From: Larkinella soli
GTDB taxonomy: Bacteria > Bacteroidota > Bacteroidia > Cytophagales > Spirosomataceae
Assembly (NCBI RefSeq): GCF_003703975.1
Contig: NZ_QTJY01000002.1
Span: forward strand, 496,001 to 560,000
Reading direction: 5' to 3'
DNA length: 64,000 nucleotides
Part shown: positions 1 through 64,000 of the stretch, one piece after another
How positions within the stretch are numbered: the first letter of the stretch is position 1
Layout: each line of letters begins with the position of its first letter
Program-made: the position numbers and the translations under genes
Notes under the pieces: model-generated
Database searches by the model: none
Seen by the model: only the letters and a program-made list of their open reading frames with translations
What the model was told of the DNA's origin: nothing

Positions 1-1235
1 GCCCCGTTCTCACCCACCAACGCCAGCTTTTCGCCGGGAGCGAGGGTAAAACTCAGGTTGCGAAGCGCCCAGCGATGGCTGTTGGTGTATTTGAAACCGA
101 CATCCTCAAAGACGAAGCCCTGCCGGATTTTTTCAGGAAACCGCAACGGCTTTGTCGGAGAGTGAATGAGAGGCCGGATCTGGAAAAAATCGAACAAATC
201 CTGAAGATAAACGGCTTCCTGGGTCAGGCTGCTGAACTGGAGAAGGATGCCCTCCATCGAGGCCCGCAGCTGCCGGAAGGAACCGGCCAGAAAGGTAAGA
301 TCCCCGATGGAGATGGAACCGCTGATGGCGCGGGCCACGATCCAGAGGTAGGCGCCGTAATAACCGGCCGTACCGACCGCCGTCAGAACCGTTCCCCAGC
401 CGGCCCGCCGGATCGAGAGTGCCCGGTTTTTCAGGTAATATTGCCACGAAAGCGTCCGGAAGCGATCGACCAGAAAATCCGACAACCCGAAGATTTTCAC
501 CTCCTTGGCCGTTTCGTCCGATGCGCCGACGAACCTCAGGTAGTCCAGCTCACGCCGTTCGGGGGTCCAGCTTCGGGAGAGGGAATAGCTTTGCTGGTTG
601 AAGTAATTGTCGCCGATGAAGGCGGGCGTGACGGCCAGCAGTAACAGGACCAGAAGCCAGGGGTTGAATACTGCCAGACCGGCCGCAAGGAACCCGATCG
701 AGATGATTTCCTGTGCCTGATTGAACACCCCGGAAAGCAGAAAGGACCGGCCGGTGGTCTGTCGGCGCGCCCGTTCGAGCTTGTCGTAAAAGGTGGCGTC
801 CTCAAACTGTTCGAGGTCGAGGGTGGCCGCATGTTCCATCAGCCGGACGGACGTCCGGTTCGTGACAAGATCGCCCAGGAGGCCGTCGAGGAGGCTGGTC
901 AGCCGCCCCAGCGCGGTCGAAAGAATCGCCAGGGCGAATTCGGCTCCTACCAGCAACCACAGGTAGTTCGTATCGGCTTCGGCACCGGCCGGCCGGCCGG
1001 TGGCCAGCCGCACGACTTCGTCGATCACCAGTTTCCCGATATAAAGCGTAAGGGCCGGTATGGCGGCCCGGACCAGTCTTACGAGAGCGTTGCCGATAAA
1101 CAAACCCGGAGAAGCCTGCCAGACCATCCTGAAGAAGGCCGGCAGGTTGGAAAGGGCGCTTAGCCGGTCGCGCCAGTTCAGTGTTTTTTCAGTATTATTT
1201 TCAGATGGATTAGCTGGTTTTGAAGACTTTGCCAT
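1..1235 (-). CDS. ABC transporter, fused permease/ATPase (3' end outside window)
   Basis: This is an ABC exporter half-transporter with its membrane domain first and its ATPase domain second. About 411 codons are visible. The N-terminus starts MAKSSKPANPSE at an ATG at 1235; an in-frame stop lies about 20 bases upstream. The membrane domain covers roughly residues 35-340, with hydrophobic segments such as PWLLVLLLLAVTPAFIG. The ATPase domain then begins, and the gene runs off the window inside Walker A (LVGENG, with the GK[ST] missing). Family members export lipids, peptides or drugs as dimers. The substrate cannot be told. It is divergent from the small membrane protein at 1373, with 137 bases between them in which no convincing promoter was seen. 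Confidence 0.9.
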   Translation of the reverse strand, partial: MAKSSKPANPSENNTEKTLNWRDRLSALSNLPAFFRMVWQASPGLFIGNALVRLVRAAIPALTLYIGKLVIDEVVRLATGRPAGAEADTNYLWLLVGAEFALAILSTALGRLTSLLDGLLGDLVTNRTSVRLMEHAATLDLEQFEDATFYDKLERARRQTTGRSFLLSGVFNQAQEIISIGFLAAGLAVFNPWLLVLLLLAVTPAFIGDNYFNQQSYSLSRSWTPERRELDYLRFVGASDETAKEVKIFGLSDFLVDRFRTLSWQYYLKNRALSIRRAGWGTVLTAVGTAGYYGAYLWIVARAISGSISIGDLTFLAGSFRQLRASMEGILLQFSSLTQEAVYLQDLFDFFQIRPLIHSPTKPLRFPEKIRQGFVFEDVGFKYTNSHRWALRNLSFTLAPGEKLALVGENG

Positions 1236-1372
1236 ATCCACAGTACAAGCCCGAAATTATTTTGGTTCATAGATGAGATTTAATTCCCATTTAATAGGAA
1301 AGTCGGGGAAGGGGTGCAATTTAGGATCAATGAAAGTTTTAGGAATACAAACCTGATGAGGATCCCTCAGCT

Positions 1373-1885
1373 ATGAAAGAGAATTCATTTGCCTCCGCTT
1401 TTGAACGATTCGCCAATAAAGTCACCAAACTGGCCGGAAGTTCAACCGCCTTTTTCATTGCCTTACTTACGGTCATTGTATGGCTGGCCTGCGGGCCTAT
1501 TTTTCACTACTCCGACACCTGGCAGCTGGTGATCAATACCGGTACGACCATTATCACCTTCCTGATGGTTTTTCTCATTCAGAAGAGCCAGAATAAAGAC
1601 TCGATGGCGATTCAGCTGAAACTGAATGAGTTGCTGGCCTCCCAGGACGGTGCCAGCAACCGCCTGCTCAACATTGAAGACTTATCCGAGGAAGAGCTTA
1701 TCGCGCTGCACCGTTATTTCCAGATTCTGGTGCAGAAGGCCAGAAAGGACGACAACATTACGGCCTCCCACTCCATCGAGGAAGCGGAGGAGCGGCATGA
1801 AGAAAAGATGATCGACCATCAGAAAGACAAAGCCCGGCGGCATCAGAAAACCAAAACCGCGGGAGCCGGTCAGATCAGCCGGTAG
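1373..1885 (+). CDS. Low-affinity iron permease family membrane protein
   Basis: A 170-residue protein with two membrane segments, near residues 25-45 (FFIALLTVIVWLACGPIF) and 51-70 (NTGTTIITFLMVFLIQ). A soluble, highly charged tail follows, rich in E, K, R and H. The arrangement and the NKDSMAIQLKLNEL segment after the second helix match the bacterial low-affinity iron permease family (related to the membrane part of yeast Fet4). Bacterial members are short, and iron transport is largely inferred from the fungal relatives, so the real substrate is unproven. The gene stands alone. Its last 16 bases overlap the end of the convergent glycosyltransferase gene. Confidence 0.75.
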   Translation: MKENSFASAFERFANKVTKLAGSSTAFFIALLTVIVWLACGPIFHYSDTWQLVINTGTTIITFLMVFLIQKSQNKDSMAIQLKLNELLASQDGASNRLLNIEDLSEEELIALHRYFQILVQKARKDDNITASHSIEEAEERHEEKMIDHQKDKARRHQKTKTAGAGQISR

Positions 1886-2742
1886 TTCCGGTATTCTCCG
1901 ATGCGCCGGCCGGTCAGGTTCTCGATCACCTTCAGGACCCGGTTTTTTGGGGAAAGCCTTTTCTGCCGGATGTCGAAGTCGAATTGCCAGTCCATGCGCC
2001 CGATGCGCGGCTGCATGACGGCCGGATGCGTCCCGTCAAACAGGGCCAGCGAGTCGACCGTGCTGTAGTCAAAGTCGGTCAGTTCCTGGCGCAGGCGGTC
2101 CATGTGTTCGTCGCTATGCCAGTAACGGCCGAAATTGCCCAGTTTGCGGACCTGCTTTTCCGGCGGTTTTACCCAGCCGTAGTGATACATCGTGGCCGCG
2201 ATCAGCCGCACGTTCAGCTTGCGGTTGTCGCGGGTCCGGAAACCCTGGGCATCCCGGTAGGAAGCGACGTTCCCGGTGTTCCGGACCACCCGGATTTCCC
2301 GGCGATACCACCGCCGGGAATCCCCGACGTATCGGTAGGAACCGTAAAAATGAAGGTACTTCAGTAACAGGCCCTCCACCCGCCGGTCGTCCTGGTGCTG
2401 TTCCATGGCGGCCCGAACCACCGGAAGGTACTTTTCATGCAGCACCTCGTCGCCCTGTATGTAAAACGCCCAATCTGTATCCGGTGAAACGGCCGCCAGC
2501 GCCTTGTCCGTCTCGACGGCCAGCACCCGTCCCCCCTCGCGCAGCGTATCGTCCCAGACCGTTTCCAGAATCCGGATTTTCGGTGAATCGATGCCCCGGA
2601 TCAGGTTCAGCGTATCGTCTTCCGACTTCCCGACCGCCACGACGAACTCATCACAGATCGGCAGGATGGACCGGATGGCCTCCACGATCGGGTAGTCATA
2701 CAGAACCGCATTTCGGATGAAGCTGAAACCGGAAACTTTCAT
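1870..2742 (-). CDS. Glycosyltransferase, family 2-like
   Basis: A 290-residue soluble protein. The N-terminal half resembles a GT-A (family 2) fold: GFSFIRNAVLYDYPIVEAI at the start, CDEFVVAVGKSEDDT around residues 31-45, and the acidic pair in YIQGDEVLHEKY near residue 95, where a DXD-type metal site would lie. The second half is less conserved. It probably transfers a sugar to a surface polysaccharide or protein, but donor and acceptor are unknown. The start ATG is 26 bases after the stop of the upstream PorP gene on the same strand, so it may be the last gene of the adhesin operon and could glycosylate secreted products (inference). Its 3' end overlaps the convergent gene at 1373. Confidence 0.75.
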   Translation of the reverse strand: MKVSGFSFIRNAVLYDYPIVEAIRSILPICDEFVVAVGKSEDDTLNLIRGIDSPKIRILETVWDDTLREGGRVLAVETDKALAAVSPDTDWAFYIQGDEVLHEKYLPVVRAAMEQHQDDRRVEGLLLKYLHFYGSYRYVGDSRRWYRREIRVVRNTGNVASYRDAQGFRTRDNRKLNVRLIAATMYHYGWVKPPEKQVRKLGNFGRYWHSDEHMDRLRQELTDFDYSTVDSLALFDGTHPAVMQPRIGRMDWQFDFDIRQKRLSPKNRVLKVIENLTGRRIGEYRNYRLI

Positions 2743-2768
2743 GGCGTAGAGCTTGGGGGGCCGCTGAT

Positions 2769-3683
2769 TTACTGGTACAGAAAATTGATCGGGCTGGGCG
2801 TGAAGCGGAAAATGATTTCATGAACGCTTTTCTGCGGGAAATACGGGTATTCGATCGTCTGGCTGCTGAAGGAATACCCCACCCGGATGGTGTTCGCCAG
2901 CTGATATTCAGCCATCAGCACCACATAATTCTGCGTACTGATGAGGGTGCTGTTGTTGGCCCGGTACGAAATGCCCAGGCCAAGTTTCTGTTCCAGCCAG
3001 GCTTTGGCGTTCAGGTCGATACCAAGCGGAAGATCATTCTGCTGGGTCAGCAGGATCGACGGCAGAAAGACGATGCTTTCCCCGGCGTCGAACCGCCCCC
3101 CCAGATTCACGAAGAGCGGGCGCTGGTAGGTAAGGGGAGCCGCCTGGGAAACCGCCAGAGCCAGCGGCCGGCTGACGAGTTCCGGCTTCGATATTCCGGC
3201 CCAGAACCGGTCCGCCTGGTAATAAATGCCAAGCCCGAAACTGGGGAGCACTTTGTTGATGCCGGCCGAGGTGGACGGATCATAGATCGGAAGAACATTG
3301 ATTCCTCCCGAGGCCCCGATGGACAGTTTGGAAAGGGCGGTAACATTGAACCGGTACGCAATTGCCCCGGAGATCCCGGTGGCCGAATAGAGCCCCATCC
3401 GATCGTTCAGAGCCAGCAGCCCCAGACCGACTTTCCCGCCCGGGAGCGCGCCGTCGGCCCCGAAAGTCTGGGTAACCGGGGCACCGGGAACCGAGAACCA
3501 CTTGCGCCGAAAAACCGCCGTCATACTCAGCACGTCACGGCTGCCGGCATAGGCCGGATTGATGGTCAGCGGGTTGATCATATACTGGGAATACAGGACT
3601 TCCCGCTGTGCAGACACCTGCTGACCTCCGGCAATCAGCAGAATGGAAGCAATCGCAAAAGTCCGGACGAAGGATCGAATCAT
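2769..3683 (-). CDS. Type IX secretion membrane protein, PorP/SprF family (copy 2)
   Basis: A 304-residue outer-membrane beta-barrel protein. It has a signal peptide ending near VSAQ, then the family hallmark YSQYMINPLTINPAYAGSRD and alternating hydrophobic strands to an aromatic C-terminus (FLYQ). PorP/SprF proteins work with the type IX secretion system and anchor or help export a partner protein that carries a type B or gliding-type C-terminal domain. This is the last of the three secretion-related genes after the giant adhesin. It is the second PorP-like copy and clearly diverged from the one at 6126-7115. The gap to the upstream OmpA gene is 53 bases, consistent with one transcript. Confidence 0.9.
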   Translation of the reverse strand: MIRSFVRTFAIASILLIAGGQQVSAQREVLYSQYMINPLTINPAYAGSRDVLSMTAVFRRKWFSVPGAPVTQTFGADGALPGGKVGLGLLALNDRMGLYSATGISGAIAYRFNVTALSKLSIGASGGINVLPIYDPSTSAGINKVLPSFGLGIYYQADRFWAGISKPELVSRPLALAVSQAAPLTYQRPLFVNLGGRFDAGESIVFLPSILLTQQNDLPLGIDLNAKAWLEQKLGLGISYRANNSTLISTQNYVVLMAEYQLANTIRVGYSFSSQTIEYPYFPQKSVHEIIFRFTPSPINFLYQ

Positions 3684-3736
3684 TCAGGAAGGTTAAGTTG
3701 AAATCAGGCCTACGAAGGTAGTAAAGTTAACCAGGA

Positions 3737-6100
3737 CTAATCAACCCGTAAAATTTTAATTTCCGTCCGCCGGTTATACTGGTGGGCGGCCTCCGAACAC
3801 GGAACGCCGTCGCGGCAGGAGTTCAACGGATTGCTTTCTCCGTACCCTTTGGCCGTGACACGCCCGGCGGAAATGCCTTTCTTTCGAAGGTAAGCTGCCG
3901 CCGACCCGGCCCGTCGTTCCGACAGGACCTGATTGTAACCGGCCGGAGCCCGGCTGTCGGTATGCGACCTTAATTCTATTTTCATGGTCGGGTACCGCTT
4001 CATCAGCGCGGCCAGTTTATCCAGCTCGGCGGCCGCATCCGCCCGAATCATCCACCGGTTGAGGTCATAATGAATGTTTTCGATCCGGAGGATGTCCCCT
4101 TCCGTAAACATGGTTACATCGGCGGCCGTATCCGAACCGGCCCGGACGCCGGCTCCGGCCGTCCCCATACAATCCCGAAAGGCTTCCACGAAATAATGGC
4201 AGCCCGGGTCGACAAAAAAGGCATAGGTGCCGTCGGCCCCGGTGAAGGTTTCCAGCACGGTACTGTCACATTCGCTCCGGATGACGACCCGGACACTGTC
4301 CAGAGGCAGGCGGCCGGTTTGCGACAGAATCCGGCCCTGAATCCTGGCCTTCTTTTTCAGGGGTACGTGCATTGGTATTTCCAGAAGCAGGGGCAGGTCG
4401 TCGGACAGCCCTTTGGTTGAAAATCTTACCCGTCCGGGCTGATAGCCCTCCAGAAACGTATCGAAACGGAAGTCACTTTCCGGGTCAAGGCAGAGCCGGA
4501 CATTGCCTTCCTTGTCGGTTTGCCGGGTGTTTTTCTGATCCGGGACCTCTTTTTGTTCCACCTCGACCCGGGCGTTTACAAGCGGTTTTCCCGATTCGGC
4601 GTCGACCACACGTACCGTCAGTTCCCGGCAGGGATACAATGGGCTAACCCGTTGAAAGCGGTAAATGTCGTCGTCGTTCCCTCCCTGCGACCGGTTGCTG
4701 CAGAAAAAGCCGTGGATTCGCCCGCCGTCGGTAAGCATACCGAAATCGTCCTGGGATGAGTTGAAGGGCTCTCCCAGATTCCGAACCGACCGGACGCCGG
4801 TTCCCTCGGTCAACTGGGCATAAAAAAGGTCCAGCCCACCGAGTCCGGGGTGGCCGTCCGAAGAAAAATACAGGTTGCCCCGGTCATCGACGAATGGAAA
4901 CAATTCATTTCCCACGGAATTGATCGAACTACCGAGATTGACCGGATCGGTCCACTTGCCGTCGACAAGCCGGGAAACGTACAGGTCGGTTCCGCCAAAA
5001 CCGCCCGGACGGTCGGAAGCGAAATACAGCAGCCGGTCGTTGGGGCTCAGGGCAGGGTGGCCGGTTGAATACGCATCGCTGTTGAAGGGCAGTTCCTGCA
5101 GGTTCAGCCAGGCACCGCGCCGATTTTCGGCCGAATAGATTTTCAATTTGTTGACTCCTTCGGCACTGACGCCATACCGGCCCCTGAAGTAGTTATTTCT
5201 CGTAAAAAAGACCCAGGATCCATCTTTGGTAAAAGCGGCCGGCCCTTCATGGTACTTTGTATTCAATGCCGGGGAAAAGCGCCGGGTGGGGCCGATGTCC
5301 GTCCCGGATGATTCGGGCAGAGGACCGGATAAGTCAGGCCTGAATCCGACCGTCGGAGAATCATTGGCAGTCGGTCCGGTGTTCTCATCCTCTCCGAGTC
5401 TCCGGGGGGTTCTTCCGGCTGTTTTCCGGCGGGTGGCCGCTTCTCCGCTCAGGGAGGCCACAGGGTCTTTCAAAACCGGCGGTTCAGGCAGATAATACAG
5501 ATCGAGGAAGGCGGTGTGATCCCACTGGAAAACCCGTTTCAGGGCATTACCCTGACGGCGGTTGGTCACGAATACCAGGCCGTCCCGGTAATAGGTGGGG
5601 CTGAATTCCGCCCGGTTGGTATTGATTCCAAGAAACTCGATCCGGTAATTTCCGGCATCGCGTGTCAATACGCTGAGGTCACTGTACAGATTCGAAAAGT
5701 GTTTTCCCCGGGGGTCTTCCGGCCGATACCGGTCATAAAGACGATAGATTTCCTGAGCGTCCCGGTACTTTCCGTTCCCGGCGAGGGCCTGAGCATAATA
5801 CAGGTAGCAGGGCAGGAAGTCCGTCGTCGGTTCTTTCAGTCCACGGATCAATTTCTCGTACACCCGCTCCGCATTCCGGGAGTCGTGTAACTGGCGGTAG
5901 CTGAAGGCCAGTTTTTTCAGGATGGGCCGCTGCGCTTCCTCCGACAGGATCGTCCGGTTCAGCACCTGTTCGTATAATTCGACCGCCTGGGCGTAGGCCA
6001 GATTATCAAATTCATGGTCAGCCTGCCTGAGCACCGACTGAGCCCTGACGGAGCCGAAAAGCCAAAACAGAAGGCACCAGGAAACGTAGAGTCGGAGCAT
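3737..6100 (-). CDS. PorE-like OmpA/PD40/TPR outer-membrane protein
   Basis: A 787-residue protein with an N-terminal signal peptide ending near VRAQ. In order it has TPR-like helices (about 25-130), a WD40-like PD40 propeller (about 150-480; motifs such as LYFASDRPGGFGGTDLY and YFSSDGHPGLGGLDLFY), two carboxypeptidase-regulatory-like beta domains (about 490-650) and a C-terminal OmpA domain (about 670-787). The OmpA part has the peptidoglycan-binding pattern HTDSRAPAGYNQVLSERRA. This layout matches PorE-type proteins, which tie type IX secretion components to the cell wall. Between the PD40 blades there is a low-complexity stretch rich in R, P, G and T. It lies 25 bases after the first PorP gene, in the adhesin operon. 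Confidence 0.88.
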   Translation of the reverse strand: MLRLYVSWCLLFWLFGSVRAQSVLRQADHEFDNLAYAQAVELYEQVLNRTILSEEAQRPILKKLAFSYRQLHDSRNAERVYEKLIRGLKEPTTDFLPCYLYYAQALAGNGKYRDAQEIYRLYDRYRPEDPRGKHFSNLYSDLSVLTRDAGNYRIEFLGINTNRAEFSPTYYRDGLVFVTNRRQGNALKRVFQWDHTAFLDLYYLPEPPVLKDPVASLSGEAATRRKTAGRTPRRLGEDENTGPTANDSPTVGFRPDLSGPLPESSGTDIGPTRRFSPALNTKYHEGPAAFTKDGSWVFFTRNNYFRGRYGVSAEGVNKLKIYSAENRRGAWLNLQELPFNSDAYSTGHPALSPNDRLLYFASDRPGGFGGTDLYVSRLVDGKWTDPVNLGSSINSVGNELFPFVDDRGNLYFSSDGHPGLGGLDLFYAQLTEGTGVRSVRNLGEPFNSSQDDFGMLTDGGRIHGFFCSNRSQGGNDDDIYRFQRVSPLYPCRELTVRVVDAESGKPLVNARVEVEQKEVPDQKNTRQTDKEGNVRLCLDPESDFRFDTFLEGYQPGRVRFSTKGLSDDLPLLLEIPMHVPLKKKARIQGRILSQTGRLPLDSVRVVIRSECDSTVLETFTGADGTYAFFVDPGCHYFVEAFRDCMGTAGAGVRAGSDTAADVTMFTEGDILRIENIHYDLNRWMIRADAAAELDKLAALMKRYPTMKIELRSHTDSRAPAGYNQVLSERRAGSAAAYLRKKGISAGRVTAKGYGESNPLNSCRDGVPCSEAAHQYNRRTEIKILRVD

Positions 6101-6125
6101 ACGGTAGGGTTTTCCGTTCGAAGCC

Positions 6126-7115
6126 TCAGAAATACCGGGGTGTCAGGATCTTGTTTTTCCCGAAGCCGAGTTCGTAGCGGATCATAAACTCGTGGGAGGG
6201 CAGCCGGAACAGTTTCAGGTTGTTCAGCATCTTGTCATAGGCATACCCCAGCCGCAGTTGCTCCGAAATCTGCACTTCCACGATGCCGACGATGGCGTCC
6301 TGATTGTATACTTCCCCATTCACCCGGGCACTCTCGTAGCTGTTGAACTGGTTGCGCCGGTACGAAACGCCCAGAGAAAGCCGGTCGGCGAGCCAGAAAT
6401 TGACGTTGCCGTCGATGCCCAGCGGAGACCCTTCGACATATTTCACCAGGGCCGACGGCTTCAATTTTAGTGTCGGGCTAAGGCCAACCACAAATCCGCC
6501 CATGGCATAGAGATGGCGACGCTGCCGGGCGCGCTGGACGCCCGAATCGTAATCGGTCAGCCGGTTTTTCACCAGTTGGGGAACCGACAGCCCGAAATAA
6601 GTACGATCATTGCTGATGTAAATGCCGGTTCCAAAATTGGGCAGGATTTTGGAAATATTCTGGGCAAACGCCGGGTCACCGCCCTGATCGGTCCGGACGC
6701 TCGCCAGATCGGCCCGGAAACTGCTTGCCCCGGCCTGAAGCCCCAGCGCGAGGGTGGTTCGGTCTCCCACCCGAATCCTAAACGCATAGGAAGCATAAGC
6801 CCCCGTCGTATTGTATTCGCCGATCCGGTCGTTGAACAGTTGCAGACCCAGCCCTACGCGCTCCCGGTTGACCGGCATATCCAGCGTAAACGTCGTCGTT
6901 TGGGGTGCGCCCTCTACCCCTCCCCATTGGTTCCGATACATGGCGGTCATGCTCAGCACATCCCGGCTGCCGGCGTAGGCCGGATTCAGCGCCATCATAT
7001 TGAACATATACTGCGAAAACATATGGTCCTGCTGGGCCAGGGCGGGCCGGCTGCCCGCGAGGAACGCCAGGAAGAGGGCCGTCCTCCCGCATTGAGATAA
7101 AATGCTTCCTTTCAT
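6126..7115 (-). CDS. Type IX secretion membrane protein, PorP/SprF family (copy 1)
   Basis: A 329-residue barrel protein with a signal peptide ending near PALAQ, followed by the PorP/SprF signature (FSQYMFNMMALNPAYAGSRD). It starts 13 bases after the stop of the giant adhesin. In Bacteroidota a PorP/SprF gene immediately downstream of a SprB-like or gliding-domain adhesin normally encodes the dedicated partner needed to place that adhesin on the cell surface. That is the likely job here. Two PorP copies flanking an OmpA/PD40 protein is richer than the usual single pair. Confidence 0.92.
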   Translation of the reverse strand: MKGSILSQCGRTALFLAFLAGSRPALAQQDHMFSQYMFNMMALNPAYAGSRDVLSMTAMYRNQWGGVEGAPQTTTFTLDMPVNRERVGLGLQLFNDRIGEYNTTGAYASYAFRIRVGDRTTLALGLQAGASSFRADLASVRTDQGGDPAFAQNISKILPNFGTGIYISNDRTYFGLSVPQLVKNRLTDYDSGVQRARQRRHLYAMGGFVVGLSPTLKLKPSALVKYVEGSPLGIDGNVNFWLADRLSLGVSYRRNQFNSYESARVNGEVYNQDAIVGIVEVQISEQLRLGYAYDKMLNNLKLFRLPSHEFMIRYELGFGKNKILTPRYF

Positions 7116-7128
7116 GGTCTTAAAGTTA

Positions 7129-10100
7129 TTAGCGATTGATAGTCATGAATCTGATGAACCGGCGCCCGTCACTCAACCGGATGACGTAGAAATAGGTCCC
7201 ATCCGGCACCCCTTTCGACGCTGACCCGACCCGAAGACCGGTATTGGTCGTGCCGTCCCAGTCGTTCCGGTAGTCCTCACTGCGGTACACGGCATGACCC
7301 CACCGGTTGAAAACTTCCAGGATGACTTTGGCTCCACCCGTGTTCCGGATGACGAACTGGTCGTTGATATGGTCACCGTTTGGAGAGAAGCCTTCGGGAA
7401 TGATGAGTTCTTCCGCACTTCCTTTCAGCAGCAGCGGGGTGGGCACTTTCTCGAATTCCTCGGTCGGATCGTTGTTGCCGTTGATATCTGGGTTAAAACC
7501 GTCGGTCGACAGATCGGTGACCGTATCCGATCCGGCCAGTGCGGTGGCATAGACACGGCTCAGGTAGGGTGCGGACCGTCCGTCGGTCCGCACCCGAACC
7601 TCCACCAGAAGGGTGTCGCTTCGCCCGGCAGGCAGTTTGCTGCCGGATTTCAGGAGACCGGGCTGGGCCTCTCCGTCAAACTGCTCGTTGACAAGCAGTT
7701 GTGTACCTGCCGAAACCCGGATGGGATGCGTGACGGTGAAGGAAGCCCCGCTTGTGGTATTGAATACTTCGGAAAGCCGTTTCTGCAACTGGACCGATGT
7801 AAGGTCGATGCCGGAATAGTTTCGAACGATTACCTGATAACCAACCTTATACGTACCATCCGGCTGGAGGGTGGTATCCCGGACGGCCAGCGCTGCCCCG
7901 ATTTTCGGTTCGGCCGACAGGCCCGGCAGGGTCACCATCGTCGGAACGCTGTTGTTTCGCGGGTCAAGATCGTTGTCGGGGTCGGGATTGGACCCGGCGG
8001 TCGAGGTATCGGCGACCATGGCCCCTCCTTGAAGCAAGGCACCGGCAACGGCGGTATTGTCGAAACGCCGGGTGCGGCTGTTGCGAACGTCGACCCGGAC
8101 GGTCAGGGTAATGTTGCGGCTGGTTCCGCCCGGCAGAGTGCTCAGGGAATCGACCAGCAGGTTTGTCAGCATGCCCTGGCCGGTGTAGGTCGTATCGACC
8201 GTCAGGCCGGCGTCGGCCGTTATTTTCGGTTTACCGGGGCCGATCAGAACCTCCTGGCCAAAGGCTTTCCCGAGGTCATCGATCACTTTCACCTTGCGAA
8301 GTTCGTCCCCACCCATATTCTTCAACCGGATCCGGTAGGTAATCTGGTAAGCCCCGTTACCCAGATCTTCCAGCTTTTCTACCGCCTTCGCAACCCCCAG
8401 CAGGGAGGGCGGCAGGTCGAACCGCAGGCCGGTCGGAATGCTGCCTACCGGATGCGGATTGAAGCCGTTGTTGGATAGGTCGGTAACCAGTGTATCGCCG
8501 TATTTTCCCTCCCCGACTACCTGCGTGTAGAATGGTCCCATTTTTCCGTTGGGCTTGATATTGACCGTGATCCGGACGGTATCCTGGGCGCCCACCGGCA
8601 AGCTGCTGACCGTACTGTCGAGCAGGGCGGCAACTCCATGCCCGTCATATCCGGCATTCGGTTTCAGCGTGCTGTTTGTTCCAACGGACGGCGGACTTAC
8701 TACGGTAAACTGGGTTGGTGTGTGAAAGGCCGCGATGAGGCTGTCGGACAACTGCACGTTTTTCAGTGGGGTGTTCCCGTAATTTTTGACCGTAACCTGA
8801 TACGTCACATTATAGCTGCTGTCGACCCGTTGCTCAACGCCGGCTACGGCCAGAGCTACCCCGATCTGCGACGCCGGTGGTGAGTCGAAGCGGGCCGGCG
8901 TCGGCTCGCTGTTGTTATTGGGATTCCCGTCGTTGTCGGGATCAGCCTTTTTACCGTTCGTAGACTGGTCTTCCAGCGTCAGCGTATCCAGTTTGGCCAC
9001 CAGATAAGCCTGATTCATAAAGGTTTTGGTCAGACTTCCATCCGGATGCAGCCGGACCTGGACCTTCAGCACGATACGCTCCGTAGTTCCGGCTTTCACC
9101 ACACTGGCCGTATCCAGCAGTTGGCTGTGCCCTACCCGGCCGGTGTATGCAGAGTTTACCCTGATCAGGGCAGGATGCTCCGGCATCACCTGCACCGACT
9201 CGATCACATGCGGATCGAATACCGACTGAACATCGTCATTCACCTGGACCCGTCGGGCATCCCGGTCGCTGTAATTGGTCACATTGATTTCGTAGGAAAA
9301 TTCATACAGGGTCTCTTCCTTCTGTTCCACCCCTTTCAAGGCCTTGGCCATCCCGAGCACCATGGCTTTCGCCACCGTGCTGTCCTGAATCACCACCGTG
9401 GCCTTGTTGTTGGAAAGATCCGGGTCTACCTGGTCCAGATACGTGATCTCCACCAGACTGGAAATCGGGCCTTTGGTCAGCAGACGCGCCTTGTAGTGGA
9501 AGGAAACTTCATCATTTTCCGGCAGGATGGTAATCCAGGCGCCCAGGTGACCGTGCGCGTCGACCACCAGATTTCCCGGCGATACCAGTTCCAGACCCGA
9601 AGGCAGGATGATTCGGATATCACTGTGCGTAGCCGCGCAACGTCCTTTATTGCCCAGTTTAACGGTGAATGTGACGGTTTCCCCGACTTTCGGGCGCAGG
9701 TTATCGGCGGTAACTTTAACATACATGTCAGTCCGGCAGGTATCCGTATTACAGTCGAAAACCGAAACGTCGATCATGGTCGGGGCGCTGTAACAGCCTG
9801 AGAGACTCCGTTCGAAAGCATAGAAGACTCCCCGGCCCACGGAATCCGGACGGATGACGATGGGTGAAGCCGGCTTGTCGCCCGTTCGGAATTCGAAACG
9901 GCCGCCCGCCGTCACCGGACTGCTTTCAATCAATTCGGTCAGGTCGACCGTATGGCCCGGACAGGTATTCCGGGCCATCATGGGGGCCACAGGCGATTCA
10001 ATCGGCCCGCTGACCGTGATGCTTACCGGGTCCGAGGACAGCGAGGTACATCCCTTCCCGTCGACAAGCTGCACCGAGTAGGCCCCTCCGGTTTTCACGA

Positions 10101-13100
10101 GCAGGCTCCGGCCGGTTGCCTGGGTATTCCAGAGGTACTTATATCCTTCCGGCTGCGCCGTCAGCACGATCGAATCGCCGTGACAGAGCACCGTTTTGTC
10201 GAAACTGACGGTAGGTTTGACCGAAATTCCCTGAATGGTAAGCTTGAGGGAAGCGAAAGCCGGCTTGCAACTCCCCGCTCCATCCGGATCGTTCGTCGTC
10301 AGGGTCAGTGTGACCGAGCCGGCCTGAATATCGGCTGTGGAGGGTTTGTAGGTAGCGTTCAACAGGCCCGGATTGTCAAAGACGCCCGTTCCGCTGCTCG
10401 TCCAGACGGCGCTCGTGGCGGCCCCGCCGATCACCCCGTTCAGTTTATAGTCCTTGGCGGCACAGATGAGGGCGTCGGAGCCGGCCGTAACGGAAGCCGG
10501 AGAGGTGGTGCAAAGAGGCACCTGGTTGCAGTTGCTGATGGTAACCACCACCTTCCCGGGCTGGCTGAAACATCCGTTTATCGTTTTTTCGAAAACATAA
10601 TACGTACCGGCCGGAACCGACCCGGGGGTGGCGACCTTTGCCGCCGGGTCGGGGGTGGTGCCGTTGTAAAACTCAACTACCCCGCTTGTCGTCGATACTG
10701 AACCGCCGACAGCCCTGTTAAGATCGGCGGTGGCAAAGGGGCAGACGTTCGAGATGTTCAGAGCCACCGGCGGCTTCACTTTGGGGTAAACCTTTACTAC
10801 CACCTCGTTGGACTTCCCACTCTTGCAGGATGCCGAATTACAGCAGGTGGCGGTATACGTGGCGGAAGTGGCCGGAGAAATGATCAGCTGCGGCCCGACC
10901 TGATTGTTGGACCAGACCACATAACCGCCGTCACAGCCCGAAGCCGTCAGGGTTACGGAGGCACCGAAGCATACCGTCCCGCTGGTTGCGGAAATAGTCG
11001 GGGACGCCGGCGAGCTGACTTTAACGGTATTCAGCGGAGATTTGTCGCTCACACAGCCCCCTTTGTTACAGGTGGCCCAGTAATCCGTCGTAGCCACCGG
11101 CTGGACGACAATACTGGTTCCCGTCGCGCCCGTCGACCACACCACCGTTCCCGGGCAGCCGACGGCCGTCAGTTCGGTCGTTTCACCCGGACAGATGACC
11201 GGTTTTGAGGCTGCGATGGTAGGTGCATACATCGTAATTACGGACACGCTTACCGGATCGGAGGCCTCACTCCGGCATTCCTCACTCTGCCGGCAAACCG
11301 CCGTATACGGTTTATGGGCAGTGATGTTGGTAAGAACGAGGCTGGTTCCGGTCATACCGTTTGACCAGAGGACCGTCCCGCCCGAACAACCGGTGGCGGT
11401 CAGCGTTACCGATCCGCCATAGCAAACCAAGGGGTCCGATGCCGACACCCGGGGAGCGGTCCCGGGGCAATCTCCTTTTACTTTGATGACGACGGTGGCG
11501 GGATCACTCAAACAGCCGTGAATTTTGCACTGGGCGAAATAACTGGTGGTAGCTGTGGGATTGACGGTGATACTGGTACCGGTCGCGCCGGTCGACCAGA
11601 TGATTTGCCCGCCGACGCATCCGGTGGCCGACAGCACCACCGCTTCTCCCGGCGTAATCTCGGTTTTTGAAGTCGTTACGACAGGCGGAACAGGCGTGCC
11701 TACTACGACCGTATAGGATTCCGACGGGTCGCTGGAACATTGCTCGCTCCGGCAGACGACTGAGTAGATCGTGGTCATGGAAGGCGAAACCACAATGCTG
11801 CCGGTGGTGGCTCCGTTCGACCAGAGGGGCGATCCTGTACAGCCTTCGACGGTCAGGCGGATTTCATCCCCGAGGCAGATCCTTCCCTCCGTGCATTTAC
11901 AGACCCGGATGGTCGGCTTTGGTGGAGTGTTCACCAGAACCGTCACTTTGGCCGGGTTGCCGTTGCATTGCTCGTTCATGCGGCAGGCGGCATGATATTC
12001 CGTTGAACTGGTAGGCGAAACGACCAGGCTGTTGCCCGTCGCACCGGTCGACCACACCACCGTTCCTGCCCCGCAGCCGGCGGCCGTCAGGGTAACCGGT
12101 TCTCCCTTGCAGACGGCCGTTGCGGAGGCCGTCAATGTCGGCACCGGAGCGTTGCTGTTGCTGACGTTGACCACGAGGGCATTGGAAACGCTGCTCAGAC
12201 AGTTATGGACTTTACAGGAAGCCGTGTAGGTAGTGGTATTACCGGGCATGACCGTAATAAGGCTGCCCTGCATATTATTCGACCAGACGATCGTGCCGCC
12301 TTCACATCCGAGGGCGGTCAGCTGCACGGCTTCCCCGGCACAGATCAGCGTCCGGGACGCTTTGATAATTGGTGCCGCCGGATTGACGACAACGACGGAA
12401 ACCGGCTGTGAAAGTTCACTCTGACAGCTTCCGATTTTGCAATAGGCACGGTAGGTGGTGTTGGCGGTCGGAGCCACACTGATGCTGCTACCCTGCAGAT
12501 TATTGGACCACAAGACGGTCCCCGAACAGCCCATCGCCGTCAACTGAACCTGGTTGCCCAGGCAGACGGTATCCGCACTGATGTCCACGGATGGCGGCTG
12601 CGGCTTCGAAACGGTTACGGTTCGGGCAGCCGATACCGGGCTGATGCAGGTACCCTGCCGGCACACCACCGTGTACGAGGTGGTTTGAGAAGGTGAAACG
12701 TCAATACTCGCCGTGGTTTGGCCGGTCGACCATTGAGGGATTCCGCTGCAATTTGAAATCGTCAGAACGGATTTTTCTCCCGGACAGATTTCCTCGTCGC
12801 TGACCGAAATCTGAGGTATCGGCAGCGGGCCGGAGTGGATGGTTACCTTCTGCGACGGCCCGCTGAGACAGTTGAGAATCCGGCAGTTGGCGTAGTAAGT
12901 GGTCGGGCTTTCCGGCGACACGACGATGACATTTCCGGTAACGCCGGTCGACCAGATGACCTTGCCTTCGCAGCCGGCGGCCGTCAGCGTGACGGACCCG
13001 CCTGCACAAATGGTATAGGAGTCGGCCGTAATGGTCGGGGGCTGTGGATTTGAAACCTTAATAATGATGGGCTTCGACGGCTTGCCGAGGCAGTTGCCGA

Positions 13101-13257
13101 CTTTGCATTGAGCCGTATAAGTAGTTGATACCGTCGGCGTTACAAGGACGGACGTTCCCGTTGAGCCGGTCGACCAGATGACGGTGCCGGTGCAGCCGTC
13201 CGCATGCAGGGCCACTTCGTCACCCGGACAGACGGAAGTCGTGGCACAGGTGATCAC
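7129..13257 (-). CDS. Giant repeat adhesin, C-terminal part, with gliding-motility C-terminal domain
   Basis: 2042 residues in this frame, but the ATG at 13257 is probably not a real start: it is the continuation of the gene at 13220-15478 after a frameshift at the C run (13298-13305). The part seen here has about 11 Ig-like repeats of roughly 75-80 residues. Each has a conserved pattern like C-G-x-x-V-x-L-T-A-x-G-C, then WS(T/N), and usually a second Cys pair. Around residues 850-1130 are less regular domains, then about five DUF11-like domains (pattern YQVTVKNYGN). The end is a CHU_C/gliding-motility-associated domain (IPEGFSPNGDHINDQF, then FNRWGHAVYRS), which targets the protein to type IX secretion. 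It is probably a surface adhesin like SprB. Downstream PorP and PorE-like genes fit this. Confidence 0.88.
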   Translation of the reverse strand: MITCATTSVCPGDEVALHADGCTGTVIWSTGSTGTSVLVTPTVSTTYTAQCKVGNCLGKPSKPIIIKVSNPQPPTITADSYTICAGGSVTLTAAGCEGKVIWSTGVTGNVIVVSPESPTTYYANCRILNCLSGPSQKVTIHSGPLPIPQISVSDEEICPGEKSVLTISNCSGIPQWSTGQTTASIDVSPSQTTSYTVVCRQGTCISPVSAARTVTVSKPQPPSVDISADTVCLGNQVQLTAMGCSGTVLWSNNLQGSSISVAPTANTTYRAYCKIGSCQSELSQPVSVVVVNPAAPIIKASRTLICAGEAVQLTALGCEGGTIVWSNNMQGSLITVMPGNTTTYTASCKVHNCLSSVSNALVVNVSNSNAPVPTLTASATAVCKGEPVTLTAAGCGAGTVVWSTGATGNSLVVSPTSSTEYHAACRMNEQCNGNPAKVTVLVNTPPKPTIRVCKCTEGRICLGDEIRLTVEGCTGSPLWSNGATTGSIVVSPSMTTIYSVVCRSEQCSSDPSESYTVVVGTPVPPVVTTSKTEITPGEAVVLSATGCVGGQIIWSTGATGTSITVNPTATTSYFAQCKIHGCLSDPATVVIKVKGDCPGTAPRVSASDPLVCYGGSVTLTATGCSGGTVLWSNGMTGTSLVLTNITAHKPYTAVCRQSEECRSEASDPVSVSVITMYAPTIAASKPVICPGETTELTAVGCPGTVVWSTGATGTSIVVQPVATTDYWATCNKGGCVSDKSPLNTVKVSSPASPTISATSGTVCFGASVTLTASGCDGGYVVWSNNQVGPQLIISPATSATYTATCCNSASCKSGKSNEVVVKVYPKVKPPVALNISNVCPFATADLNRAVGGSVSTTSGVVEFYNGTTPDPAAKVATPGSVPAGTYYVFEKTINGCFSQPGKVVVTISNCNQVPLCTTSPASVTAGSDALICAAKDYKLNGVIGGAATSAVWTSSGTGVFDNPGLLNATYKPSTADIQAGSVTLTLTTNDPDGAGSCKPAFASLKLTIQGISVKPTVSFDKTVLCHGDSIVLTAQPEGYKYLWNTQATGRSLLVKTGGAYSVQLVDGKGCTSLSSDPVSITVSGPIESPVAPMMARNTCPGHTVDLTELIESSPVTAGGRFEFRTGDKPASPIVIRPDSVGRGVFYAFERSLSGCYSAPTMIDVSVFDCNTDTCRTDMYVKVTADNLRPKVGETVTFTVKLGNKGRCAATHSDIRIILPSGLELVSPGNLVVDAHGHLGAWITILPENDEVSFHYKARLLTKGPISSLVEITYLDQVDPDLSNNKATVVIQDSTVAKAMVLGMAKALKGVEQKEETLYEFSYEINVTNYSDRDARRVQVNDDVQSVFDPHVIESVQVMPEHPALIRVNSAYTGRVGHSQLLDTASVVKAGTTERIVLKVQVRLHPDGSLTKTFMNQAYLVAKLDTLTLEDQSTNGKKADPDNDGNPNNNSEPTPARFDSPPASQIGVALAVAGVEQRVDSSYNVTYQVTVKNYGNTPLKNVQLSDSLIAAFHTPTQFTVVSPPSVGTNSTLKPNAGYDGHGVAALLDSTVSSLPVGAQDTVRITVNIKPNGKMGPFYTQVVGEGKYGDTLVTDLSNNGFNPHPVGSIPTGLRFDLPPSLLGVAKAVEKLEDLGNGAYQITYRIRLKNMGGDELRKVKVIDDLGKAFGQEVLIGPGKPKITADAGLTVDTTYTGQGMLTNLLVDSLSTLPGGTSRNITLTVRVDVRNSRTRRFDNTAVAGALLQGGAMVADTSTAGSNPDPDNDLDPRNNSVPTMVTLPGLSAEPKIGAALAVRDTTLQPDGTYKVGYQVIVRNYSGIDLTSVQLQKRLSEVFNTTSGASFTVTHPIRVSAGTQLLVNEQFDGEAQPGLLKSGSKLPAGRSDTLLVEVRVRTDGRSAPYLSRVYATALAGSDTVTDLSTDGFNPDINGNNDPTEEFEKVPTPLLLKGSAEELIIPEGFSPNGDHINDQFVIRNTGGAKVILEVFNRWGHAVYRSEDYRNDWDGTTNTGLRVGSASKGVPDGTYFYVIRLSDGRRFIRFMTINR

Positions 13258-15478
13258 CGGCGGCAGAACGCTTCCATCGGGACAGGAACAACTGGAAGGG
13301 GGGGGAAACCGCGATGGTAACCGTCCGGGTAAGGGTGCAGTTCGGACCCCCGCTATCGCTAACGATTACCGTATACGTAGTAGCACTGGTTATATTTCCG
13401 GCGGTGACGCTGCTTCCGCTCGAAGCCGACAAACCGGGTCCCGCCCATAGAAAGCTTAGATTTCCTGTGCCCCCGGCGGTTACCGACAGCGTCACGCTTC
13501 CGCCGGAACAGACCGCCGGTTGAGAAGCGGAAACCGTAGCCGACAGATTACAGGGCTGTACCGGGGGCGGGCAGGTGCCGACCACGACACTGGTAGTGGC
13601 CGTCGCAGTACAACCTTCTGTGTTGGTGACTACCACCGTGTAATTGCCGGAATGCATAGCGGTGGCTAAAGAAATTTCGGGATTCTGCAGGTTGCTCGTA
13701 AAACCGTTCGGCCCTTTCCACACATAAGAAGCTCCCCCTGAAGCACTTAAGTTTATCTTCGCCGAAAGGCTGGTTGCTGGAGGGGCTCCTGCACAAACGG
13801 TTGAACTGGTCGCAGAGGCTACAGGTGGTGTACACCCGCAGGGTTTGACGATCACAGGCGAGGTGGCGGCTTTGGAAATACAGCCATTCGGACTGGTAAC
13901 GGTTACGGTGTAACTGCCGCCATGAGTCGTCTGAGCACCTGTGACGGTTACGCTTTGCCCCGAAGAATAAAACCCGTTCGGACCATTCCAGATATAAGCA
14001 AGAGGCCCGGGGGCGCCCGTGGCGGTTGCCGACAGGCTGAAGCTGCCTCCGATACAGGCGCCGGCACTGCCGGCTTGGGCCACGATTACCGGTTTGGGCA
14101 GAACGGAAAGGGTGGTAATAGCGGTTCCGCTGCAACCGGCCGCTCCCGTTACGACCACCGTGTAACTGCCGGCATAGGCAATGGTAGCTTCCGGAATGAC
14201 CAGATTCTGCTGCGAGCTGGTAAACCCGTTGGGACCGTACCATCGGTAAGAGGCCGCCCCGGCCGTGGCCGACATCAAGATGGGGTTCCCTTCGCACACC
14301 GGACTATTGCAGGTCGCAGTCGGCAGGGTTCCGATGGAAACCGTCGTTCCGGCCGACGTCGTACAGTTGGCAGCGTCGGTAACTTTAACGGAATAAACGC
14401 CGGCATTAGCCGTTGTGGCTACGGGAATGGTCGGATTCTGGCTGGTACTGGCAAAACCGTTCGGCCCCGACCAGACATACTGGTAAGGGCCGGTGCCGTT
14501 CTGAATGGACGCACTCAGGCTTAGCGGCCCCGCTTCACAGGTTGAAGAAGCGTTGACATTCACCGCCAGCCCGCACGCCGGCCCCGGGATCACTTCAATG
14601 GGGCAGCACCCTCCTACGGGGCAACTGCCCATCGTTCCGGTAAATGCATAAACACCGGGCGACTTGATTATCAGGGTACTTCCGCTGGCCACCGCCTGAT
14701 CGGCCGCAAACTGGGTCTGACCATTCCGTGTCCACTGGACGGCCGTTACATTGATCGGTATGGTTACCGTATATTCTTCGCCCGCATACCAGTGGATCGG
14801 TACCGTGAAACAGGTAAGTGCGATGTCGTCTTCGGATAGAATATGATTGTTGGGCGTGGAATTGGGATCGGTGCCCTGCATGGCGATGATTTCTGCCGCA
14901 TTGAACCAGACGCCCCTTTCGATTACTTTAGCTTTCAGTTCCAGAACGGCGGAATCGCCGGCGGCAATCGTTCCGATGTTCCAGATTCCGCTGCCGGATG
15001 AAAACGTAAAGGAACCGGTTCCCCGCAGAATTGAATGACCGGTGTAACCGGCTCCTGCTGCCAGATCATCTTTAACGACGACCCCACCGGCAGCCGACTG
15101 GCCGTCATTGGCAACTACGACCGTGTAAGTGATGATATCATTCAGGCCGGGGTGCGAATGACTCACCTTCTTATGAAGATATAAATTCGGCTGAGCCGTC
15201 TGACCGGCTACCGCAGCGGCATAAAGCAAACCGACCAGAAATGAACTGAAAAAAGCTGCCGGTCTTCCGGCCTTCCAATTTTTTAATTGCAATGCCAAAC
15301 AAATGAAGACCTCAACAATGAAGGAATGGCTCCGCCGGCGTTCCGAACCGCCGGATAGGGTCACGGTGCGGTCATGCAGATGTCTGCCGATGGGGTAGTT
15401 TTTTCCAGAAGGGATGGTTACTGAATCCGGTGTAGCTGTTCTGTTCATCTGCATAGCTATTAATTCACTCTCCGACAA
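13220..15478 (-). CDS. Giant repeat adhesin, N-terminal part (truncated by frameshift)
   Basis: 752 residues in this frame. The first 60 or so residues look untranslated. A signal peptide (QLKNWKAGRPAAFFSSFLVG, ending near VAGQ) starts at an in-frame TTG at 15292, which is the more likely start. After it come a DUF11 domain (NLYLHKKVSHSHPGLNDIIT) and about five Ig/PKD-like repeats with the recurring pattern W-x-GPNGF and a pair of cysteines. The frame ends with about 35 residues (from QLFLSRWKR) that fit no repeat. Removing one C from the run of eight joins it to the 7129-13257 frame and restores a normal linker (SSCSCPDGSVLPPVITC). The joined protein would be about 2720 residues from the TTG. 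Confidence 0.85.
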   Translation of the reverse strand: MSESELIAMQMNRTATPDSVTIPSGKNYPIGRHLHDRTVTLSGGSERRRSHSFIVEVFICLALQLKNWKAGRPAAFFSSFLVGLLYAAAVAGQTAQPNLYLHKKVSHSHPGLNDIITYTVVVANDGQSAAGGVVVKDDLAAGAGYTGHSILRGTGSFTFSSGSGIWNIGTIAAGDSAVLELKAKVIERGVWFNAAEIIAMQGTDPNSTPNNHILSEDDIALTCFTVPIHWYAGEEYTVTIPINVTAVQWTRNGQTQFAADQAVASGSTLIIKSPGVYAFTGTMGSCPVGGCCPIEVIPGPACGLAVNVNASSTCEAGPLSLSASIQNGTGPYQYVWSGPNGFASTSQNPTIPVATTANAGVYSVKVTDAANCTTSAGTTVSIGTLPTATCNSPVCEGNPILMSATAGAASYRWYGPNGFTSSQQNLVIPEATIAYAGSYTVVVTGAAGCSGTAITTLSVLPKPVIVAQAGSAGACIGGSFSLSATATGAPGPLAYIWNGPNGFYSSGQSVTVTGAQTTHGGSYTVTVTSPNGCISKAATSPVIVKPCGCTPPVASATSSTVCAGAPPATSLSAKINLSASGGASYVWKGPNGFTSNLQNPEISLATAMHSGNYTVVVTNTEGCTATATTSVVVGTCPPPVQPCNLSATVSASQPAVCSGGSVTLSVTAGGTGNLSFLWAGPGLSASSGSSVTAGNITSATTYTVIVSDSGGPNCTLTRTVTIAVSPPFQLFLSRWKRSAAGDHLCHDFRLSG
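13298..13305 (-). other. Frameshifting run of eight C (coding strand) in the adhesin gene
   Basis: The plus strand has eight G in a row, so the adhesin mRNA reads eight C. The upstream frame enters as V-S-P-P-F and runs out about 80 bases later. With seven C (or ten) the reading continues as V-S-P-P-S-S-C-S-C-P-D-G and joins the repeat domains without any loss. The join is exact: protein patterns on both sides are typical of the same family. It may be a sequencing error in a homopolymer, a true inactivating mutation, or a slippage site that switches the adhesin on and off. Confidence 0.9.
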
Positions 15479-15611
15479 TCTTCGCTATTCAGCATAGTGT
15501 GCCTGTCTTTCTGACTTCATAAGCCGAAAAAAGTCACGTGCTGAGGAGGAGGATTCGTTGAAAAGTTTTATAGCTGTGCGCTACTTCCTGAAAACGGGGA
15601 ATTAAAAACAA
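15293..15611. other. Upstream region of the adhesin gene
   Basis: About 320 bases between the likely TTG start of the adhesin and the terminator of the next minus-strand gene. The minus strand stays open from 15478, but the encoded peptide (rich in S, R, H) resembles no protein start. No clear TAnnTTTG promoter with a matching TTG box was found. It probably holds the adhesin promoter and leader. Confidence 0.4.
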
Positions 15612-15637
15612 AAAGCCCCTGACTGAGCAGGGGCTTT
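15612..15637 (-). terminator. Rho-independent terminator after the 15659-18886 gene
   Basis: A perfect 10-base stem (AAAGCCCCTG / CAGGGGCTTT) with a 6-base loop. On the minus strand it is followed by TTTTTGTTTTT. It starts 21 bases after the stop codon of the TolB-like/barrel gene, so it ends that transcript and separates it from the adhesin operon. Confidence 0.9.
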
Positions 15638-15658
15638 CATTCATGAATATATTTTTTC

Positions 15659-18600
15659 TTAAAAATCGTACCCTAAGGTCAGATAAGCGACGGGCTTCCC
15701 GACCACGTTGTTCTCGACGCCCCAGGCATAATCGAACTTGACGTAATAACCGAAAAGCATTGTCCGGGCACCAGCACCGTATCCGAGCAGGAACGGATTC
15801 TTGAAGTTGGTCACGGTGGCCCGGAACGGATCGCCGTTTCCTCCCACCACTTCCGTGTTCAGGCTGTTCTGGCGGCTGAAGGGCCCCTTGCCGGCCCAGG
15901 CCGTCCCGATGTCCGAAAAGGCTACCAGCTGGAAATTCCGCAGAAAGTTCGACGTGACCGGCCCGCGGTGCAGGAATCGGATCAGCGGCAGCCGCACCTC
16001 GGCGTTCGCCAGCATATAGCTCGTCCCGGTCAGTTTTCCCAGCCGGAAGCCCCGCAGCGGAGCCGCCAGATCCAGGAAGAAGACGTCCCGGTTGTCGCGG
16101 GTCGGCGACAGGACCAGCGGGTTGCTGGCCGTGTTCTCCTTCACGCCTTCCGAAATCCCGATCCAGTTCTCCATCCCGCCGAGGGTAGCCTTTTTGGGTG
16201 CCGGACCGGCCGAATGGCTTCCGGAAAGACGCAGGGCCACGATCATGTCGCGGTGGATTTTCTGGTAATGCCGCAGATCGATCGAGAGCCGGTCGAAGCT
16301 GCCGGCACCCCGCTTGACGCCGTTTTCGATCCGTTCGGTCAGACCGACGTAGTTTTCGTATTTGATTTTGAACCGCGTTCCTTCGATCATGTTCATCCCG
16401 TTCAGGTTCGTATTGTCAAACACGAACTCGGCCCGCGCCCCGGTGTAGTCGGACGAACTGCCGCCCACCTGAAGCAGATCGAGGTAACGGGTGACGATGT
16501 AGAACGGCGCCAGGGTAAACCGGCTGTTGACCGAAAGAGGGTAGGAAGCCGAAACCGTCACCTTGTTGAACCGGTATTTCTGATACTGCCCTTCCTCGGA
16601 GAAGATCGTCTTCCGGTCGAAGCGGGCACTGTAGTCGATGCGGTCGACCAGTTTGTTGTATTCGGCGAAAAGGTCGCTGTTGCGCAGGTTTGTGGTGATG
16701 AACAGACCGGCTTTAATGATATGGTTTTCCAGCAGGTCGTTCATCGTCAGCGACTGGAAGTAGCCGAAACCCCGGATGGGGTCGATCCGCCAGTCGGAAC
16801 TGGCGTCACTGGCCACGAACAGACCCTGGTAATTGAACGGCCCCCGGATGGTGACGTTCTCCCGGCGACGGCTGCGCGGCACCACGACCGAAGCGGTGGT
16901 CCCGGGAGTTGTCCGGCGTTGTTTGTATTCGATGGATTTGGCTACGTCGGGGTCGAACTGATACTGGTCGGTATCCACTTCGCCGGGGTTCAGCTTCATC
17001 GACTGCGTTACCGCCGTTGAATCGACGGTTCGGTTGCCGGTCGAAGGCGCGGCTGTGGCGGCCGGTGCTGCGGGAGTCGTTTCGGGTTTGGGCGGCTCCA
17101 GAACCGTAGCCCGCCGGGTCAGCGGCAGCTGCAGCGACTGGCTCAGATTGACTTTCGAGCGGAAGCCGATGACTTCGGCCCCGTCTTTCAGCTGGCTGTA
17201 GACCATGGCCCCCGAAGTGGTGTTGAGATCATATCGGTGAATACCCTGGCTGAAACCCGTAATCGTTTGTCGGACACCGGTTTCCCTGTCCAGACGAACC
17301 AGGTTCTGCACCCCGGATGCGTCGTCCAGATAAAAGATCGTGTTTTCACTGGCGGCCGTCGGACGAAGGGCTACCCCCAGCGAATCGGTCAGGCGGGCGA
17401 CGGCCTCGGCCCGGGGCGCTCCCTCGTGCAGGAACAGGCTGAGCTGATTCCGGATGGTTTTGTAATTCCCTTTATCGATCCCGAGCGAGTCCATCCGGCG
17501 GTTGGAAGAGAATACTATCTGCCGGCTCCGGCCGACAAACTGGGGATACAGATCGTCGTACAGATCGTTGGTAAGCTGCTGGACCGTACCGCGACCGATG
17601 CTGTACAGATACAGGTCGTTCTGCCCCCGGCGGTCGGCGCTGAATACCAGAGCGGAGCCGTCCTCCGAAGCATCCATGTCGATGACCTGGCTGACGCCCC
17701 GGACGATCTGCTTCTGCTTCAGTTTCGGCTTTTTATCCAGCTCGGAGTAGATGTATAGACGCATTTGCCCCTGTTCTTCGGTCAGCACCAGAAGATTATC
17801 CCGCTGCCAGGCCACCAGCGGGGTGGCCAGCCGAACCGGGGATTCATCCTGCTTGTAACCGCCTTTCCGGATCACGGTCTTTTTCTGGTTCTGCGTGTTG
17901 ACCAGCGTCACCTCGAACTTGCCGCGCCAGGCGGTACCGTAGGCAATGTAATTCTGGTTGGGGCTGAGCCGGAGGCTGGTCAGTTGGGCCGGGTCCTTCT
18001 GGGTCGAAACCGTCAGACGGAACGTGTCTTCCCCGCCCTTGTTGGCTTCGGCCACCGGCCGGGCCATGGAGGAATAGAATTCCCGCCATTCGCGCAGGAA
18101 CCGGCTGTAGGGAACGCCCAGCGTGCTGGCGATGCTGTTCTGCTCGTTGCGGATGATGCGGGTCAGGTTCAGGATGTTGGATATATTGTCCTTTCCATAC
18201 CGCTCGGCAATATAATTCCAGATGGAGTGCCCCACCCGCATGGCCTCATCGCCGGTCAGGGTCGACGGTTTGCGGACGGGCCGGGTCAGGGCCACATCCC
18301 GCATGTAGTCATCCATTTCCGTACTCCAGCCCTCGGCGATGTAGGAGGCAATACCGGGCATGTACCATTCCGGCAGCGACAGCAGCAGCGAGCTTTGCAG
18401 GGCGTCCTTCAGGCTGCCGCCGTACAGCATATCGTATACGAACAGCAGCGACACCTCGCGGATCAGCTGTTTGCGGAAGCTGACCTGATCGCCGGTAAAA
18501 GCGAGTTCGAGCCGGGATTTGGACAGGGAAAGTTCCTTGTAGTTCGTTCCGCTGGCGGCACTCAGACCAATGTTGCTCTGGGCCAGTTCCTGCGGAGAGT

Positions 18601-18886
18601 TATAAATAAAAACCTTGATGCGGTTGTAGGGCGTGTAGCCCAGTACCTCGGTGATCCGGTCGAAGTCGGTTTCGGCGTACTGGGCGGCCAGGTTGGCGAT
18701 CTGGTTGCCTTCCTGGTAAAAGTAGATTTCAAAATTGGAGGTTTTGATCACCTTCCAGTCAAACTTGCGGTATTGAATGCGGTTGCGACCGAACTGCTCC
18801 TGGGAAGGGTAGTTCTGGGCCACCGCCACATTCATGATCAGCATCAATCCGGCTATCCAATGTATACGTTGCTTACTCATATGCAA
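15659..18886 (-). CDS. Peptidase-MA-like/TolB-propeller/outer-membrane barrel fusion protein
   Basis: 1075 residues, with a signal peptide ending at VAVAQ (the ATG at 18880 is an equally possible start). Residues about 40-270 resemble the peptidase MA-like domain (TSNFEIYFYQEGNQIANLA; PEWYMPGIASYIAEGW), but no HExxH zinc site is visible, so it is probably not a working protease. Residues about 290-560 form a TolB/PD40-type propeller (ALVFSADRRGQNDLYLYS). A proline/alanine-rich linker follows near residue 610, and the last 350 residues look like a BamA/surface-antigen barrel ending in aromatic YDF. It likely sits in the outer membrane facing the periplasm. Such proteins are widespread in Cytophagales, function unknown. 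Single-gene unit with its own terminator. Confidence 0.8.
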   Translation of the reverse strand: MHMSKQRIHWIAGLMLIMNVAVAQNYPSQEQFGRNRIQYRKFDWKVIKTSNFEIYFYQEGNQIANLAAQYAETDFDRITEVLGYTPYNRIKVFIYNSPQELAQSNIGLSAASGTNYKELSLSKSRLELAFTGDQVSFRKQLIREVSLLFVYDMLYGGSLKDALQSSLLLSLPEWYMPGIASYIAEGWSTEMDDYMRDVALTRPVRKPSTLTGDEAMRVGHSIWNYIAERYGKDNISNILNLTRIIRNEQNSIASTLGVPYSRFLREWREFYSSMARPVAEANKGGEDTFRLTVSTQKDPAQLTSLRLSPNQNYIAYGTAWRGKFEVTLVNTQNQKKTVIRKGGYKQDESPVRLATPLVAWQRDNLLVLTEEQGQMRLYIYSELDKKPKLKQKQIVRGVSQVIDMDASEDGSALVFSADRRGQNDLYLYSIGRGTVQQLTNDLYDDLYPQFVGRSRQIVFSSNRRMDSLGIDKGNYKTIRNQLSLFLHEGAPRAEAVARLTDSLGVALRPTAASENTIFYLDDASGVQNLVRLDRETGVRQTITGFSQGIHRYDLNTTSGAMVYSQLKDGAEVIGFRSKVNLSQSLQLPLTRRATVLEPPKPETTPAAPAATAAPSTGNRTVDSTAVTQSMKLNPGEVDTDQYQFDPDVAKSIEYKQRRTTPGTTASVVVPRSRRRENVTIRGPFNYQGLFVASDASSDWRIDPIRGFGYFQSLTMNDLLENHIIKAGLFITTNLRNSDLFAEYNKLVDRIDYSARFDRKTIFSEEGQYQKYRFNKVTVSASYPLSVNSRFTLAPFYIVTRYLDLLQVGGSSSDYTGARAEFVFDNTNLNGMNMIEGTRFKIKYENYVGLTERIENGVKRGAGSFDRLSIDLRHYQKIHRDMIVALRLSGSHSAGPAPKKATLGGMENWIGISEGVKENTASNPLVLSPTRDNRDVFFLDLAAPLRGFRLGKLTGTSYMLANAEVRLPLIRFLHRGPVTSNFLRNFQLVAFSDIGTAWAGKGPFSRQNSLNTEVVGGNGDPFRATVTNFKNPFLLGYGAGARTMLFGYYVKFDYAWGVENNVVGKPVAYLTLGYDF

Positions 18887-18981
18887 CCCGTGTAATGGTA
18901 TAATTTTAATTCAGCGATTTCGGACCGGAGCGTTTTATAACTGGCAGAGAATTAATCCGATCTTTATCGACAAGGTCCTTT

Positions 18982-20049
18982 TTACTTTGACTTGTAATAT
19001 AACGAAAAGACGCGCTCAATATTAACCTCCTCTTCCAATTCTTTCCGACCCTCCAGAAATTCGGCGAACCGGTCGGCAAAATAGGGAGCCAGCGATACGC
19101 CTTTGGTACCGAGGCCACCGAAAATCGCCACCGCCGGATGGGCCGGATGCAGACCGATAAAAGGCCGCCGGTCTTTGGTGGCCGGACGGATTCCCGCCCG
19201 CTGACCGACCACCCGGTACGGCACCTTTAGCAGACTCCGGAGCTTCTGCTCGATAAACTCCCGACCGTCCTCCGTTGTTTGCCAATTTATATCGTGCCAG
19301 GTGTAGGTAGCGCCAACCCGGCAAATACCTGAATCTACGGGCATTATAAAGATTCCCTGATTGATGATACGGTCCACCCCATAGGTCTCCGGCAGGATGT
19401 CGAGCGTCTGGCCTTTGACCGGGTTAAAGGGCAGCCAGCCGAACAGCGGATTCTGCCCGCCGTACGGGCCGTCGCAGCAGATCAGCTTCCGGTACTGCCG
19501 CCCCTGCCACACCACGCCGTCGTCCCGGATCTCCATCTGACCGTAGTCGAATTCGGCTTCGACGTATTGTTCTTTTTCGGTAAAATACGCTCGGACGGCG
19601 GGCAGAAAAACCGGCAGATCGACCCAGCCCGAGCCGGTCACTTCCAGCCCGCCGTACGGATTGTGTATATAAGGGCCATACCGGTCATCCTCCGTTTTTT
19701 CCAGAACAAATTGCGCGATGGACGGATCGGAAGTCTGGGCCAGATAGGTATTCTGTTCTTCGATGGACCGGTAGGGCCGGTAGATATTCGTCCGGTGGAG
19801 AAACCGGATGCCGAGGCTTTGCTCGATCTCGCCGTAAAACCGGTGAAGAAACGGAAAAAGCTGGTCGGCCTTCCAGGTGCGAACCAGCTTTTTACCGGTC
19901 AGCGGGTTGAAGATTCCGGCAGCCGCCAGTGAGGCTGAAGGGCGCCCCGACGAACCGACCAGCACCACCCGTTTGCCCCGCCGGTCGAGGGTCCAGGCCA
20001 GCACCGAGCCGGCAACGCCCTGTCCGATAATCAGGTAATCGGCAATCAT
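18982..20049 (-). CDS. FAD-dependent oxidoreductase, DAO (glycine/D-amino acid oxidase-like) family
   Basis: 355 residues starting MIADYLIIGQGVAGS. This is the FAD-binding Rossmann motif (G-x-G-x-x-G) right at the N-terminus, which fixes the start at 20049 rather than an ATG further upstream. Later motifs typical of the DAO family are GAGIRPATKDRRPFIGLH near residue 290 and GLGTKGVSLAPYFAD near residue 320. These proteins oxidise amines or amino acids; the substrate is not evident. The ATG overlaps the TGA of cmk (ATGA), so translation is probably coupled to cytidylate kinase. Confidence 0.85.
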   Translation of the reverse strand: MIADYLIIGQGVAGSVLAWTLDRRGKRVVLVGSSGRPSASLAAAGIFNPLTGKKLVRTWKADQLFPFLHRFYGEIEQSLGIRFLHRTNIYRPYRSIEEQNTYLAQTSDPSIAQFVLEKTEDDRYGPYIHNPYGGLEVTGSGWVDLPVFLPAVRAYFTEKEQYVEAEFDYGQMEIRDDGVVWQGRQYRKLICCDGPYGGQNPLFGWLPFNPVKGQTLDILPETYGVDRIINQGIFIMPVDSGICRVGATYTWHDINWQTTEDGREFIEQKLRSLLKVPYRVVGQRAGIRPATKDRRPFIGLHPAHPAVAIFGGLGTKGVSLAPYFADRFAEFLEGRKELEEEVNIERVFSLYYKSK

Positions 20050-20762
20050 TTTTCCTTCAACTTGAAGTGGCCTTTGCGGTGCAGTTCGGCAATTCGCTGG
20101 TCGGCCAGATGGATGACCCACTCGACCTGTTCGTCGATGGTCATATAGGAGGTGTCCAGTTCGACGGCGTCTTCGGCCTTACGCAGGGGGCTTTCGGCGC
20201 GGGTAGTATCGATGTGGTCGCGCTTGCGAATGTTTTCCAGAATTTCATCCAGCCCCACCACCTCGCCTTTCCCGAGCAATTCGATCTGTCTCCGCTGGGC
20301 GCGGATGAAGGTGTCGGCGGTCATGAACACTTTCAGTTCGGAGTCCGGAAAAACCCTGGTGCCGATGTCGCGGCCGTCCATGACGACTCCCCGTTTCCTG
20401 CCCATGCGCTGCTGCTGGGCCACCATCGCATGGCGAACCTGCGGGAGGGCGCTGACCTCGCTCACGAAGTTGGCGATATACATTTTCCGGATCTCCTCCT
20501 CGACGTTCAGACCGTTCAGACAGGTTTCGTTCCGGCCGGTGCCGGAGTTGATCTGAAAGGCAATCTGAATATGGTCTAGGGCGTCTCGGACGGCTTTGGG
20601 GTGGTTGATCGGAATCTGGTTCTGAACGAAATACAGACTGACGGCCCGGTACATGGCGCCAGTATCGATATAGGTATAGCCCATCCGGGCCGCGACCAGT
20701 TTGGCCGTCGTGCTTTTCCCGCAACTCGAATAACCGTCGACGGCGATGATGATTTTTGGCAT
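20046..20762 (-). CDS. cmk: Cytidylate kinase
   Basis: 238 residues starting MPKIIIAVDGYSSCGKSTT. The enzyme phosphorylates CMP and dCMP with ATP in pyrimidine nucleotide recycling. Visible family features are the P-loop GYSSCGKSTT (residues 9-18), YIDTGAMYRAV for substrate binding, the VMDGRDIGTRVFPDSELK block, the lid region RRQIELLGKG, and RDHIDTTRAESPL. Length is normal for the family. An ATG 36 bases upstream adds a Cys-rich stretch with no family match and was not used. The following FAD oxidoreductase gene overlaps by four bases (ATGA). Confidence 0.97.
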   Translation of the reverse strand: MPKIIIAVDGYSSCGKSTTAKLVAARMGYTYIDTGAMYRAVSLYFVQNQIPINHPKAVRDALDHIQIAFQINSGTGRNETCLNGLNVEEEIRKMYIANFVSEVSALPQVRHAMVAQQQRMGRKRGVVMDGRDIGTRVFPDSELKVFMTADTFIRAQRRQIELLGKGEVVGLDEILENIRKRDHIDTTRAESPLRKAEDAVELDTSYMTIDEQVEWVIHLADQRIAELHRKGHFKLKEK

Positions 20763-20845
20763 GGTTACAAAGAAACAGCACACCGGAAGAATTCGCAACC
20801 GGCTCGGGTGAGGTTCGATAAGATCCGGGTGATTTGGGCCGGGGC

Positions 20846-21409
20846 TCAGTGTTTTTCGGTGATGGAAACGGTCCGCTGATGGGCTACAAACTCTTCCCGA
20901 AGCAGGGCGAAGATGTGTTCGTCGAGGTAGCGGCTGTTTTTGATGGCGGCCTTTTTCAGAACCGCTTCCGGCCGAAAACCGGCCTGCATCAGTACCCGCA
21001 TCGAGGGCTCGTTCCCTTCCAGGACGCAGCCGAACAGCCGATTGACCTGGAAGTTGGTAAAGATGTAATTGACCATGGCCGGTACGGCCTCCGACATGAT
21101 GCCGTGCCCCCAGTAATTTTCCCCGAGCCAGTAGCCGATTTCGGCATTGAAGCGATAAATATCTTCCTTGATGGTGAATCCGACGTTACCGACCGCCTTC
21201 CCTCCCACATCGACCGCCAGATTGACCGGCTGCTGATAGGAACGGTTCATGCGAATCCACGAGCTGGCGTCGCGGACGGTATAGGGATGCGGAAAAAAAT
21301 CCCGGACACGGTCCCAGATTTTTCGATTGTTGGCGTGCTCCGATAGTGAGTACTCGTCGCCGTCCCGCCAGGGCCGCAGAGTGCAGGTATCGAGGTAAAT
21401 GACTGCCAC
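20846..21409 (-). CDS. GNAT acetyltransferase, RimJ/RimL type
   Basis: 187 residues from a GTG start at 21409 (reading M-A-V-I-Y-L-D-T-C). Longer ATG starts would run into lutC and add an unrelated stretch, so the GTG is preferred. The RimJ/RimL pattern is clear: RPWRDGDEYSLSEHANN at the start, IGYWLGENYWGHGIMSEAV for the acetyl-CoA loop near residue 100, and FGCVLEGNEPSMRVLMQAGF. Members acetylate protein N-termini, small amines or antibiotics; the substrate here is unknown. It follows lutC by 58 bases on the same strand and may be read through from it. Confidence 0.87.
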   Translation of the reverse strand: MAVIYLDTCTLRPWRDGDEYSLSEHANNRKIWDRVRDFFPHPYTVRDASSWIRMNRSYQQPVNLAVDVGGKAVGNVGFTIKEDIYRFNAEIGYWLGENYWGHGIMSEAVPAMVNYIFTNFQVNRLFGCVLEGNEPSMRVLMQAGFRPEAVLKKAAIKNSRYLDEHIFALLREEFVAHQRTVSITEKH

Positions 21410-21467
21410 GTTGCTGACTGTTTTGGTCCAATATACACTTTTTACAACATGGCCGGACAATTTTCGG

Positions 21468-22055
21468 TTACGAATTTTCCAATAAAATGACGGAAAGACT
21501 CCGTGCCCCATGCGCGCCAATGACCAGCGACTGCTCGATATCGGCCGTTTTGGAGGGCCCCGCAATGAACACTCCAAACCCGGACGCTCCTACCGAAAGC
21601 CGCTCATAAGCCCGGTGCATATTCTCCACCAGATCGGCCGTCCGGACCACCATAACCAGGTGCTGACAGATGAACGGCAGCACCCGATGCCCGACGGACT
21701 CTTCCGGAATCCAGATGGCCGAATTTTCGGCCACGCCGAACTCACCCGGAATCACGGCCAGGTCCACCGAGGCCAGGTCGTGCGGGTCGACGACGTCGTA
21801 CCGCATCGTGGTCAGAGACTCCAGACCGGGCACCAGGCTGATCACGTTCGGCAGGTCGCTGTACGTTTTCCGGATGTAGGTTTCCGCTTCCGCCAGATCG
21901 GGAACCACCACCGGCGTCCCGCCCACGAACTTCAGCACTTCCGAAAACGTTTCGGTCAGGTCGGGGAAGTTCGATTCAAAGGTACTCTTCTCCGGCAGCG
22001 GCCGCAGGGCCGGTTTGTTCTCCCGGATGGCCGCCAGAATACGATCTCGACTCAT
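21468..22055 (-). CDS. lutC: L-lactate utilisation protein LutC (LUD domain)
   Basis: 195 residues forming one LUD domain. Visible patterns are VPDLAEAETYIRKTYSDLPN, the ENSAIWIPEESVGHRVLPF core near residue 115, and the C-terminal GPSKTADIEQSLVIGAHG, which is typical of LutC. With LutA and LutB it makes the iron-sulphur complex that oxidises L-lactate to pyruvate. It lies 65 bases after lutB. The same gene order (lutA, lutB, lutC) is known from Bacillus, though here lutA is detached. It likely serves the L-lactate produced by the fucose pathway encoded nearby. Confidence 0.93.
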   Translation of the reverse strand: MSRDRILAAIRENKPALRPLPEKSTFESNFPDLTETFSEVLKFVGGTPVVVPDLAEAETYIRKTYSDLPNVISLVPGLESLTTMRYDVVDPHDLASVDLAVIPGEFGVAENSAIWIPEESVGHRVLPFICQHLVMVVRTADLVENMHRAYERLSVGASGFGVFIAGPSKTADIEQSLVIGAHGARSLSVILLENS

Positions 22056-22078
22056 AATCAGCTAATTATTAAAATAAC

Positions 22079-22120
22079 GCCCCAACTCCTAAACCCCGAA
22101 ACTCTTAAACTCCCAGACCC

Positions 22121-22126
<6 letters not shown>
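22079..22126 (-). repeat. G-rich GAGTTT-type tandem repeat between lutB and lutC
   Basis: On the minus strand the sequence after the lutB stop runs as repeats of a motif like GAGTTTAAGAG and GGGTTTAGGAG, with four separate runs of three or four G. It starts in the last codons of lutB and fills most of the gap to lutC. It may be a neutral repeat, or it may form structure in the mRNA between the two genes. Confidence 0.6.
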
Positions 22127-23539
<1,413 letters not shown>

Positions 23540-23543
23540 AAGG

Positions 23544-23699
23544 TCAGAGTTCTCTTGCTTTTACCCGGACGGGCTGCCCGTTGCGGGAAATGACAATTTC
23601 TTCATCATTCCGTCTTGCCTGTTCGATCAGACGTCTGACGGCAAGTCGCATTCCTTCCAGGAATTTTGCGTTTTCCGGCGTAATTTTAGCCTCTTTCAT
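23544..23699 (-). CDS. 51-residue antitoxin-like protein
   Basis: A short gene, M-K-E-A-K-I-T-P-E-N to A-R-E-L, starting at the ATG at 23699 and overlapping the end of the zeta-like kinase gene by 14 bases. Its second half (NDEEIVISRNGQPVRVKA) has the look of a Phd/YefM-type antitoxin C-terminus (I-x-x-N-G-x-P-V), preceded by a helical stretch rich in R and E. The overlap implies translation together with the kinase. That would make the pair a toxin-antitoxin unit with the toxin gene first, an inference; the small size makes any family call weak. A regulatory partner of the kinase is an alternative. Confidence 0.6.
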   Translation of the reverse strand: MKEAKITPENAKFLEGMRLAVRRLIEQARRNDEEIVISRNGQPVRVKAREL

Positions 23700-24261
23700 A
23701 TGCTTTCAAAGCGTCCCATATCTGCTGATTAAACACATCCGGCTTGGCTCCCATTCCGCCCTGCATGACAAAATCAGGTTCTGTTCCTGAATTGTTTACA
23801 ATCAGATACTGATCGCAGAGCGGTATGTACAGCTTACCCGGATTGACTAAACTGCGATGATACCGGCGTTCAATGATTTCGGGTGGAATAGAATGCCCGC
23901 CCTTCGCAACCCGAATGGCGACCCTGGCTTTGGCGACTTCCACCGATTCCAGCCAGACGTAAAACAGCTTTACTTCATAGCCGATCGCCCTCGCTCGCCG
24001 AATCGTCTGAACATAAGACCGGGTAGAGAGCGTCGTTTCAAAGGCGAAATCAACACCCTGCCCCAACAGATGATTGATTCGTTCCAGCATAATTCGCCCA
24101 GCTTCAAAAGCGACGGTTTCGGGCTGGAAGGGCGATAGGCCCCGCGCTATTTCATCGGCATTGACAAACTCGCGGCAGTTCAGCACTTCCGGCAGAATCG
24201 TGTAGGCCGCCGTAGTTTTACCGGCTCCATTGCAACCGGCCAAAATGTAAAGATTCGGCAT
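23686..24261 (-). CDS. Zeta toxin-like P-loop kinase
   Basis: 191 residues. The P-loop GCNGAGKTTAAY (residues 9-20) is followed by FVNADEIARGLSPF and FETTLSTRSYVQTIRRA. This is the zeta-toxin/AAA_33 pattern, in which the Asp and Glu of the NAD and FET blocks handle the substrate. An Arg-rich block (AKARVAIRVAKGGHSIPPE, IIERRYHRSL) matches the phosphate-binding end. Zeta toxins phosphorylate UDP-N-acetylglucosamine and block cell-wall synthesis, while relatives phosphorylate other small molecules. The paired small gene at 23544 fits a toxin-antitoxin module. It lies between lutA and lutB. Confidence 0.75.
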   Translation of the reverse strand: MPNLYILAGCNGAGKTTAAYTILPEVLNCREFVNADEIARGLSPFQPETVAFEAGRIMLERINHLLGQGVDFAFETTLSTRSYVQTIRRARAIGYEVKLFYVWLESVEVAKARVAIRVAKGGHSIPPEIIERRYHRSLVNPGKLYIPLCDQYLIVNNSGTEPDFVMQGGMGAKPDVFNQQIWDALKAYERG

Positions 24262-24332
24262 TTTTGACAGGATTTCGCGTAAATGTGCGGCTGCCCGGTC
24301 GTAAATCCTAATCCTTCAACGTTCTGTTCAAC

Positions 24333-24533
24333 CTAATCGGTTTCTTCCAGTTGGAAAAGCTCGGTTACATTCTTCTCGAACACCTGCGCCAGTTTCAGGG
24401 CGAGGATGGTCGAGGGTACGTAGCGGCCGGTTTCGATGGAATTGATCGTCTGCCGGCTTACGCCGATGCGTTCGGCCAGGTCGGCCTGCGACATGTCGCG
24501 CTCGGCCCGGGCCACCTTGATCCGGTTCTTCAT
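24333..24533 (-). CDS. Xre-family HTH regulator, small
   Basis: A 66-residue protein, almost entirely one helix-turn-helix: ADLAERIGVSRQTINSIETG, with MKNRIKVARAERDMSQ before it and LKLAQVFEKNVTELFQLEE after. This is the small Xre repressor commonly paired with a four-helix membrane protein in Bacteroidota. Its ATG overlaps the TGA of the membrane protein gene (ATGA). It probably regulates its own operon through the inverted repeat at 25064-25079. The start was set by this overlap and by the MKNRI motif. Confidence 0.93.
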   Translation of the reverse strand: MKNRIKVARAERDMSQADLAERIGVSRQTINSIETGRYVPSTILALKLAQVFEKNVTELFQLEETD

Positions 24534-25036
24534 AGCGCCATCACGACTCGTTCGTTTCGGCGCAGGGCCAGCCGGAACCGGATGATGAACACGATCAGAA
24601 CCGTGAACATATTGTAAATCATTACTTCCAGAAACAGCCCCCCGTGAACCAGCAGCACCAGCACCCCCAGTACGAAATAGTTCACATACACCGCCCACTG
24701 CAACGATTCGAGCCGCACCCGGCTGATCATTTCATCCTCCACTTTCTCCTTCGAAAAAGCGATGAACAGCAGACCGAGGATGATGCCCAAGGTGGCAATT
24801 TCATCCGTCAGATTTACGGTATTGTGGCCGTTGGCCAAAAAACTGCCGCCATCCGTCACGAACCAGATAAACCGCTGCACGAACCCCGCGTCCGGCCCCG
24901 GCGCCTGCCATGAAAAGGTTAAAAAATCAAATGTAAACTCAGCATACCGGGCCATCAGGCCCAGCATGGCCGAGGGAATGAACAACAGCCAGCCGATCAG
25001 GCGGTAGCGGTGCGGAAATAACCATTGCGTTTTCAT
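24530..25036 (-). CDS. Four-helix membrane protein paired with Xre regulator
   Basis: 168 residues with four membrane helices, near LIGWLLFIPSAMLGLM, TLGIILGLLFIAFS, NYFVLGVLVLLVHGG and MFTVLIVFIIRFRL. A charged loop lies between helices two and three. No enzymatic motif is visible. It forms a two-gene unit with the Xre regulator that overlaps it by four bases. Such pairs are common in Bacteroidota, with the membrane protein perhaps sensing a signal for the repressor (inference). The promoter at 25059-25090 is about 25 bases upstream. Confidence 0.75.
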   Translation of the reverse strand: MKTQWLFPHRYRLIGWLLFIPSAMLGLMARYAEFTFDFLTFSWQAPGPDAGFVQRFIWFVTDGGSFLANGHNTVNLTDEIATLGIILGLLFIAFSKEKVEDEMISRVRLESLQWAVYVNYFVLGVLVLLVHGGLFLEVMIYNMFTVLIVFIIRFRLALRRNERVVMAL

Positions 25037-25058
25037 AGTCGTATCAATTTCGTTTGTC

Positions 25059-25090
25059 CAAAAGTAAAGCTAACTTTACAAATAGACAAA
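25059..25090 (-). promoter_or_regulatory. Promoter and operator of the membrane protein/Xre operon
   Basis: On the minus strand there is TTTG (25090-25087), a 20-base spacer and TACTTTTG (25066-25059), an exact match to the Bacteroidota TTTG/TAnnTTTG promoter. The inverted repeat GTAAAG-CTAA-CTTTAC (25064-25079) covers the spacer and the -7 box and is a natural operator for the Xre protein. Confidence 0.7.
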
Positions 25091-25117
25091 GAAACCTTAC
25101 AACTTTTGAGCAAACGG

Positions 25118-25852
25118 TTAATCCTGATTCAGGATCTCCGCAATATGCATGACCCGGACGGGCAGTTTCTTCCGCCGAACGATGCCCTCCAGGTGCATCA
25201 GACACGACATATCCCCGCCGGTCAGCACCTCGGCGCCGTTCCGGACGTGATCCTCGACGCGGTCGATGCCCATGCGGGACGATACGGCTTCTTCGAAAAC
25301 GCAGAACGTTCCGCCGAAACCGCAGCATTCATCTTTCCGGTCCAGGGCGATCAGCTCCAGCCCCTCCACCATGGTCAGCAGCTTCTCCGGCTTGGAAAAC
25401 GGGGGCGCCACCAGTTCCGACATCTGCGAAAGGTGCAGCCCCCGCTGCCCGTGGCAGCTCTGGTGCAGCCCTACCTTGTGCATGAACCGGGCCGGCAGCC
25501 GTTCCACCTTCAGTACGTCGGTCAGGAATTCGGTCAGCTCGTAAATATGGCTGCGGATCTGCTGCGCATCGCCTTCCCGGTCGTGGGAGTGCAGGTGGTC
25601 CTTCACGTGCAGCGTGCAGCTTCCTGACGGGCAGACGACGGCGTCGAAGCCGGCAAAGTTCTTCACAAACAGCTCGTTGCAGTCCTGCGCCAGTTTCTCG
25701 AAGCCGGAGTTGGCCATCGGCTGACCGCAGCAGGTCTGGTTCAGCGGGTACGTGACCGTGCAGCCCAGCTTCTCCAGCAGCTGCAGCGTGGAAATGCCTA
25801 CCTGCGGGTAAAACTGATCGACATAACACGGCAGAAAAAGTGCGACGTTCAT
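25118..25852 (-). CDS. lutA: L-lactate utilisation protein LutA (two CCG domains)
   Basis: 244 residues starting MNVALFLPCYVDQFYP. Two CCG domains are visible. The first has NQTCCGQPMANSGF. The second has HQSCHGQRGLHLSQ and DECCGFGGTFCVFEE. These Cys motifs bind a cubane-type cofactor and are the mark of LutA and its heterodisulphide-reductase relatives. Together with LutB and LutC it oxidises L-lactate. An ATG 114 bases upstream adds a Cys/Arg-rich stretch that overlaps the preceding gene and looks untranslated, so the start at 25852 was used. It is separated from lutB by about 1.6 kb holding two unrelated two-gene units. Confidence 0.95.
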   Translation of the reverse strand: MNVALFLPCYVDQFYPQVGISTLQLLEKLGCTVTYPLNQTCCGQPMANSGFEKLAQDCNELFVKNFAGFDAVVCPSGSCTLHVKDHLHSHDREGDAQQIRSHIYELTEFLTDVLKVERLPARFMHKVGLHQSCHGQRGLHLSQMSELVAPPFSKPEKLLTMVEGLELIALDRKDECCGFGGTFCVFEEAVSSRMGIDRVEDHVRNGAEVLTGGDMSCLMHLEGIVRRKKLPVRVMHIAEILNQD

Positions 25853-25886
25853 ACGGTTCTGGCCGACATTTACCGGATCACTCCGG

Positions 25887-26672
25887 CTATTTCGACACCA
25901 TTTGTTTCGGTTTACGGAAACGGTACGTTGCCAGCACCGGCTGGTGATCCGACAGCTTCGGGACATTCAGCACCCGGTAGCGAACCAGTTCCAGCTCACT
26001 GCTTTTCAACGTCATGATATAATCCATTCGGGCGCCCGTACCGATCAGCGTCGGCGCGAAGGAATCCTTCCCGGCATCGACCCAGGTATTCATTAACTTA
26101 GCCACTTCCGGATCATCGGGATCCGTGTTGAAATCTCCGCACCAGACGACCGGCTGAATGCTGTTTTCCAGCGCCTTATTCACGAAGGCGAGCTGGACGC
26201 CCCGGTTGAGGGGCGATTTTTCCTCCAGCTGCGAATTGCAGAACCGAATCGTCTTCTGATTGGGCAATTCGACGTAGGCGCAGAGCAGAATCCGCTGTTC
26301 GGTCGAATCCGGGTTGGGCAGCATCAGCTTCTGATCCGCAATGATAGGATACCTGGATAAAACAGCTGTCCCGTACCCTCCGCCCTGGAGCCGAATGGCC
26401 CGACCGTACAGCGGGCTGAGGGAAGTCATCCGGGCCAGCTGCCCCAGGTGGTCGGCGCCCCGGCTGCGGGTGGTGGCGCTGTCGACCTCCTGCAAAGCCA
26501 CCAGATCCGGGCTGAACTGACGGATCAGGCGGCCGATCTGGGCAATGGTATTCTGTTCCTGGGCGTTGGTGCCATGGTGAATATTATAACTCAGGACGGT
26601 AATCGTGGATTGGGCGGTGGATTTCTGAACAAGAACGAATCCTAAAATCACAAGTAGCTTCCACATTCGCAT
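25887..26672 (-). CDS. Endonuclease/exonuclease/phosphatase family protein, secreted
   Basis: 261 residues with a signal peptide ending near KSTAQ. Metal and catalytic residues of the family are visible: VLSYNIHHG, ALQEVDSATT, WCGDFNTDPDD, RMDYIM and LSDHQPVLA. One expected motif differs: the family's N-(T/S)-H-L position reads NSQLEE, so the histidine is replaced. It probably cleaves a phosphodiester or phosphoester outside the cytoplasm, with reduced or changed activity (inference). It sits 35 bases before lutA and about 50 bases after the mutarotase, so it may be cotranscribed with either. Confidence 0.85.
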   Translation of the reverse strand: MRMWKLLVILGFVLVQKSTAQSTITVLSYNIHHGTNAQEQNTIAQIGRLIRQFSPDLVALQEVDSATTRSRGADHLGQLARMTSLSPLYGRAIRLQGGGYGTAVLSRYPIIADQKLMLPNPDSTEQRILLCAYVELPNQKTIRFCNSQLEEKSPLNRGVQLAFVNKALENSIQPVVWCGDFNTDPDDPEVAKLMNTWVDAGKDSFAPTLIGTGARMDYIMTLKSSELELVRYRVLNVPKLSDHQPVLATYRFRKPKQMVSK

Positions 26673-26695
26673 AAGTCAGCAGGGTTGGTATTTAT

Positions 26696-26703
26696 CAAAA
26701 ATA
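26696..26703 (-). promoter_or_regulatory. Possible -7 box for the gene at 25887-26672
   Basis: TATTTTTG on the minus strand matches TAnnTTTG and lies 24 bases before the ATG at 26672. No TTG box at a spacing of 19-21 was found, so support is weak. Confidence 0.3.
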
Positions 26704-26726
26704 CGAAGTACCGGCCAACCTAATCC

Positions 26727-27053
26727 TCACAACTTGAATATTCTATCCATGAGGACCCATTTCTCACCCGGTTTCGCCAGAGGCAGCGCCTGCTGGTATT
26801 TCCACATCAGAGTCTCCCACTCCCGCACTTTCGGATTGGCGGCATCGCTTTCGGCCTTGCGTTCAAACGAAAAGGATTCGTCGGTTTCCATGATCATGAA
26901 AAGCCGGTTTCCGATGCGGTAAATCTCCATGTCGGTCACCCCCGCCGACCGGATGCTCTCCTCGATCTCGGGCCAGATGCGCTCATGGTATTTTTCATAC
27001 TCGGCGATCAGCGCCGGATCGGGGTTGAGGTCAAGGGCCAATGCGTAACGCAT
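26727..27053 (-). CDS. L-fucose/L-rhamnose mutarotase (RhaM family)
   Basis: 108 residues starting MRYALALDLNPDPALIAEY. Family features are KYHERIWPEIEESIRSAG, MEIYRIGNRLFMIMET near residue 45, and the C-terminal EWETLMWKYQQAL. The family interconverts the alpha and beta anomers of 6-deoxy sugars. In fucose clusters of Xanthomonas and Campylobacter this family acts on L-fucose, and its position beside a FucP-type permease and fucose catabolic genes points to that here. The start was chosen because upstream codons only translate an AT-rich repeat (27062-27137). Confidence 0.88.
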   Translation of the reverse strand: MRYALALDLNPDPALIAEYEKYHERIWPEIEESIRSAGVTDMEIYRIGNRLFMIMETDESFSFERKAESDAANPKVREWETLMWKYQQALPLAKPGEKWVLMDRIFKL

Positions 27054-27061
27054 AGAAATTG

Positions 27062-27137
27062 TTGAATTGTTGAATGATTGAATGGGCGCTGCAATGCTAA
27101 CATTGCGGAGCAATTATTCAATCATTCAACAATTCAA
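27062..27137. repeat. Large inverted repeat with TTGAATGATTGAAT units
   Basis: A perfect 22-base inverted repeat: left arm 27062-27083 (TTGAATTGTTGAATGATTGAAT shortened here to its core GTTGAATGATTGAAT), right arm 27116-27137. Between the arms a second hairpin, GCAATG-CTAA-CATTGC (27091-27106), is nested. It fills the space between the fucP-like gene and the mutarotase. It may form a cruciform or an mRNA stem-loop that shields the upstream transcript. The core GTTGAATGATTGAAT also occurs inside the gene at 38072-41461. Confidence 0.85.
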
Positions 27138-27141
27138 TCAT

Positions 27142-28425
27142 TCAATTATTTATTTCTCCTTCCGGCCGGTACAGCTTCCAGCCATAAGCCGCCACCACCA
27201 GGAAGCACAGCAGCGGGACGATGTAGGCGATCTGGATGTCGCTCCGGTCGGAGATATAGCCCATCAGGAGCGGCCAGAGGGCTCCGCCGGCAATAGCCAT
27301 GACCAGCAGGGACGAGCCGATTTCGGTGTCCTCGCCGATGCGGGCGATGCCCAGCGAAAAGATGGTCGGGAACATGATGGATTCGAAGAAGGGAATGGCG
27401 AAAACCGCCCATACCGCCAACTCGGACTGGATGGTCATGGCCGCCACCAGCAGCAGCACGCTGATCAGGGAGTAGACCGTCAGCAGAACCTGAGGTTTTA
27501 TATACCGCATCAGCCACGTTCCCACGAACCGGCCGATCAGAAAGCCCAGCATTGCCCAGCCGAGCCATTCGGCGGCCTCCTTCTCGGGCACGTCGCTCGT
27601 AAATTTGGCAAACCGGATGAAAAAACTCGTCACACAGACCTGGGCGCCGACATAAAAAAACTGGGCGATCACGCCCCATTTCAGGTGCCGGTGCCGCAGC
27701 GCCGACCCGACCGTCGAAGGCGCTTTTTTCTCGCTGTCGCTGATGTCCGGCAGTTTGATGAACATGAACAGGGCCGCCACCGCCACCACCACGATGCCGA
27801 TAATTAGGTACGGGAGCTTCACCTGTCCGGCTTCGTATTGCAGATAGCTGTTCAGCTGTTCCGGCGACATGGCCGCCAGCTCGGCCTCGGAATGCTCGAT
27901 GCCGCTCAGGATGAACTTTCCGCCCAGCACCGGTGCCAGAAAAGCGCCCAGCCCGTTGAACGACTGGCTGAAATTCAGGCGGGTCGTGGCGGTTTCGGGT
28001 TTGCCGAGAATCGTAACGTACGGGTTGGCCGCCGTCTCCAGAAACGCGCAGCCCGACGCGATGATGAACAGCGCCCCCAGAAAGAAAATATACAGACGGG
28101 TGTCGGCCGCCGGCACGAACAGGAATGCCCCGACCGCATACATCAGCAGCCCGGCGATGATCCCGCGCTGGTACCCGTACCGCTTCATGATGAACCCGGC
28201 CGGCAGCGCCATGATGAAATAGCCCAGATACACTGCCGAGTCGATCAGGGCTGATTGCAGGTCCGTCAGGCGGCAGGCTTTTTTCAGGTGGGGAATCAGA
28301 ATCGGTTCGAGGTTGTGAACGAACGCCCACAGGAAGAACAGGCTGGTTACCAGGGCGAAAGCGAGCGTGTAGCTGCCGGTCGAACCGGTGGCGCGGGCGG
28401 TGGTGGAGGGAGAAACGGATGCCAT
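27142..28425 (-). CDS. fucP: L-fucose/H+ symporter, FucP-type MFS permease
   Basis: 427 residues with about 12 membrane helices. FucP-family patterns include NLEPILIPHLKKACRL in the first helix, GYFIMALPAGFIMKRYGYQR, and CAFLETAANPYVTILG, which carries the Glu that couples proton movement (E135 in E. coli FucP). The other key acidic residue of E. coli FucP (D46) is replaced: the motif reads L-E-P-I-L, with a Glu one residue earlier, a variant common in Bacteroidota sugar permeases. It brings L-fucose into the cytoplasm. It lies downstream of the fucose dehydrogenase-like SDR in what looks like one operon (30956 to 26727). Confidence 0.88.
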   Translation of the reverse strand: MASVSPSTTARATGSTGSYTLAFALVTSLFFLWAFVHNLEPILIPHLKKACRLTDLQSALIDSAVYLGYFIMALPAGFIMKRYGYQRGIIAGLLMYAVGAFLFVPAADTRLYIFFLGALFIIASGCAFLETAANPYVTILGKPETATTRLNFSQSFNGLGAFLAPVLGGKFILSGIEHSEAELAAMSPEQLNSYLQYEAGQVKLPYLIIGIVVVAVAALFMFIKLPDISDSEKKAPSTVGSALRHRHLKWGVIAQFFYVGAQVCVTSFFIRFAKFTSDVPEKEAAEWLGWAMLGFLIGRFVGTWLMRYIKPQVLLTVYSLISVLLLVAAMTIQSELAVWAVFAIPFFESIMFPTIFSLGIARIGEDTEIGSSLLVMAIAGGALWPLLMGYISDRSDIQIAYIVPLLCFLVVAAYGWKLYRPEGEINN

Positions 28426-28469
28426 GGAAATACGGGTTTAGGAATAGCGACGATTTTCGGGTCCCGGAC

Positions 28470-29252
28470 TCAGGTCAGCGCCCGGTCGAGGTGAACGTAG
28501 CCGCCGTCGACATAAATCAGCTGGCCGGTCGTGTGGCTCGACTTGTCCGACAGGAGAAAAACCACCATGTTGGCGATTTCCCCGGGCGTCGTCATTCGTT
28601 TTTCCAGCGGAATCTTCGACACGATGCTGTCCAGTTTCTCCTGCGGATTTGGGAAAGTTTTGATCCAGTTTTCGTACAGGGGCGTCCAGGATTCGGACAC
28701 GATGACGGCATTCACCCGGATGCTGTAGGGCAGCAGTTCGACGGCCCACTCCCGGGTCAGGGCGTTCCGGCCCCCGTTGGACGCGGCATAGGCCGAGGTG
28801 TTTCCCTGTCCGGTTTCGGCGGTTTTCGAACTGATGTTGACGATGGCTCCCTTCGATTCCTTCAGGGCCGGCAGGGCATAATGCGCCATGAGGTAGTAAT
28901 GCACGACATTTTTATGCAGCGACTGCATAAACCGCTCATAGTCCCCTTTCTCCAGCCCTACCCCGTCGTTCACGCCCGCATTGTTGACCAGCCCGTCGAT
29001 CCGCCCGAACTGCGCCAGCGTCTGCTCGACGGCTTTTCGGCACTCTTCCGGCCGGGTCAGTTCCGCTACGACCGAAACCGCTTTTCCGCCGGCTGCGGTA
29101 ATCTGCTCGACGGTTTTCCGGTTGTCGGCTTCGCTGCGGCCGACGATGACGGGAATGGCCCCTTCGGCGGCCAGCACGGTCGAGATGCCCTCGCCGATGC
29201 CCTTGGCCCCGCCGGTGACGATGATGATCTTGTCTTGTAGGTTCAGGTTCAT
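28470..29252 (-). CDS. SDR dehydrogenase, probable L-fucose dehydrogenase, with altered catalytic site
   Basis: 260 residues starting MNLNLQDKIIIVTGGAKGIG. The NAD(P) motif TGGAKGIG and the structural NNAG motif are present, as is an active-site Ser region (VNISSKTAETGQGNTSA). The usual Y-x-x-x-K is YAASN here (S-A-Y-A-A-S-N-G-G): the catalytic Lys is Asn. The end matches family spacing (ANMVVFLLSDKSSHTTGQL, DGGYVHLDRAL). By position it should oxidise L-fucose to L-fuconolactone: it lies between the fuconolactonase and the FucP permease. Whether it works without the Lys is open, but close homologues may share the change. Confidence 0.82.
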   Translation of the reverse strand: MNLNLQDKIIIVTGGAKGIGEGISTVLAAEGAIPVIVGRSEADNRKTVEQITAAGGKAVSVVAELTRPEECRKAVEQTLAQFGRIDGLVNNAGVNDGVGLEKGDYERFMQSLHKNVVHYYLMAHYALPALKESKGAIVNISSKTAETGQGNTSAYAASNGGRNALTREWAVELLPYSIRVNAVIVSESWTPLYENWIKTFPNPQEKLDSIVSKIPLEKRMTTPGEIANMVVFLLSDKSSHTTGQLIYVDGGYVHLDRALT

Positions 29253-29266
29253 GGTTCCGTCTGGAA

Positions 29267-30091
29267 CTACAGGTTATAAAATTTCACGGCATTGGCCCCG
29301 TAGACTTTCCGGCGCGTCTCCTCGTCGAAGCGGGCCGTGTATTCGTCCAGGATGCCTTTCATCTGTTCGTATTCGGCCGCCACCAGACAAACCGGCCAGT
29401 CGGAGCCGAAGACGACCCGGTCGGGACCGAAGTTTTCGAAAACCACGTCCAGATACGGATAAAAATCTTCCTTTTTCCAGCCTTTCCAGTCGGCTTCCGT
29501 CACCATGCCCGACACTTTGCAGAGCACGTTCGGCTGTTTGGCGATGGCCGCCATAAAGTTGGCCCAGGTGGTGATCCGGCCGTCTTTGATGTACGGTTTG
29601 GCGAGGTGGTCGATGATGAAAGGCACTTCCGGGACGGCCCGGACGAGGTGGAGCGCGGCTTTGAGCTGGTTCGGATAGATCAGGATGTCGTACGTAAAAT
29701 CGAAGGCCGTCAGCTGCCGGACGCCCCGGATAAACTCGGGCCGGGTCATGAAATCTTCCGGTTCGGCCTGCACCACATGGCGGAATCCCTTCAGTTCCTC
29801 AAACTGGGAGAAGTATTCCAGCCGGTCGTAGAGGTTTCCGGCCCGGAGATCGACCCAGCCCACGACGCCCCGGATGAAGCTGTAGGCCTGCGCCAGCTGG
29901 ACCAGAAACAGCGTCTCGTCCTCCGACTGGGCGGCCTGCACCGCCACGCAGCCATCGATGCCGTTCTGTTTCAGCACCGGCTCCAGGTCGGAGGGCAGAA
30001 AATCGCGCCGGATTCGCTGCATCTCCTCCGTAATCCAGGTATCGCGCTCAGGGTCGTAGAACCAGAAGTGCTGATGTGCGTCGATCGTCAT
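29267..30091 (-). CDS. L-fuconolactonase, amidohydrolase family (COG3618)
   Basis: 274 residues starting MTIDAHQHFWFYDPERDTW. The metal-binding HQH is at residues 6-8, LPSDLEPVLKQNGIDGCV near residue 35, and the C-terminal VVFGSDWPVCL holds the catalytic Asp. The family opens sugar lactones, and in fucose clusters it converts L-fuconolactone to L-fuconate. The start follows the FAH-family gene after 10 bases and the stop is 14 bases before the SDR, so the three are in one operon. Confidence 0.9.
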   Translation of the reverse strand: MTIDAHQHFWFYDPERDTWITEEMQRIRRDFLPSDLEPVLKQNGIDGCVAVQAAQSEDETLFLVQLAQAYSFIRGVVGWVDLRAGNLYDRLEYFSQFEELKGFRHVVQAEPEDFMTRPEFIRGVRQLTAFDFTYDILIYPNQLKAALHLVRAVPEVPFIIDHLAKPYIKDGRITTWANFMAAIAKQPNVLCKVSGMVTEADWKGWKKEDFYPYLDVVFENFGPDRVVFGSDWPVCLVAAEYEQMKGILDEYTARFDEETRRKVYGANAVKFYNL

Positions 30092-30101
30092 GAGGTTCCG
30101 A

Positions 30102-30956
30102 TCAGGTGAACGCTACGGCGGTTTGTTTCTGGGTGCCCAGGCCTTCGATGCCCAGTTCCACCACGTCGCCCGGCTTCAGGAACCGCTGCGGTTTGAGGCC
30201 CATGCCGACGCCGGAGGGCGTTCCGGTGGAGATCACGTCGCCCGGCAGCAGCGTCATGAACTGGCTGATGTAGCTGACCAGCGTCGGAACGTCGAAAATC
30301 ATGTCGTCGGTATTCGAATCCTGCAGCAGTTCGCCGTTGACGCGCAGCCAGAGGCCGAGTTTGTTCGGGTTCGGCACCTCCTCTTTAGTGACCAGAAACG
30401 GCCCCAGCGGAGCGAAGGTGTCGGCGCTTTTTCCCTTGACCCACTGGCCCCCGCGTTCCAGCTGGAAGGCCCGCTCGCTGTAGTCGTTGTGGACGGCGTA
30501 CCCGGCGATGTAATCGAAGGCCTCTTCTTTGGAAACATAGGTCGCTTTCTTCCCGATGACGATGGCCAGTTCGACTTCCCAGTCGGTTTTTTCGGAACGT
30601 TTCGGAATGACGACGTGATCGTCCGGCCCGACCAGCGCCGTAGTCGATTTGAAGAACAGGATTGGTTCGGCCGGCACGGGGGCGTTGGTTTCGGCTGCGT
30701 GCTTGGCGTAGTTCAGCCCCACGCAGACGATCTTGGACGGCCGTTTGACGCAGGAGGCCCGGCGGGCGTTTCCGGGGACATCCGGGCAGGCATTTTCGTT
30801 GGTTTTGAGCCACTCGGCCAGTTTTTCCGGTCCATTGGAGGAAAAGAAGGTTTCGTCGTAATCCTGGCCGAAGGCGGAAACATCGAGACTGCGGCCGGAC
30901 AGCAGCATGACACCGGGGCGCTCATTGTCGGGCGAGCCGAAGCGGAATAGTTTCAT
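30102..30956 (-). CDS. Fumarylacetoacetate hydrolase-family protein, probable 2,4-diketo-3-deoxy-L-fuconate hydrolase
   Basis: 284 residues. The N-terminal cap (MKLFRFGSPDNERPGVML) is followed by the FAH core from residue 75 (KIVCVGLNYAKHAAETNAPV). Metal ligands are visible in DWEVELAIVIG and in NDYSERAFQLERGG, and GDVISTGTPSGVGMGL is the usual late motif. In the Xanthomonas fucose pathway this family splits 2,4-diketo-3-deoxy-L-fuconate into pyruvate and L-lactate. That role is inferred from its place as first gene of the fucose operon. A promoter (TTG-N19-TATTTTTG) lies upstream at 31014-31043. Confidence 0.85.
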   Translation of the reverse strand: MKLFRFGSPDNERPGVMLLSGRSLDVSAFGQDYDETFFSSNGPEKLAEWLKTNENACPDVPGNARRASCVKRPSKIVCVGLNYAKHAAETNAPVPAEPILFFKSTTALVGPDDHVVIPKRSEKTDWEVELAIVIGKKATYVSKEEAFDYIAGYAVHNDYSERAFQLERGGQWVKGKSADTFAPLGPFLVTKEEVPNPNKLGLWLRVNGELLQDSNTDDMIFDVPTLVSYISQFMTLLPGDVISTGTPSGVGMGLKPQRFLKPGDVVELGIEGLGTQKQTAVAFT

Positions 30957-31013
30957 TGCGGAGGGTTGCTTTTTATAGTAAAGAGAAAAAAAAGCGGCTT
31001 ATAACCTTGCCCG

Positions 31014-31043
31014 CAAAAATAAACCACCGCCCATCGTTCGCAA
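31014..31043 (-). promoter_or_regulatory. Promoter of the L-fucose catabolic operon
   Basis: Minus strand: TTG (31043-31041), 19-base spacer, TATTTTTG (31021-31014). Both boxes and spacing match the Bacteroidota promoter. Transcription would begin near 31007, about 50 bases before the ATG of the FAH-family gene. Confidence 0.6.
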
Positions 31044-31186
31044 CCGTCCCGGACAAGTTTTACGAATCGGGAACGATGAAGGGCCCCGATCCTGACGATG
31101 GAAGTGAACGGTCTCGGGAAAAAACCATAACTTGACCGGAGCCGTCGGCCAGGACGGTATCGATTCAGTACTTAAACCCAACCTCA

Positions 31187-32803
31187 ATGCGTTCCGCTCT
31201 ACAACGTTTCCGGAGAAACTTCCGCCGGGGGGCAACCGGACTTTTTCTGATGGCCCTGCCTACCATTGGAGCAGTTGCCCAGCCTCCGGGTAAACCGGCT
31301 CCGCCCCGAATTGTGGTTACGGCCGATCCGGAACTGGATGACAACAACTCCCTGATCCGTTTTCTGCTTTACAGCAGCGACCTGAATATAGAAGGACTCA
31401 TCTACGCCAGCAGCCAATTTCACTGGAAAGGAGACGGAAAAGGCACAAAGTGGTTCGTCCCCAACCGGGAATATTCGCGGTTCGGCCTTAACCTGTGTCC
31501 CTGTGAGTCCTGGCGGTGGGCCAAAGACGAATGCTTTATTCATGATGCCGTCGAAGCTTACGCCAAAGTGTATCCGAACCTGAAAGTCCACCACCCCACT
31601 TATCCGGCTCCGGCTGACCTCCGGTCGAAAATCCGGTACGGCAACATTGAATTCGACGGGGATATTTCCAGAGATTCGCCCGGCTCCGACCTGATCAAAA
31701 CCCTGATCCTCGATAACAAGCCCGGCCCCCTCTTCCTTGCGGCCTGGGGAGGACATAGTACGATTGCCCGGGCGCTCAAATCCATTCAGGAGCAATATGA
31801 ATACACCACCGAATGGGAAGCCCTCAGGAAGAAAATAGCGCGCAAGGTGGTCCTGCTGCCTTCCGGTGATCAGGACGATATGTATACCCTCTATATTAAG
31901 CCGAACTGGCCGGATATCGAATACCGGCAATTTCGGAACGGCCCCAATTACGGGTATGGGGCGCAGCTGGGCGCCAGGCCGGAGAATGCCGCGTATCTGA
32001 CTGCAGCCTGGATGAAGGAAAACGTATCGGATCGTGGGCCGCTGGGCGCTTTATACCGGGTCTGGGGCGACGGAAAACAGATGGTTAAAGGGGATAAACT
32101 GGATTATTTCGGCCTGGCGGGCCACACCGGTGAGGAACTGAAGAAGATGGGATATGCCGTCTGGATGCCGGTCCAGCCGAAAGGTTCGTGGTTGGGAGAA
32201 GGTGACAACCATACTTTCATGAATATGCTGGGAAACGGTCTGCGGGCTTACGAAGCGGCTTCTTATGGGGGTTGGGGCGGCCGGGATGCGGGCCAGCGGG
32301 AAGGGGTGAGTTTTTCTTTTTCCTCCTCCCAGGATACCAGTGCCAGCGCTATGGCCACTTCCCTGAGCACGCAGAATAACCGGTCCGGTAAAAGTGCAGC
32401 GGAGCCGGAATACCCGAATTTCTTTCCGCAGGCGCAGCGGGATTTCGCGGCCCGTCTCCATTGGTCGGTTACTCCGGTTTATTCCGGTGCCAACCACGAA
32501 CCGGTGGTCAGGATCGAAGGGCCGTTAGCCGCCGCGGCCTCCCCCGGAGATAAAATCCGTCTGAACGGTTCCGTCTCCGATCCCGACGGGAATGCGGTTT
32601 CCGTCAAATGGTGGCAGTTTCAGACCGGCAGCTACCCGAACACCGTGGTGATTTCCAATCCCACATCGGCGCAGGCTGAAGTCCTTATTCCCAAAGAGGC
32701 AGCGGGTGGCCAGACCATTCATCTCATCCTTGAAGGCACGGACAACGGAACGCCCTCGCTCACCCGCTATCAGCGACTCATTATTACGGTACGAAACAAG
32801 TAA
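31187..32803 (+). CDS. DUF1593 / Sde182-type nucleoside hydrolase-like protein, secreted
   Basis: 538 residues with an Arg-rich N-terminus and a hydrophobic stretch ending near GAVAQ, a signal peptide. The first 320 residues match the DUF1593 (Sde182) nucleoside-hydrolase-like domain: VVTADPELDDNNSLIRFLLY holds the acidic cluster where nucleoside hydrolases bind calcium, followed by EGLIYASSQFHWKGDG. Residues about 440-538 form an Ig-like beta domain typical of Sde182 proteins. Relatives lie near carbohydrate genes in saprophytic bacteria and may act on polysaccharide; the substrate is unknown. It is on the opposite strand within the fucose region and is convergent with the esterase (7 bases between stops). 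Confidence 0.85.
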   Translation: MRSALQRFRRNFRRGATGLFLMALPTIGAVAQPPGKPAPPRIVVTADPELDDNNSLIRFLLYSSDLNIEGLIYASSQFHWKGDGKGTKWFVPNREYSRFGLNLCPCESWRWAKDECFIHDAVEAYAKVYPNLKVHHPTYPAPADLRSKIRYGNIEFDGDISRDSPGSDLIKTLILDNKPGPLFLAAWGGHSTIARALKSIQEQYEYTTEWEALRKKIARKVVLLPSGDQDDMYTLYIKPNWPDIEYRQFRNGPNYGYGAQLGARPENAAYLTAAWMKENVSDRGPLGALYRVWGDGKQMVKGDKLDYFGLAGHTGEELKKMGYAVWMPVQPKGSWLGEGDNHTFMNMLGNGLRAYEAASYGGWGGRDAGQREGVSFSFSSSQDTSASAMATSLSTQNNRSGKSAAEPEYPNFFPQAQRDFAARLHWSVTPVYSGANHEPVVRIEGPLAAAASPGDKIRLNGSVSDPDGNAVSVKWWQFQTGSYPNTVVISNPTSAQAEVLIPKEAAGGQTIHLILEGTDNGTPSLTRYQRLIITVRNK

Positions 32804-32810
32804 CTCCTTC

Positions 32811-35264
32811 TCACTTCCACCCGACCATTTCCCCGCCTTCCAGCCGCCACCGGTTGTCGAAAAAGCCGGTTTTGCGGACGCCCTTGATGCCGTCTTTCAC
32901 CATGTCGAGGCCGAAGATCATGTAATCCGGAAACCCGCTTCCGCCCGCAAAATACTGGTTGGCGTCGGCGGCTTTCATGCCCGGCAGGCCGCTTCCCGCA
33001 ATCACCGCCACCGAGGCCGTCGGGCTGTCCGGGCGGGGCCAGGTGAAGTAGGCACTCAGGTCGTCGCCGGTGAGCCTCTCCCCTCCAACCGTCACCTGCC
33101 CCCGGCTGACCTGAATCGGGCAGTCGGCCAGCAGGCGGTTCCAGGCGCGGTTCGTGGTCGCGTTGCCGATCAGGACGACGCCCCGGTCGGGATACTGACG
33201 CGGATCGAACTCCCGGTCGGAGACGATATCGACGGCGCCGTTGCCCCGGTAATACCAGGTTTCGGCGTCATACCGGGCCTTGTTGTAGGCCCACTCGTTC
33301 TCCTCCGGCTTTCCGGCCGTGCCGTAGACGAACACCATCCGGTGGTTGAACGGCTCCTTGAACGTTCCGTAGCGATGGGGCCCCTTCCGGGTCACGGCCG
33401 GCTTTTCACCCGGCTCCCATCCCGCTTTTTTTGCCAGATAAATGGTTTCCCCGGCTGTTTTAATCCCATACCGGACCGGATTCTGCCCGTCCAGCGCCAG
33501 TGAAACCGTATCTCCGGGGGCAAAATCGGCCAGGCTGACGGCCAGCAGGCTCACGTTCTCCGTGATGCCCGAAATCACCTTTTTCTTTTTATCTCTCCTG
33601 AGCTGCACCCGGCTGTATTTCAGCGGGCTGACCTGCTGCTCGATGGAAATCCAGCGCATTTTTGAGGAAATACCCGGATTCGCCGTCGTAAAGTCGATGA
33701 CGTTCACCGCGCTGTCGGCCGGGATACGGTGCCAGCGGAAATAATCAAACAACGGCTTCCAGTCGACGCTGTGGTTGCCGTACCAGTGCGAACCGCCGGG
33801 GTATTCGTAATGCGTAAAATCCGGGTGAAACGTGCCGAGCATCTTCCGCATCTGCCGGGCATATTCGACCGAAACCGTGCGGTCGCTGTCGCCGTGCAGG
33901 ATGTAGACCCCCAGCGGTTTATAGTTCGTCGCGAGGGAAATCACATTGCTGGGCGAGCTGGCCCTCAGCAGAAGCTTCTCGACCGCCGTGCCGCCCTCTT
34001 CCGGGATCTTGCCGTCGTGGGAGCCGTAGCCGGCCAGGGTCGGGTAACCGGCGCAGGGGGCAATGGCGGCCCAGTTGCCGGGAAAGGTCGCGCCCAGATA
34101 CCAGGTGCCGTGTCCGCCCATCGAGTGGCCGGTCAGGTAGATGCGCTCCGGGTCCGGCCTGAACTGTTTCTTCGCCAGTTCAAATACTTCCAGGGCGTCG
34201 AGCCGGCCCCAGTCCTCCCAGTTGAAGCCGCGCGGCCGCCGGTTGGTCGGCGCCACCAGAACGCCCCAGTCTTTGGATTCGTAGGCACGCGCCTGCCCGA
34301 TGGCCTCCACTCCGGCACCGTGTACCGACAGGAAAAAGGCGGGCGGGGTGCCGTCCGGTTTGCTCTGCGGAGCCACTCCGAAATACTGCACGCTGCCGTC
34401 GATGGCGCTGATGAATGTCTGGGCAAAATGCTGCTCCGGCCCGACCACCGACAGGGAAATTTCCTTCTCATCCGCCTGCTTTCCTCCGTGCAGCAACGCG
34501 AGGGCGGCTTTGGCCGTTCCCTTCTCCTGGACGCCCGACACATCCATCCGAAACCCGACTTTCCGGGTCGTCATGGGCGGCACGGCAGGCAGGTCGGTCA
34601 GAAGGTCTTTTCCGGCCAGACGGCTGCGCATTTTCAGACCGGTAAGCGGTTTGGCGGTGGTATTGACGACCACCACGGCCCCCCAAAGCGGTTCATTCTG
34701 CCGCCCGATCACCACGCTGGGCAGAGTCGGGTCGTCCACCGAAAGCAATACCGGCTTTTCGGGAAAAACCAGCTTCGCCGTCAGGCCCTGAAAGCGGGAG
34801 AACTGCGAAGTCCGGACGTAAATTTCGTTGAGCCCTTTCTTCAACCGAACCGGAACCACCATCCAGCCGCCGGCGTAGGGGTCCCCCGCATGGGGCGTCC
34901 CATTGAAATACAGCATGTTGTGACCGGTGGCGTGCAGCAGGGCCGTCTGCTCGCGATCCGAAGGATACGTCAGGTAGAGGTAGCCGTTATTGAAAGACCG
35001 GCCCCGGAACTTGTTCTCCTTATCGGCCGTGACGCCCTGCCATTGCAGTTCTTTGGGGGCCCCGGTTACCAGCGGTCGGTCCGCTTCCGGTTTGGGCAGG
35101 CTGCCCCGGTACAGGTGATACGCCAGCAGGTCGGTATACAGGGCCTCCCGGCCGTACTGGTGGCAGGGCCCCACCATCAGTCCGTAGGTGAACGGATGCT
35201 CGCGCTGGGCGCGGGCGGCAAAAGTCAGAAGGAAAAGGGTCAGGAACAGGATGTGGTTTTTCAT
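32811..35264 (-). CDS. Large secreted alpha/beta-hydrolase (esterase/S9-like)
   Basis: 817 residues with a signal peptide (ending near FAARAQ). The N-terminal 250 residues form beta-rich domains with a sugar-binding look (GGWMVVPVRLKKGLNEIYVR). The catalytic domain (about 300-560) has TGHSMGGHGTWYLGATF with the nucleophile Ser, HGDSDRTVSVEYARQM with the Asp and GGSHWYGNHSVDW with the His. A further domain of about 200 residues closes the protein. It probably cleaves ester groups, such as acetyl, from a fucose-containing glycan. It is 9 bases after the fucosidase gene, so the two are likely made together. Confidence 0.8.
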   Translation of the reverse strand: MKNHILFLTLFLLTFAARAQREHPFTYGLMVGPCHQYGREALYTDLLAYHLYRGSLPKPEADRPLVTGAPKELQWQGVTADKENKFRGRSFNNGYLYLTYPSDREQTALLHATGHNMLYFNGTPHAGDPYAGGWMVVPVRLKKGLNEIYVRTSQFSRFQGLTAKLVFPEKPVLLSVDDPTLPSVVIGRQNEPLWGAVVVVNTTAKPLTGLKMRSRLAGKDLLTDLPAVPPMTTRKVGFRMDVSGVQEKGTAKAALALLHGGKQADEKEISLSVVGPEQHFAQTFISAIDGSVQYFGVAPQSKPDGTPPAFFLSVHGAGVEAIGQARAYESKDWGVLVAPTNRRPRGFNWEDWGRLDALEVFELAKKQFRPDPERIYLTGHSMGGHGTWYLGATFPGNWAAIAPCAGYPTLAGYGSHDGKIPEEGGTAVEKLLLRASSPSNVISLATNYKPLGVYILHGDSDRTVSVEYARQMRKMLGTFHPDFTHYEYPGGSHWYGNHSVDWKPLFDYFRWHRIPADSAVNVIDFTTANPGISSKMRWISIEQQVSPLKYSRVQLRRDKKKKVISGITENVSLLAVSLADFAPGDTVSLALDGQNPVRYGIKTAGETIYLAKKAGWEPGEKPAVTRKGPHRYGTFKEPFNHRMVFVYGTAGKPEENEWAYNKARYDAETWYYRGNGAVDIVSDREFDPRQYPDRGVVLIGNATTNRAWNRLLADCPIQVSRGQVTVGGERLTGDDLSAYFTWPRPDSPTASVAVIAGSGLPGMKAADANQYFAGGSGFPDYMIFGLDMVKDGIKGVRKTGFFDNRWRLEGGEMVGWK

Positions 35265-35273
35265 AACGCTGCG

Positions 35274-36713
35274 TTACACGATTTTAAATACCCAGACCGG
35301 CTGCCCGGCCAGCTGCTGACGGACTTTCTCGGGAATGACGACCTCGACGGCGTCCCCGGTTTTTTTCCACTTCAACGCCTGTTTCGTACCCAGAAGCGTC
35401 AGGGCGGCTTTTGGCCCTTTCGGCACCACCGGCAGGGTCACCGTGGCCGGCAGGGTAGTTTCGTTCTCCGTCGGAAGGTAAGAGGCATAGGCGGCTTTGT
35501 CGTTCCGGGTAAACGCCCACTGGTCCCGGCGGTAGGGGGCCATCGGCTGCGTGCCGTACACCGACTCGCCGTTCGTCTGAATCCAGGCACCGATCTCCTT
35601 CAGGCGGCCGTATGCCTCCTCGTGCCATTCGCCGTCCGGACCGGGGGCGATGTTCAGCAGCAGGTTGCCGTTTTTCGATACCACATCCACGAGCGTCTGC
35701 ACCAGCCGGCGCGAAGATTTGAAGTTTTCTTTCGGAACATACGACCAGCTTTCGCCCATCGTCATGCAGGTTTCCCAGGGAATCGGCATATAGTGATCCG
35801 GGATCTGCTGCTCCGGCGTCGCATAGTTCTCGAACTCGCCCGAAACCGTCCGGTCCACGACCAGCAGACCGGGCTGGTGGCTGCGGGCCATGCCGGCGAT
35901 GCGGGCCATGTCGATATCCTGGCTGTAGGGAATGGTCCGCTGCCAGCTCACGGTGCTGTCGATGGTGCCGGCGGGCCGTACCCAGCCGCCGTCGAGCCAC
36001 AGAATATCCACGTTTCCATAGCCCGTCATCAGTTCCTGAATCTGGTTGTAAGTAAAGTCGGTATATTTTTTCCACATCTCCGGGTATTTCTTCGGATCGT
36101 AGCTGACGTTCCGGTCTTTCGGCGGGAAGTAGGGCCACCAGTACGAATCGACGTTCCAGTCGGGTTTGGAGAAATACGTGCCGACCAGGAAACCCTGGCT
36201 GCGGAAGGCGCCCAGAATCTCCTTTGTGACGTTGCTGCGGGGGTTGGACGAGAACGGCGTGCGGGAACTGGTGATCTTGTAGTCGGTCTGTTTCGAGTCG
36301 AACATGCAGAAGCCGTCGTGATGCTTGGTCGTGAAGATCATGTACTTCATGCCGGCGGCTTTGGCGGCTTCCGCCCAGCGTTCGGGGTTGAAGCGGGTCG
36401 GGTTGAACGTGGTCTGGAGGGCTTCGTACGCCTTCTTGTAGTCGTACCAGTTGCCGGAGGCCGGTCCGCGACGCACGCACCAGCCCTCATCTTCCGGGCA
36501 GAGCGACCAGCTTTCGACCACGCCCCACTGGCTGTAGGTGCCCCAGTGCATCAGCAGACCGAATTTGACGCCCTGCCACTGGGTCAGTTTCTTTTTGACC
36601 TCCGCATCGGAGGGCCAGACATACTTCGAATGGTTCTGCTCGGAATGCTGCTGGGCAAAAGCCTGAATAGCCAGGAAAACACTGACGGTGAGTGTAAGAA
36701 ATCTGTACTTCAT
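35274..36713 (-). CDS. Alpha-L-fucosidase, glycoside hydrolase family 29
   Basis: 479 residues with a signal peptide ending near IQAFAQQ. GH29 features are KFGLLMHWGTYSQWG (HWG at residues 56-58), TTKHHDGFCMFDSKQTDY near residue 128, and the nucleophile Asp241 in GNVDILWLDGGW. The acid/base residue of GH29 varies and was not assigned. It removes alpha-linked L-fucose from glycans outside the cytoplasm, in the periplasm or at the cell surface, feeding the FucP permease and catabolic operon. It is cotranscribed with the haloperoxidase-like gene upstream (21-base gap) and the esterase downstream. Length and spacing are normal for the family. Confidence 0.95.
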   Translation of the reverse strand: MKYRFLTLTVSVFLAIQAFAQQHSEQNHSKYVWPSDAEVKKKLTQWQGVKFGLLMHWGTYSQWGVVESWSLCPEDEGWCVRRGPASGNWYDYKKAYEALQTTFNPTRFNPERWAEAAKAAGMKYMIFTTKHHDGFCMFDSKQTDYKITSSRTPFSSNPRSNVTKEILGAFRSQGFLVGTYFSKPDWNVDSYWWPYFPPKDRNVSYDPKKYPEMWKKYTDFTYNQIQELMTGYGNVDILWLDGGWVRPAGTIDSTVSWQRTIPYSQDIDMARIAGMARSHQPGLLVVDRTVSGEFENYATPEQQIPDHYMPIPWETCMTMGESWSYVPKENFKSSRRLVQTLVDVVSKNGNLLLNIAPGPDGEWHEEAYGRLKEIGAWIQTNGESVYGTQPMAPYRRDQWAFTRNDKAAYASYLPTENETTLPATVTLPVVPKGPKAALTLLGTKQALKWKKTGDAVEVVIPEKVRQQLAGQPVWVFKIV

Positions 36714-36734
36714 AACGGGTTAGTTAATGACCTG

Positions 36735-38075
36735 TCAACGACTGCCTAATCCCTCAGGGGATTTCAGTCCCATTTTGTCCAGCACATACCGCCCGATCCG
36801 GCGGCCCTGCACGGCCCCCTGTTCGATGGAATCCCGGAAATGGATGCCGCCGTACAGCCGCGACACGGCGGCTTCCTGAGCCGCCTGCTCAAACGAGCGG
36901 TACGAGCGCTTCGGAATACCGAACTCCTCCTCCACCGTGTCGGTATAGGCCACCGGCCCGCCCGCCAGCGCCGTCAGCACGGTCGCCACGGAAGCCGAGA
37001 TGACGCTGTGGCCGCTCGTGTATTCGGGGAAGGGGGGCGTCTGGAGCATCGGCCGCCAGTTGCGGTCGAGGTGCTGGTTGATGAACGTTTCCGGCCGGAT
37101 GCGGTGGCTGTGGTATTTCTCCTCCCAGCAGGAGATGAAAGCGTCGGCCATCGTCAGCCCGACCAGCGTATGCCAGCGGACGGTTTCGGCCAACGACAGC
37201 TTTTTCTGGGTGCAGACGATGCCGGTAATGCCCATCCAGTGACCGCCGGGCGTAATTTTCTTGGTTCCGAAGCTGACGTGGCCTTTCTGGTTCAGGAAGA
37301 AGGGGTTACAGTCCCAGAAGCTGGCGATGTGGCGCTGTTCGGCGGTCAGTGCGCGGGTGGTGTCGAACACTTCCTTCGCCAGCGCAAAGAATTTCGAGTC
37401 GGGTTTCTCGTCATAGGGTACCGGCGGGGCCGGGCGGAAACGGGCCACGCTGTCGAGCAGGAACGGCCGGAGCGTCGCCCAATAGGGTTCGTAGGCTTCG
37501 GAATAGGCCGGGGGCGTCGGCGCCCAGGCACCTTTATCCGTCAGGGGCGTATAGCGCAGGTACCCACTGGTTTTGATGTAACCGTCTTTGGCGGCATACT
37601 GCACGATTTTCTTCACCAGACTGTCGGCATAAGCCCGGGTCGCCTGAAGATTCGCGTCGCTCAGCTTATACCGGCTTTTGGCCTCCGCGACCAGCTCGTT
37701 CCGCGCTTTTTCGAGCAGATACCCCGAGGGCAGCAGTTCCTCCCCCGTCCGCAAAACCGCATAGAGCGTCCCGAACCGAAGGTCGATGCGGGCATCCGGG
37801 TCGCGCCGGGTCATGTTAGGGTAACTGCGGAGCGTAGCGGCAAAATCGGCGTACTGAGCCGGCCGCTGCTGCTGGAAAACCAGTTCATAAGCCGCCAGAT
37901 TGGCGTAGGCGTAATACCGGGCCGACGCGCAGGGACCCGTCACGTCGTTGACCATCACATCGGTCAGCTTTTTCAGGACTTTGGTATAGGCGGCCGCATC
38001 GGTTTCCACCGGCGGGTGGCTCCATCCGGGTATACCGATGAGGGTGAAGGCGATGAAAATCAGAATGCGTTTCAT
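36735..38075 (-). CDS. Vanadium-dependent haloperoxidase/PAP2-fold protein
   Basis: 446 residues from the ATG at 38075, with a signal peptide (MKRILIFIAFTLIGIPGWSH). The three vanadate/phosphate-binding blocks of the PAP2 fold are all present: KYHSHRIRPETF, PEYTSGHSVISASVATV and SRLYGGIHFRDSIEQG. These match vanadium haloperoxidases and bacterial acid phosphatases. In Bacteroidota this family is frequent near polysaccharide-use genes, without a proven role. The start overlaps the stop of the CRTAC1-type gene by four bases (ATGA), suggesting coupled translation. The longer upstream ATG would run into that gene and was rejected. Confidence 0.88.
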   Translation of the reverse strand: MKRILIFIAFTLIGIPGWSHPPVETDAAAYTKVLKKLTDVMVNDVTGPCASARYYAYANLAAYELVFQQQRPAQYADFAATLRSYPNMTRRDPDARIDLRFGTLYAVLRTGEELLPSGYLLEKARNELVAEAKSRYKLSDANLQATRAYADSLVKKIVQYAAKDGYIKTSGYLRYTPLTDKGAWAPTPPAYSEAYEPYWATLRPFLLDSVARFRPAPPVPYDEKPDSKFFALAKEVFDTTRALTAEQRHIASFWDCNPFFLNQKGHVSFGTKKITPGGHWMGITGIVCTQKKLSLAETVRWHTLVGLTMADAFISCWEEKYHSHRIRPETFINQHLDRNWRPMLQTPPFPEYTSGHSVISASVATVLTALAGGPVAYTDTVEEEFGIPKRSYRSFEQAAQEAAVSRLYGGIHFRDSIEQGAVQGRRIGRYVLDKMGLKSPEGLGSR

Positions 38076-41000
38076 GGGTTCCCCGGCTTTTGATAGACCT
38101 CGATGGTTTCGTTGTTTCGACCGAACAGAATCTTCACCCCGGTTCCCTGTTTCAGCACCAGAATATCCCGGACGTCGCCTTTCACCCGGAAACCGGACTG
38201 CGTCTGCGGCACATACGAAAACCGGCACTGCCCCTCGTTGCGGAACAGCATGCCATAGTTCGCATCCATCTTCCCGATCCTGATCCGGGTGTGCGACTGA
38301 TTGCCGCCCAGCAGCAGGTCCTTGCGGCCGTCGCCGTCGTAATCGAACAGGGCGATGGCATATACCGGGGCAAACTGGGCCTCGACGGGCAGTTCGTGCG
38401 AGACGAAGCCGCTGCCGGTATTTTCCAGCAGAACTGAAGCGAAGGCCGTCGCCCGGAGCGTATCGGCTTTGTTCAGCTGTTCGGGTGTCAGGATTTCCTT
38501 CAGGGTCGCGCTGGAATAGGACTCATAAGTCGGGAATTTCCGGCGGAGCGGAAAGAGCTGATTCAGAGCCTCGTCCCGGCTGACGAGCGGGTAAGACCGG
38601 CCCTGGATGTAGTAGCAAAGGAACGGGTCCACGGCCTCGTTCTGGTCAAAATCCCCGTACACCATCGTCACCGGCTCTTTGTCGGTCGGTTTCATCTGGC
38701 AGTTACGACCGAAATTACCGACCACCAGATCCAGGTCACCGTCGTTGTCGAGGTCGTCGGCTTCAATGCGGTTCCACCAGCCGGGGCCGGGGGAATTGTT
38801 GAGTGATGGAATGGTTGAATGATTGAATTTCTGGCCGTTGGCGTTTTTGAGGAGGGTGACGGGCATCCATTCTCCGGCGAAGACGAGGTCGGGCCAGCCG
38901 TCTTTGTCGGCGTCGAAGGCCACGGCGTCGGTTACCATGCCGATTTTAGTCAGGAAGGGCGCCAGACGGGCGGTTTCGTCGGTGAATTTACCCTTGCCGT
39001 CGTTCACCAGCAGGCGGCTGCTGACGGGTTCGGGATAGCGGCCCGGCACCACCCGCCCACCCACGAACAGGTCCTGATCGCCGTCTTTGTCGAAATCGAA
39101 AGCCACCGCGCAGGCATCGCTGATCATTTCGCCCGGCAGCCCCTCCGCCGAGCGTGTGAATTTCCCCCGACCGTCGTTGAGGTAAAGCCGGTCCTGAAGC
39201 AACAGGTCCTCGGCCAGATAGGCAAAACCGCCACTGACCACGTAAAGGTCGGCATCGCCGTCGCCGTCGGCATCGAAAAACAGGGCGTCGGTGTCCTCAT
39301 ACATCTTGTCGGCTTCGAAAGCCGGCTGCGGCATTGCCTGAAAACCGCCGTTCTTCTGCTGAAGGAGCAGCGTTCCGGGCTGGCCTTTGGCTCCGGCGGC
39401 ATACAGGTCCGTCAGCCCGTCGCGGTCGACGTCGGCCTGGGCCAGATGCGGCCCCTGAAAAGACAGCATATTCGGGATCAGCAGCTGCCGCTTGAAGTCG
39501 TTGTATGTGTCCTCCGTATGGCGGTAAGGCAGCGTATCGGCGACGGCTTCCGTAAACACCGGCTGGGGAGCCGGTTTCGACTGGGGGTCTCCGGGCTGTG
39601 CGTCCTCCGGTTTCAGGATCAGTTTCTGGTTCGATTTCACCTGCCGCAGCACCTGCACTTTCCGGTCGGGCCAGACCACCCGGACGCTGTCGATCATCGC
39701 GGCTTTTCCGACGCCGAAATGCAGGGGCATATACATGGCGGACTGGAAACCGCGCGAGGGCTGAAACTCCTGATACTGCATGGCTCCGCCCGTGTACACC
39801 CACACTTTCGTACCGGCGGACAGGGTAGCCGGGCCGGGGCCGGGCTGTATCTGGAGATACCGGGACTCGACGGTCCAACTGTCGTTGCGGTAGATGGAAG
39901 CGGGGGCGTTGATGTTGCTGGTGATGATTTCGAGGTCGCCGTCGTTGTCGAGGTCGGCGTACACCGCCCCGTTCGACAGGAATTTCTGGTCCATCCCCCA
40001 CTCCTTCACCCTGTTTTCGAAGGTGAGCCGGCCGTTGTTGCGGAAGATGTAATGCTGCGTCTGTGAGGAGGGCATCTGCTTCAGGATGTCCATCATGGCC
40101 GTCGGGCTGCCTTTGGCGGCTTTCAGGTTCTGATCGGCGTAGAACTTCATGAAGTCCATGTTGGTGTAATCCCGCAGGTAGCCGTTGGTAATGTAGAGGT
40201 CCTTCCAGCCGTCGTTGTCGAAGTCGGCCACGAGCGGGGCCCAGCTCCAGTCGGTATTGGAAACGCCCGCCAGCTGGCCAATTTCACTGAACTGCGGCAG
40301 GGCCGGTTTCCCGGTTCCCTCCTGCCCCCGGCCGATGACGCCGGTATTCAGCTGAAGCATGTTGCGCATGAGCTGGTGGTAGAAGCCGTTCCGGAGCATG
40401 TTCTGGTAGACCTCGTAGTTTTCGGGGCCGTAGAGCAGCTTCTGCCGCCGGTTGTCTTCAGGCAGCATGTCGAGCGTGAAAATGTCGGGCCAGCCGTCGT
40501 TGTTGACGTCGACCACCTCGTTACCCATCGAGAAGTAGCTCAGGTGTCCGACGGCCTGATCGAGCTGGTCGGTAAAGTGGCCGTTGCCTTCGTTGAGGTA
40601 GAGGTAATCCTGTTCGATGTAGTCGTTGGAAACGTAGAGGTCGGGCCAGCCGTCCTGGTTGATGTCGGCGACGGCGATGCCCAAACCGAAGCCGATGGGG
40701 TTGCCCCTGATGCCGGCGGCTTCGCTGACGTCGATGAATTTTCCGTTGTCGTTCCGCAGCAGCCGGTCGCCGGCGAACTCGTCGCGCATAGCCTTCACGG
40801 CGGCCGCATCGAAACGTTTGAAGTCTTTGATGTTGTGGTTCAGCAGGTAACAGTCGAGGTCGCCGTCGCGGTCGTAGTCGAAGAAGGCGGCCTGGGTGCT
40901 GAAGGTGGGAAGGTCGAGGCCGTACTGGGCGGCTTTTTCGGTAAACGTCACGGTCCGGGGGCTGCCGGGAGTAGCGGTTTTGGCGGGTCCGTTATTGACG

Positions 41001-41461
41001 TACAGGCGGTTTTTGCGGGTTTCAGGCGCTCCGCTGCCGGAGTAGCAGACGTAAATGTCGAGCCAGCCGTCGCGGTTGATGTCGACCAGCGTGACGCCGG
41101 TTTTCCATCCGGAACCTTTTCCGATGCCGGCGGTCGGGCTGACGTCGCGGAATTTCAGGTTGCCGAGGTTCAGGTAGAGCCGGTCGGGCACCATATTTCC
41201 GGTAAAGTAGAGGTCGGGCAATCCGTCGTTGTTGAGGTCACCGACGGCCACCCCTCCGCCGTTGTAGAAGTACTCGTAGGCGAGCACGTTGGCGTTTTCC
41301 GTTTCGGTCAGCCGGTTGGTGAAGGTAACGCCGGTCTGCCGCGGATCCAGGAGGGAGAACTGGGCCAGTGACGCGTGAAATCCCATCAGCAGGAAAACCA
41401 CCGCACAACGCATCCGGGCCGATCGGAACTTCATGAGTACCAAAGAAGAGAAACGCTTCAT
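38072..41461 (-). CDS. CRTAC1-type FG-GAP/ASPIC-UnbV repeat protein
   Basis: 1129 residues with a signal peptide ending near HASLAQ (a second ATG 27 bases in is also possible). Many FG-GAP/VCBS repeats carry the calcium-binding pattern D-x-D-x-D-G-x-x-D-L (VAVGDLNNDGLPDLYFTG, DLDNDGDLDLVVG). A central ASPIC/UnbV domain includes VDSVRVVWPDR-like sequence (MIDSVRVVWPDRKVQVL). Such proteins form beta-propellers in the outer membrane or outside it, often next to SusCD, and may bind glycans or a partner enzyme. Residues near 880 are encoded by a stretch that resembles the repeat at 27062. It follows susD by 69 bases, with a hairpin in the gap. Confidence 0.9.
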   Translation of the reverse strand: MKRFSSLVLMKFRSARMRCAVVFLLMGFHASLAQFSLLDPRQTGVTFTNRLTETENANVLAYEYFYNGGGVAVGDLNNDGLPDLYFTGNMVPDRLYLNLGNLKFRDVSPTAGIGKGSGWKTGVTLVDINRDGWLDIYVCYSGSGAPETRKNRLYVNNGPAKTATPGSPRTVTFTEKAAQYGLDLPTFSTQAAFFDYDRDGDLDCYLLNHNIKDFKRFDAAAVKAMRDEFAGDRLLRNDNGKFIDVSEAAGIRGNPIGFGLGIAVADINQDGWPDLYVSNDYIEQDYLYLNEGNGHFTDQLDQAVGHLSYFSMGNEVVDVNNDGWPDIFTLDMLPEDNRRQKLLYGPENYEVYQNMLRNGFYHQLMRNMLQLNTGVIGRGQEGTGKPALPQFSEIGQLAGVSNTDWSWAPLVADFDNDGWKDLYITNGYLRDYTNMDFMKFYADQNLKAAKGSPTAMMDILKQMPSSQTQHYIFRNNGRLTFENRVKEWGMDQKFLSNGAVYADLDNDGDLEIITSNINAPASIYRNDSWTVESRYLQIQPGPGPATLSAGTKVWVYTGGAMQYQEFQPSRGFQSAMYMPLHFGVGKAAMIDSVRVVWPDRKVQVLRQVKSNQKLILKPEDAQPGDPQSKPAPQPVFTEAVADTLPYRHTEDTYNDFKRQLLIPNMLSFQGPHLAQADVDRDGLTDLYAAGAKGQPGTLLLQQKNGGFQAMPQPAFEADKMYEDTDALFFDADGDGDADLYVVSGGFAYLAEDLLLQDRLYLNDGRGKFTRSAEGLPGEMISDACAVAFDFDKDGDQDLFVGGRVVPGRYPEPVSSRLLVNDGKGKFTDETARLAPFLTKIGMVTDAVAFDADKDGWPDLVFAGEWMPVTLLKNANGQKFNHSTIPSLNNSPGPGWWNRIEADDLDNDGDLDLVVGNFGRNCQMKPTDKEPVTMVYGDFDQNEAVDPFLCYYIQGRSYPLVSRDEALNQLFPLRRKFPTYESYSSATLKEILTPEQLNKADTLRATAFASVLLENTGSGFVSHELPVEAQFAPVYAIALFDYDGDGRKDLLLGGNQSHTRIRIGKMDANYGMLFRNEGQCRFSYVPQTQSGFRVKGDVRDILVLKQGTGVKILFGRNNETIEVYQKPGNP
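38795..38829. repeat. TTGAATGATTGAAT-type repeat inside the CRTAC1-type gene
   Basis: The core GTTGAATGATTGAAT (38814-38828) is identical to the core of the inverted repeat at 27069-27083. It is read in frame here, giving FNHSTIPSLNN on the coding strand. It may be an inserted repeat that was kept in frame or a chance match in an AT-rich stretch. Confidence 0.5.
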
Positions 41462-41465
41462 TATA

Positions 41466-41503
41466 AGGCCGGAATGCCGCCCATGACAGCGGCATTCCGA
41501 CCT
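41466..41503 (-). other. Stem-loop between susD and the CRTAC1-type gene
   Basis: CGGAATGCCGC / GCGGCATTCCG (11 perfect pairs, 8-base loop), extended by three more pairs after one mismatch. It lies in the 69-base gap, just before the CRTAC1-type start codon, with no T run after it. It may trim or stabilise the susCD mRNA so that susCD is made in excess over the downstream genes. Confidence 0.65.
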
Positions 41504-41530
41504 GTAAGTTACGCAAATCCGTTCAGATAA

Positions 41531-43111
41531 TTACTGTTTGTCCCACCAGACGCGGGTCGTGAGCAGATCCGGGCCCTGAGCCGCTACGGCCGCGTTGTAC
41601 TGGGCCGCATTTTTGCTGGCTTCGGAAGCCGGATACCGCAGTCGGCGCGGAATCACGCCACCCGTATCGTTGCCGGGGTAGTTGGTCGGTTTCAGAACCG
41701 GATACCCCGTCCGGCGCCAGTTGGCGTAGGCTTCGTAGGAGTTCAGGAAGTTCACTGCCCAGTACTGGGTAGCGATCTGCTCCAGCTGCTGCGCCTGCGT
41801 GCCGGCCACGAAGGGATGCGCCGTCAGGTACGCCGTGATGGCCGCGTCGGAGATGGTTCCGCCGTAGAGCGACATCATCTTCATGGCCGCCGTGACGCCC
41901 TTGTTGTAATGCTCGGCGGTTTTGCCGTCACCCCAGCCGCGCAGGGCGGCTTCGGCCAGCAGGAATTCCACCTCGGCGTAGCTCTGGAACACCGTCGGAG
42001 CGCCGTTGCCGGCGATCTTGTTCAGGTTGGCCTCCGAGTATTCCGTCAGCGAGTTGTCGTTCCAGGCCGGGATCAGCGTCTTGATCGTCGTGGCGTCGTA
42101 GCCGTTCGGCAACCCTTTCTGTTTGGCCGGAGTGGTGGAAGCGGCTTCCTTCGTCGGGTCGGCGTTGCCTTCCCAGGTCGTGGCGATAAACGGCAGTCGC
42201 GGATCGTTGTTGTTCTTCAGGAAGTTGACGAACGTCTCGCTCAGCTTGCTGTTGGCTTTCCCTTTCAGGTTGGCGGCATCGTATTCCTGCGTTCGGAGCG
42301 TGTTGCTGTCGAGGTTGCGCTTGTTGTCGTCCCCTTCGGCGTGGTTGACCTTCGCCAGGTCGTCGTTGCTCTGCATCACCCCGCCGGCAATGGCCTTCTT
42401 CACGAACTGTTCGGCTTTGGCCGGATCGACCTTGGTCAGGCGCATGCCCAGCCGCAGCATCAGCGAGTAGGCGAACTTCTTCCACTTCGTCACGTCCCCG
42501 CCATAGAGGATGTCGGCCGATTCGTAGGTGGTTTTCGACGGATTCAGTGCCTGTGCGGCCTGGTCGAGTTCGTTCAGCATGTCGGCGTAGATGTCGGCCT
42601 GCTTGTCGTATTTCGGAGAATAGATCCCGCCCAGGAAGCCTTTGGCGGCTTCGGTATAGGGAACGTCGCCGTAGAGGTCGGTGATCCGGTGGTAGCCGAA
42701 TACCCGGAAGATGCGGGCTACGTTGTACAGGTTCGACTGCTCGGGAACGTCTTTCGTCAGCGAGATGATCTGCTCAAGCTCCTTCACGTGCGCCCCGTAG
42801 GCCGTCTCGAAGAACGCATCGGAATACGGCGCGTTGTACAGGTACTTGTCACCCGACCAGTAGGTGGTCAGGGAAGCGAAGTGCTGCACCAGGGCCCCGG
42901 CGTAGATGAGGTTGCCGCGGTGGTTTTCGTACCCTGTCCCGGCGGTTTTCACCACGCTGAAAGAGAACAGGTTCGGGATGACGGGATCGGTCAGCGCGTT
43001 CGGGTTGGTGTTCAGTTCCTCAAACCCGTTATCGCAGGAAGACAACAGCAGACTCGCGGTCAGAACGGTCGTCAGGATCGGCAGTCGTTTGCTTTTAATA
43101 TGTTTCAACAT
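41531..43111 (-). CDS. SusD/RagB-family outer-membrane lipoprotein
   Basis: 526 residues. A lipoprotein signal (SLLLSSCDNG, Cys near residue 26) sends it to the outer membrane, and the helical SusD body follows (NTNPNALTDPVIPNLFSF, then FRVFGYHRITDLYGDVPYTEA near residue 135). It is closest to the SusD-like 2 group. SusD proteins form a lid over the SusC channel and bind the glycan. It starts 25 bases after the stop of susC, as in most SusCD pairs, and belongs to the fucose region by position; the glycan is presumably fucose-containing. Confidence 0.93.
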   Translation of the reverse strand: MLKHIKSKRLPILTTVLTASLLLSSCDNGFEELNTNPNALTDPVIPNLFSFSVVKTAGTGYENHRGNLIYAGALVQHFASLTTYWSGDKYLYNAPYSDAFFETAYGAHVKELEQIISLTKDVPEQSNLYNVARIFRVFGYHRITDLYGDVPYTEAAKGFLGGIYSPKYDKQADIYADMLNELDQAAQALNPSKTTYESADILYGGDVTKWKKFAYSLMLRLGMRLTKVDPAKAEQFVKKAIAGGVMQSNDDLAKVNHAEGDDNKRNLDSNTLRTQEYDAANLKGKANSKLSETFVNFLKNNNDPRLPFIATTWEGNADPTKEAASTTPAKQKGLPNGYDATTIKTLIPAWNDNSLTEYSEANLNKIAGNGAPTVFQSYAEVEFLLAEAALRGWGDGKTAEHYNKGVTAAMKMMSLYGGTISDAAITAYLTAHPFVAGTQAQQLEQIATQYWAVNFLNSYEAYANWRRTGYPVLKPTNYPGNDTGGVIPRRLRYPASEASKNAAQYNAAVAAQGPDLLTTRVWWDKQ

Positions 43112-43136
43112 GATGAATTAGTGTTAAAATCGGTCC

Positions 43137-46100
43137 TTAGAATCTGACCATCAGGTTTAAGCCGTAGCTGCGGGCCGGCGGTACGCCGAACATCTCCAGA
43201 CCCTGGGCGTTGCCGCTGTTGTAGGTCGATTCGGGATCGACGTTGGGCACTTTGCTGTACAGCAGCAGCAGGTTCCGGGCCACGAGCGAAATGCTGGCCG
43301 ACTGGATCGGCGTTTTGCCGAGGATCGATTTCGGCAGGTTGTAGCCGAAGGTCAGCTGGCGCAGTTTGGCGAAGTCGGAGCTATACACGAACTCGTCGGT
43401 GATACCGGTGATTCCCTTGTAATAGTCCTGCACGTCCTTGGCGGCAAACGTCTTCGTGAAGGCGTCGCCGGTGGGGGTAACCCCCGTGACGGTCAGGCCG
43501 GATTCCCGTCCTTCGAGGGTCCGTTTGGTCAGACCGCTGCTGGTGCCGTACACGTTGGTGGCGCTATACAGTTTAGCTCCGAATTTGGCATCCACCAGGA
43601 AGCTCAGCGAGAAGTTCCGGTAGGTGAAGGTGTTGGTCAGACCGGTCGTGATCGGCGGCACCCCGCGGCCCAGTACCGTAAACTCGCTGCGCATCGGAAC
43701 CCCGTTCGCCGGGTTGTAGACCACGTTGCCGTTGGCGTCGCGCATCATCCGGTATCCGGCCAGCATCCCGTAGGGCTGCCCCTGGAAGTGGTAAATGTAG
43801 GCGCTCTGCGTCCGGGCTTCATCCAGCTGCAGCCGGTTCAGCTGGTCGGAGATCTTCACGACCTTGTTGTCGTTGAAGGCCAGGTTGTAGCTGACGTTCC
43901 AGGTAAAGCCGTTGGGCGTTCTGACCGGCGTTCCGGTCAGCAGCACCTCAATTCCTTTGTTGACCACCTCGCCGACGTTCACCAGCACGCTGCCGTAGCC
44001 GGAAGCGGACGAGGTGGAGGCCGATACGGGGTCGTTCTTCGTCACCCGGTTATACCAAGTCAGGTCGACGCCCAGGCGGTTGTTGAACAGCTTCGTTTCC
44101 ACCCCGATTTCGGTGGTGGTCGAGGTGTTCGGCTGGAGCTGCGGGTTCGGAATCTGGCCGCCGTTGACGCGCATCAGGGGCACGCTTCCCACATACGAGT
44201 TGCCTTCCAGAGCGTAGGTCAGGTTCAGGGCGTACGGGTTGGGGTAACCACCACCGACCTGGGCCACCGAAGCCCGGACTTTCCCGTAATTCAGCCAGTT
44301 GCCTTTGTTGTTGATCACGTCGGAGAAGACGAAGCTCAGACCGGCCGAGGGGTAGAACAGGTTGTTGTTCTCCTTCGCCAGCGTCGAGAACCAGTCCTGG
44401 CGGCCCGTCAGGGTCAGGAACAGCACGTTCTGGTAGCCGATGTCGGCCGAGGCAAACAGCGAGTTGATGCCGTAGGCGCTGAAATCGTAACCCGGGGTCT
44501 TGTTGATCAGGTTGTCGAGGAAGTAGTTGAACGGTACGTTGAACTGGCTACCGTTGAATCGCATGTTCTCCGTCGACCGGCGCATGCGGTTTCCGCCGGC
44601 GATGGCGTTCACCGACACGGCACCGAATTCCTTATTGAAACCGACCAGCACTTCGGCGTTGGTTTCCTGAATCTGCGACTGGGTCCGGCTCATGCTGCCC
44701 CGGGTCGAGTAGGCCAGGCCCGTCGGTTCGAGGTTCATGAACTTGAGCTGGTTGTTGTCCGTACCGACGCGGCCCCGTACATACAGCCAGTCGGTGACGT
44801 TGTAACGCAGGCTGAACGAGCCGAGGAAACGGTTCCGGATGTCGTCGTTTTTAACTTTGTTGACGACGAAATACGGGTTCTGTGAGTAAACGTTGGAGTT
44901 CCAGAGTTCTTCGTAACCCCGCTCGTCGTAACCCGGGTCGAGGGAGCGGATGTCGACGTTGGTCGCGATCATGTGCACCGCGTAGTTCGGGTTTTTCGGC
45001 GTATCGGAAAGGAACGTCCGGTTCTTGCCTTCTTCCACGTTGTACTGCGCCACGCCTTCGAAGATCACCTTTTTGGACAGGTTGGCCGTGGCGCTGAAGT
45101 TGAACGACTTCCGGTTGAAGCCGGAGTTCTGGATGACGCTTTTCGAGTCGAGGTTGGAGGCCGAGAAACGGAAGTTGGCCGTTTCGTTGCCGCCCGCCAC
45201 CGCGATCGTGTTGGTGAAGGTGCTGCCGTTGTTATAGAAGTTCTTGATGTTGTCTTTCTGCGCGACGTACGGGCGAGCCACGCCGTCGAACTGCACCACC
45301 TGCGAACCGTCCAGCTTCGGACCCCACGACTGAACGCCCATCGAAACGGCTTCGTCCTTCGAGGTCGGTTTCAACTGGCGCAGGCCGGAGCCGTATTCAT
45401 ACTGCCAGTCGGTCAGGTTCATCGGGCGGTCGAGGGTATAGGTGCCGTTGTATTCGACCCCGATGCCCTTCTGGCCTTTCCCGGTTTTGGTCGTAATCAG
45501 GATGACCCCGTTGGAAGCGCGTGAACCGTACAGAGCGGCTGCCGTCCCCCCTTTCAGGACCGAGATGGTTTCGATATCGTCCGGGTTGATCGAGTTCAGA
45601 CCATCGCCGGTATCGTAGCCACCCCACATTCCCGCCGAGTTGACGTTGGTGTTGTCGATGGGTACGCCGTTGATGACGTACAGCGGCTGGTTGTTGCCGC
45701 TCAGGGAGCCGTTCCCGCGGATGATGACCCGGCTCGAACCGCCCGGGCCCGTTGCCGTGCTGGTGGCGTTCAGACCGGCCACTTTCCCGGAGAGGGCGTT
45801 CCCGAGGTTGATTTCGCGGGCCTGGGTGAAGTCGGAACCCTTCACTTCCGTGACGGAATAACCGAGGGCTTTCTTGTCCTTGGCAATCCCGAGGGCCGTC
45901 ACGACCACCTCATCGAGGGTTTTGTCGTCGATTTCCAGCACCACATCGATCGTGTTCTGGTCGCCGACCGTAATGTTCTGCGCCACGTAACCGAGCGACT
46001 GGACGACCAGGACGTCGCCTTTGCCGGCATTGATCGTGTAACGTCCTTCGGCGTCGGTGATCGTTCCGCGGGTCGTACCCTTGATCAGGATGTTGGCACC

Positions 46101-46226
46101 CGGTACCACCTCTTTGTTGACGTCGGATACTTTTCCCTGCACCGTGACCTGCTGGGCCACGGCCGCATGCAAACTCAGAAAAAGCAGGGCCAGAAAAAGG
46201 GTAAACCTGTTCTTACATCGTTTCAT
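43137..46226 (-). CDS. SusC/RagA-family TonB-dependent outer-membrane transporter
   Basis: 1029 residues with a signal peptide ending near AAVAQ. The domains are a carboxypeptidase-regulatory-like domain (residues about 27-100), a TonB box (DEVVVTALGIAKDKK), a plug domain with RVIIRGNGSLSGNNQPL and VLKGGTAAALYGSRASNG, and a 22-strand barrel ending at GLNLMVRF. This is a full-length SusC that imports sugar polymers with energy from TonB. It forms a pair with the SusD gene and is the first gene of the unit that continues to the fucosidase and esterase. The gap upstream is about 360 bases before a terminator. Confidence 0.95.
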   Translation of the reverse strand: MKRCKNRFTLFLALLFLSLHAAVAQQVTVQGKVSDVNKEVVPGANILIKGTTRGTITDAEGRYTINAGKGDVLVVQSLGYVAQNITVGDQNTIDVVLEIDDKTLDEVVVTALGIAKDKKALGYSVTEVKGSDFTQAREINLGNALSGKVAGLNATSTATGPGGSSRVIIRGNGSLSGNNQPLYVINGVPIDNTNVNSAGMWGGYDTGDGLNSINPDDIETISVLKGGTAAALYGSRASNGVILITTKTGKGQKGIGVEYNGTYTLDRPMNLTDWQYEYGSGLRQLKPTSKDEAVSMGVQSWGPKLDGSQVVQFDGVARPYVAQKDNIKNFYNNGSTFTNTIAVAGGNETANFRFSASNLDSKSVIQNSGFNRKSFNFSATANLSKKVIFEGVAQYNVEEGKNRTFLSDTPKNPNYAVHMIATNVDIRSLDPGYDERGYEELWNSNVYSQNPYFVVNKVKNDDIRNRFLGSFSLRYNVTDWLYVRGRVGTDNNQLKFMNLEPTGLAYSTRGSMSRTQSQIQETNAEVLVGFNKEFGAVSVNAIAGGNRMRRSTENMRFNGSQFNVPFNYFLDNLINKTPGYDFSAYGINSLFASADIGYQNVLFLTLTGRQDWFSTLAKENNNLFYPSAGLSFVFSDVINNKGNWLNYGKVRASVAQVGGGYPNPYALNLTYALEGNSYVGSVPLMRVNGGQIPNPQLQPNTSTTTEIGVETKLFNNRLGVDLTWYNRVTKNDPVSASTSSASGYGSVLVNVGEVVNKGIEVLLTGTPVRTPNGFTWNVSYNLAFNDNKVVKISDQLNRLQLDEARTQSAYIYHFQGQPYGMLAGYRMMRDANGNVVYNPANGVPMRSEFTVLGRGVPPITTGLTNTFTYRNFSLSFLVDAKFGAKLYSATNVYGTSSGLTKRTLEGRESGLTVTGVTPTGDAFTKTFAAKDVQDYYKGITGITDEFVYSSDFAKLRQLTFGYNLPKSILGKTPIQSASISLVARNLLLLYSKVPNVDPESTYNSGNAQGLEMFGVPPARSYGLNLMVRF

Positions 46227-46588
46227 TGTTGATTAGGTTGATTGTTGAAAAATTACGCGGGTTTTACGGGTAATACATCGACTAAACCGACTGGAACAGC
46301 CGGCGTTTTTCCAGGCAGGTTACTCATGATCTACAAATACTATGGTCCGGCAAAAGGGAGTTTTGTACCAATTATCGTCTTTTTATTGAAAAACGGCCGT
46401 AGAAAATTTTGCCGGATGTATCAGTGAGGCAAATATATTCCTTTTTTAAAAAATTTAATAATTAAAGAAACAATTTTAAAGAATTATGAATTTTTCATCC
46501 TTCCAATAACATATTGCACTATACCGCTTTATTGTATCATGAATGGTACTATAAGTATAATTTCTTAGTTTAATCATTACTCAGAAAA
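46227..46588. other. Intergenic region upstream of susC
   Basis: About 360 bases with no credible gene. The 100 bases nearest susC have ordinary GC and the rest is very AT-rich (46434-46570). It likely holds the promoter and leader of the susCD operon. A 61-codon open frame (46242-46427, plus strand) has no protein-like features. Confidence 0.5.
46430..46437 (-). promoter_or_regulatory. Possible -7 box of the susC promoter
   Basis: TATATTTG on the minus strand matches TAnnTTTG exactly and lies about 204 bases before the susC ATG, within an AT-rich stretch. No TTG box at a spacing of 19-21 was found, so this is only a candidate. Confidence 0.35.
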
Positions 46589-46642
46589 CGAAAAGTGCTG
46601 ATCGATCCCCGGCTTCCCGCAGGGATCGATCAGCACTTTTCG
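46589..46642 (-). terminator. Strong rho-independent terminator after the SDR gene
   Basis: A perfect 21-base stem (arms 46589-46609 and 46622-46642) with a 12-base loop; on the minus strand it runs into TTTTCGTTTTCT. It begins 20 bases after the stop of the SDR gene and separates the UxaA/SDR unit from susCD. Confidence 0.92.
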
Positions 46643-46661
46643 CGGTTCGGGACCGCCCGGA

Positions 46662-47435
46662 TCAGTTGTTGAGCCGGACGAAACCCCCGTCGATGGGGTA
46701 ATCGCAGCCGGTGATGAAGCCCGCTTCGTCGGAGCAGAGGTACAGGGCCAGCGCGGCCACCTCCTCGGGCCGGGCCATCCGGCCGATGGGCTGGGTCGCG
46801 GCCAGTTTGGCATACATCTCCGCTTCCCGGCCCGGATAGGTACGGGCCAGATAACCGTCGACAAAAGGCGTATGTACCCGTGCGGGGGAAATGCAGTTGC
46901 AGCGAATGCCGTCTTTCAGGTAATCCCTGGCGACGGACAGCGTCATCGACACCACGGCCCCCTTCGTCATCGAATAGGCGAAGCGCTCCGGTATTCCCAC
47001 CGTGGCGGCAATCGAAGCCATATTGAGCACCACGCCCCCGCCGTTGCTTTTCAGGTGCGGAATCACGGCGAACATCCCGTTGTAGGCGCCTTTCACATTG
47101 ACGTTGAACACCCGCTCGAAATCGGATTCGACCGTGGTTTCAACCGTCCCGATGTGCGACACCCCGGCGTTGTTGACCAGGATGTGGATCGGCCCGACGG
47201 CCGCGATGGCGTTCACGACCTCGACGACCTGGGCCTGGCTCGACACGTCGACGGCATGGGCGACGGCCCGGCCGCCCTTCCCGTTGATGTCTTCGGCCAC
47301 TTGCCGGGCCAGGTCGGCATTGACTTCAAAGATGTGAACCGTGGCGCCGGCCTGCGCAAACAAGGTGGATATCGCCAGACCGATGCCGCTGGCTCCGCCG
47401 GTGATGATGGCAACCTTATCGTTTAAATTGAACAT
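46662..47435 (-). CDS. SDR dehydrogenase, probable 2-keto-3-deoxy-L-fuconate dehydrogenase
   Basis: 257 residues starting MFNLNDKVAIITGGASGIG. The cofactor motif TGGASGIG, the NNAG motif, the active-site Ser (NMASIAATVG) and an intact YxxxK (FAYSMTKGAVVSM) are present. CISPARVHTPFVDGYLA fits SDRs that act on acidic sugars, such as the fuconate-pathway dehydrogenase. It is 24 bases downstream of the UxaA-type dehydratase, whose expected product would be its substrate. The role is inferred from the pathway; other 2-keto acid or sugar alcohol substrates are possible. Confidence 0.82.
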   Translation of the reverse strand: MFNLNDKVAIITGGASGIGLAISTLFAQAGATVHIFEVNADLARQVAEDINGKGGRAVAHAVDVSSQAQVVEVVNAIAAVGPIHILVNNAGVSHIGTVETTVESDFERVFNVNVKGAYNGMFAVIPHLKSNGGGVVLNMASIAATVGIPERFAYSMTKGAVVSMTLSVARDYLKDGIRCNCISPARVHTPFVDGYLARTYPGREAEMYAKLAATQPIGRMARPEEVAALALYLCSDEAGFITGCDYPIDGGFVRLNN

Positions 47436-47459
47436 GATGGGTTTAGGAGAATCGGGAAC

Positions 47460-49127
47460 TTATAGTGAAACACCTCTTTTCCAGGGAATAAAGTCATCCT
47501 GCCCCAGCTGCTGGGCTTTGGTCTGCACCTCTCCGCTCGCCAGCCGGAGGACATACTCCAGCATTTCTTCGGCGTTCTGCTCGATGGTCTGCTCCCCCTC
47601 GATGACGGGGCCGCTGTCGAAATCGATGACGTCGGGCATCCGGCGGGCCAGGGCGGTGTTGGTCGCAATTTTCACGACGGGGCAGATCGGGTTGCCGGTG
47701 GGCGTGCCGAGGCCGGTCGTGAACAGGATGACGTTCGTGCCCGATCCGGCCATGCCGGTGGTGGCTTCCACGTCGTTGCCGGGAGTGCAGAGCAAATTCA
47801 GGCCGGGCGTAGTGGCCGGTTCAGTGTAGTTCAGGACGTCGGCCACCGGGGCCGTTCCGCCCTTTTTGGCCGCGCCGGCCGATTTGATGGCGTCGGTGAT
47901 CAGGCCGTCGCGGATGTTGCCGGGCGAGGGATTCATGTCGAAACCGGAACCGACAGCCTCCGCCTTCGCGGAATAATCCTGCATCAGGTCGATGAATTTC
48001 CCGGCCTTTTCGTCCGACACCGAGCGGTTGATCAGTTCCTGCTCGACGCCGTTCAGCTCCGGAAATTCGGCCAGTACGGTTCTGGCCCCAAGCGTCACCA
48101 GAATGTCCGACAGATGCCCGACGGCCGGGTTGGCCGAAATGCCCGAAAAACCGTCCGAGCCGCCACACTTCAGCCCGACGGTGAGCTTACTCAGCGGGGC
48201 GGGTTTCCGCCCGGTCTTATTTGCCTCGATCAGCCCCAGGAAGGTTTCCCGGACGGCATTGGTCAGCATGGTATACTCGGTGCCCTCCTGCTGCTCGAAC
48301 ATCAGCAGCGGCTTGTCGAACTTCGGATTGCGCCGACGGATTTCGTCTTCAAGCATCGACATCTGGGTGTGCTGGCAGCCGAGGCTGAGAACCGTCGCCC
48401 CGGCCACGTTCGGGTTGTTGATGAACCCGGCGAACAGCCCGCAGAGGGCGGCCGAATCCTGCCGGGTGCCGCCACAGCCCATCTCGTGGGTCAGGAACTT
48501 GATGCCGTCGACGTTCGGGAACGGTCGGGGGCGTTTCGGTTCCTGAAGGGGCCGGATGATCGACGGATCGACGAACGGCTCCATCTTCTTCACCTTGTCG
48601 AGGTCGCCTACCTTATAAAGCTGAACCAGTTCGTGAACCTGCTCGCGGTACATTTCGGGCTGGGCGTACCCAAGCTCCCGCTCGAAGGCGTCTTTCAGAA
48701 TCAGGATGTTGCGGTTTTCGCAGAAAACCAGCGGCACCACCAGCCAGTAGTTGGCCGTGCCGACCTGCCCGTCGGAGCGGTGATAGCCCATAAACGTCCG
48801 GTTCCGCCATTTCGACACGTCGGGAGGCTGCCACTGGTAAGGCTGTTTTTTGTCGAGCCCGTAGCGGTCGGCGTCGTGCTTCAGATTGAAGGTGGTGATG
48901 GGCTCGCCCCGGCGGATGGGCTGCGTCGCCTTGCCGACCAGCACGCCGTACATGATGACCGAGTCGCCGGGCTGGAGATCTTCGGTCACAAATTTATGCT
49001 TTACGCCGACACCAATCGGCAACGTATAGCTATCGCCCTCGAAATCAATCTGTTCTCCCGAATTAAAATTCTGGAGGGCCACGATGACGTTATCGGCGGG
49101 GTGTACTTTGAGAACTTTATGCTGCAT
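47460..49127 (-). CDS. UxaA-family sugar acid dehydratase, probable L-fuconate dehydratase
   Basis: 555 residues starting M-Q-H-K-V-L-K-V-H-P. An N-terminal SAF domain (about 1-95) is followed by the UxaA body with GYHRSDGQVGTANYWLVVP, EMGCGGTRQDSAALCGLF and LKCGGSDGFSGISANPAVG, whose Cys residues suit an iron-dependent dehydratase. The family includes altronate and galactarate dehydratases. In Campylobacter jejuni a UxaA-type protein is assigned to the fuconate step of fucose use, and the same is likely here, replacing the enolase-type dehydratase of Xanthomonas. A reading frame that continues upstream past the ATG is only antisense to adenine deaminase. The gene is divergent from adenine deaminase. 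Confidence 0.85.
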   Translation of the reverse strand: MQHKVLKVHPADNVIVALQNFNSGEQIDFEGDSYTLPIGVGVKHKFVTEDLQPGDSVIMYGVLVGKATQPIRRGEPITTFNLKHDADRYGLDKKQPYQWQPPDVSKWRNRTFMGYHRSDGQVGTANYWLVVPLVFCENRNILILKDAFERELGYAQPEMYREQVHELVQLYKVGDLDKVKKMEPFVDPSIIRPLQEPKRPRPFPNVDGIKFLTHEMGCGGTRQDSAALCGLFAGFINNPNVAGATVLSLGCQHTQMSMLEDEIRRRNPKFDKPLLMFEQQEGTEYTMLTNAVRETFLGLIEANKTGRKPAPLSKLTVGLKCGGSDGFSGISANPAVGHLSDILVTLGARTVLAEFPELNGVEQELINRSVSDEKAGKFIDLMQDYSAKAEAVGSGFDMNPSPGNIRDGLITDAIKSAGAAKKGGTAPVADVLNYTEPATTPGLNLLCTPGNDVEATTGMAGSGTNVILFTTGLGTPTGNPICPVVKIATNTALARRMPDVIDFDSGPVIEGEQTIEQNAEEMLEYVLRLASGEVQTKAQQLGQDDFIPWKRGVSL

Positions 49128-49205
49128 AGACCTTGTGAATGAGGACCCAAATCTGTGAATTATCCTTATAATTGAAAGAAAAAATTTCCGAATCCATACC
49201 CGTTC

Positions 49206-50957
49206 ATGCAAGTTTCCGGCAATCTCCTGAATATCTTTGACCGAACCATACGTTCCGGCCGGCTGACGATCGAACAGGGCCGGATTTACCAGGTCGAAGA
49301 GTGGGGGCCGGAAGAACCGGGAAAGCCGTATCTGCTGCCGGGTTTTATCGATGCCCACGTCCACATTGAAAGTTCCCTCCTGACTCCCGCCCAGTTTGCC
49401 CGCATGGCTGTCGTTCACGGCACCGTCGCCACCGTTTCCGACCCTCACGAAATCGGCAACGTACTGGGCATCGAGGGGGTCGAATACATGATCGAGGACG
49501 GAAAACGGGTTCCGTTCAAGTTCTGTTTCGGAGCGCCGTCCTGCGTGCCGGCCACTACCTTCGAAACCGCCGGGGCCGCCATCGGCGTAAAGGATATCCG
49601 GCGGCTGCTCGGCCGGAAGGAAATCGGCTATCTGGCCGAAATGATGAACTTTCCGGGGGTCCTGCACGAAGACCCGGACGTTATGGCCAAAATAGCCCTC
49701 GCCAAAGCCTTCAATAAACCGGTCGACGGCCACGCGCCCGGCCTGCGGGGCGACGACGCCCAACGCTACATCGATGCCGGAATGGAAACCGACCACGAGT
49801 GTTTCACCTACGAGGAAGCGCTGGATAAGGTCCGGCGGGGGATGCACATTCTGATCCGGGAAGGCAGCGCGGCCAAAAACTTCGAGGCCCTGATTCCCCT
49901 GCTGTCCGAATTTCCGGGCCGCATCATGTTCTGCTCCGACGACAAACACCCCGACAGCCTGCTCGCCGGCCATATCGACCAGCTGGTCCGCCGGGCGCTG
50001 GAAAAAGGTCATGACCGCTTCGACGTGCTGCGGGCGGCCTGTCTCAACCCGGTCCTGCATTACCGCCTGCCGGTGGGCCTCCTGCGCGAGGGCGACCCCG
50101 CCGACTTCATCGTGGTGAACTCGCTGGAGGAGTTCGCTGTCCGGCAAACTTATATTAATGGGGAGATGGTAGCCGAAAACGGCGTCTCCCGCATTCCCGA
50201 CCTCCGCAGCGAACACCTCAACCGGTTTGCCTGTAGCACCAAAAAGCCGGAGGATTTTCGTGCGGGTGCCGACGCGGATTTGCGGACGGCTGATGCGGAT
50301 TTGCCATCCGAAGCTTCCGAGTCCCGGTTTTCGGATTACAAATCCGAAACAGAGGGGGTCCGGATTGCAAATCCGGACCAGCAGCGCCGGAAGGTGAAGG
50401 TCATCGAAGCGCTGGACGGGCAGCTGATCACCCGGCTGCTGGAAGCGGAAGTGCCGGTGGTGAACGGTCATCTGATGAGCGACCCGGCGCAGGATGTGCT
50501 GAAGATTGCCGTGGTCAACCGATACCGGGAGGCTCCCCCGGCGGTGGCCTTCATCCGCAACTTCGGCCTTCGGAAAGGGGCCATGGCCTCTTCGGTCGGG
50601 CACGATTCGCATAACATCATCGCGGTGGGCTGCAACGATGAAAGCCTCGGCCGGGCGGTCAATCTGGTGATCGGAGCCAAAGGCGGGCTCAGCGCCGTGG
50701 GCGGACCGGCCGAAGCCGATGCCTCCCACCTTCTGGCCCTGCCGATCGCCGGTTTGATGACGGATACCGACGGTTACCGCATTGCGGAACAGTATACGGC
50801 TATCGACCGCTTCGTCAAGCAGGAGCTTGGCAGTACGCTCACTTCGCCCTTCATGACCCTTTCATTCATGGCCTTGCTGGTCATCCCCTCACTCAAAATC
50901 AGTGATTTAGGCCTTTTCGACGGTCAACATTTTGCATTCACCTCCCTGACCGTCTGA
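49206..50957 (+). CDS. ade: Adenine deaminase with an in-frame insertion
   Basis: 583 residues starting MQVSGNLLNIFDRTIRSG. Adenine deaminase turns adenine into hypoxanthine in purine salvage. Metal sites are seen in GFIDAHVHIESS and the HE pair in SDPHEIGNVLG, with FPGVLHEDPDVM and FCSDDKHPDSL. Between KKPEDFR (residue 352) and KVKVIEALDGQ (from 396) there are about 42 residues with no counterpart in typical family members, where only a few residues are expected. They are encoded by palindromic repeats (50274-50379) and include RFSDYKSETEGVRIANPD. The insert lies in a surface linker before the C-terminal domain, so the enzyme may still work (inference). Confidence 0.93.
   Translation: MQVSGNLLNIFDRTIRSGRLTIEQGRIYQVEEWGPEEPGKPYLLPGFIDAHVHIESSLLTPAQFARMAVVHGTVATVSDPHEIGNVLGIEGVEYMIEDGKRVPFKFCFGAPSCVPATTFETAGAAIGVKDIRRLLGRKEIGYLAEMMNFPGVLHEDPDVMAKIALAKAFNKPVDGHAPGLRGDDAQRYIDAGMETDHECFTYEEALDKVRRGMHILIREGSAAKNFEALIPLLSEFPGRIMFCSDDKHPDSLLAGHIDQLVRRALEKGHDRFDVLRAACLNPVLHYRLPVGLLREGDPADFIVVNSLEEFAVRQTYINGEMVAENGVSRIPDLRSEHLNRFACSTKKPEDFRAGADADLRTADADLPSEASESRFSDYKSETEGVRIANPDQQRRKVKVIEALDGQLITRLLEAEVPVVNGHLMSDPAQDVLKIAVVNRYREAPPAVAFIRNFGLRKGAMASSVGHDSHNIIAVGCNDESLGRAVNLVIGAKGGLSAVGGPAEADASHLLALPIAGLMTDTDGYRIAEQYTAIDRFVKQELGSTLTSPFMTLSFMALLVIPSLKISDLGLFDGQHFAFTSLTV
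50274..50379. repeat. Palindromic element inserted in the adenine deaminase gene
   Basis: Several copies of a CGGATT-N3-AATCCG unit. One perfect hairpin is at 50329-50349 (TTTCGGATT, ACA, AATCCGAAA) and one at 50357-50379 (GGTCCGGATT, GCA, AATCCGGACC). Degenerate copies lie upstream: GCGGATTTGC occurs twice (50274-50283 and 50295-50304), and CGGAT-TTGCC-ATCCG at 50296-50310. The insert keeps the reading frame. It looks like a mobile or duplicated palindromic element of the kind called REP-like or Rickettsia palindromic elements in other bacteria. Confidence 0.8.
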
Positions 50958-51127
50958 ATATTACAGAGGTGGTATGCTTGCATACCAGAATACAAATAAT
51001 CCAATTTTAACAAGTTTTTGTAAAATATTAACCAACCTGTTTTTATTACCAAGTTTTGTTAATAAGTTTACATTCTGTGTACTGAAAGTGTCTTATCATA
51101 TACTGACTGATCCATCCCTTCTTTCCT

Positions 51128-51748
51128 ATGCCTCGCTACCGCACCCCGTCAGGGATCGACGAAGAACAACTCTGGGACCAGTTCCGGAGTGGCGATGAAG
51201 TAGCTTTTGCCCGGCTTTACAAAGAGTATGTGCAGGTGCTGTATCACTACTGCGCCCACTTTACGACCGACCGGGCGCTGATCAAAGACTGTATTCACGA
51301 TCTGTTTGTCGAATTGTGGAAACACCGGCAAACCATCGGCCAGACCACTTCGGTGCGGTTTTATCTGATGGCCTCGATCAAGCGGAAGCTCGTCCGCCAT
51401 CTGAACGCCGAGATGAAATTCAGCAGCCAGGACGACGTCGAAAACGATCGCGAATGGCTGCCCGGTTGCGCTCCTTCCTACGAATCGACGCTGATTTCCT
51501 TCGAGGAAGACGACTATGTCAACAGCTGTGTCGCTAAAGCCATCGAAAAACTGCCCCGCCGGCAGCGCGAAGCCGTCTACCTGCGGTATTACCAGAACCT
51601 GAGCAATGAAGAGATTTCGGCGCTCATGCAGATCAATATCCAGTCGGTGTACAACCTCATTTTTGGGGCGCTGACGAATCTGAAGAAATACATCACCCCC
51701 GAAAAAGTGGTCCTGACGGTGGCGTCCCTGTTCACCTTCGTGTTCTAA
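51128..51748 (+). CDS. ECF RNA polymerase sigma factor
   Basis: 206 residues starting MPRYRTPSGIDEEQLWDQF. Sigma region 2 has FARLYKEYVQVLYHYCAHFT and DCIHDLFVELWKHR. Region 4 has AIEKLPRRQREAVYLRYYQN with LSNEEISALMQINIQSVYN. The end (EKVVLTVASLFTFVF) is hydrophobic, as in many Bacteroidota sigma factors that go with FecR/SusCD systems. No FecR-type anti-sigma gene is beside it, so its partner must be elsewhere or it acts alone. The region before it (50958-51127) is AT-rich, with TTG-type boxes but no clean promoter match. Confidence 0.93.
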   Translation: MPRYRTPSGIDEEQLWDQFRSGDEVAFARLYKEYVQVLYHYCAHFTTDRALIKDCIHDLFVELWKHRQTIGQTTSVRFYLMASIKRKLVRHLNAEMKFSSQDDVENDREWLPGCAPSYESTLISFEEDDYVNSCVAKAIEKLPRRQREAVYLRYYQNLSNEEISALMQINIQSVYNLIFGALTNLKKYITPEKVVLTVASLFTFVF

Positions 51749-51775
51749 ATACGTTCGGCCTGCTAACCCAAAATC

Positions 51776-51825
51776 AAACGCAGGGTTCGCTAAGAGTTTT
51801 CAACAACTTAGCGGGTCCTGCGTTT
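51776..51825 (+). terminator. Long hairpin after the sigma factor gene
   Basis: Arms AAACGCAGGGTTCGCTAAG (51776-51794) and CTTAGCGGGTCCTGCGTTT (51807-51825) pair over 19 positions, three of them G-U, with a 12-base loop. It begins 27 bases after the sigma factor stop. The right arm touches the -7 box of the next gene. No strong T run follows, so it may be a repeat element with terminator-like action in both directions. Confidence 0.6.
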
Positions 51826-51832
51826 AACTTTG
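51825..51832 (+). promoter_or_regulatory. Possible rarA -7 box
   Basis: TAACTTTG matches TAnnTTTG and lies about 54 bases before the rarA ATG. The expected TTG box at 19-21 bases upstream falls inside the hairpin and is not a clear match. Confidence 0.4.
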
Positions 51833-51885
51833 CACCATAGCCTGTTTTCGTCCGCTGAACGTTGCCCGGCAACACCCCTGTACCG

Positions 51886-53157
51886 ATGAACACCATTACC
51901 ACGCCCCTGCCCGAGCGAATGCGCCCCCGTACACTTGATGACGTGATCGGCCAGCAGAAGCTGATCGGGCCGGCAAGCCCCCTTCGTAAAGCCCTGACCG
52001 CCAATCGGGTTCCGTCCATGATCCTGTGGGGACCGCCGGGGGTCGGGAAAACCACCCTCGCCCAGCTCATCGCCGAAGCGACCAAACGCCCGTTCTACAG
52101 CCTGAGCGCCGTTAGTGCCGGTGTCAAGGACGTTCGGGATGTCCTGAGCCGCCCCTCCGGACTGTTTCCGCCGATCGTCTTCATCGACGAAATTCACCGA
52201 TTCAACAAAGGGCAGCAGGACGCCCTGCTCGGGGCCGTCGAGAAAGGAACGATCACCCTGATCGGAGCCACCACCGAAAACCCGTCCTTCGAACTGAACT
52301 CGGCCCTCCTGTCGCGCTGTCAGGTGTATATTCTCGAAGCACTCGGCGCCGACGAGCTGAAGCAACTCATCGACCATGCGCTGGAGAAAGATAGTTATCT
52401 GAAAGAGAAAAAGATCAAAATCGAGTCCTACGAGGCCCTCATGCGGCTTTCGGGGGGCGACGGCCGCAAGCTGCTGAACCTGCTCGAACTGGTGGTGACG
52501 TCCCAGCCCGACAACGAGGGTATGGTCATTACCGACGAACTGGTGACCAGCGTGGCCCAGCGGCAGATTGCCCGGTACGACAAATCCGGAGAACAGCATT
52601 ACGACATTATTTCGGCCTTCATCAAATCCCTGCGGGGCAGCGACCCGAACGCGGCCCTCTACTGGATGGCCCGCATGATCATCGCCGGGGAAGACCCCGA
52701 GTTCATCGCCCGCCGGATGATCATCCTGGCGTCGGAGGACATCGGCAACGCCAACCCCACCGCCCTGATTATGGCCAACAACGCCATGCAGGCCGTCAAA
52801 ACCATCGGTTTTCCCGAATCCCGCATCATCCTTTCGCAAGTGGCGGTGTATCTGGCGACCTCCCCCAAAAGCAACGCCAGCTACACGGCGATCGGAGAAG
52901 CCCTCGAACTGGCCGAAAAGACCTCGCACCTGCCCGTACCGCTGCCTCTCCGCAATGCGCCGACCAAGCTCATGAAACAGATCGGCTACGGCAAAAATTA
53001 CCAGTATGCCCACGATTTCGAGGGAAATTTCGTCCCCCAGAATTTTCTTCCGGAAGAACTTCAGGGCACAAAGCTGTACGAACCGGGTACAAACGCCCGG
53101 GAAAACGAGATCCGCAAACAGTTGCAGCGGTGGTGGGGCGACTGGTACGGCTACTGA
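51886..53157 (+). CDS. rarA: Replication-associated recombination protein RarA
   Basis: 423 residues starting [20 protein letters not shown]. This AAA+ ATPase acts at stalled replication forks. Walker A is [12 protein letters not shown], Walker B is [18 protein letters not shown], sensor 1 is [14 protein letters not shown], and [13 protein letters not shown] follows. The C-terminal tetramerisation domain ([20 protein letters not shown], then [13 protein letters not shown]) is complete. The start was set at the ATG at 51886, because that is where the family's N-terminus begins; an earlier in-frame ATG adds eight unlikely residues. Its end overlaps the convergent membrane protein gene by seven bases. 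Confidence 0.96.
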
Positions 53158-53576
53158 TCTTCCCTCCGGAAAAACAGCGGCAGCCGGTCATTGGCCAGGT
53201 TGTAGGTATGAATGGAGCGCAGCAGCACGATGAACAGCACGATGTTGAGAAGCTGTGCGGTCTGCGGAGTGAAGACCTCCGCCACCAGGCGCGCATTCAG
53301 TTTGACGGTGGCGAACAGCGCCCACAACCATTTATAAAAATACCGGGGGTGGTCACACTGGGCTTCCCGGAAGAAAAGAAACAGGAAACCCATACACAGG
53401 ACGACGGCCACCGGCCAGTCGAGTCCCCGGGAAAAGGAGGGCAATACCGTCTGAACGGCGAGAACCAGGCTCATCATCATAATGATCCATTCGGCCAGCG
53501 TGGGCCGGCGAAGAAACACTCCCCATACGCGTCTGTTGATCATTCTCCGATTCGTGTGCACCGAATTCATTGGCAT
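53151..53576 (-). CDS. Membrane protein of unknown function
   Basis: 141 residues from the ATG at 53576 (MPMNSVHTNRRM); ATGs at 53621 and 53543 are also possible. Three or four hydrophobic stretches are present: EWIIMMMSLVLAVQTVLPSF, VAVVLCMGFLFLFF and LNIVLFIVLLRSI. No conserved catalytic motif and no family were recognised. The last bases overlap the convergent rarA gene, so expression of the two may interfere. Confidence 0.55.
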   Translation of the reverse strand: MPMNSVHTNRRMINRRVWGVFLRRPTLAEWIIMMMSLVLAVQTVLPSFSRGLDWPVAVVLCMGFLFLFFREAQCDHPRYFYKWLWALFATVKLNARLVAEVFTPQTAQLLNIVLFIVLLRSIHTYNLANDRLPLFFRREDQ

Positions 53577-53695
53577 TCTCGTGTAACAACACGAATTTAC
53601 AAAAAATGAATTAAAAGGCATTGATTTGTCTACCGAAGGTTACAAATAACGATCGGAAAGACGAACCCATGCCTTCCATGTCCGGCAAATAGCCA

Positions 53696-55705
53696 TTATT
53701 TACCCTGCGTCTCCGAAGAAATGGCGGCCACCGGCACCTTCAGGTACTGATCGAACCAACGGAGGTACCGGTCGAAGCGGTCTTTCTGATAACTCGGCAC
53801 CGTAATCCCGTGAAACTGACCCGGGTAGATGATAAGCTGCGTCGGAACGCCCAGCGTTTTCAGGGCCTGATACATCTGCTCACTGCCCGCGATCGGAACG
53901 TTGAAGTCCTTCTCCCCTCCCATGAACAGCGTCGGCGTTTTGATTTTATCGGCTTTCAGGAACGGGTACGACACCTTCATCCATTTCTCCGGATTTTTCC
54001 AGGGCAGGCCGAGTTCGTTCTCATACTGATTCACATACTGATCGGACCCGTACATCGTGATCTGGAGCGAACTGCCGGCTCCGCTGGCGGCCGCTTTGAA
54101 CCGTGGGTCGGTCGCAATGGTGTAGTTGGTCAGGATGCCGCCGTAACTCCAGCCGCCGATGCCCAGCTTCGCCGGGTCGGCAATGCCGTTGGCGACGAGG
54201 TAATCGGCCGCCCCAAGAATGTCCATGACCTCCTTGTTGCCCCATTCTCCGTAGATGGACTTGCAGAAGGCCAGCCCACGGCCGCTGCTGCCCCGGTAAT
54301 TGACCCCAATGACGGCATAACCGCCCCCGGCCAGCAGCTGCCGCGACAGGTCGAAACCGAAGTTGTCCTGCCCGACCGGCCCGCCGTGAATGAACAGAAT
54401 GGCCGGAAGCCGCTGTCCGGCCGGCGCGTTGGCGGGTCGGAACAGCAGATTGGACACCTCGGTGCCGTCTTTACTTTTCGAGGTAAACCCCTCCACTTTC
54501 GCGAGCGCCAGCGGGGCCAGAAAAGCCTCCTGCACGGTGGTCAGCCGGCGAACGCTGCCGTTCTCCACGGCATAGATCTCCGTCGGCACGGCCGGCTCGC
54601 TCATCAGGGTCACCCAGCTCCCGTTCGGGTGGGTCTTGAGGTCGGCGAAGGCGCGGTCGCCCCCGGCCACCCGGCTGAAGGTGCCGGTTGCGGTTTCGTA
54701 GGCTCCCACGTAAGTCCGGCGGTCGTCGTCGACCAGCACCGCGATGGATTTTCCGTCGGCCGACCAGCGCGGACTCCGGACCGGGCGGTCGAGCGCGGCC
54801 GAGAGCAGGGTCGGTTCACCGCCCGAAACCGGAACGGTTGCCAGAACCGGCTGGTCGTACATGATGAAATTGGCCGGGGTGGTCGAACGCAGGTAGGCGA
54901 TCTTTTTTCCGTCGGGGCTCCAGACCGGGTTATTGTCACGGCCGGCCCACTGGGTCAGCGGCTTCATGGCCGCCCCGGCGCGGGCGTCGATCAGGTAGAG
55001 ATCGGTATTCTCGTTGCGGTCGGGGTCGGCGGTGCGGTTGCTGACGAACACGATCTGCCGGCCGTCGGGCGACCAGACCGGCGACTCCTCGTCGAAACGC
55101 CCTTTCGTGAGCGTATCGAGCGTTTTTTTGGCGACGTCGAACAGATACAGGTGAGCCGCCCGGCGGTCGAGGTAGCCTTTGATGTCTTCCTTGAAATGGT
55201 AGCGGTCGATGACGTAAGGCGTCCGGATTTTGGTCTTGGCCGAGTCGGAATAGTCCTTATCCCGAACGACGAGGGCAATTTTTTTTCCGTCCGGGGCCCA
55301 TTCATAGCTTTCCAGTTCCCCTTTGAGGCTGGTCAGCTTACTGGCCTCTCCGCCCCGGCGGTCGAGGAGCCAGAGCTGGGGGTCTTTGTCGCCGTTGCGG
55401 GCGGCAATGAACGATAGATAGCGGCCGTCGGGACTCCAGCGGGGCATCGATTCGCCCTCGGTGCTGTGCGTCAGCTGCACGGTTTCCTTTCCGTCCCAGC
55501 TGACCATCCAGAGGTCCGTGCTGCGTTTGTCTTTTTCGGCGTCGACGGAAGCCTGTCCAAAAGCCACCCACTTGCCGTCGGGCGATACCTGGGGGTCGGA
55601 AAGGGACTGGAGACGGGCGATGTCGGTCGTGTTGATGGGGCGTTTGGCCGGAGCCTGCGCCAGCGCAGCCCCTCCCGCCAGAAGCAAAGCAAGGATTGGT
55701 TTCAT
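53696..55705 (-). CDS. S9-family serine peptidase, secreted
   Basis: 669 residues with a signal peptide ending near ALAQAP. The N-terminal two-thirds form a propeller, with many S-P-D-G-(R/K) repeats (WSPDGRYLSF, WAPDGKKIAL, WSPDGRQIVF). The C-terminal alpha/beta-hydrolase domain has GGWSYGGILTNY with the catalytic Ser, GGEKDFNVP with the Asp and GQFHGI with the His. The design matches dipeptidyl- or acylaminoacyl-peptidases of clan SC, which act on small peptides in the periplasm. Single gene; no linked function. Confidence 0.93.
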   Translation of the reverse strand: MKPILALLLAGGAALAQAPAKRPINTTDIARLQSLSDPQVSPDGKWVAFGQASVDAEKDKRSTDLWMVSWDGKETVQLTHSTEGESMPRWSPDGRYLSFIAARNGDKDPQLWLLDRRGGEASKLTSLKGELESYEWAPDGKKIALVVRDKDYSDSAKTKIRTPYVIDRYHFKEDIKGYLDRRAAHLYLFDVAKKTLDTLTKGRFDEESPVWSPDGRQIVFVSNRTADPDRNENTDLYLIDARAGAAMKPLTQWAGRDNNPVWSPDGKKIAYLRSTTPANFIMYDQPVLATVPVSGGEPTLLSAALDRPVRSPRWSADGKSIAVLVDDDRRTYVGAYETATGTFSRVAGGDRAFADLKTHPNGSWVTLMSEPAVPTEIYAVENGSVRRLTTVQEAFLAPLALAKVEGFTSKSKDGTEVSNLLFRPANAPAGQRLPAILFIHGGPVGQDNFGFDLSRQLLAGGGYAVIGVNYRGSSGRGLAFCKSIYGEWGNKEVMDILGAADYLVANGIADPAKLGIGGWSYGGILTNYTIATDPRFKAAASGAGSSLQITMYGSDQYVNQYENELGLPWKNPEKWMKVSYPFLKADKIKTPTLFMGGEKDFNVPIAGSEQMYQALKTLGVPTQLIIYPGQFHGITVPSYQKDRFDRYLRWFDQYLKVPVAAISSETQGK

Positions 55706-55751
55706 TCAGGGTATTTGGGCGAATTGATAAAGTGTGAAAGAAAAATCTCCA

Positions 55752-55979
55752 CTACTGATACTTTTTAAATACTTCGGACAGAGATTTCTTCTTTCCCTCG
55801 TTAAGGTCGGCCAGGCCACGGTCGATTTTCTGTTTCTGATCTTCGGTCAATTCATCCCAAAAATCCTTTTGATGATTCACTTCCCGGGACAACAGGGTAA
55901 CATATGCCTGGAGAACCGCATCGTCATCGATCAGATCGATCAGGTGGTGAAGGCTCGATTTTAATTCGACGGTACTCAT
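55752..55979 (-). CDS. Small antitoxin-like protein, orphan
   Basis: 75 residues from the ATG at 55979 (M-S-T-V-E-L-K-S-S-L). The pattern STVELKSSLHHLIDLIDDD, then the acidic/basic end DFWDELTEDQKQKIDRGLAD and KKSLSEVFKKYQ, resembles Bacteroidota proteins annotated as addiction-module antitoxins that pair with RelE/ParE-type toxins. No toxin gene is adjacent. It may be a remnant, or its partner is elsewhere. An ATG 30 bases upstream is less likely. Confidence 0.65.
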   Translation of the reverse strand: MSTVELKSSLHHLIDLIDDDAVLQAYVTLLSREVNHQKDFWDELTEDQKQKIDRGLADLNEGKKKSLSEVFKKYQ

Positions 55980-56043
55980 GAAGCTGTTTCTTTCCCCGAA
56001 TTTAACCATATCCGGGCGTTATGCCAAATCTCCCTGAAATGCA

Positions 56044-56071
56044 GCAGGCCGCCCCGGATGGGGCGGCCTGC
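56044..56071 (-). terminator. GC-rich hairpin after the MerR gene
   Basis: GCAGGCCGCCCC / GGGGCGGCCTGC, 12 perfect pairs with a 4-base loop, begins 22 bases after the MerR stop. No long T run follows. It is likely the terminator of that gene. Confidence 0.7.
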
Positions 56072-56093
56072 GAAACGTAGGCGGTCGTGCGGC

Positions 56094-56867
56094 TTATTTC
56101 AGTCGGGTTTCGGCGAAATGCTTCATGGCCCGGCTCAGGAACTGCACATACTCCGGGTTGTGATTTCCGTTGTGGGTGGTATACCGCGGATCGTCGACGT
56201 ACAGCTGCGCCAGCCCCTTGTAGGCTTCGTACAGATTGCCGTTGGCCACCGAGTTGCCCCAGAACAGGCGAATGTGGGCAAAGTGCCGCGCCACCGCGTT
56301 CTGAACCTCCTCCTCCGTCGGGTCGCGGTGCATCAGCGAGGCCAGGGTCCGGTTGATGTCGAGACCTTCCTGCCGGGCCTGCGCCCATTGTTCTTTCGTC
56401 AGATTCCGGAGTTTGCTCTCCGATTCTTCGACCACTTTGGCGCCGTATTTTTCAACGGCTTCCTGCCGGTAGGCTTCCGCTTGTTCTTTCGGGAAGCCGG
56501 CATACAATTCTTCGTCTGTCAACATGGTTTTTTCTCCTTTAATTCTGGAAATGGTGTTGTCAATCGTTTCCAGTAAAGACGAAAGCCGGTCCCGACGATC
56601 CTGCAAGGCACTCTTATGACTTTCGAGCGCCCTGATCAGGTTGAAATCGGGGTCCTCCAAAACCCGCCGGATCTCCTCCAGCGAAAAATCCAGCTCCTTG
56701 TAAAAGAGAATCTGCTGGAGTCGGAGTAACTCTTTCTCGCCGTAAAGCCGGTACCGGGCTTCCGTACGAATGGATGGTTTCAGGAGGCCGAACCGGTCGT
56801 AGTGGTGCAGCGTGCGCACACTGACCCCCGCCAGTTTTGCCAGTTTGTTTACTGAATACGTCCTCAT
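56094..56867 (-). CDS. MerR-family regulator with TipAS domain
   Basis: 257 residues starting MRTYSVNKLAKLAGVSVRTL. The MerR DNA-binding part is NKLAKLAGVSVRTLHHYDRF, then a long dimerisation helix (LQQILFYKELDFSLEEIRRV). From about residue 115 comes a TipAS antibiotic-recognition domain: EELYAGFPKEQAEAYRQEAV, QWAQARQEGLDINRTLASLM and HFAHIRLFWGNSVANG. Regulators of the TipAL/Mta/SkgA type bind hydrophobic molecules and activate efflux or stress genes. No efflux gene is next to it here. The Mta-like operator at 56894-56926 shows it probably controls itself. Confidence 0.93.
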   Translation of the reverse strand: MRTYSVNKLAKLAGVSVRTLHHYDRFGLLKPSIRTEARYRLYGEKELLRLQQILFYKELDFSLEEIRRVLEDPDFNLIRALESHKSALQDRRDRLSSLLETIDNTISRIKGEKTMLTDEELYAGFPKEQAEAYRQEAVEKYGAKVVEESESKLRNLTKEQWAQARQEGLDINRTLASLMHRDPTEEEVQNAVARHFAHIRLFWGNSVANGNLYEAYKGLAQLYVDDPRYTTHNGNHNPEYVQFLSRAMKHFAETRLK

Positions 56868-56893
56868 CAGCAAGGATTTACGATTGACGGGGG

Positions 56894-56926
56894 TAAAGGT
56901 AGACTATGACGCAAGGGGAGAGTCAA
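56894..56926 (-). promoter_or_regulatory. MerR/Mta-type operator-promoter
   Basis: Minus strand: TTGACT (56926-56921), a 19-base spacer (CTCCCCTTGCGTCATAGTC), then TACCTTTA (56901-56894). The 19-base spacer is the hallmark of MerR-activated promoters, and the core resembles the Mta box of Bacillus (from memory, GACCCTAACGTTGCGTGATT). Half-sites GACT and AGTC are inverted. It is 27 bases before the MerR ATG, so autoregulation is likely. Confidence 0.75.
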
Positions 56927-57034
56927 GAGAAATTTCAAAAAAAAATTTTCAACGGTATCGGTCGGGCTCCTTTCGCAGTTCCGGCGAAGCGAACGGATAC
57001 GGTAATCTTTTCCGGCAGTACGGTAATTTACGCG

Positions 57035-57065
57035 TTGCCGCCCCCCGGCCGGCACGGTACTTTTG
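57035..57065 (+). promoter_or_regulatory. Promoter of the GNAT gene at 57094
   Basis: TTG (57035-57037), a 20-base spacer and TACTTTTG (57058-57065), a match to the TTTG/TAnnTTTG promoter. The transcript would start near 57072, 22 bases before the GTG start. This supports the GTG and rules out the longer reading frame upstream. Confidence 0.65.
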
Positions 57066-57093
57066 TCAAACATTCCACAACAACAAATACATA

Positions 57094-57927
57094 GTGAACG
57101 CAGTAAAGGAAAATGTTCTGTGGCTTGCCGTCGAGCAGGCTGGGGTAGCCTGCTGGCGGGAGTTCTGGCTCACTGCCGGCAGGCTACCGGAACTACAGCC
57201 GGCCATCCACACCCGGGCCCTGCCCGGCGGTGGGCTGGCGGGCCGTTTCGCCGGACCGGACATTCTGGCCTTCAACCGCTGTCTGGGCCTCGGGCTTCAG
57301 CGGGCAGTTGGGGAAGCCGCCCTCGACGCCGTCGAAACGTTTTTCGCGGAAGGCGGCATTCCCCGGTTTTTCGTACCGGTCTTTCCCGGTACTCAGTCCG
57401 ATGCCTTCAGCACACTGCTCGAATCCCGGGGCTACCTCCGCTACAACCAGTGGGCGATGCTCTATCGGCACGCGGAATGGCCGCTGCCCGAAGCCGAAAC
57501 CCACCTAACCATCCGAATTGCCGGTGCAGCCGACCAGGATACTTACGCCCGCATCGTCAATACTGCCTTCGACTGGCCGGAAGCCGTCGGCTACTCCTTC
57601 GCGGCCTCGCTGGGCCGGGCCGGCTGGCGGCACTACCTCGCCCTGAACGGAGAGGAAGCCGTGGCCGTAGCGGCCCTGTATCAGTGCCACGACGTGGGAG
57701 TGATGGCGCTGGGAGCCACGCTGCCCGGCCACCGGAACCTCGGCGCGCAAACCGCCCTCATCCGGCAGCGCATCCGCGACGCCCGGGCTCTGGGCTGCCG
57801 GCACCTTTGCGTCGAAACCGCCGAAAACCGCCCGGAAGCGCCTTCGAAAAGCTACCAGAACCTCATCCGGCAGCATTTCATCCCGGCTTACCTCCGACCG
57901 AATTATCTCTATCACACCAATCGATAA
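57094..57927 (+). CDS. GNAT-family acetyltransferase, long form
   Basis: 277 residues from a GTG start at 57094 (reading N-A-V-K-E-N-V-L-W). The first 140 residues look like a degenerate GNAT fold (FAEGGIPRFFVPVFPG). The second half (about 145-277) is a regular one: TIRIAGAADQDTYARIVNTA, then MALGATLPGHRNLGAQTALI as the acetyl-CoA loop and CRHLCVETAENRP. It may acetylate a small molecule. The GTG fits the promoter at 57035; any longer start would place the promoter inside the gene. It is followed after 14 bases by the nitroreductase-like gene, so they form one operon. Confidence 0.85.
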   Translation: MNAVKENVLWLAVEQAGVACWREFWLTAGRLPELQPAIHTRALPGGGLAGRFAGPDILAFNRCLGLGLQRAVGEAALDAVETFFAEGGIPRFFVPVFPGTQSDAFSTLLESRGYLRYNQWAMLYRHAEWPLPEAETHLTIRIAGAADQDTYARIVNTAFDWPEAVGYSFAASLGRAGWRHYLALNGEEAVAVAALYQCHDVGVMALGATLPGHRNLGAQTALIRQRIRDARALGCRHLCVETAENRPEAPSKSYQNLIRQHFIPAYLRPNYLYHTNR

Positions 57928-57941
57928 CCTTCCTCCATACC

Positions 57942-59354
57942 ATGAGTAAAAGCAATTCGAGCGTCAACCGCCGGGAAATGGTCGGTTCGCTGCTGTTTGC
58001 CTCCGGCGCCATGCTTTCCGAACTGGGCTTTACCCAAAAAGGCCACGCGCTGAAAGAACGGGGCCGCACCCGGCTCGACGGGCTCTCCGACGTTCCGAAA
58101 GGGCTGGCCGAAGCCATCCGGTTTCCGCTGATCGAAGCGCTCTACGGCCGGCGCGCCCGGCGCTTCTCGAAAGGGGCCGAAATCCCCGACGGGCCGGTGA
58201 AATTCAAGTCGAAACACGCGCCCGAGCCGCTGAGCGATCTGGAGCAGATGCTCGTGCTGGCGGCCGCCACCGGCAATACCGGCTGGCACCACATGATCTA
58301 CCGCAACGCCAAATACGCTCCGCACCTGGCTAATTACTCGATGGCCGCCGGGGGCCGGACGTTCCCCTCCTCGGCCGGTTTCCACACCACCGAGTTCTTT
58401 TTTACCGACGACAAGGGCGTCTACTTCCTGCCGACACGCGACGCTCAATCCCTCGTGAAGAAGGAAAACGGGGACTTCGATCTGAACCACTGGCTTACCG
58501 AACATAAAAAGCGAATCGTGAAGCTTCAGAACGGGCGTCTCAACATTCCGGCCAAAGAACCGTTCATGGATGGACATAACACCTGGTGCGTCAACGTTCC
58601 CGGAAGTACGCTGCTCATCCCGGTGGCCGACGTAGCCCAGCATATGCTCGGCGCCCTGTGCTTTCTGGTGCAGAACGGGTACTGCATCTACGACGATACG
58701 AACAACCGGAAAATAAAAGGCCTTGAGAAATTCAGACACCTGGTCGATATTGAGAACCCGTATCCGCTGAGCTACCTCGAACAACTTTGCCTGACGGAGG
58801 CCACCGCCGAAGTGTCCACGGCCTGTTATGCGGGGATGCTGATGCTCCAGGCAACGGGGCTGGGCGGCTGGATGTTCGACGGCATCGACCGGTTCGCCAT
58901 GCTGGGCGCCGGCGGAGAACCGGGTGTCGGGCTGGGTTTCCACCACCGGAAGGTCGGAGACTCTCCCCTGCCGGACGTCACGGGTCTGCCGGGTATTTTC
59001 GAGGCCTTCTGCCCGCCGAACCACAAGGATATGTTCGCGGCCACGCGGGCCATCGTCGAGCGGAAATTCGGCGCCGGCGGGCCATTCCATGCCGGCACCC
59101 CCGGACCGTGGAAGGAAAGCCCCCGCATCCGGTCGAGCGCCCGGTTTCACGACGCCGACTTTCAGGAGTGCGTCGGCACGATGGCGCAGTATATTTACGA
59201 TACGTTCGGGAAGTTCCCGGGTTCGGTGCCGGCGGTATTCTGCCTGACCTATCTCCAGGCCCACCAGCTCGACCTCGACTTCTACGACCATTATTTCAAG
59301 GAGGGAAGCTATTTGTATACCCATGCCAACCACAAAAAATGGTGGAACGCCTGA
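57942..59354 (+). CDS. Nitroreductase-like protein of unknown function
   Basis: 470 residues starting MSKSNSSVNRREMVGSLLF. The RR followed by a hydrophobic stretch (EMVGSLLFASGAMLSELG) resembles a Tat-type signal, but this is uncertain. Residues about 60-180 have patterns of the nitroreductase/SagB fold: EALYGRRARRFSKGAEIPDG, LSDLEQMLVLAAATGN and GGRTFPSSAGFHTTEFFF, the last of which resembles a flavin-binding loop. The C-terminal half (DVAQHMLGALCFLVQNG, KFPGSVPAVFCLTYLQAHQL) is not recognised. It may be a flavin-dependent oxidoreductase; the family assignment is weak. Its last 32 bases overlap the next gene, suggesting coupled translation. Confidence 0.6.
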   Translation: MSKSNSSVNRREMVGSLLFASGAMLSELGFTQKGHALKERGRTRLDGLSDVPKGLAEAIRFPLIEALYGRRARRFSKGAEIPDGPVKFKSKHAPEPLSDLEQMLVLAAATGNTGWHHMIYRNAKYAPHLANYSMAAGGRTFPSSAGFHTTEFFFTDDKGVYFLPTRDAQSLVKKENGDFDLNHWLTEHKKRIVKLQNGRLNIPAKEPFMDGHNTWCVNVPGSTLLIPVADVAQHMLGALCFLVQNGYCIYDDTNNRKIKGLEKFRHLVDIENPYPLSYLEQLCLTEATAEVSTACYAGMLMLQATGLGGWMFDGIDRFAMLGAGGEPGVGLGFHHRKVGDSPLPDVTGLPGIFEAFCPPNHKDMFAATRAIVERKFGAGGPFHAGTPGPWKESPRIRSSARFHDADFQECVGTMAQYIYDTFGKFPGSVPAVFCLTYLQAHQLDLDFYDHYFKEGSYLYTHANHKKWWNA

Positions 59355-61020
59355 CGAAACCGGAACGACCGACATCCGTTACGCCCGATCGAAAGACCTC
59401 AATATTGCCTACCAGATCCTGGGGAAAGGCGAAAAGACGGTTTTTCTGATCAACGGCTGGGTGTCCAATCTCGAAGAAGGCTGGCACCTGCCCGGCGTCA
59501 CCGAATGGCTGACCGAACTCGCCGGTTTTTCGCGGCTGGTTCTCTTCGACAAACGGGGCGTCGGCCTCAGTGACCGGGTCAGCGAACGAAACCTGCCGGG
59601 GCTCGACGAGCGGATGGAAGACCTCCGGGCCATCATGGATCGCGAAGGCATCGAAAAAGCCACCCTCCTCGGTTTTTCCGAAGGTGGGCCGATGGCAATC
59701 CTCTTCAGCGCCGTCTTCCCCGAGCGGGTCGAGTCCCTGATTCTTTACGGCAGCTATGCCTGCTGGACGCGGCAGCCCGATTATCCGATCGGGCTGCCGC
59801 TTTCCGTTCATGAGAAAACGCTGAAAGAGATCGAGCGAAATTGGGGAAAACCGCTCGGCCTGCCGCTGATGGCTCCCAGCGTTGCCGACGACCCGGTGTA
59901 CCGGAACGCCTGGGCCTCCATGCTCCGGAAAAGCGCCGGACCGCAGGCGGCCCTGCTGCTTTACCGGATGAACCTCGGCATCGACGTCCGGCAGACGCTG
60001 CCCAGCCTCCAGGTGCCGGTGCTGATCATTCACCGGTCCGGGGACCGGCTCATTCCGTTGCCGCTGGGCCGATACCTGGCGGACCACATCCCCGGCGCGC
60101 GGTTCGAACTCCTCGACGGCATCGACCACCTTCCCTGGCTCGGCCGTTCGGAGGCAGTTCTCCGGCTGATCCGGGAGTTCCTCGGCAGCCCGGGCAGCGC
60201 CCCTCCGACCGGCTCCTTCCTCGCCACGGTGCTGGCCTTCCGCCCTGTGGGCCAAAATCAATCTCCCGACTTCATTGAACTTATTTCCCACCAGGGCGGT
60301 GAAGCCTTTCGCCGATCGGAGGATACGGTAGTCGGGATTTTCGCGGGGCCGGAGAAAGCCTACCGCTGCCTCCTCGCCATCCAGGAGACCGGTCCGGCTC
60401 CGGACACGCTGCGTATGGCGGTGCATACGGGGGTCTGTCGCCGGGAGGACCGGCGGCCGGAAGGCCCCGCCGTCGACCTGGCTGCCGGGCTGCTCGACAG
60501 CATGGAGGCCGGGCAGGCCTGGGTGACCAAAGCCGCCCGGAACCTGCTCTCTCCGCTGCTGTTCCGGCTGGAACCGGTCCGGGAGGTGAGCCTGCCGGGG
60601 CAGCCGGTGCCGATTCGGGTGTATGCCCGGCCCGTAACCGCCGGGAAAGACCGCTCCTACCAGGAAATCCTGCGGGAAGGCAAGCTGCGGGAGGAAGACA
60701 TCGCCACCCTGCTGGAAATCCGGAACTACCTGGAAGCCAACTACCTGGCTGACCTGACTCTCGAAAGCATCGGCCGCAGCTTCGGGCTGAACGGCTTCAA
60801 ACTGAAATACGGCTTCCGCAAATTGTTCGACACGCCGGTGAAGCAGTTCATTCAGGACCTGAGGCTCGAACACGCCTACCAGCTGGTGGCACATACCAGC
60901 CTGCCGATCACCGACATTGCCGACCAGACCGGCTACCGGCAGGCCGGTAATTTCACGAAGGCGTTCGGGCGAAAATACGGCCGCAGTCCCGTCGAGGTTC
61001 GCAGGGGTGTTCAGGGCTGA
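59323..61020 (+). CDS. Alpha/beta-hydrolase, degenerate cyclase domain and AraC regulator fusion
   Basis: 565 residues in three parts. Residues 19-288 are an alpha/beta-hydrolase (IRYARSKDLNIAYQILGKG, GFSEGG with Ser119, Asp241 in HRSGDRLIP, His269 in GIDHLPW). Residues about 298-440 look like a class III nucleotide cyclase that lost its metal-binding Asp: SFLATVLAFRPVG replaces ATVLFTDIVGST, while DTVVGIFAGPEKAYRCLLAI and VHTGVCRR with GPAVDLAAGL remain. Residues 461-562 are an AraC DNA-binding domain (SIGRSFGLNGFKLKYGFRKL, ITDIADQTGYRQAGNFTKAF). It may bind a hydrophobic or ester-type signal and control genes. Architecture not previously known to me. The 3' end overlaps the convergent SGNH gene by 10 bases. 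Confidence 0.82.
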   Translation: MPTTKNGGTPDETGTTDIRYARSKDLNIAYQILGKGEKTVFLINGWVSNLEEGWHLPGVTEWLTELAGFSRLVLFDKRGVGLSDRVSERNLPGLDERMEDLRAIMDREGIEKATLLGFSEGGPMAILFSAVFPERVESLILYGSYACWTRQPDYPIGLPLSVHEKTLKEIERNWGKPLGLPLMAPSVADDPVYRNAWASMLRKSAGPQAALLLYRMNLGIDVRQTLPSLQVPVLIIHRSGDRLIPLPLGRYLADHIPGARFELLDGIDHLPWLGRSEAVLRLIREFLGSPGSAPPTGSFLATVLAFRPVGQNQSPDFIELISHQGGEAFRRSEDTVVGIFAGPEKAYRCLLAIQETGPAPDTLRMAVHTGVCRREDRRPEGPAVDLAAGLLDSMEAGQAWVTKAARNLLSPLLFRLEPVREVSLPGQPVPIRVYARPVTAGKDRSYQEILREGKLREEDIATLLEIRNYLEANYLADLTLESIGRSFGLNGFKLKYGFRKLFDTPVKQFIQDLRLEHAYQLVAHTSLPITDIADQTGYRQAGNFTKAFGRKYGRSPVEVRRGVQG

Positions 61021-61742
61021 CCATAGATTTCCTTCAGCAGCCGGGCTTTGAGAATACGGGTCCAGATCGCATAGCCGTCGCGGTTCAGGTGGGTGCCGTC
61101 CCACCAGAGCAGGTCCTCGTTCGGCCGGCCCTCCTTCGTCAGAAAATACCGGGTGGTATCGATGAAAAACAGGTGCTGCTGCGTACGGCAATACCGTTCG
61201 ATCAGCCGGTTGGCCCGCTGCACCTTCGGCCAGACCTCCCAGCGGCTTCGGGTCGGAGTGATGGCGAGGTAGTACAGCGGGGTGTCGGGCAGTCGGTGCC
61301 GGATCTGCTCCGCCAGCCGCCGGAAGGCCCCGGCCACCTGCTCGGGCGTTTTGTCGTTAGGGCGGCCCGAAATGTCGTTCGAGCCGGCGAACAGCACGAT
61401 GGCCTTCGGCCGGTAGGGAAAGATGATGCGGTCGGCGTAGAAACTGACGTCCTGGAGTTTGGCCCCGCCGAACCCGCGCCGGATTACCGGAACCGGGTGC
61501 ATATCCTCGGCCAGCGAGTTCCAGAACCGGATGCTCGAACTCCCGACGAACAGAACCGCCTGACGGGGTACGGGCGAGCTTCGGTCTTCGGCCTCGAAAT
61601 CCGCAATTACCGGCTCCCAGACGCCGGGGTCGTCACTTTCCATTTTGGCGTACTCCCGACGGACCCAGAGAAAGCCGAAGGCAGCCGCCAGTACCAGGAT
61701 TCCGACCAGCATGGTCAGAAGTTTAACCCAAGGTCTTTTCAT
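61011..61742 (-). CDS. SGNH/GDSL-family hydrolase
   Basis: 243 residues with an N-terminal membrane anchor (LLTMLVGILVLAAAFGFLW). SGNH blocks are clear: FVGSSSIRFWNSL (nucleophile Ser), GFGGAKLQDV, FAGSNDISGRP and WWDGTHLNRDGYAIW (Asp and His). The family hydrolyses esters of sugars, lipids or cell-wall groups. It probably acts in the periplasm, held to the inner membrane. Its ATG lies 20 bases inside the end of the upstream methyltransferase gene, so the two are translated together. Confidence 0.92.
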   Translation of the reverse strand: MKRPWVKLLTMLVGILVLAAAFGFLWVRREYAKMESDDPGVWEPVIADFEAEDRSSPVPRQAVLFVGSSSIRFWNSLAEDMHPVPVIRRGFGGAKLQDVSFYADRIIFPYRPKAIVLFAGSNDISGRPNDKTPEQVAGAFRRLAEQIRHRLPDTPLYYLAITPTRSRWEVWPKVQRANRLIERYCRTQQHLFFIDTTRYFLTKEGRPNEDLLWWDGTHLNRDGYAIWTRILKARLLKEIYGQP

Positions 61743-62484
61743 GTTCGGAAACGATTTTGGTAGGTAGAAAAGGGAGAATGCGGGGGGTGGTTTTCCGGTA
61801 AAGCAGGTATTCCTCGTCGAACTGCCGGATCAGGTCTTTTTCTTCGTAATGCATACCGATGAGGAGATAAACCGTCATGGCGAGGGCCAGAAAAACCTGC
61901 CCCAGCGTCAGGAAAGGCGTAAACCAGTGGATCATCAGCCAGCCGAGGTAGATCGGATGCCGGACCACCCTGTAGAGCAGGGGCGTCCGAAACTGCGGAG
62001 GATGGTCCGTCTCTCCCCGGCCATAATACCAGGCCTGCCGCAGCCCGAACAGGTCGAAATGGTCGATCAGGTAGGTGCTGAACAGACAAATTCCCCAGCC
62101 CAGGCCGTAAAGACCCGTCAGCAGCAGGCCCGACACCGTTCCGCGGAGGTCGTAAAGTTCCGGCGAAACCGGCCGCCATAAGCCGACCAGCGCCAGCAGC
62201 GAGAGCGAACTCAGCAGAACATAGGTACTGCGTTCGGTGGCCGAAGGAAACCGTCGGCGATACCATTGCTTGAACGTTTGTCTGGCCATGCCGCTATGCT
62301 GAAGCCCGAACAGGACCACCAGCAGCAGATCGGTGCCCAGGGCCGCCGGAATCGAAACCGGCTCTCCGGACTGGATGGTCCGGGGCAGCGGCATACCGCC
62401 CAGAAACCCGCAATAGACGACCGTGGCTCCCAGCCCGACGCCGTAACACAGGAGCGAATACAGCCAAATCATTCCCTTTTTCAT
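61723..62484 (-). CDS. Membrane methyltransferase, MddA/isoprenylcysteine-type
   Basis: 253 residues from the ATG at 62484 (MKKGMIWLYSLLCYGVGLG), with five or six membrane helices. Family patterns are FGLQHSGMARQTFKQWYRRR, RSTYVLLSSLSLLALVGLW, LIDHFDLFGLRQAWYYGRG, LYRVVRHPIYLGWLMIHW and GMHYEEKDLIRQFDEEYLLY. These match methanethiol S-methyltransferase (MddA), which makes dimethyl sulphide, more than other members. The next methyl acceptor could differ. It overlaps the SGNH hydrolase gene by 20 bases. Confidence 0.8.
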   Translation of the reverse strand: MKKGMIWLYSLLCYGVGLGATVVYCGFLGGMPLPRTIQSGEPVSIPAALGTDLLLVVLFGLQHSGMARQTFKQWYRRRFPSATERSTYVLLSSLSLLALVGLWRPVSPELYDLRGTVSGLLLTGLYGLGWGICLFSTYLIDHFDLFGLRQAWYYGRGETDHPPQFRTPLLYRVVRHPIYLGWLMIHWFTPFLTLGQVFLALAMTVYLLIGMHYEEKDLIRQFDEEYLLYRKTTPRILPFLPTKIVSEHEKTLG

Positions 62485-62622
62485 GGATGTGGTTATTGAT
62501 ACCGGCGGCAAAACTACCGGAGAGGGCTGGAAAGGGGCTTAGCCGAAAAGGATTCAAAATGAGCCGAACGGTATTTTCGGGCGATTTAGCAACCGGTAGA
62601 AAGGGATTGATTTGTAGCGGGT

Positions 62623-62630
62623 TATCTTTG
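62623..62630 (+). promoter_or_regulatory. Possible -7 box of the STAND ATPase gene
   Basis: TATCTTTG matches TAnnTTTG exactly and lies 25 bases before the ATG at 62656. No TTG box at 19-21 bases upstream was found. Confidence 0.4.
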
Positions 62631-62655
62631 CAGATACGTCCTTCCTCCCAAACTC

Positions 62656-64000
62656 ATGACGCTGATCGGTCGTACCGACGTTCTCTCCCGCATCCGGCAG
62701 ACGCTTGAAAAAAGTCGGGCCGGGGCGCTTCAGGTTCTGTTTGTGGCCGGCCCCTCCGGCATCGGCAAGTCGAGCCTGGTGCGGGAAACGGCGGCTCTGA
62801 ACCGGCCCCATTACACCGCCGAATACCATTATTTCGAATCGCTCGCTTTCCCCTATGCCCCGCTGATTCATGCCCTGCGGATGATCCGGTCGGATTTCGG
62901 CCCGCAGCTCCGGGACCTGCCCCTCCTGACTCACCTCGGCCTGCTGCTGCCTGAACTGAAAACCGGCCGCGTAACCGGTGATAAAAGCACCCTGGCCGAT
63001 GCCATTCGGGAGGCCTTCTCCGCCGTGGCGACCGAAAAACCCCTGCTGTTGGTGGTAGAGGACGCGCATTGGGCCGATACGGCCACGCTCGACATACTGC
63101 CGGCGCTGCTTGAAGGGCTGACGGCCTGCCCCGTCACGCTGGTGTTGACCTACCGCGACGATATGGTCCTGCGGGATCATCCGCTGGTCAGACTGCGGTC
63201 GCACCTGCGTCGGCAGCCGTTCTTCAGCGAAATCCGCCTGGGGCCGCTGACCCGGGAAGAAACCGCCCGGCTGATGGACGACCTCCTGCCCGAACCGCCC
63301 TCGGCCGCCCTGATCGATCTGATTTTCAACCAGACGCAGGGCCTGCCCTTCTTCGTCGGGGAACTGACCCGGGCGCTGCACCACAACGGCCTGCTGGCCC
63401 GGGAAGGAAAGGCACTGCATCTGAAAGAAAACCACCGCATCCCGATCCCGCAGACGATCCGCGACATGGTGGTGCTTCAGGTCGACGGCGTCTCGGAGAC
63501 GGCCCGGGAAACCCTTGATCTGGCGGCCCTGCTCGGTCCGGAGTTTCCGCTCGAACTGCTCAGCGAACTTTCCGCTGATGACTCCGCCATCGACGAACTG
63601 TTCAAAGCCGCCATTCTGGTGGAAAAAGACCCTGAAACCGGCTGTTTCACCCATGCGCTGGTACAGGAAGTGATCCGGCAGGATATTCTCTGGTCGAAGC
63701 GGAAGCTCCTGAACCGCCGGATCGCTGCGGCCCTCGACCGCCGGCAGGCTCCACCCGAACAGGTCGGTCAATTCTGGCTGGAAGCCGGGGAAAAAGACAA
63801 GGCCCGGCTGGCCTACGCCGAAGCATCGGCCGATTACTGCCGCCTGCACGCCCATGCCGATGCCGCCCGAACGGCCCACCGTGCCCTCGAAAACTGGCCG
63901 AAGGGCGAAGATGAACCCCGACGGCTGGGCCTGCTGGAACGGTTCGCGCAATGTTCGCGGATCAGCGGACGGGTGCATGATTCAGTGATGGCCCTGCGCG
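62656..64000 (+). CDS. STAND-type AAA ATPase (3' end outside window)
   Basis: 448 codons seen, starting MTLIGRTDVLSRIRQTLEKS. Walker A is VAGPSGIGKSSLV, Walker B is LLLVVEDAHWADTATL, and VLTYRDDMVL with LRRQPFFSEIRLGPLTREET follows in the style of LuxR/LAL-type regulator and adenylate cyclase-associated ATPases. After the ATPase and winged-helix part (about 1-340) helical TPR-like sequence begins. Full-length members often end with a DNA-binding, cyclase or kinase domain, which cannot be seen here. Confidence 0.85.
   Translation, partial: MTLIGRTDVLSRIRQTLEKSRAGALQVLFVAGPSGIGKSSLVRETAALNRPHYTAEYHYFESLAFPYAPLIHALRMIRSDFGPQLRDLPLLTHLGLLLPELKTGRVTGDKSTLADAIREAFSAVATEKPLLLVVEDAHWADTATLDILPALLEGLTACPVTLVLTYRDDMVLRDHPLVRLRSHLRRQPFFSEIRLGPLTREETARLMDDLLPEPPSAALIDLIFNQTQGLPFFVGELTRALHHNGLLAREGKALHLKENHRIPIPQTIRDMVVLQVDGVSETARETLDLAALLGPEFPLELLSELSADDSAIDELFKAAILVEKDPETGCFTHALVQEVIRQDILWSKRKLLNRRIAAALDRRQAPPEQVGQFWLEAGEKDKARLAYAEASADYCRLHAHADAARTAHRALENWPKGEDEPRRLGLLERFAQCSRISGRVHDSVMALR

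Follow-up and report, generated by a model that had tools for sequence, protein, structure and literature searches.

In Larkinella soli, the gene for a giant repeat adhesin with the features of a type IX secretion cargo is divided between two reading frames at a run of eight C residues. On balance, we lean towards the reading that this run slipped to its out-of-frame length, by an indel in the isolate that was sequenced or not far back in its ancestry, and we rank such a real event ahead of an error in the consensus sequence, which has a substantial but distinctly smaller claim. A dedicated phase-variation switch appears improbable and recoding on the run more improbable still. The initial annotation of this DNA had named a silenced gene, a slippage switch and a read error as the candidate explanations, and this caution was right. 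The break lies in the window, by which we mean the whole stretch of 64,000 nucleotides that was analyzed (contig NZ_QTJY01000002.1, positions 496,001 to 560,000), and the genome that carries the broken adhesin comprises 6.92 Mb in 82 contigs.

The features of the locus are collected in Table 1. The two adhesin ORFs together form a gene of 8353 nt, and both are long and free of further stops or frame breaks. Translation of the N-terminal ORF likely begins at a TTG near 15292, and the residues that follow this codon are hydrophobic and signal-peptide-like as judged by eye only. If translation indeed starts there, the size of about 2720 residues given by the initial annotation fits the coordinates. 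The GTG with which the C-terminal ORF opens is internal to the gene and probably not a real start, and this ORF seems, also by eye, to carry no signal peptide. Conversely, Pfam searches found no CHU_C domain in the N-terminal ORF. Since the CHU_C end and the adjoining PorP/SprF-like gene are both present, the domain content identifies the adhesin as a type B cargo of the type IX secretion system, and exposure of its product on the cell surface is predicted from the same two features. For the PorE-like gene further downstream, no TPR match was listed by Pfam. Near-identical repeats that would invite a misjoin during assembly were absent from the adhesin gene, the one repeat noted in it being 71 nt long at 82% identity.

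Table 1. Features of the adhesin locus, in window positions.
Feature	Coordinates	Strand	Remarks
C8 homopolymer run (G8 on the plus strand)	13298..13305	-	Site of the frame break, in the linker between two Ig-like domains
Adhesin N-terminal ORF, 752 aa as listed	13220..15478	-	DUF11, then Ig-like repeats (Pfam)
Last Ig_7 domain of the N-terminal ORF	13301..13537	-	Pfam Ig_7, residues 648-726 converted to coordinates; ends at the C8 run
Adhesin C-terminal ORF, 2042 aa	7129..13257	-	Ig_7 repeats, DUF11 repeats, CHU_C at the end (Pfam)
CHU_C type IX secretion signal domain (type B C-terminal domain)	7165..7404	-	PF13585, 1.2e-21, residues 1952-2031 of the C-terminal ORF
PorP/SprF-like gene for an outer-membrane partner, immediately following the adhesin	6126..7115	-	PF11751, 4.4e-82
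PorE-like gene	3737..6100	-	PD40 propeller, carboxypeptidase-regulatory and OmpA domains (Pfam); layout as for PorE in the available text of PMC9143113
Second PorP/SprF-like gene	2769..3683	-	PF11751, 1.1e-50

The claim that the two adhesin parts lie in different frames at an eight-C run is borne out by the sequence, which has exactly eight G at these plus-strand positions, C8 on the coding minus strand, and by the frames of the 752-aa and 2042-aa ORFs that flank it. Stop codons alone would leave the break anywhere in an interval of about 13223-13365. Similarity narrows this considerably: in blastx comparisons, the match of the N-terminal frame to four relatives (L052, L054, L055 and L057) ends at 13301, while the best match of the C-terminal frame, to the relative G221, starts at 13293 and the others start further in. 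A few weaker matches to other repeat copies overrun the run slightly on either side, to 13277 from the one and from 13323 on the other. Because these limits of similarity and the end of the last Ig_7 match, at residue 726 or position 13301, all meet there, we place the frame break at the C8 run, in the linker between two domains. No second G/C run of at least six occurs anywhere in the gene, so that a single such run would fall inside the stop interval of roughly 140 nt by chance in about 2% of cases (simple arithmetic), and a chance coincidence of run and break is accordingly the less likely account. The existence of the run is itself unsurprising, since similar ones arise by chance both when the codons of the two ORFs are shuffled synonymously (a G/C run of at least eight in 211 of 500 shuffles) and under an order-2 Markov model (about 1.1 such runs expected per 64 kb, one seen).

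The initial annotation had proposed a comparison of the locus in relatives. All seven of the named records nearest to this genome belong to Larkinella (65-67% identity), and an orthologue of the adhesin is present in all eight congeners. In each of them an uninterrupted frame leads from the C-terminal part into the Ig repeat corresponding to the one at which the N-terminal ORF ends, although in two (G005 and G007) the contig covers no more than the final residues of this repeat. The adhesin is whole in one frame in G001 (3056 aa) and G003 (3731 aa); its upstream parts are hidden in the other six, by contig ends in G002, G004, G005 and G007 and by runs of N in G006 and G008. Four genomes of the family beyond the congeners were fetched as well. 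The site could be aligned in two of these, G220 (3119 aa) and G221 (2703 aa), where the adhesin frame is open across it, and was not located in G217 and G173. Alignment A1 used seven of nine sequences, L005 and L009 being left out. Judged from these open frames, the two adhesin ORFs are one gene in the relatives, and the claim that a single gene has been split at C8 holds. None of the eight congeners, nor G220 or G221, has a G/C run of at least six within about 45 residues of the site. Given that the relatives checked keep the gene open there, a simple slip, either real or a sequencing mistake, is the probable origin of the break.

A further way to reconcile a broken frame with a functional gene is recoding, in which the ribosome or the polymerase would slip on the run and so make a share of full-length protein. 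The proline codons of the run are of a kind that could slip, and the frame downstream is conserved. Neither the frame break nor the run occurs at the site in the ten aligned relatives, however, so there is no conserved recoding signal, and we consider recoding a very unlikely explanation.

The relatives also differ from our gene by a module of about 180 residues at the place of the break, which all eight congeners possess. In L052 it corresponds to residues 831-1014 of the 3056-aa frame and consists of an NPTSC..GSIT domain followed by an Ig-like domain. A deletion or misjoin in the Larkinella soli gene was considered as the source of this difference and rejected, since the module is likewise missing at this place from G220 and G221; its absence alone does not mean misassembly. 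In these two genomes the Ig domain is followed by a short Cys-containing linker and then by the same next domain, as in the two frames of our gene read in order. Most simply, the alignments suggest that the module is an addition in the congeners, or else a loss here. In G003, the N-terminal half of the adhesin (L054) carries tandem Ig repeats with 76-97% DNA identity over 0.2-1 kb, reaching 97% over 506 nt, unlike the gene described here, and the same part of the gene coincides with a contig end in four congeners and with an N gap in two. The repeat identity in G003 together with these shared contig ends and gaps suggests a change of copy number by recombination. The adhesin family thus changes both by gain or loss of domain modules and by repeat expansion.

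More widely, adhesin matches at E <= 1e-200 were found in 66 of the 222 genomes sampled from the family. Most of them are long open frames, though some of the 66 may have common domains rather than be orthologues. Among the 67 matches listed, nine frames are shorter than 2600 aa. Four of these lie at contig ends and one contains an N gap; the others are those of the present genome (2078), G173 (1709), G207 and G052. The G173 sequence (L119), from another genus, is an orthologue-like adhesin that is frame-broken in an Ig-like repeat near a C5 run, around 6732-6774 of the reversed strand. Separately, the orthologous adhesin of G006 contains an in-frame run of nine G elsewhere in the gene (L057:8563-8571). 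A different kind of interruption was seen in a small CHU_C gene of G002 (L017), which has an in-frame stop, not a homopolymer run, after 211 residues at about 1482 of the reversed strand; its counterparts in congeners are frames of about 303 aa.

Homopolymers are the classic site of indel errors. An error of consensus or assembly, in which the run was miscounted and the gene of the isolate is intact and in frame, is the main competitor of a real indel. The break is shared by none of the relatives aligned at the site, and the adhesin gene is otherwise undamaged, both of which favor an error. In the same direction, the available portion of Antonov et al. 2013 (PMC3711429) holds that a frame break which stands singly, outside any cluster, and has database hits should be a sequencing error and not a genuine indel. 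Against an error speaks the general state of the genome, with a listed completeness of 99.98% and contamination of 0.35%. Of 35 window genes that could be placed against G001 and G003, 34 are in frame and the adhesin alone is split over two frames. A second two-frame match, at about 21226-21758, was discarded, as it stems from an ORF antisense to two neighboring genes that each match in one frame. In the 264 kb around the locus, 102 genes (115,983 nt) were placed against G001; placed genes cover about 116 of the 264 kb, and the adhesin was the only one flagged as frame-broken. The filter for such flags demanded at least 50% identity for the best piece and at least 45% for the second, with limits on gaps. 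Against G003, 101 genes were placed and one weaker candidate was flagged (52% and 46% identity, outside the window, with no run nearby), the adhesin having been missed because of the extra repeats and the module in that genome. The reverse comparisons flagged four candidates into G003, five into G001 and six for G001 into G003. Short end pieces were frequent among these candidates. Near two of the last six there is a run of six A and a run of six T, and the others have no run of at least six.

The remaining G/C runs of the genome bear on the same question from two sides. There are 38 of at least eight in total, of which nine could be judged; the other 29 lie near gene ends, between genes, or where no domain evidence spans the run. 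A codon-usage frame scan around all 38 was too weak and did not call the frame correctly even for the adhesin; frames were therefore judged from ORF spans and Pfam domains. Seven of the nine are in frame inside or between Pfam domains, in genes for an ABC transporter, a glutamate synthase, a subtilase with Ig_7, a gamma-glutamyltranspeptidase, a rhamnosidase (where the run sits at the very start of the domain), a TonB-type barrel and a SusD protein. This speaks against a consensus that miscounts such runs. The two judged runs in broken genes speak for it: besides the adhesin, these include a CheB-type paralogue (L093:2258-2908, contig C28) with a frame disturbance right after its C8 run, an in-frame stop, and similarity that ends after about 260 residues, the counterpart in congener G008 being an open frame of 1743 aa. 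The existence of a second broken gene next to an eight-base G/C run is a point against a real indel in the adhesin, though L093 has further lesions. Two other candidates were dismissed: L073 (C8) looks, by eye, like the end of a sugar-kinase-like gene before the next gene, and in L067 (C9) the AHSA1 domain is already complete before the run. The longest G/C run among the 38, of ten bases, was found together with an eight-base run in L077 (2512-2521 and 3014-3021, contig C6), both in frame in a single 577-aa ORF that has no Pfam match and looks by eye like a membrane protein. Taken together, the assembly is not visibly error-rich by these comparisons. Of the possible read error raised initially, an error-rich assembly is thus unlikely, and a single wrong run length is possible; we regard a consensus error at C8 as plausible, if the less probable of the two leading accounts. 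Were it true, the annotation would need correction.

A real slippage indel remains the reading that we prefer, by modest preference only. In that event, translation would end about 25 codons past the run. The resulting shortened fragment of Ig repeats might still be exported by Sec, but would lack the CHU_C domain, on which both the PorP-like partner and the type IX apparatus depend, and the adhesin would not be displayed, that is, it would be off. The C-terminal ORF alone would not be secreted, as it has no apparent signal peptide. The break seems to be recent, since about 8.3 kb of gene show no other lesion; the several independent lesions that mark an old, decaying pseudogene are not seen in the adhesin, which has this one break only. 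The run could slip back, and nothing shows that such slip-back is under selection. The open gene in the checked relatives suggests that loss is disfavored, which counts against a real indel. If the break is real, the isolate is without its giant surface adhesin, which matters for any work on adhesion, biofilm or motility with this strain.

A frame break in a homopolymer of a surface-protein gene is an already known kind of event. Poly-C and poly-G contingency loci occur in Neisseria, Helicobacter and Campylobacter. It is against this background that a dedicated switch has to be weighed, in which a hypermutable run is kept for turning the adhesin on and off. The locus resembles such a system in that a long run lies in a surface-adhesin gene at the frame break (C8, with boundaries of similarity at 13301 and 13293), where a slip removes the anchoring domain. 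It differs in that the run stands deep inside the gene, a long way from the start, and in that contingency loci keep the run at its site in relatives, at varying lengths, whereas the eight congeners, G220 and G221 have no G/C run of at least six within about 45 residues of the site. The number of G/C 8-mers in the genome (49, counted with overlap) lies within the congener range of 21 to 91, and runs of the same length also stand in genes such as those for glutamate synthase and the ABC transporter. With a run at chance frequency, an unremarkable 8-mer count and no run near the site in these relatives, nothing marks C8 as a maintained switch. The switch suggested initially thus finds its only support in the run itself, and it is improbable that the run serves to turn the adhesin on and off. 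We likewise doubt that this is a lineage-specific C8 switch of a wall-anchored type IX adhesin of about 2700 residues in an environmental Bacteroidota. If it were one, homopolymer phase variation would be extended to type IX secretion cargo, of which we found no description in the portions of the open-access literature searched, a weak negative. For other bacteria, the available parts of PMC2831843 and PMC3711429 describe the switching of surface genes by homopolymers as a familiar phenomenon. The nearest likeness, from the accessible text of PMC2831843, is the poly(A) tract of inlA, also a homopolymer in the coding sequence of a surface protein; there too, tract length determines the reading frame, and the product is cut short ahead of the part that anchors it.

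As a secretion locus, the region resembles PG1035-PorP-PorE of Porphyromonas gingivalis, as described in the available sections of PMC9143113, in its CHU_C-type C-terminal domain and its PorP-like and PorE-like neighbors. It is unlike that locus in that the Larkinella cargo is a frame-broken Ig/DUF11 repeat adhesin of some 2700 residues, for which secretion is predicted. In its giant, repetitive type B cargo beside a PorP/SprF-like gene, it is also reminiscent of SprB/SprF of Flavobacterium johnsoniae. There, according to the same sections, sprB and sprF have no adjoining porE-like gene, whereas a PorE-like gene stands near the adhesin/PorP-like pair in Larkinella, setting it apart from an SprB-type gliding adhesin locus. 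The same source proposes that a link to PorP-PorE-like complexes holds a cargo in place on the cell wall, and that SprB, by contrast, moves. By that proposal, the PorE-like gene at this locus points to a fixed, wall-anchored rather than a mobile adhesin, and by analogy the Larkinella adhesin, when intact, is probably of the fixed type.
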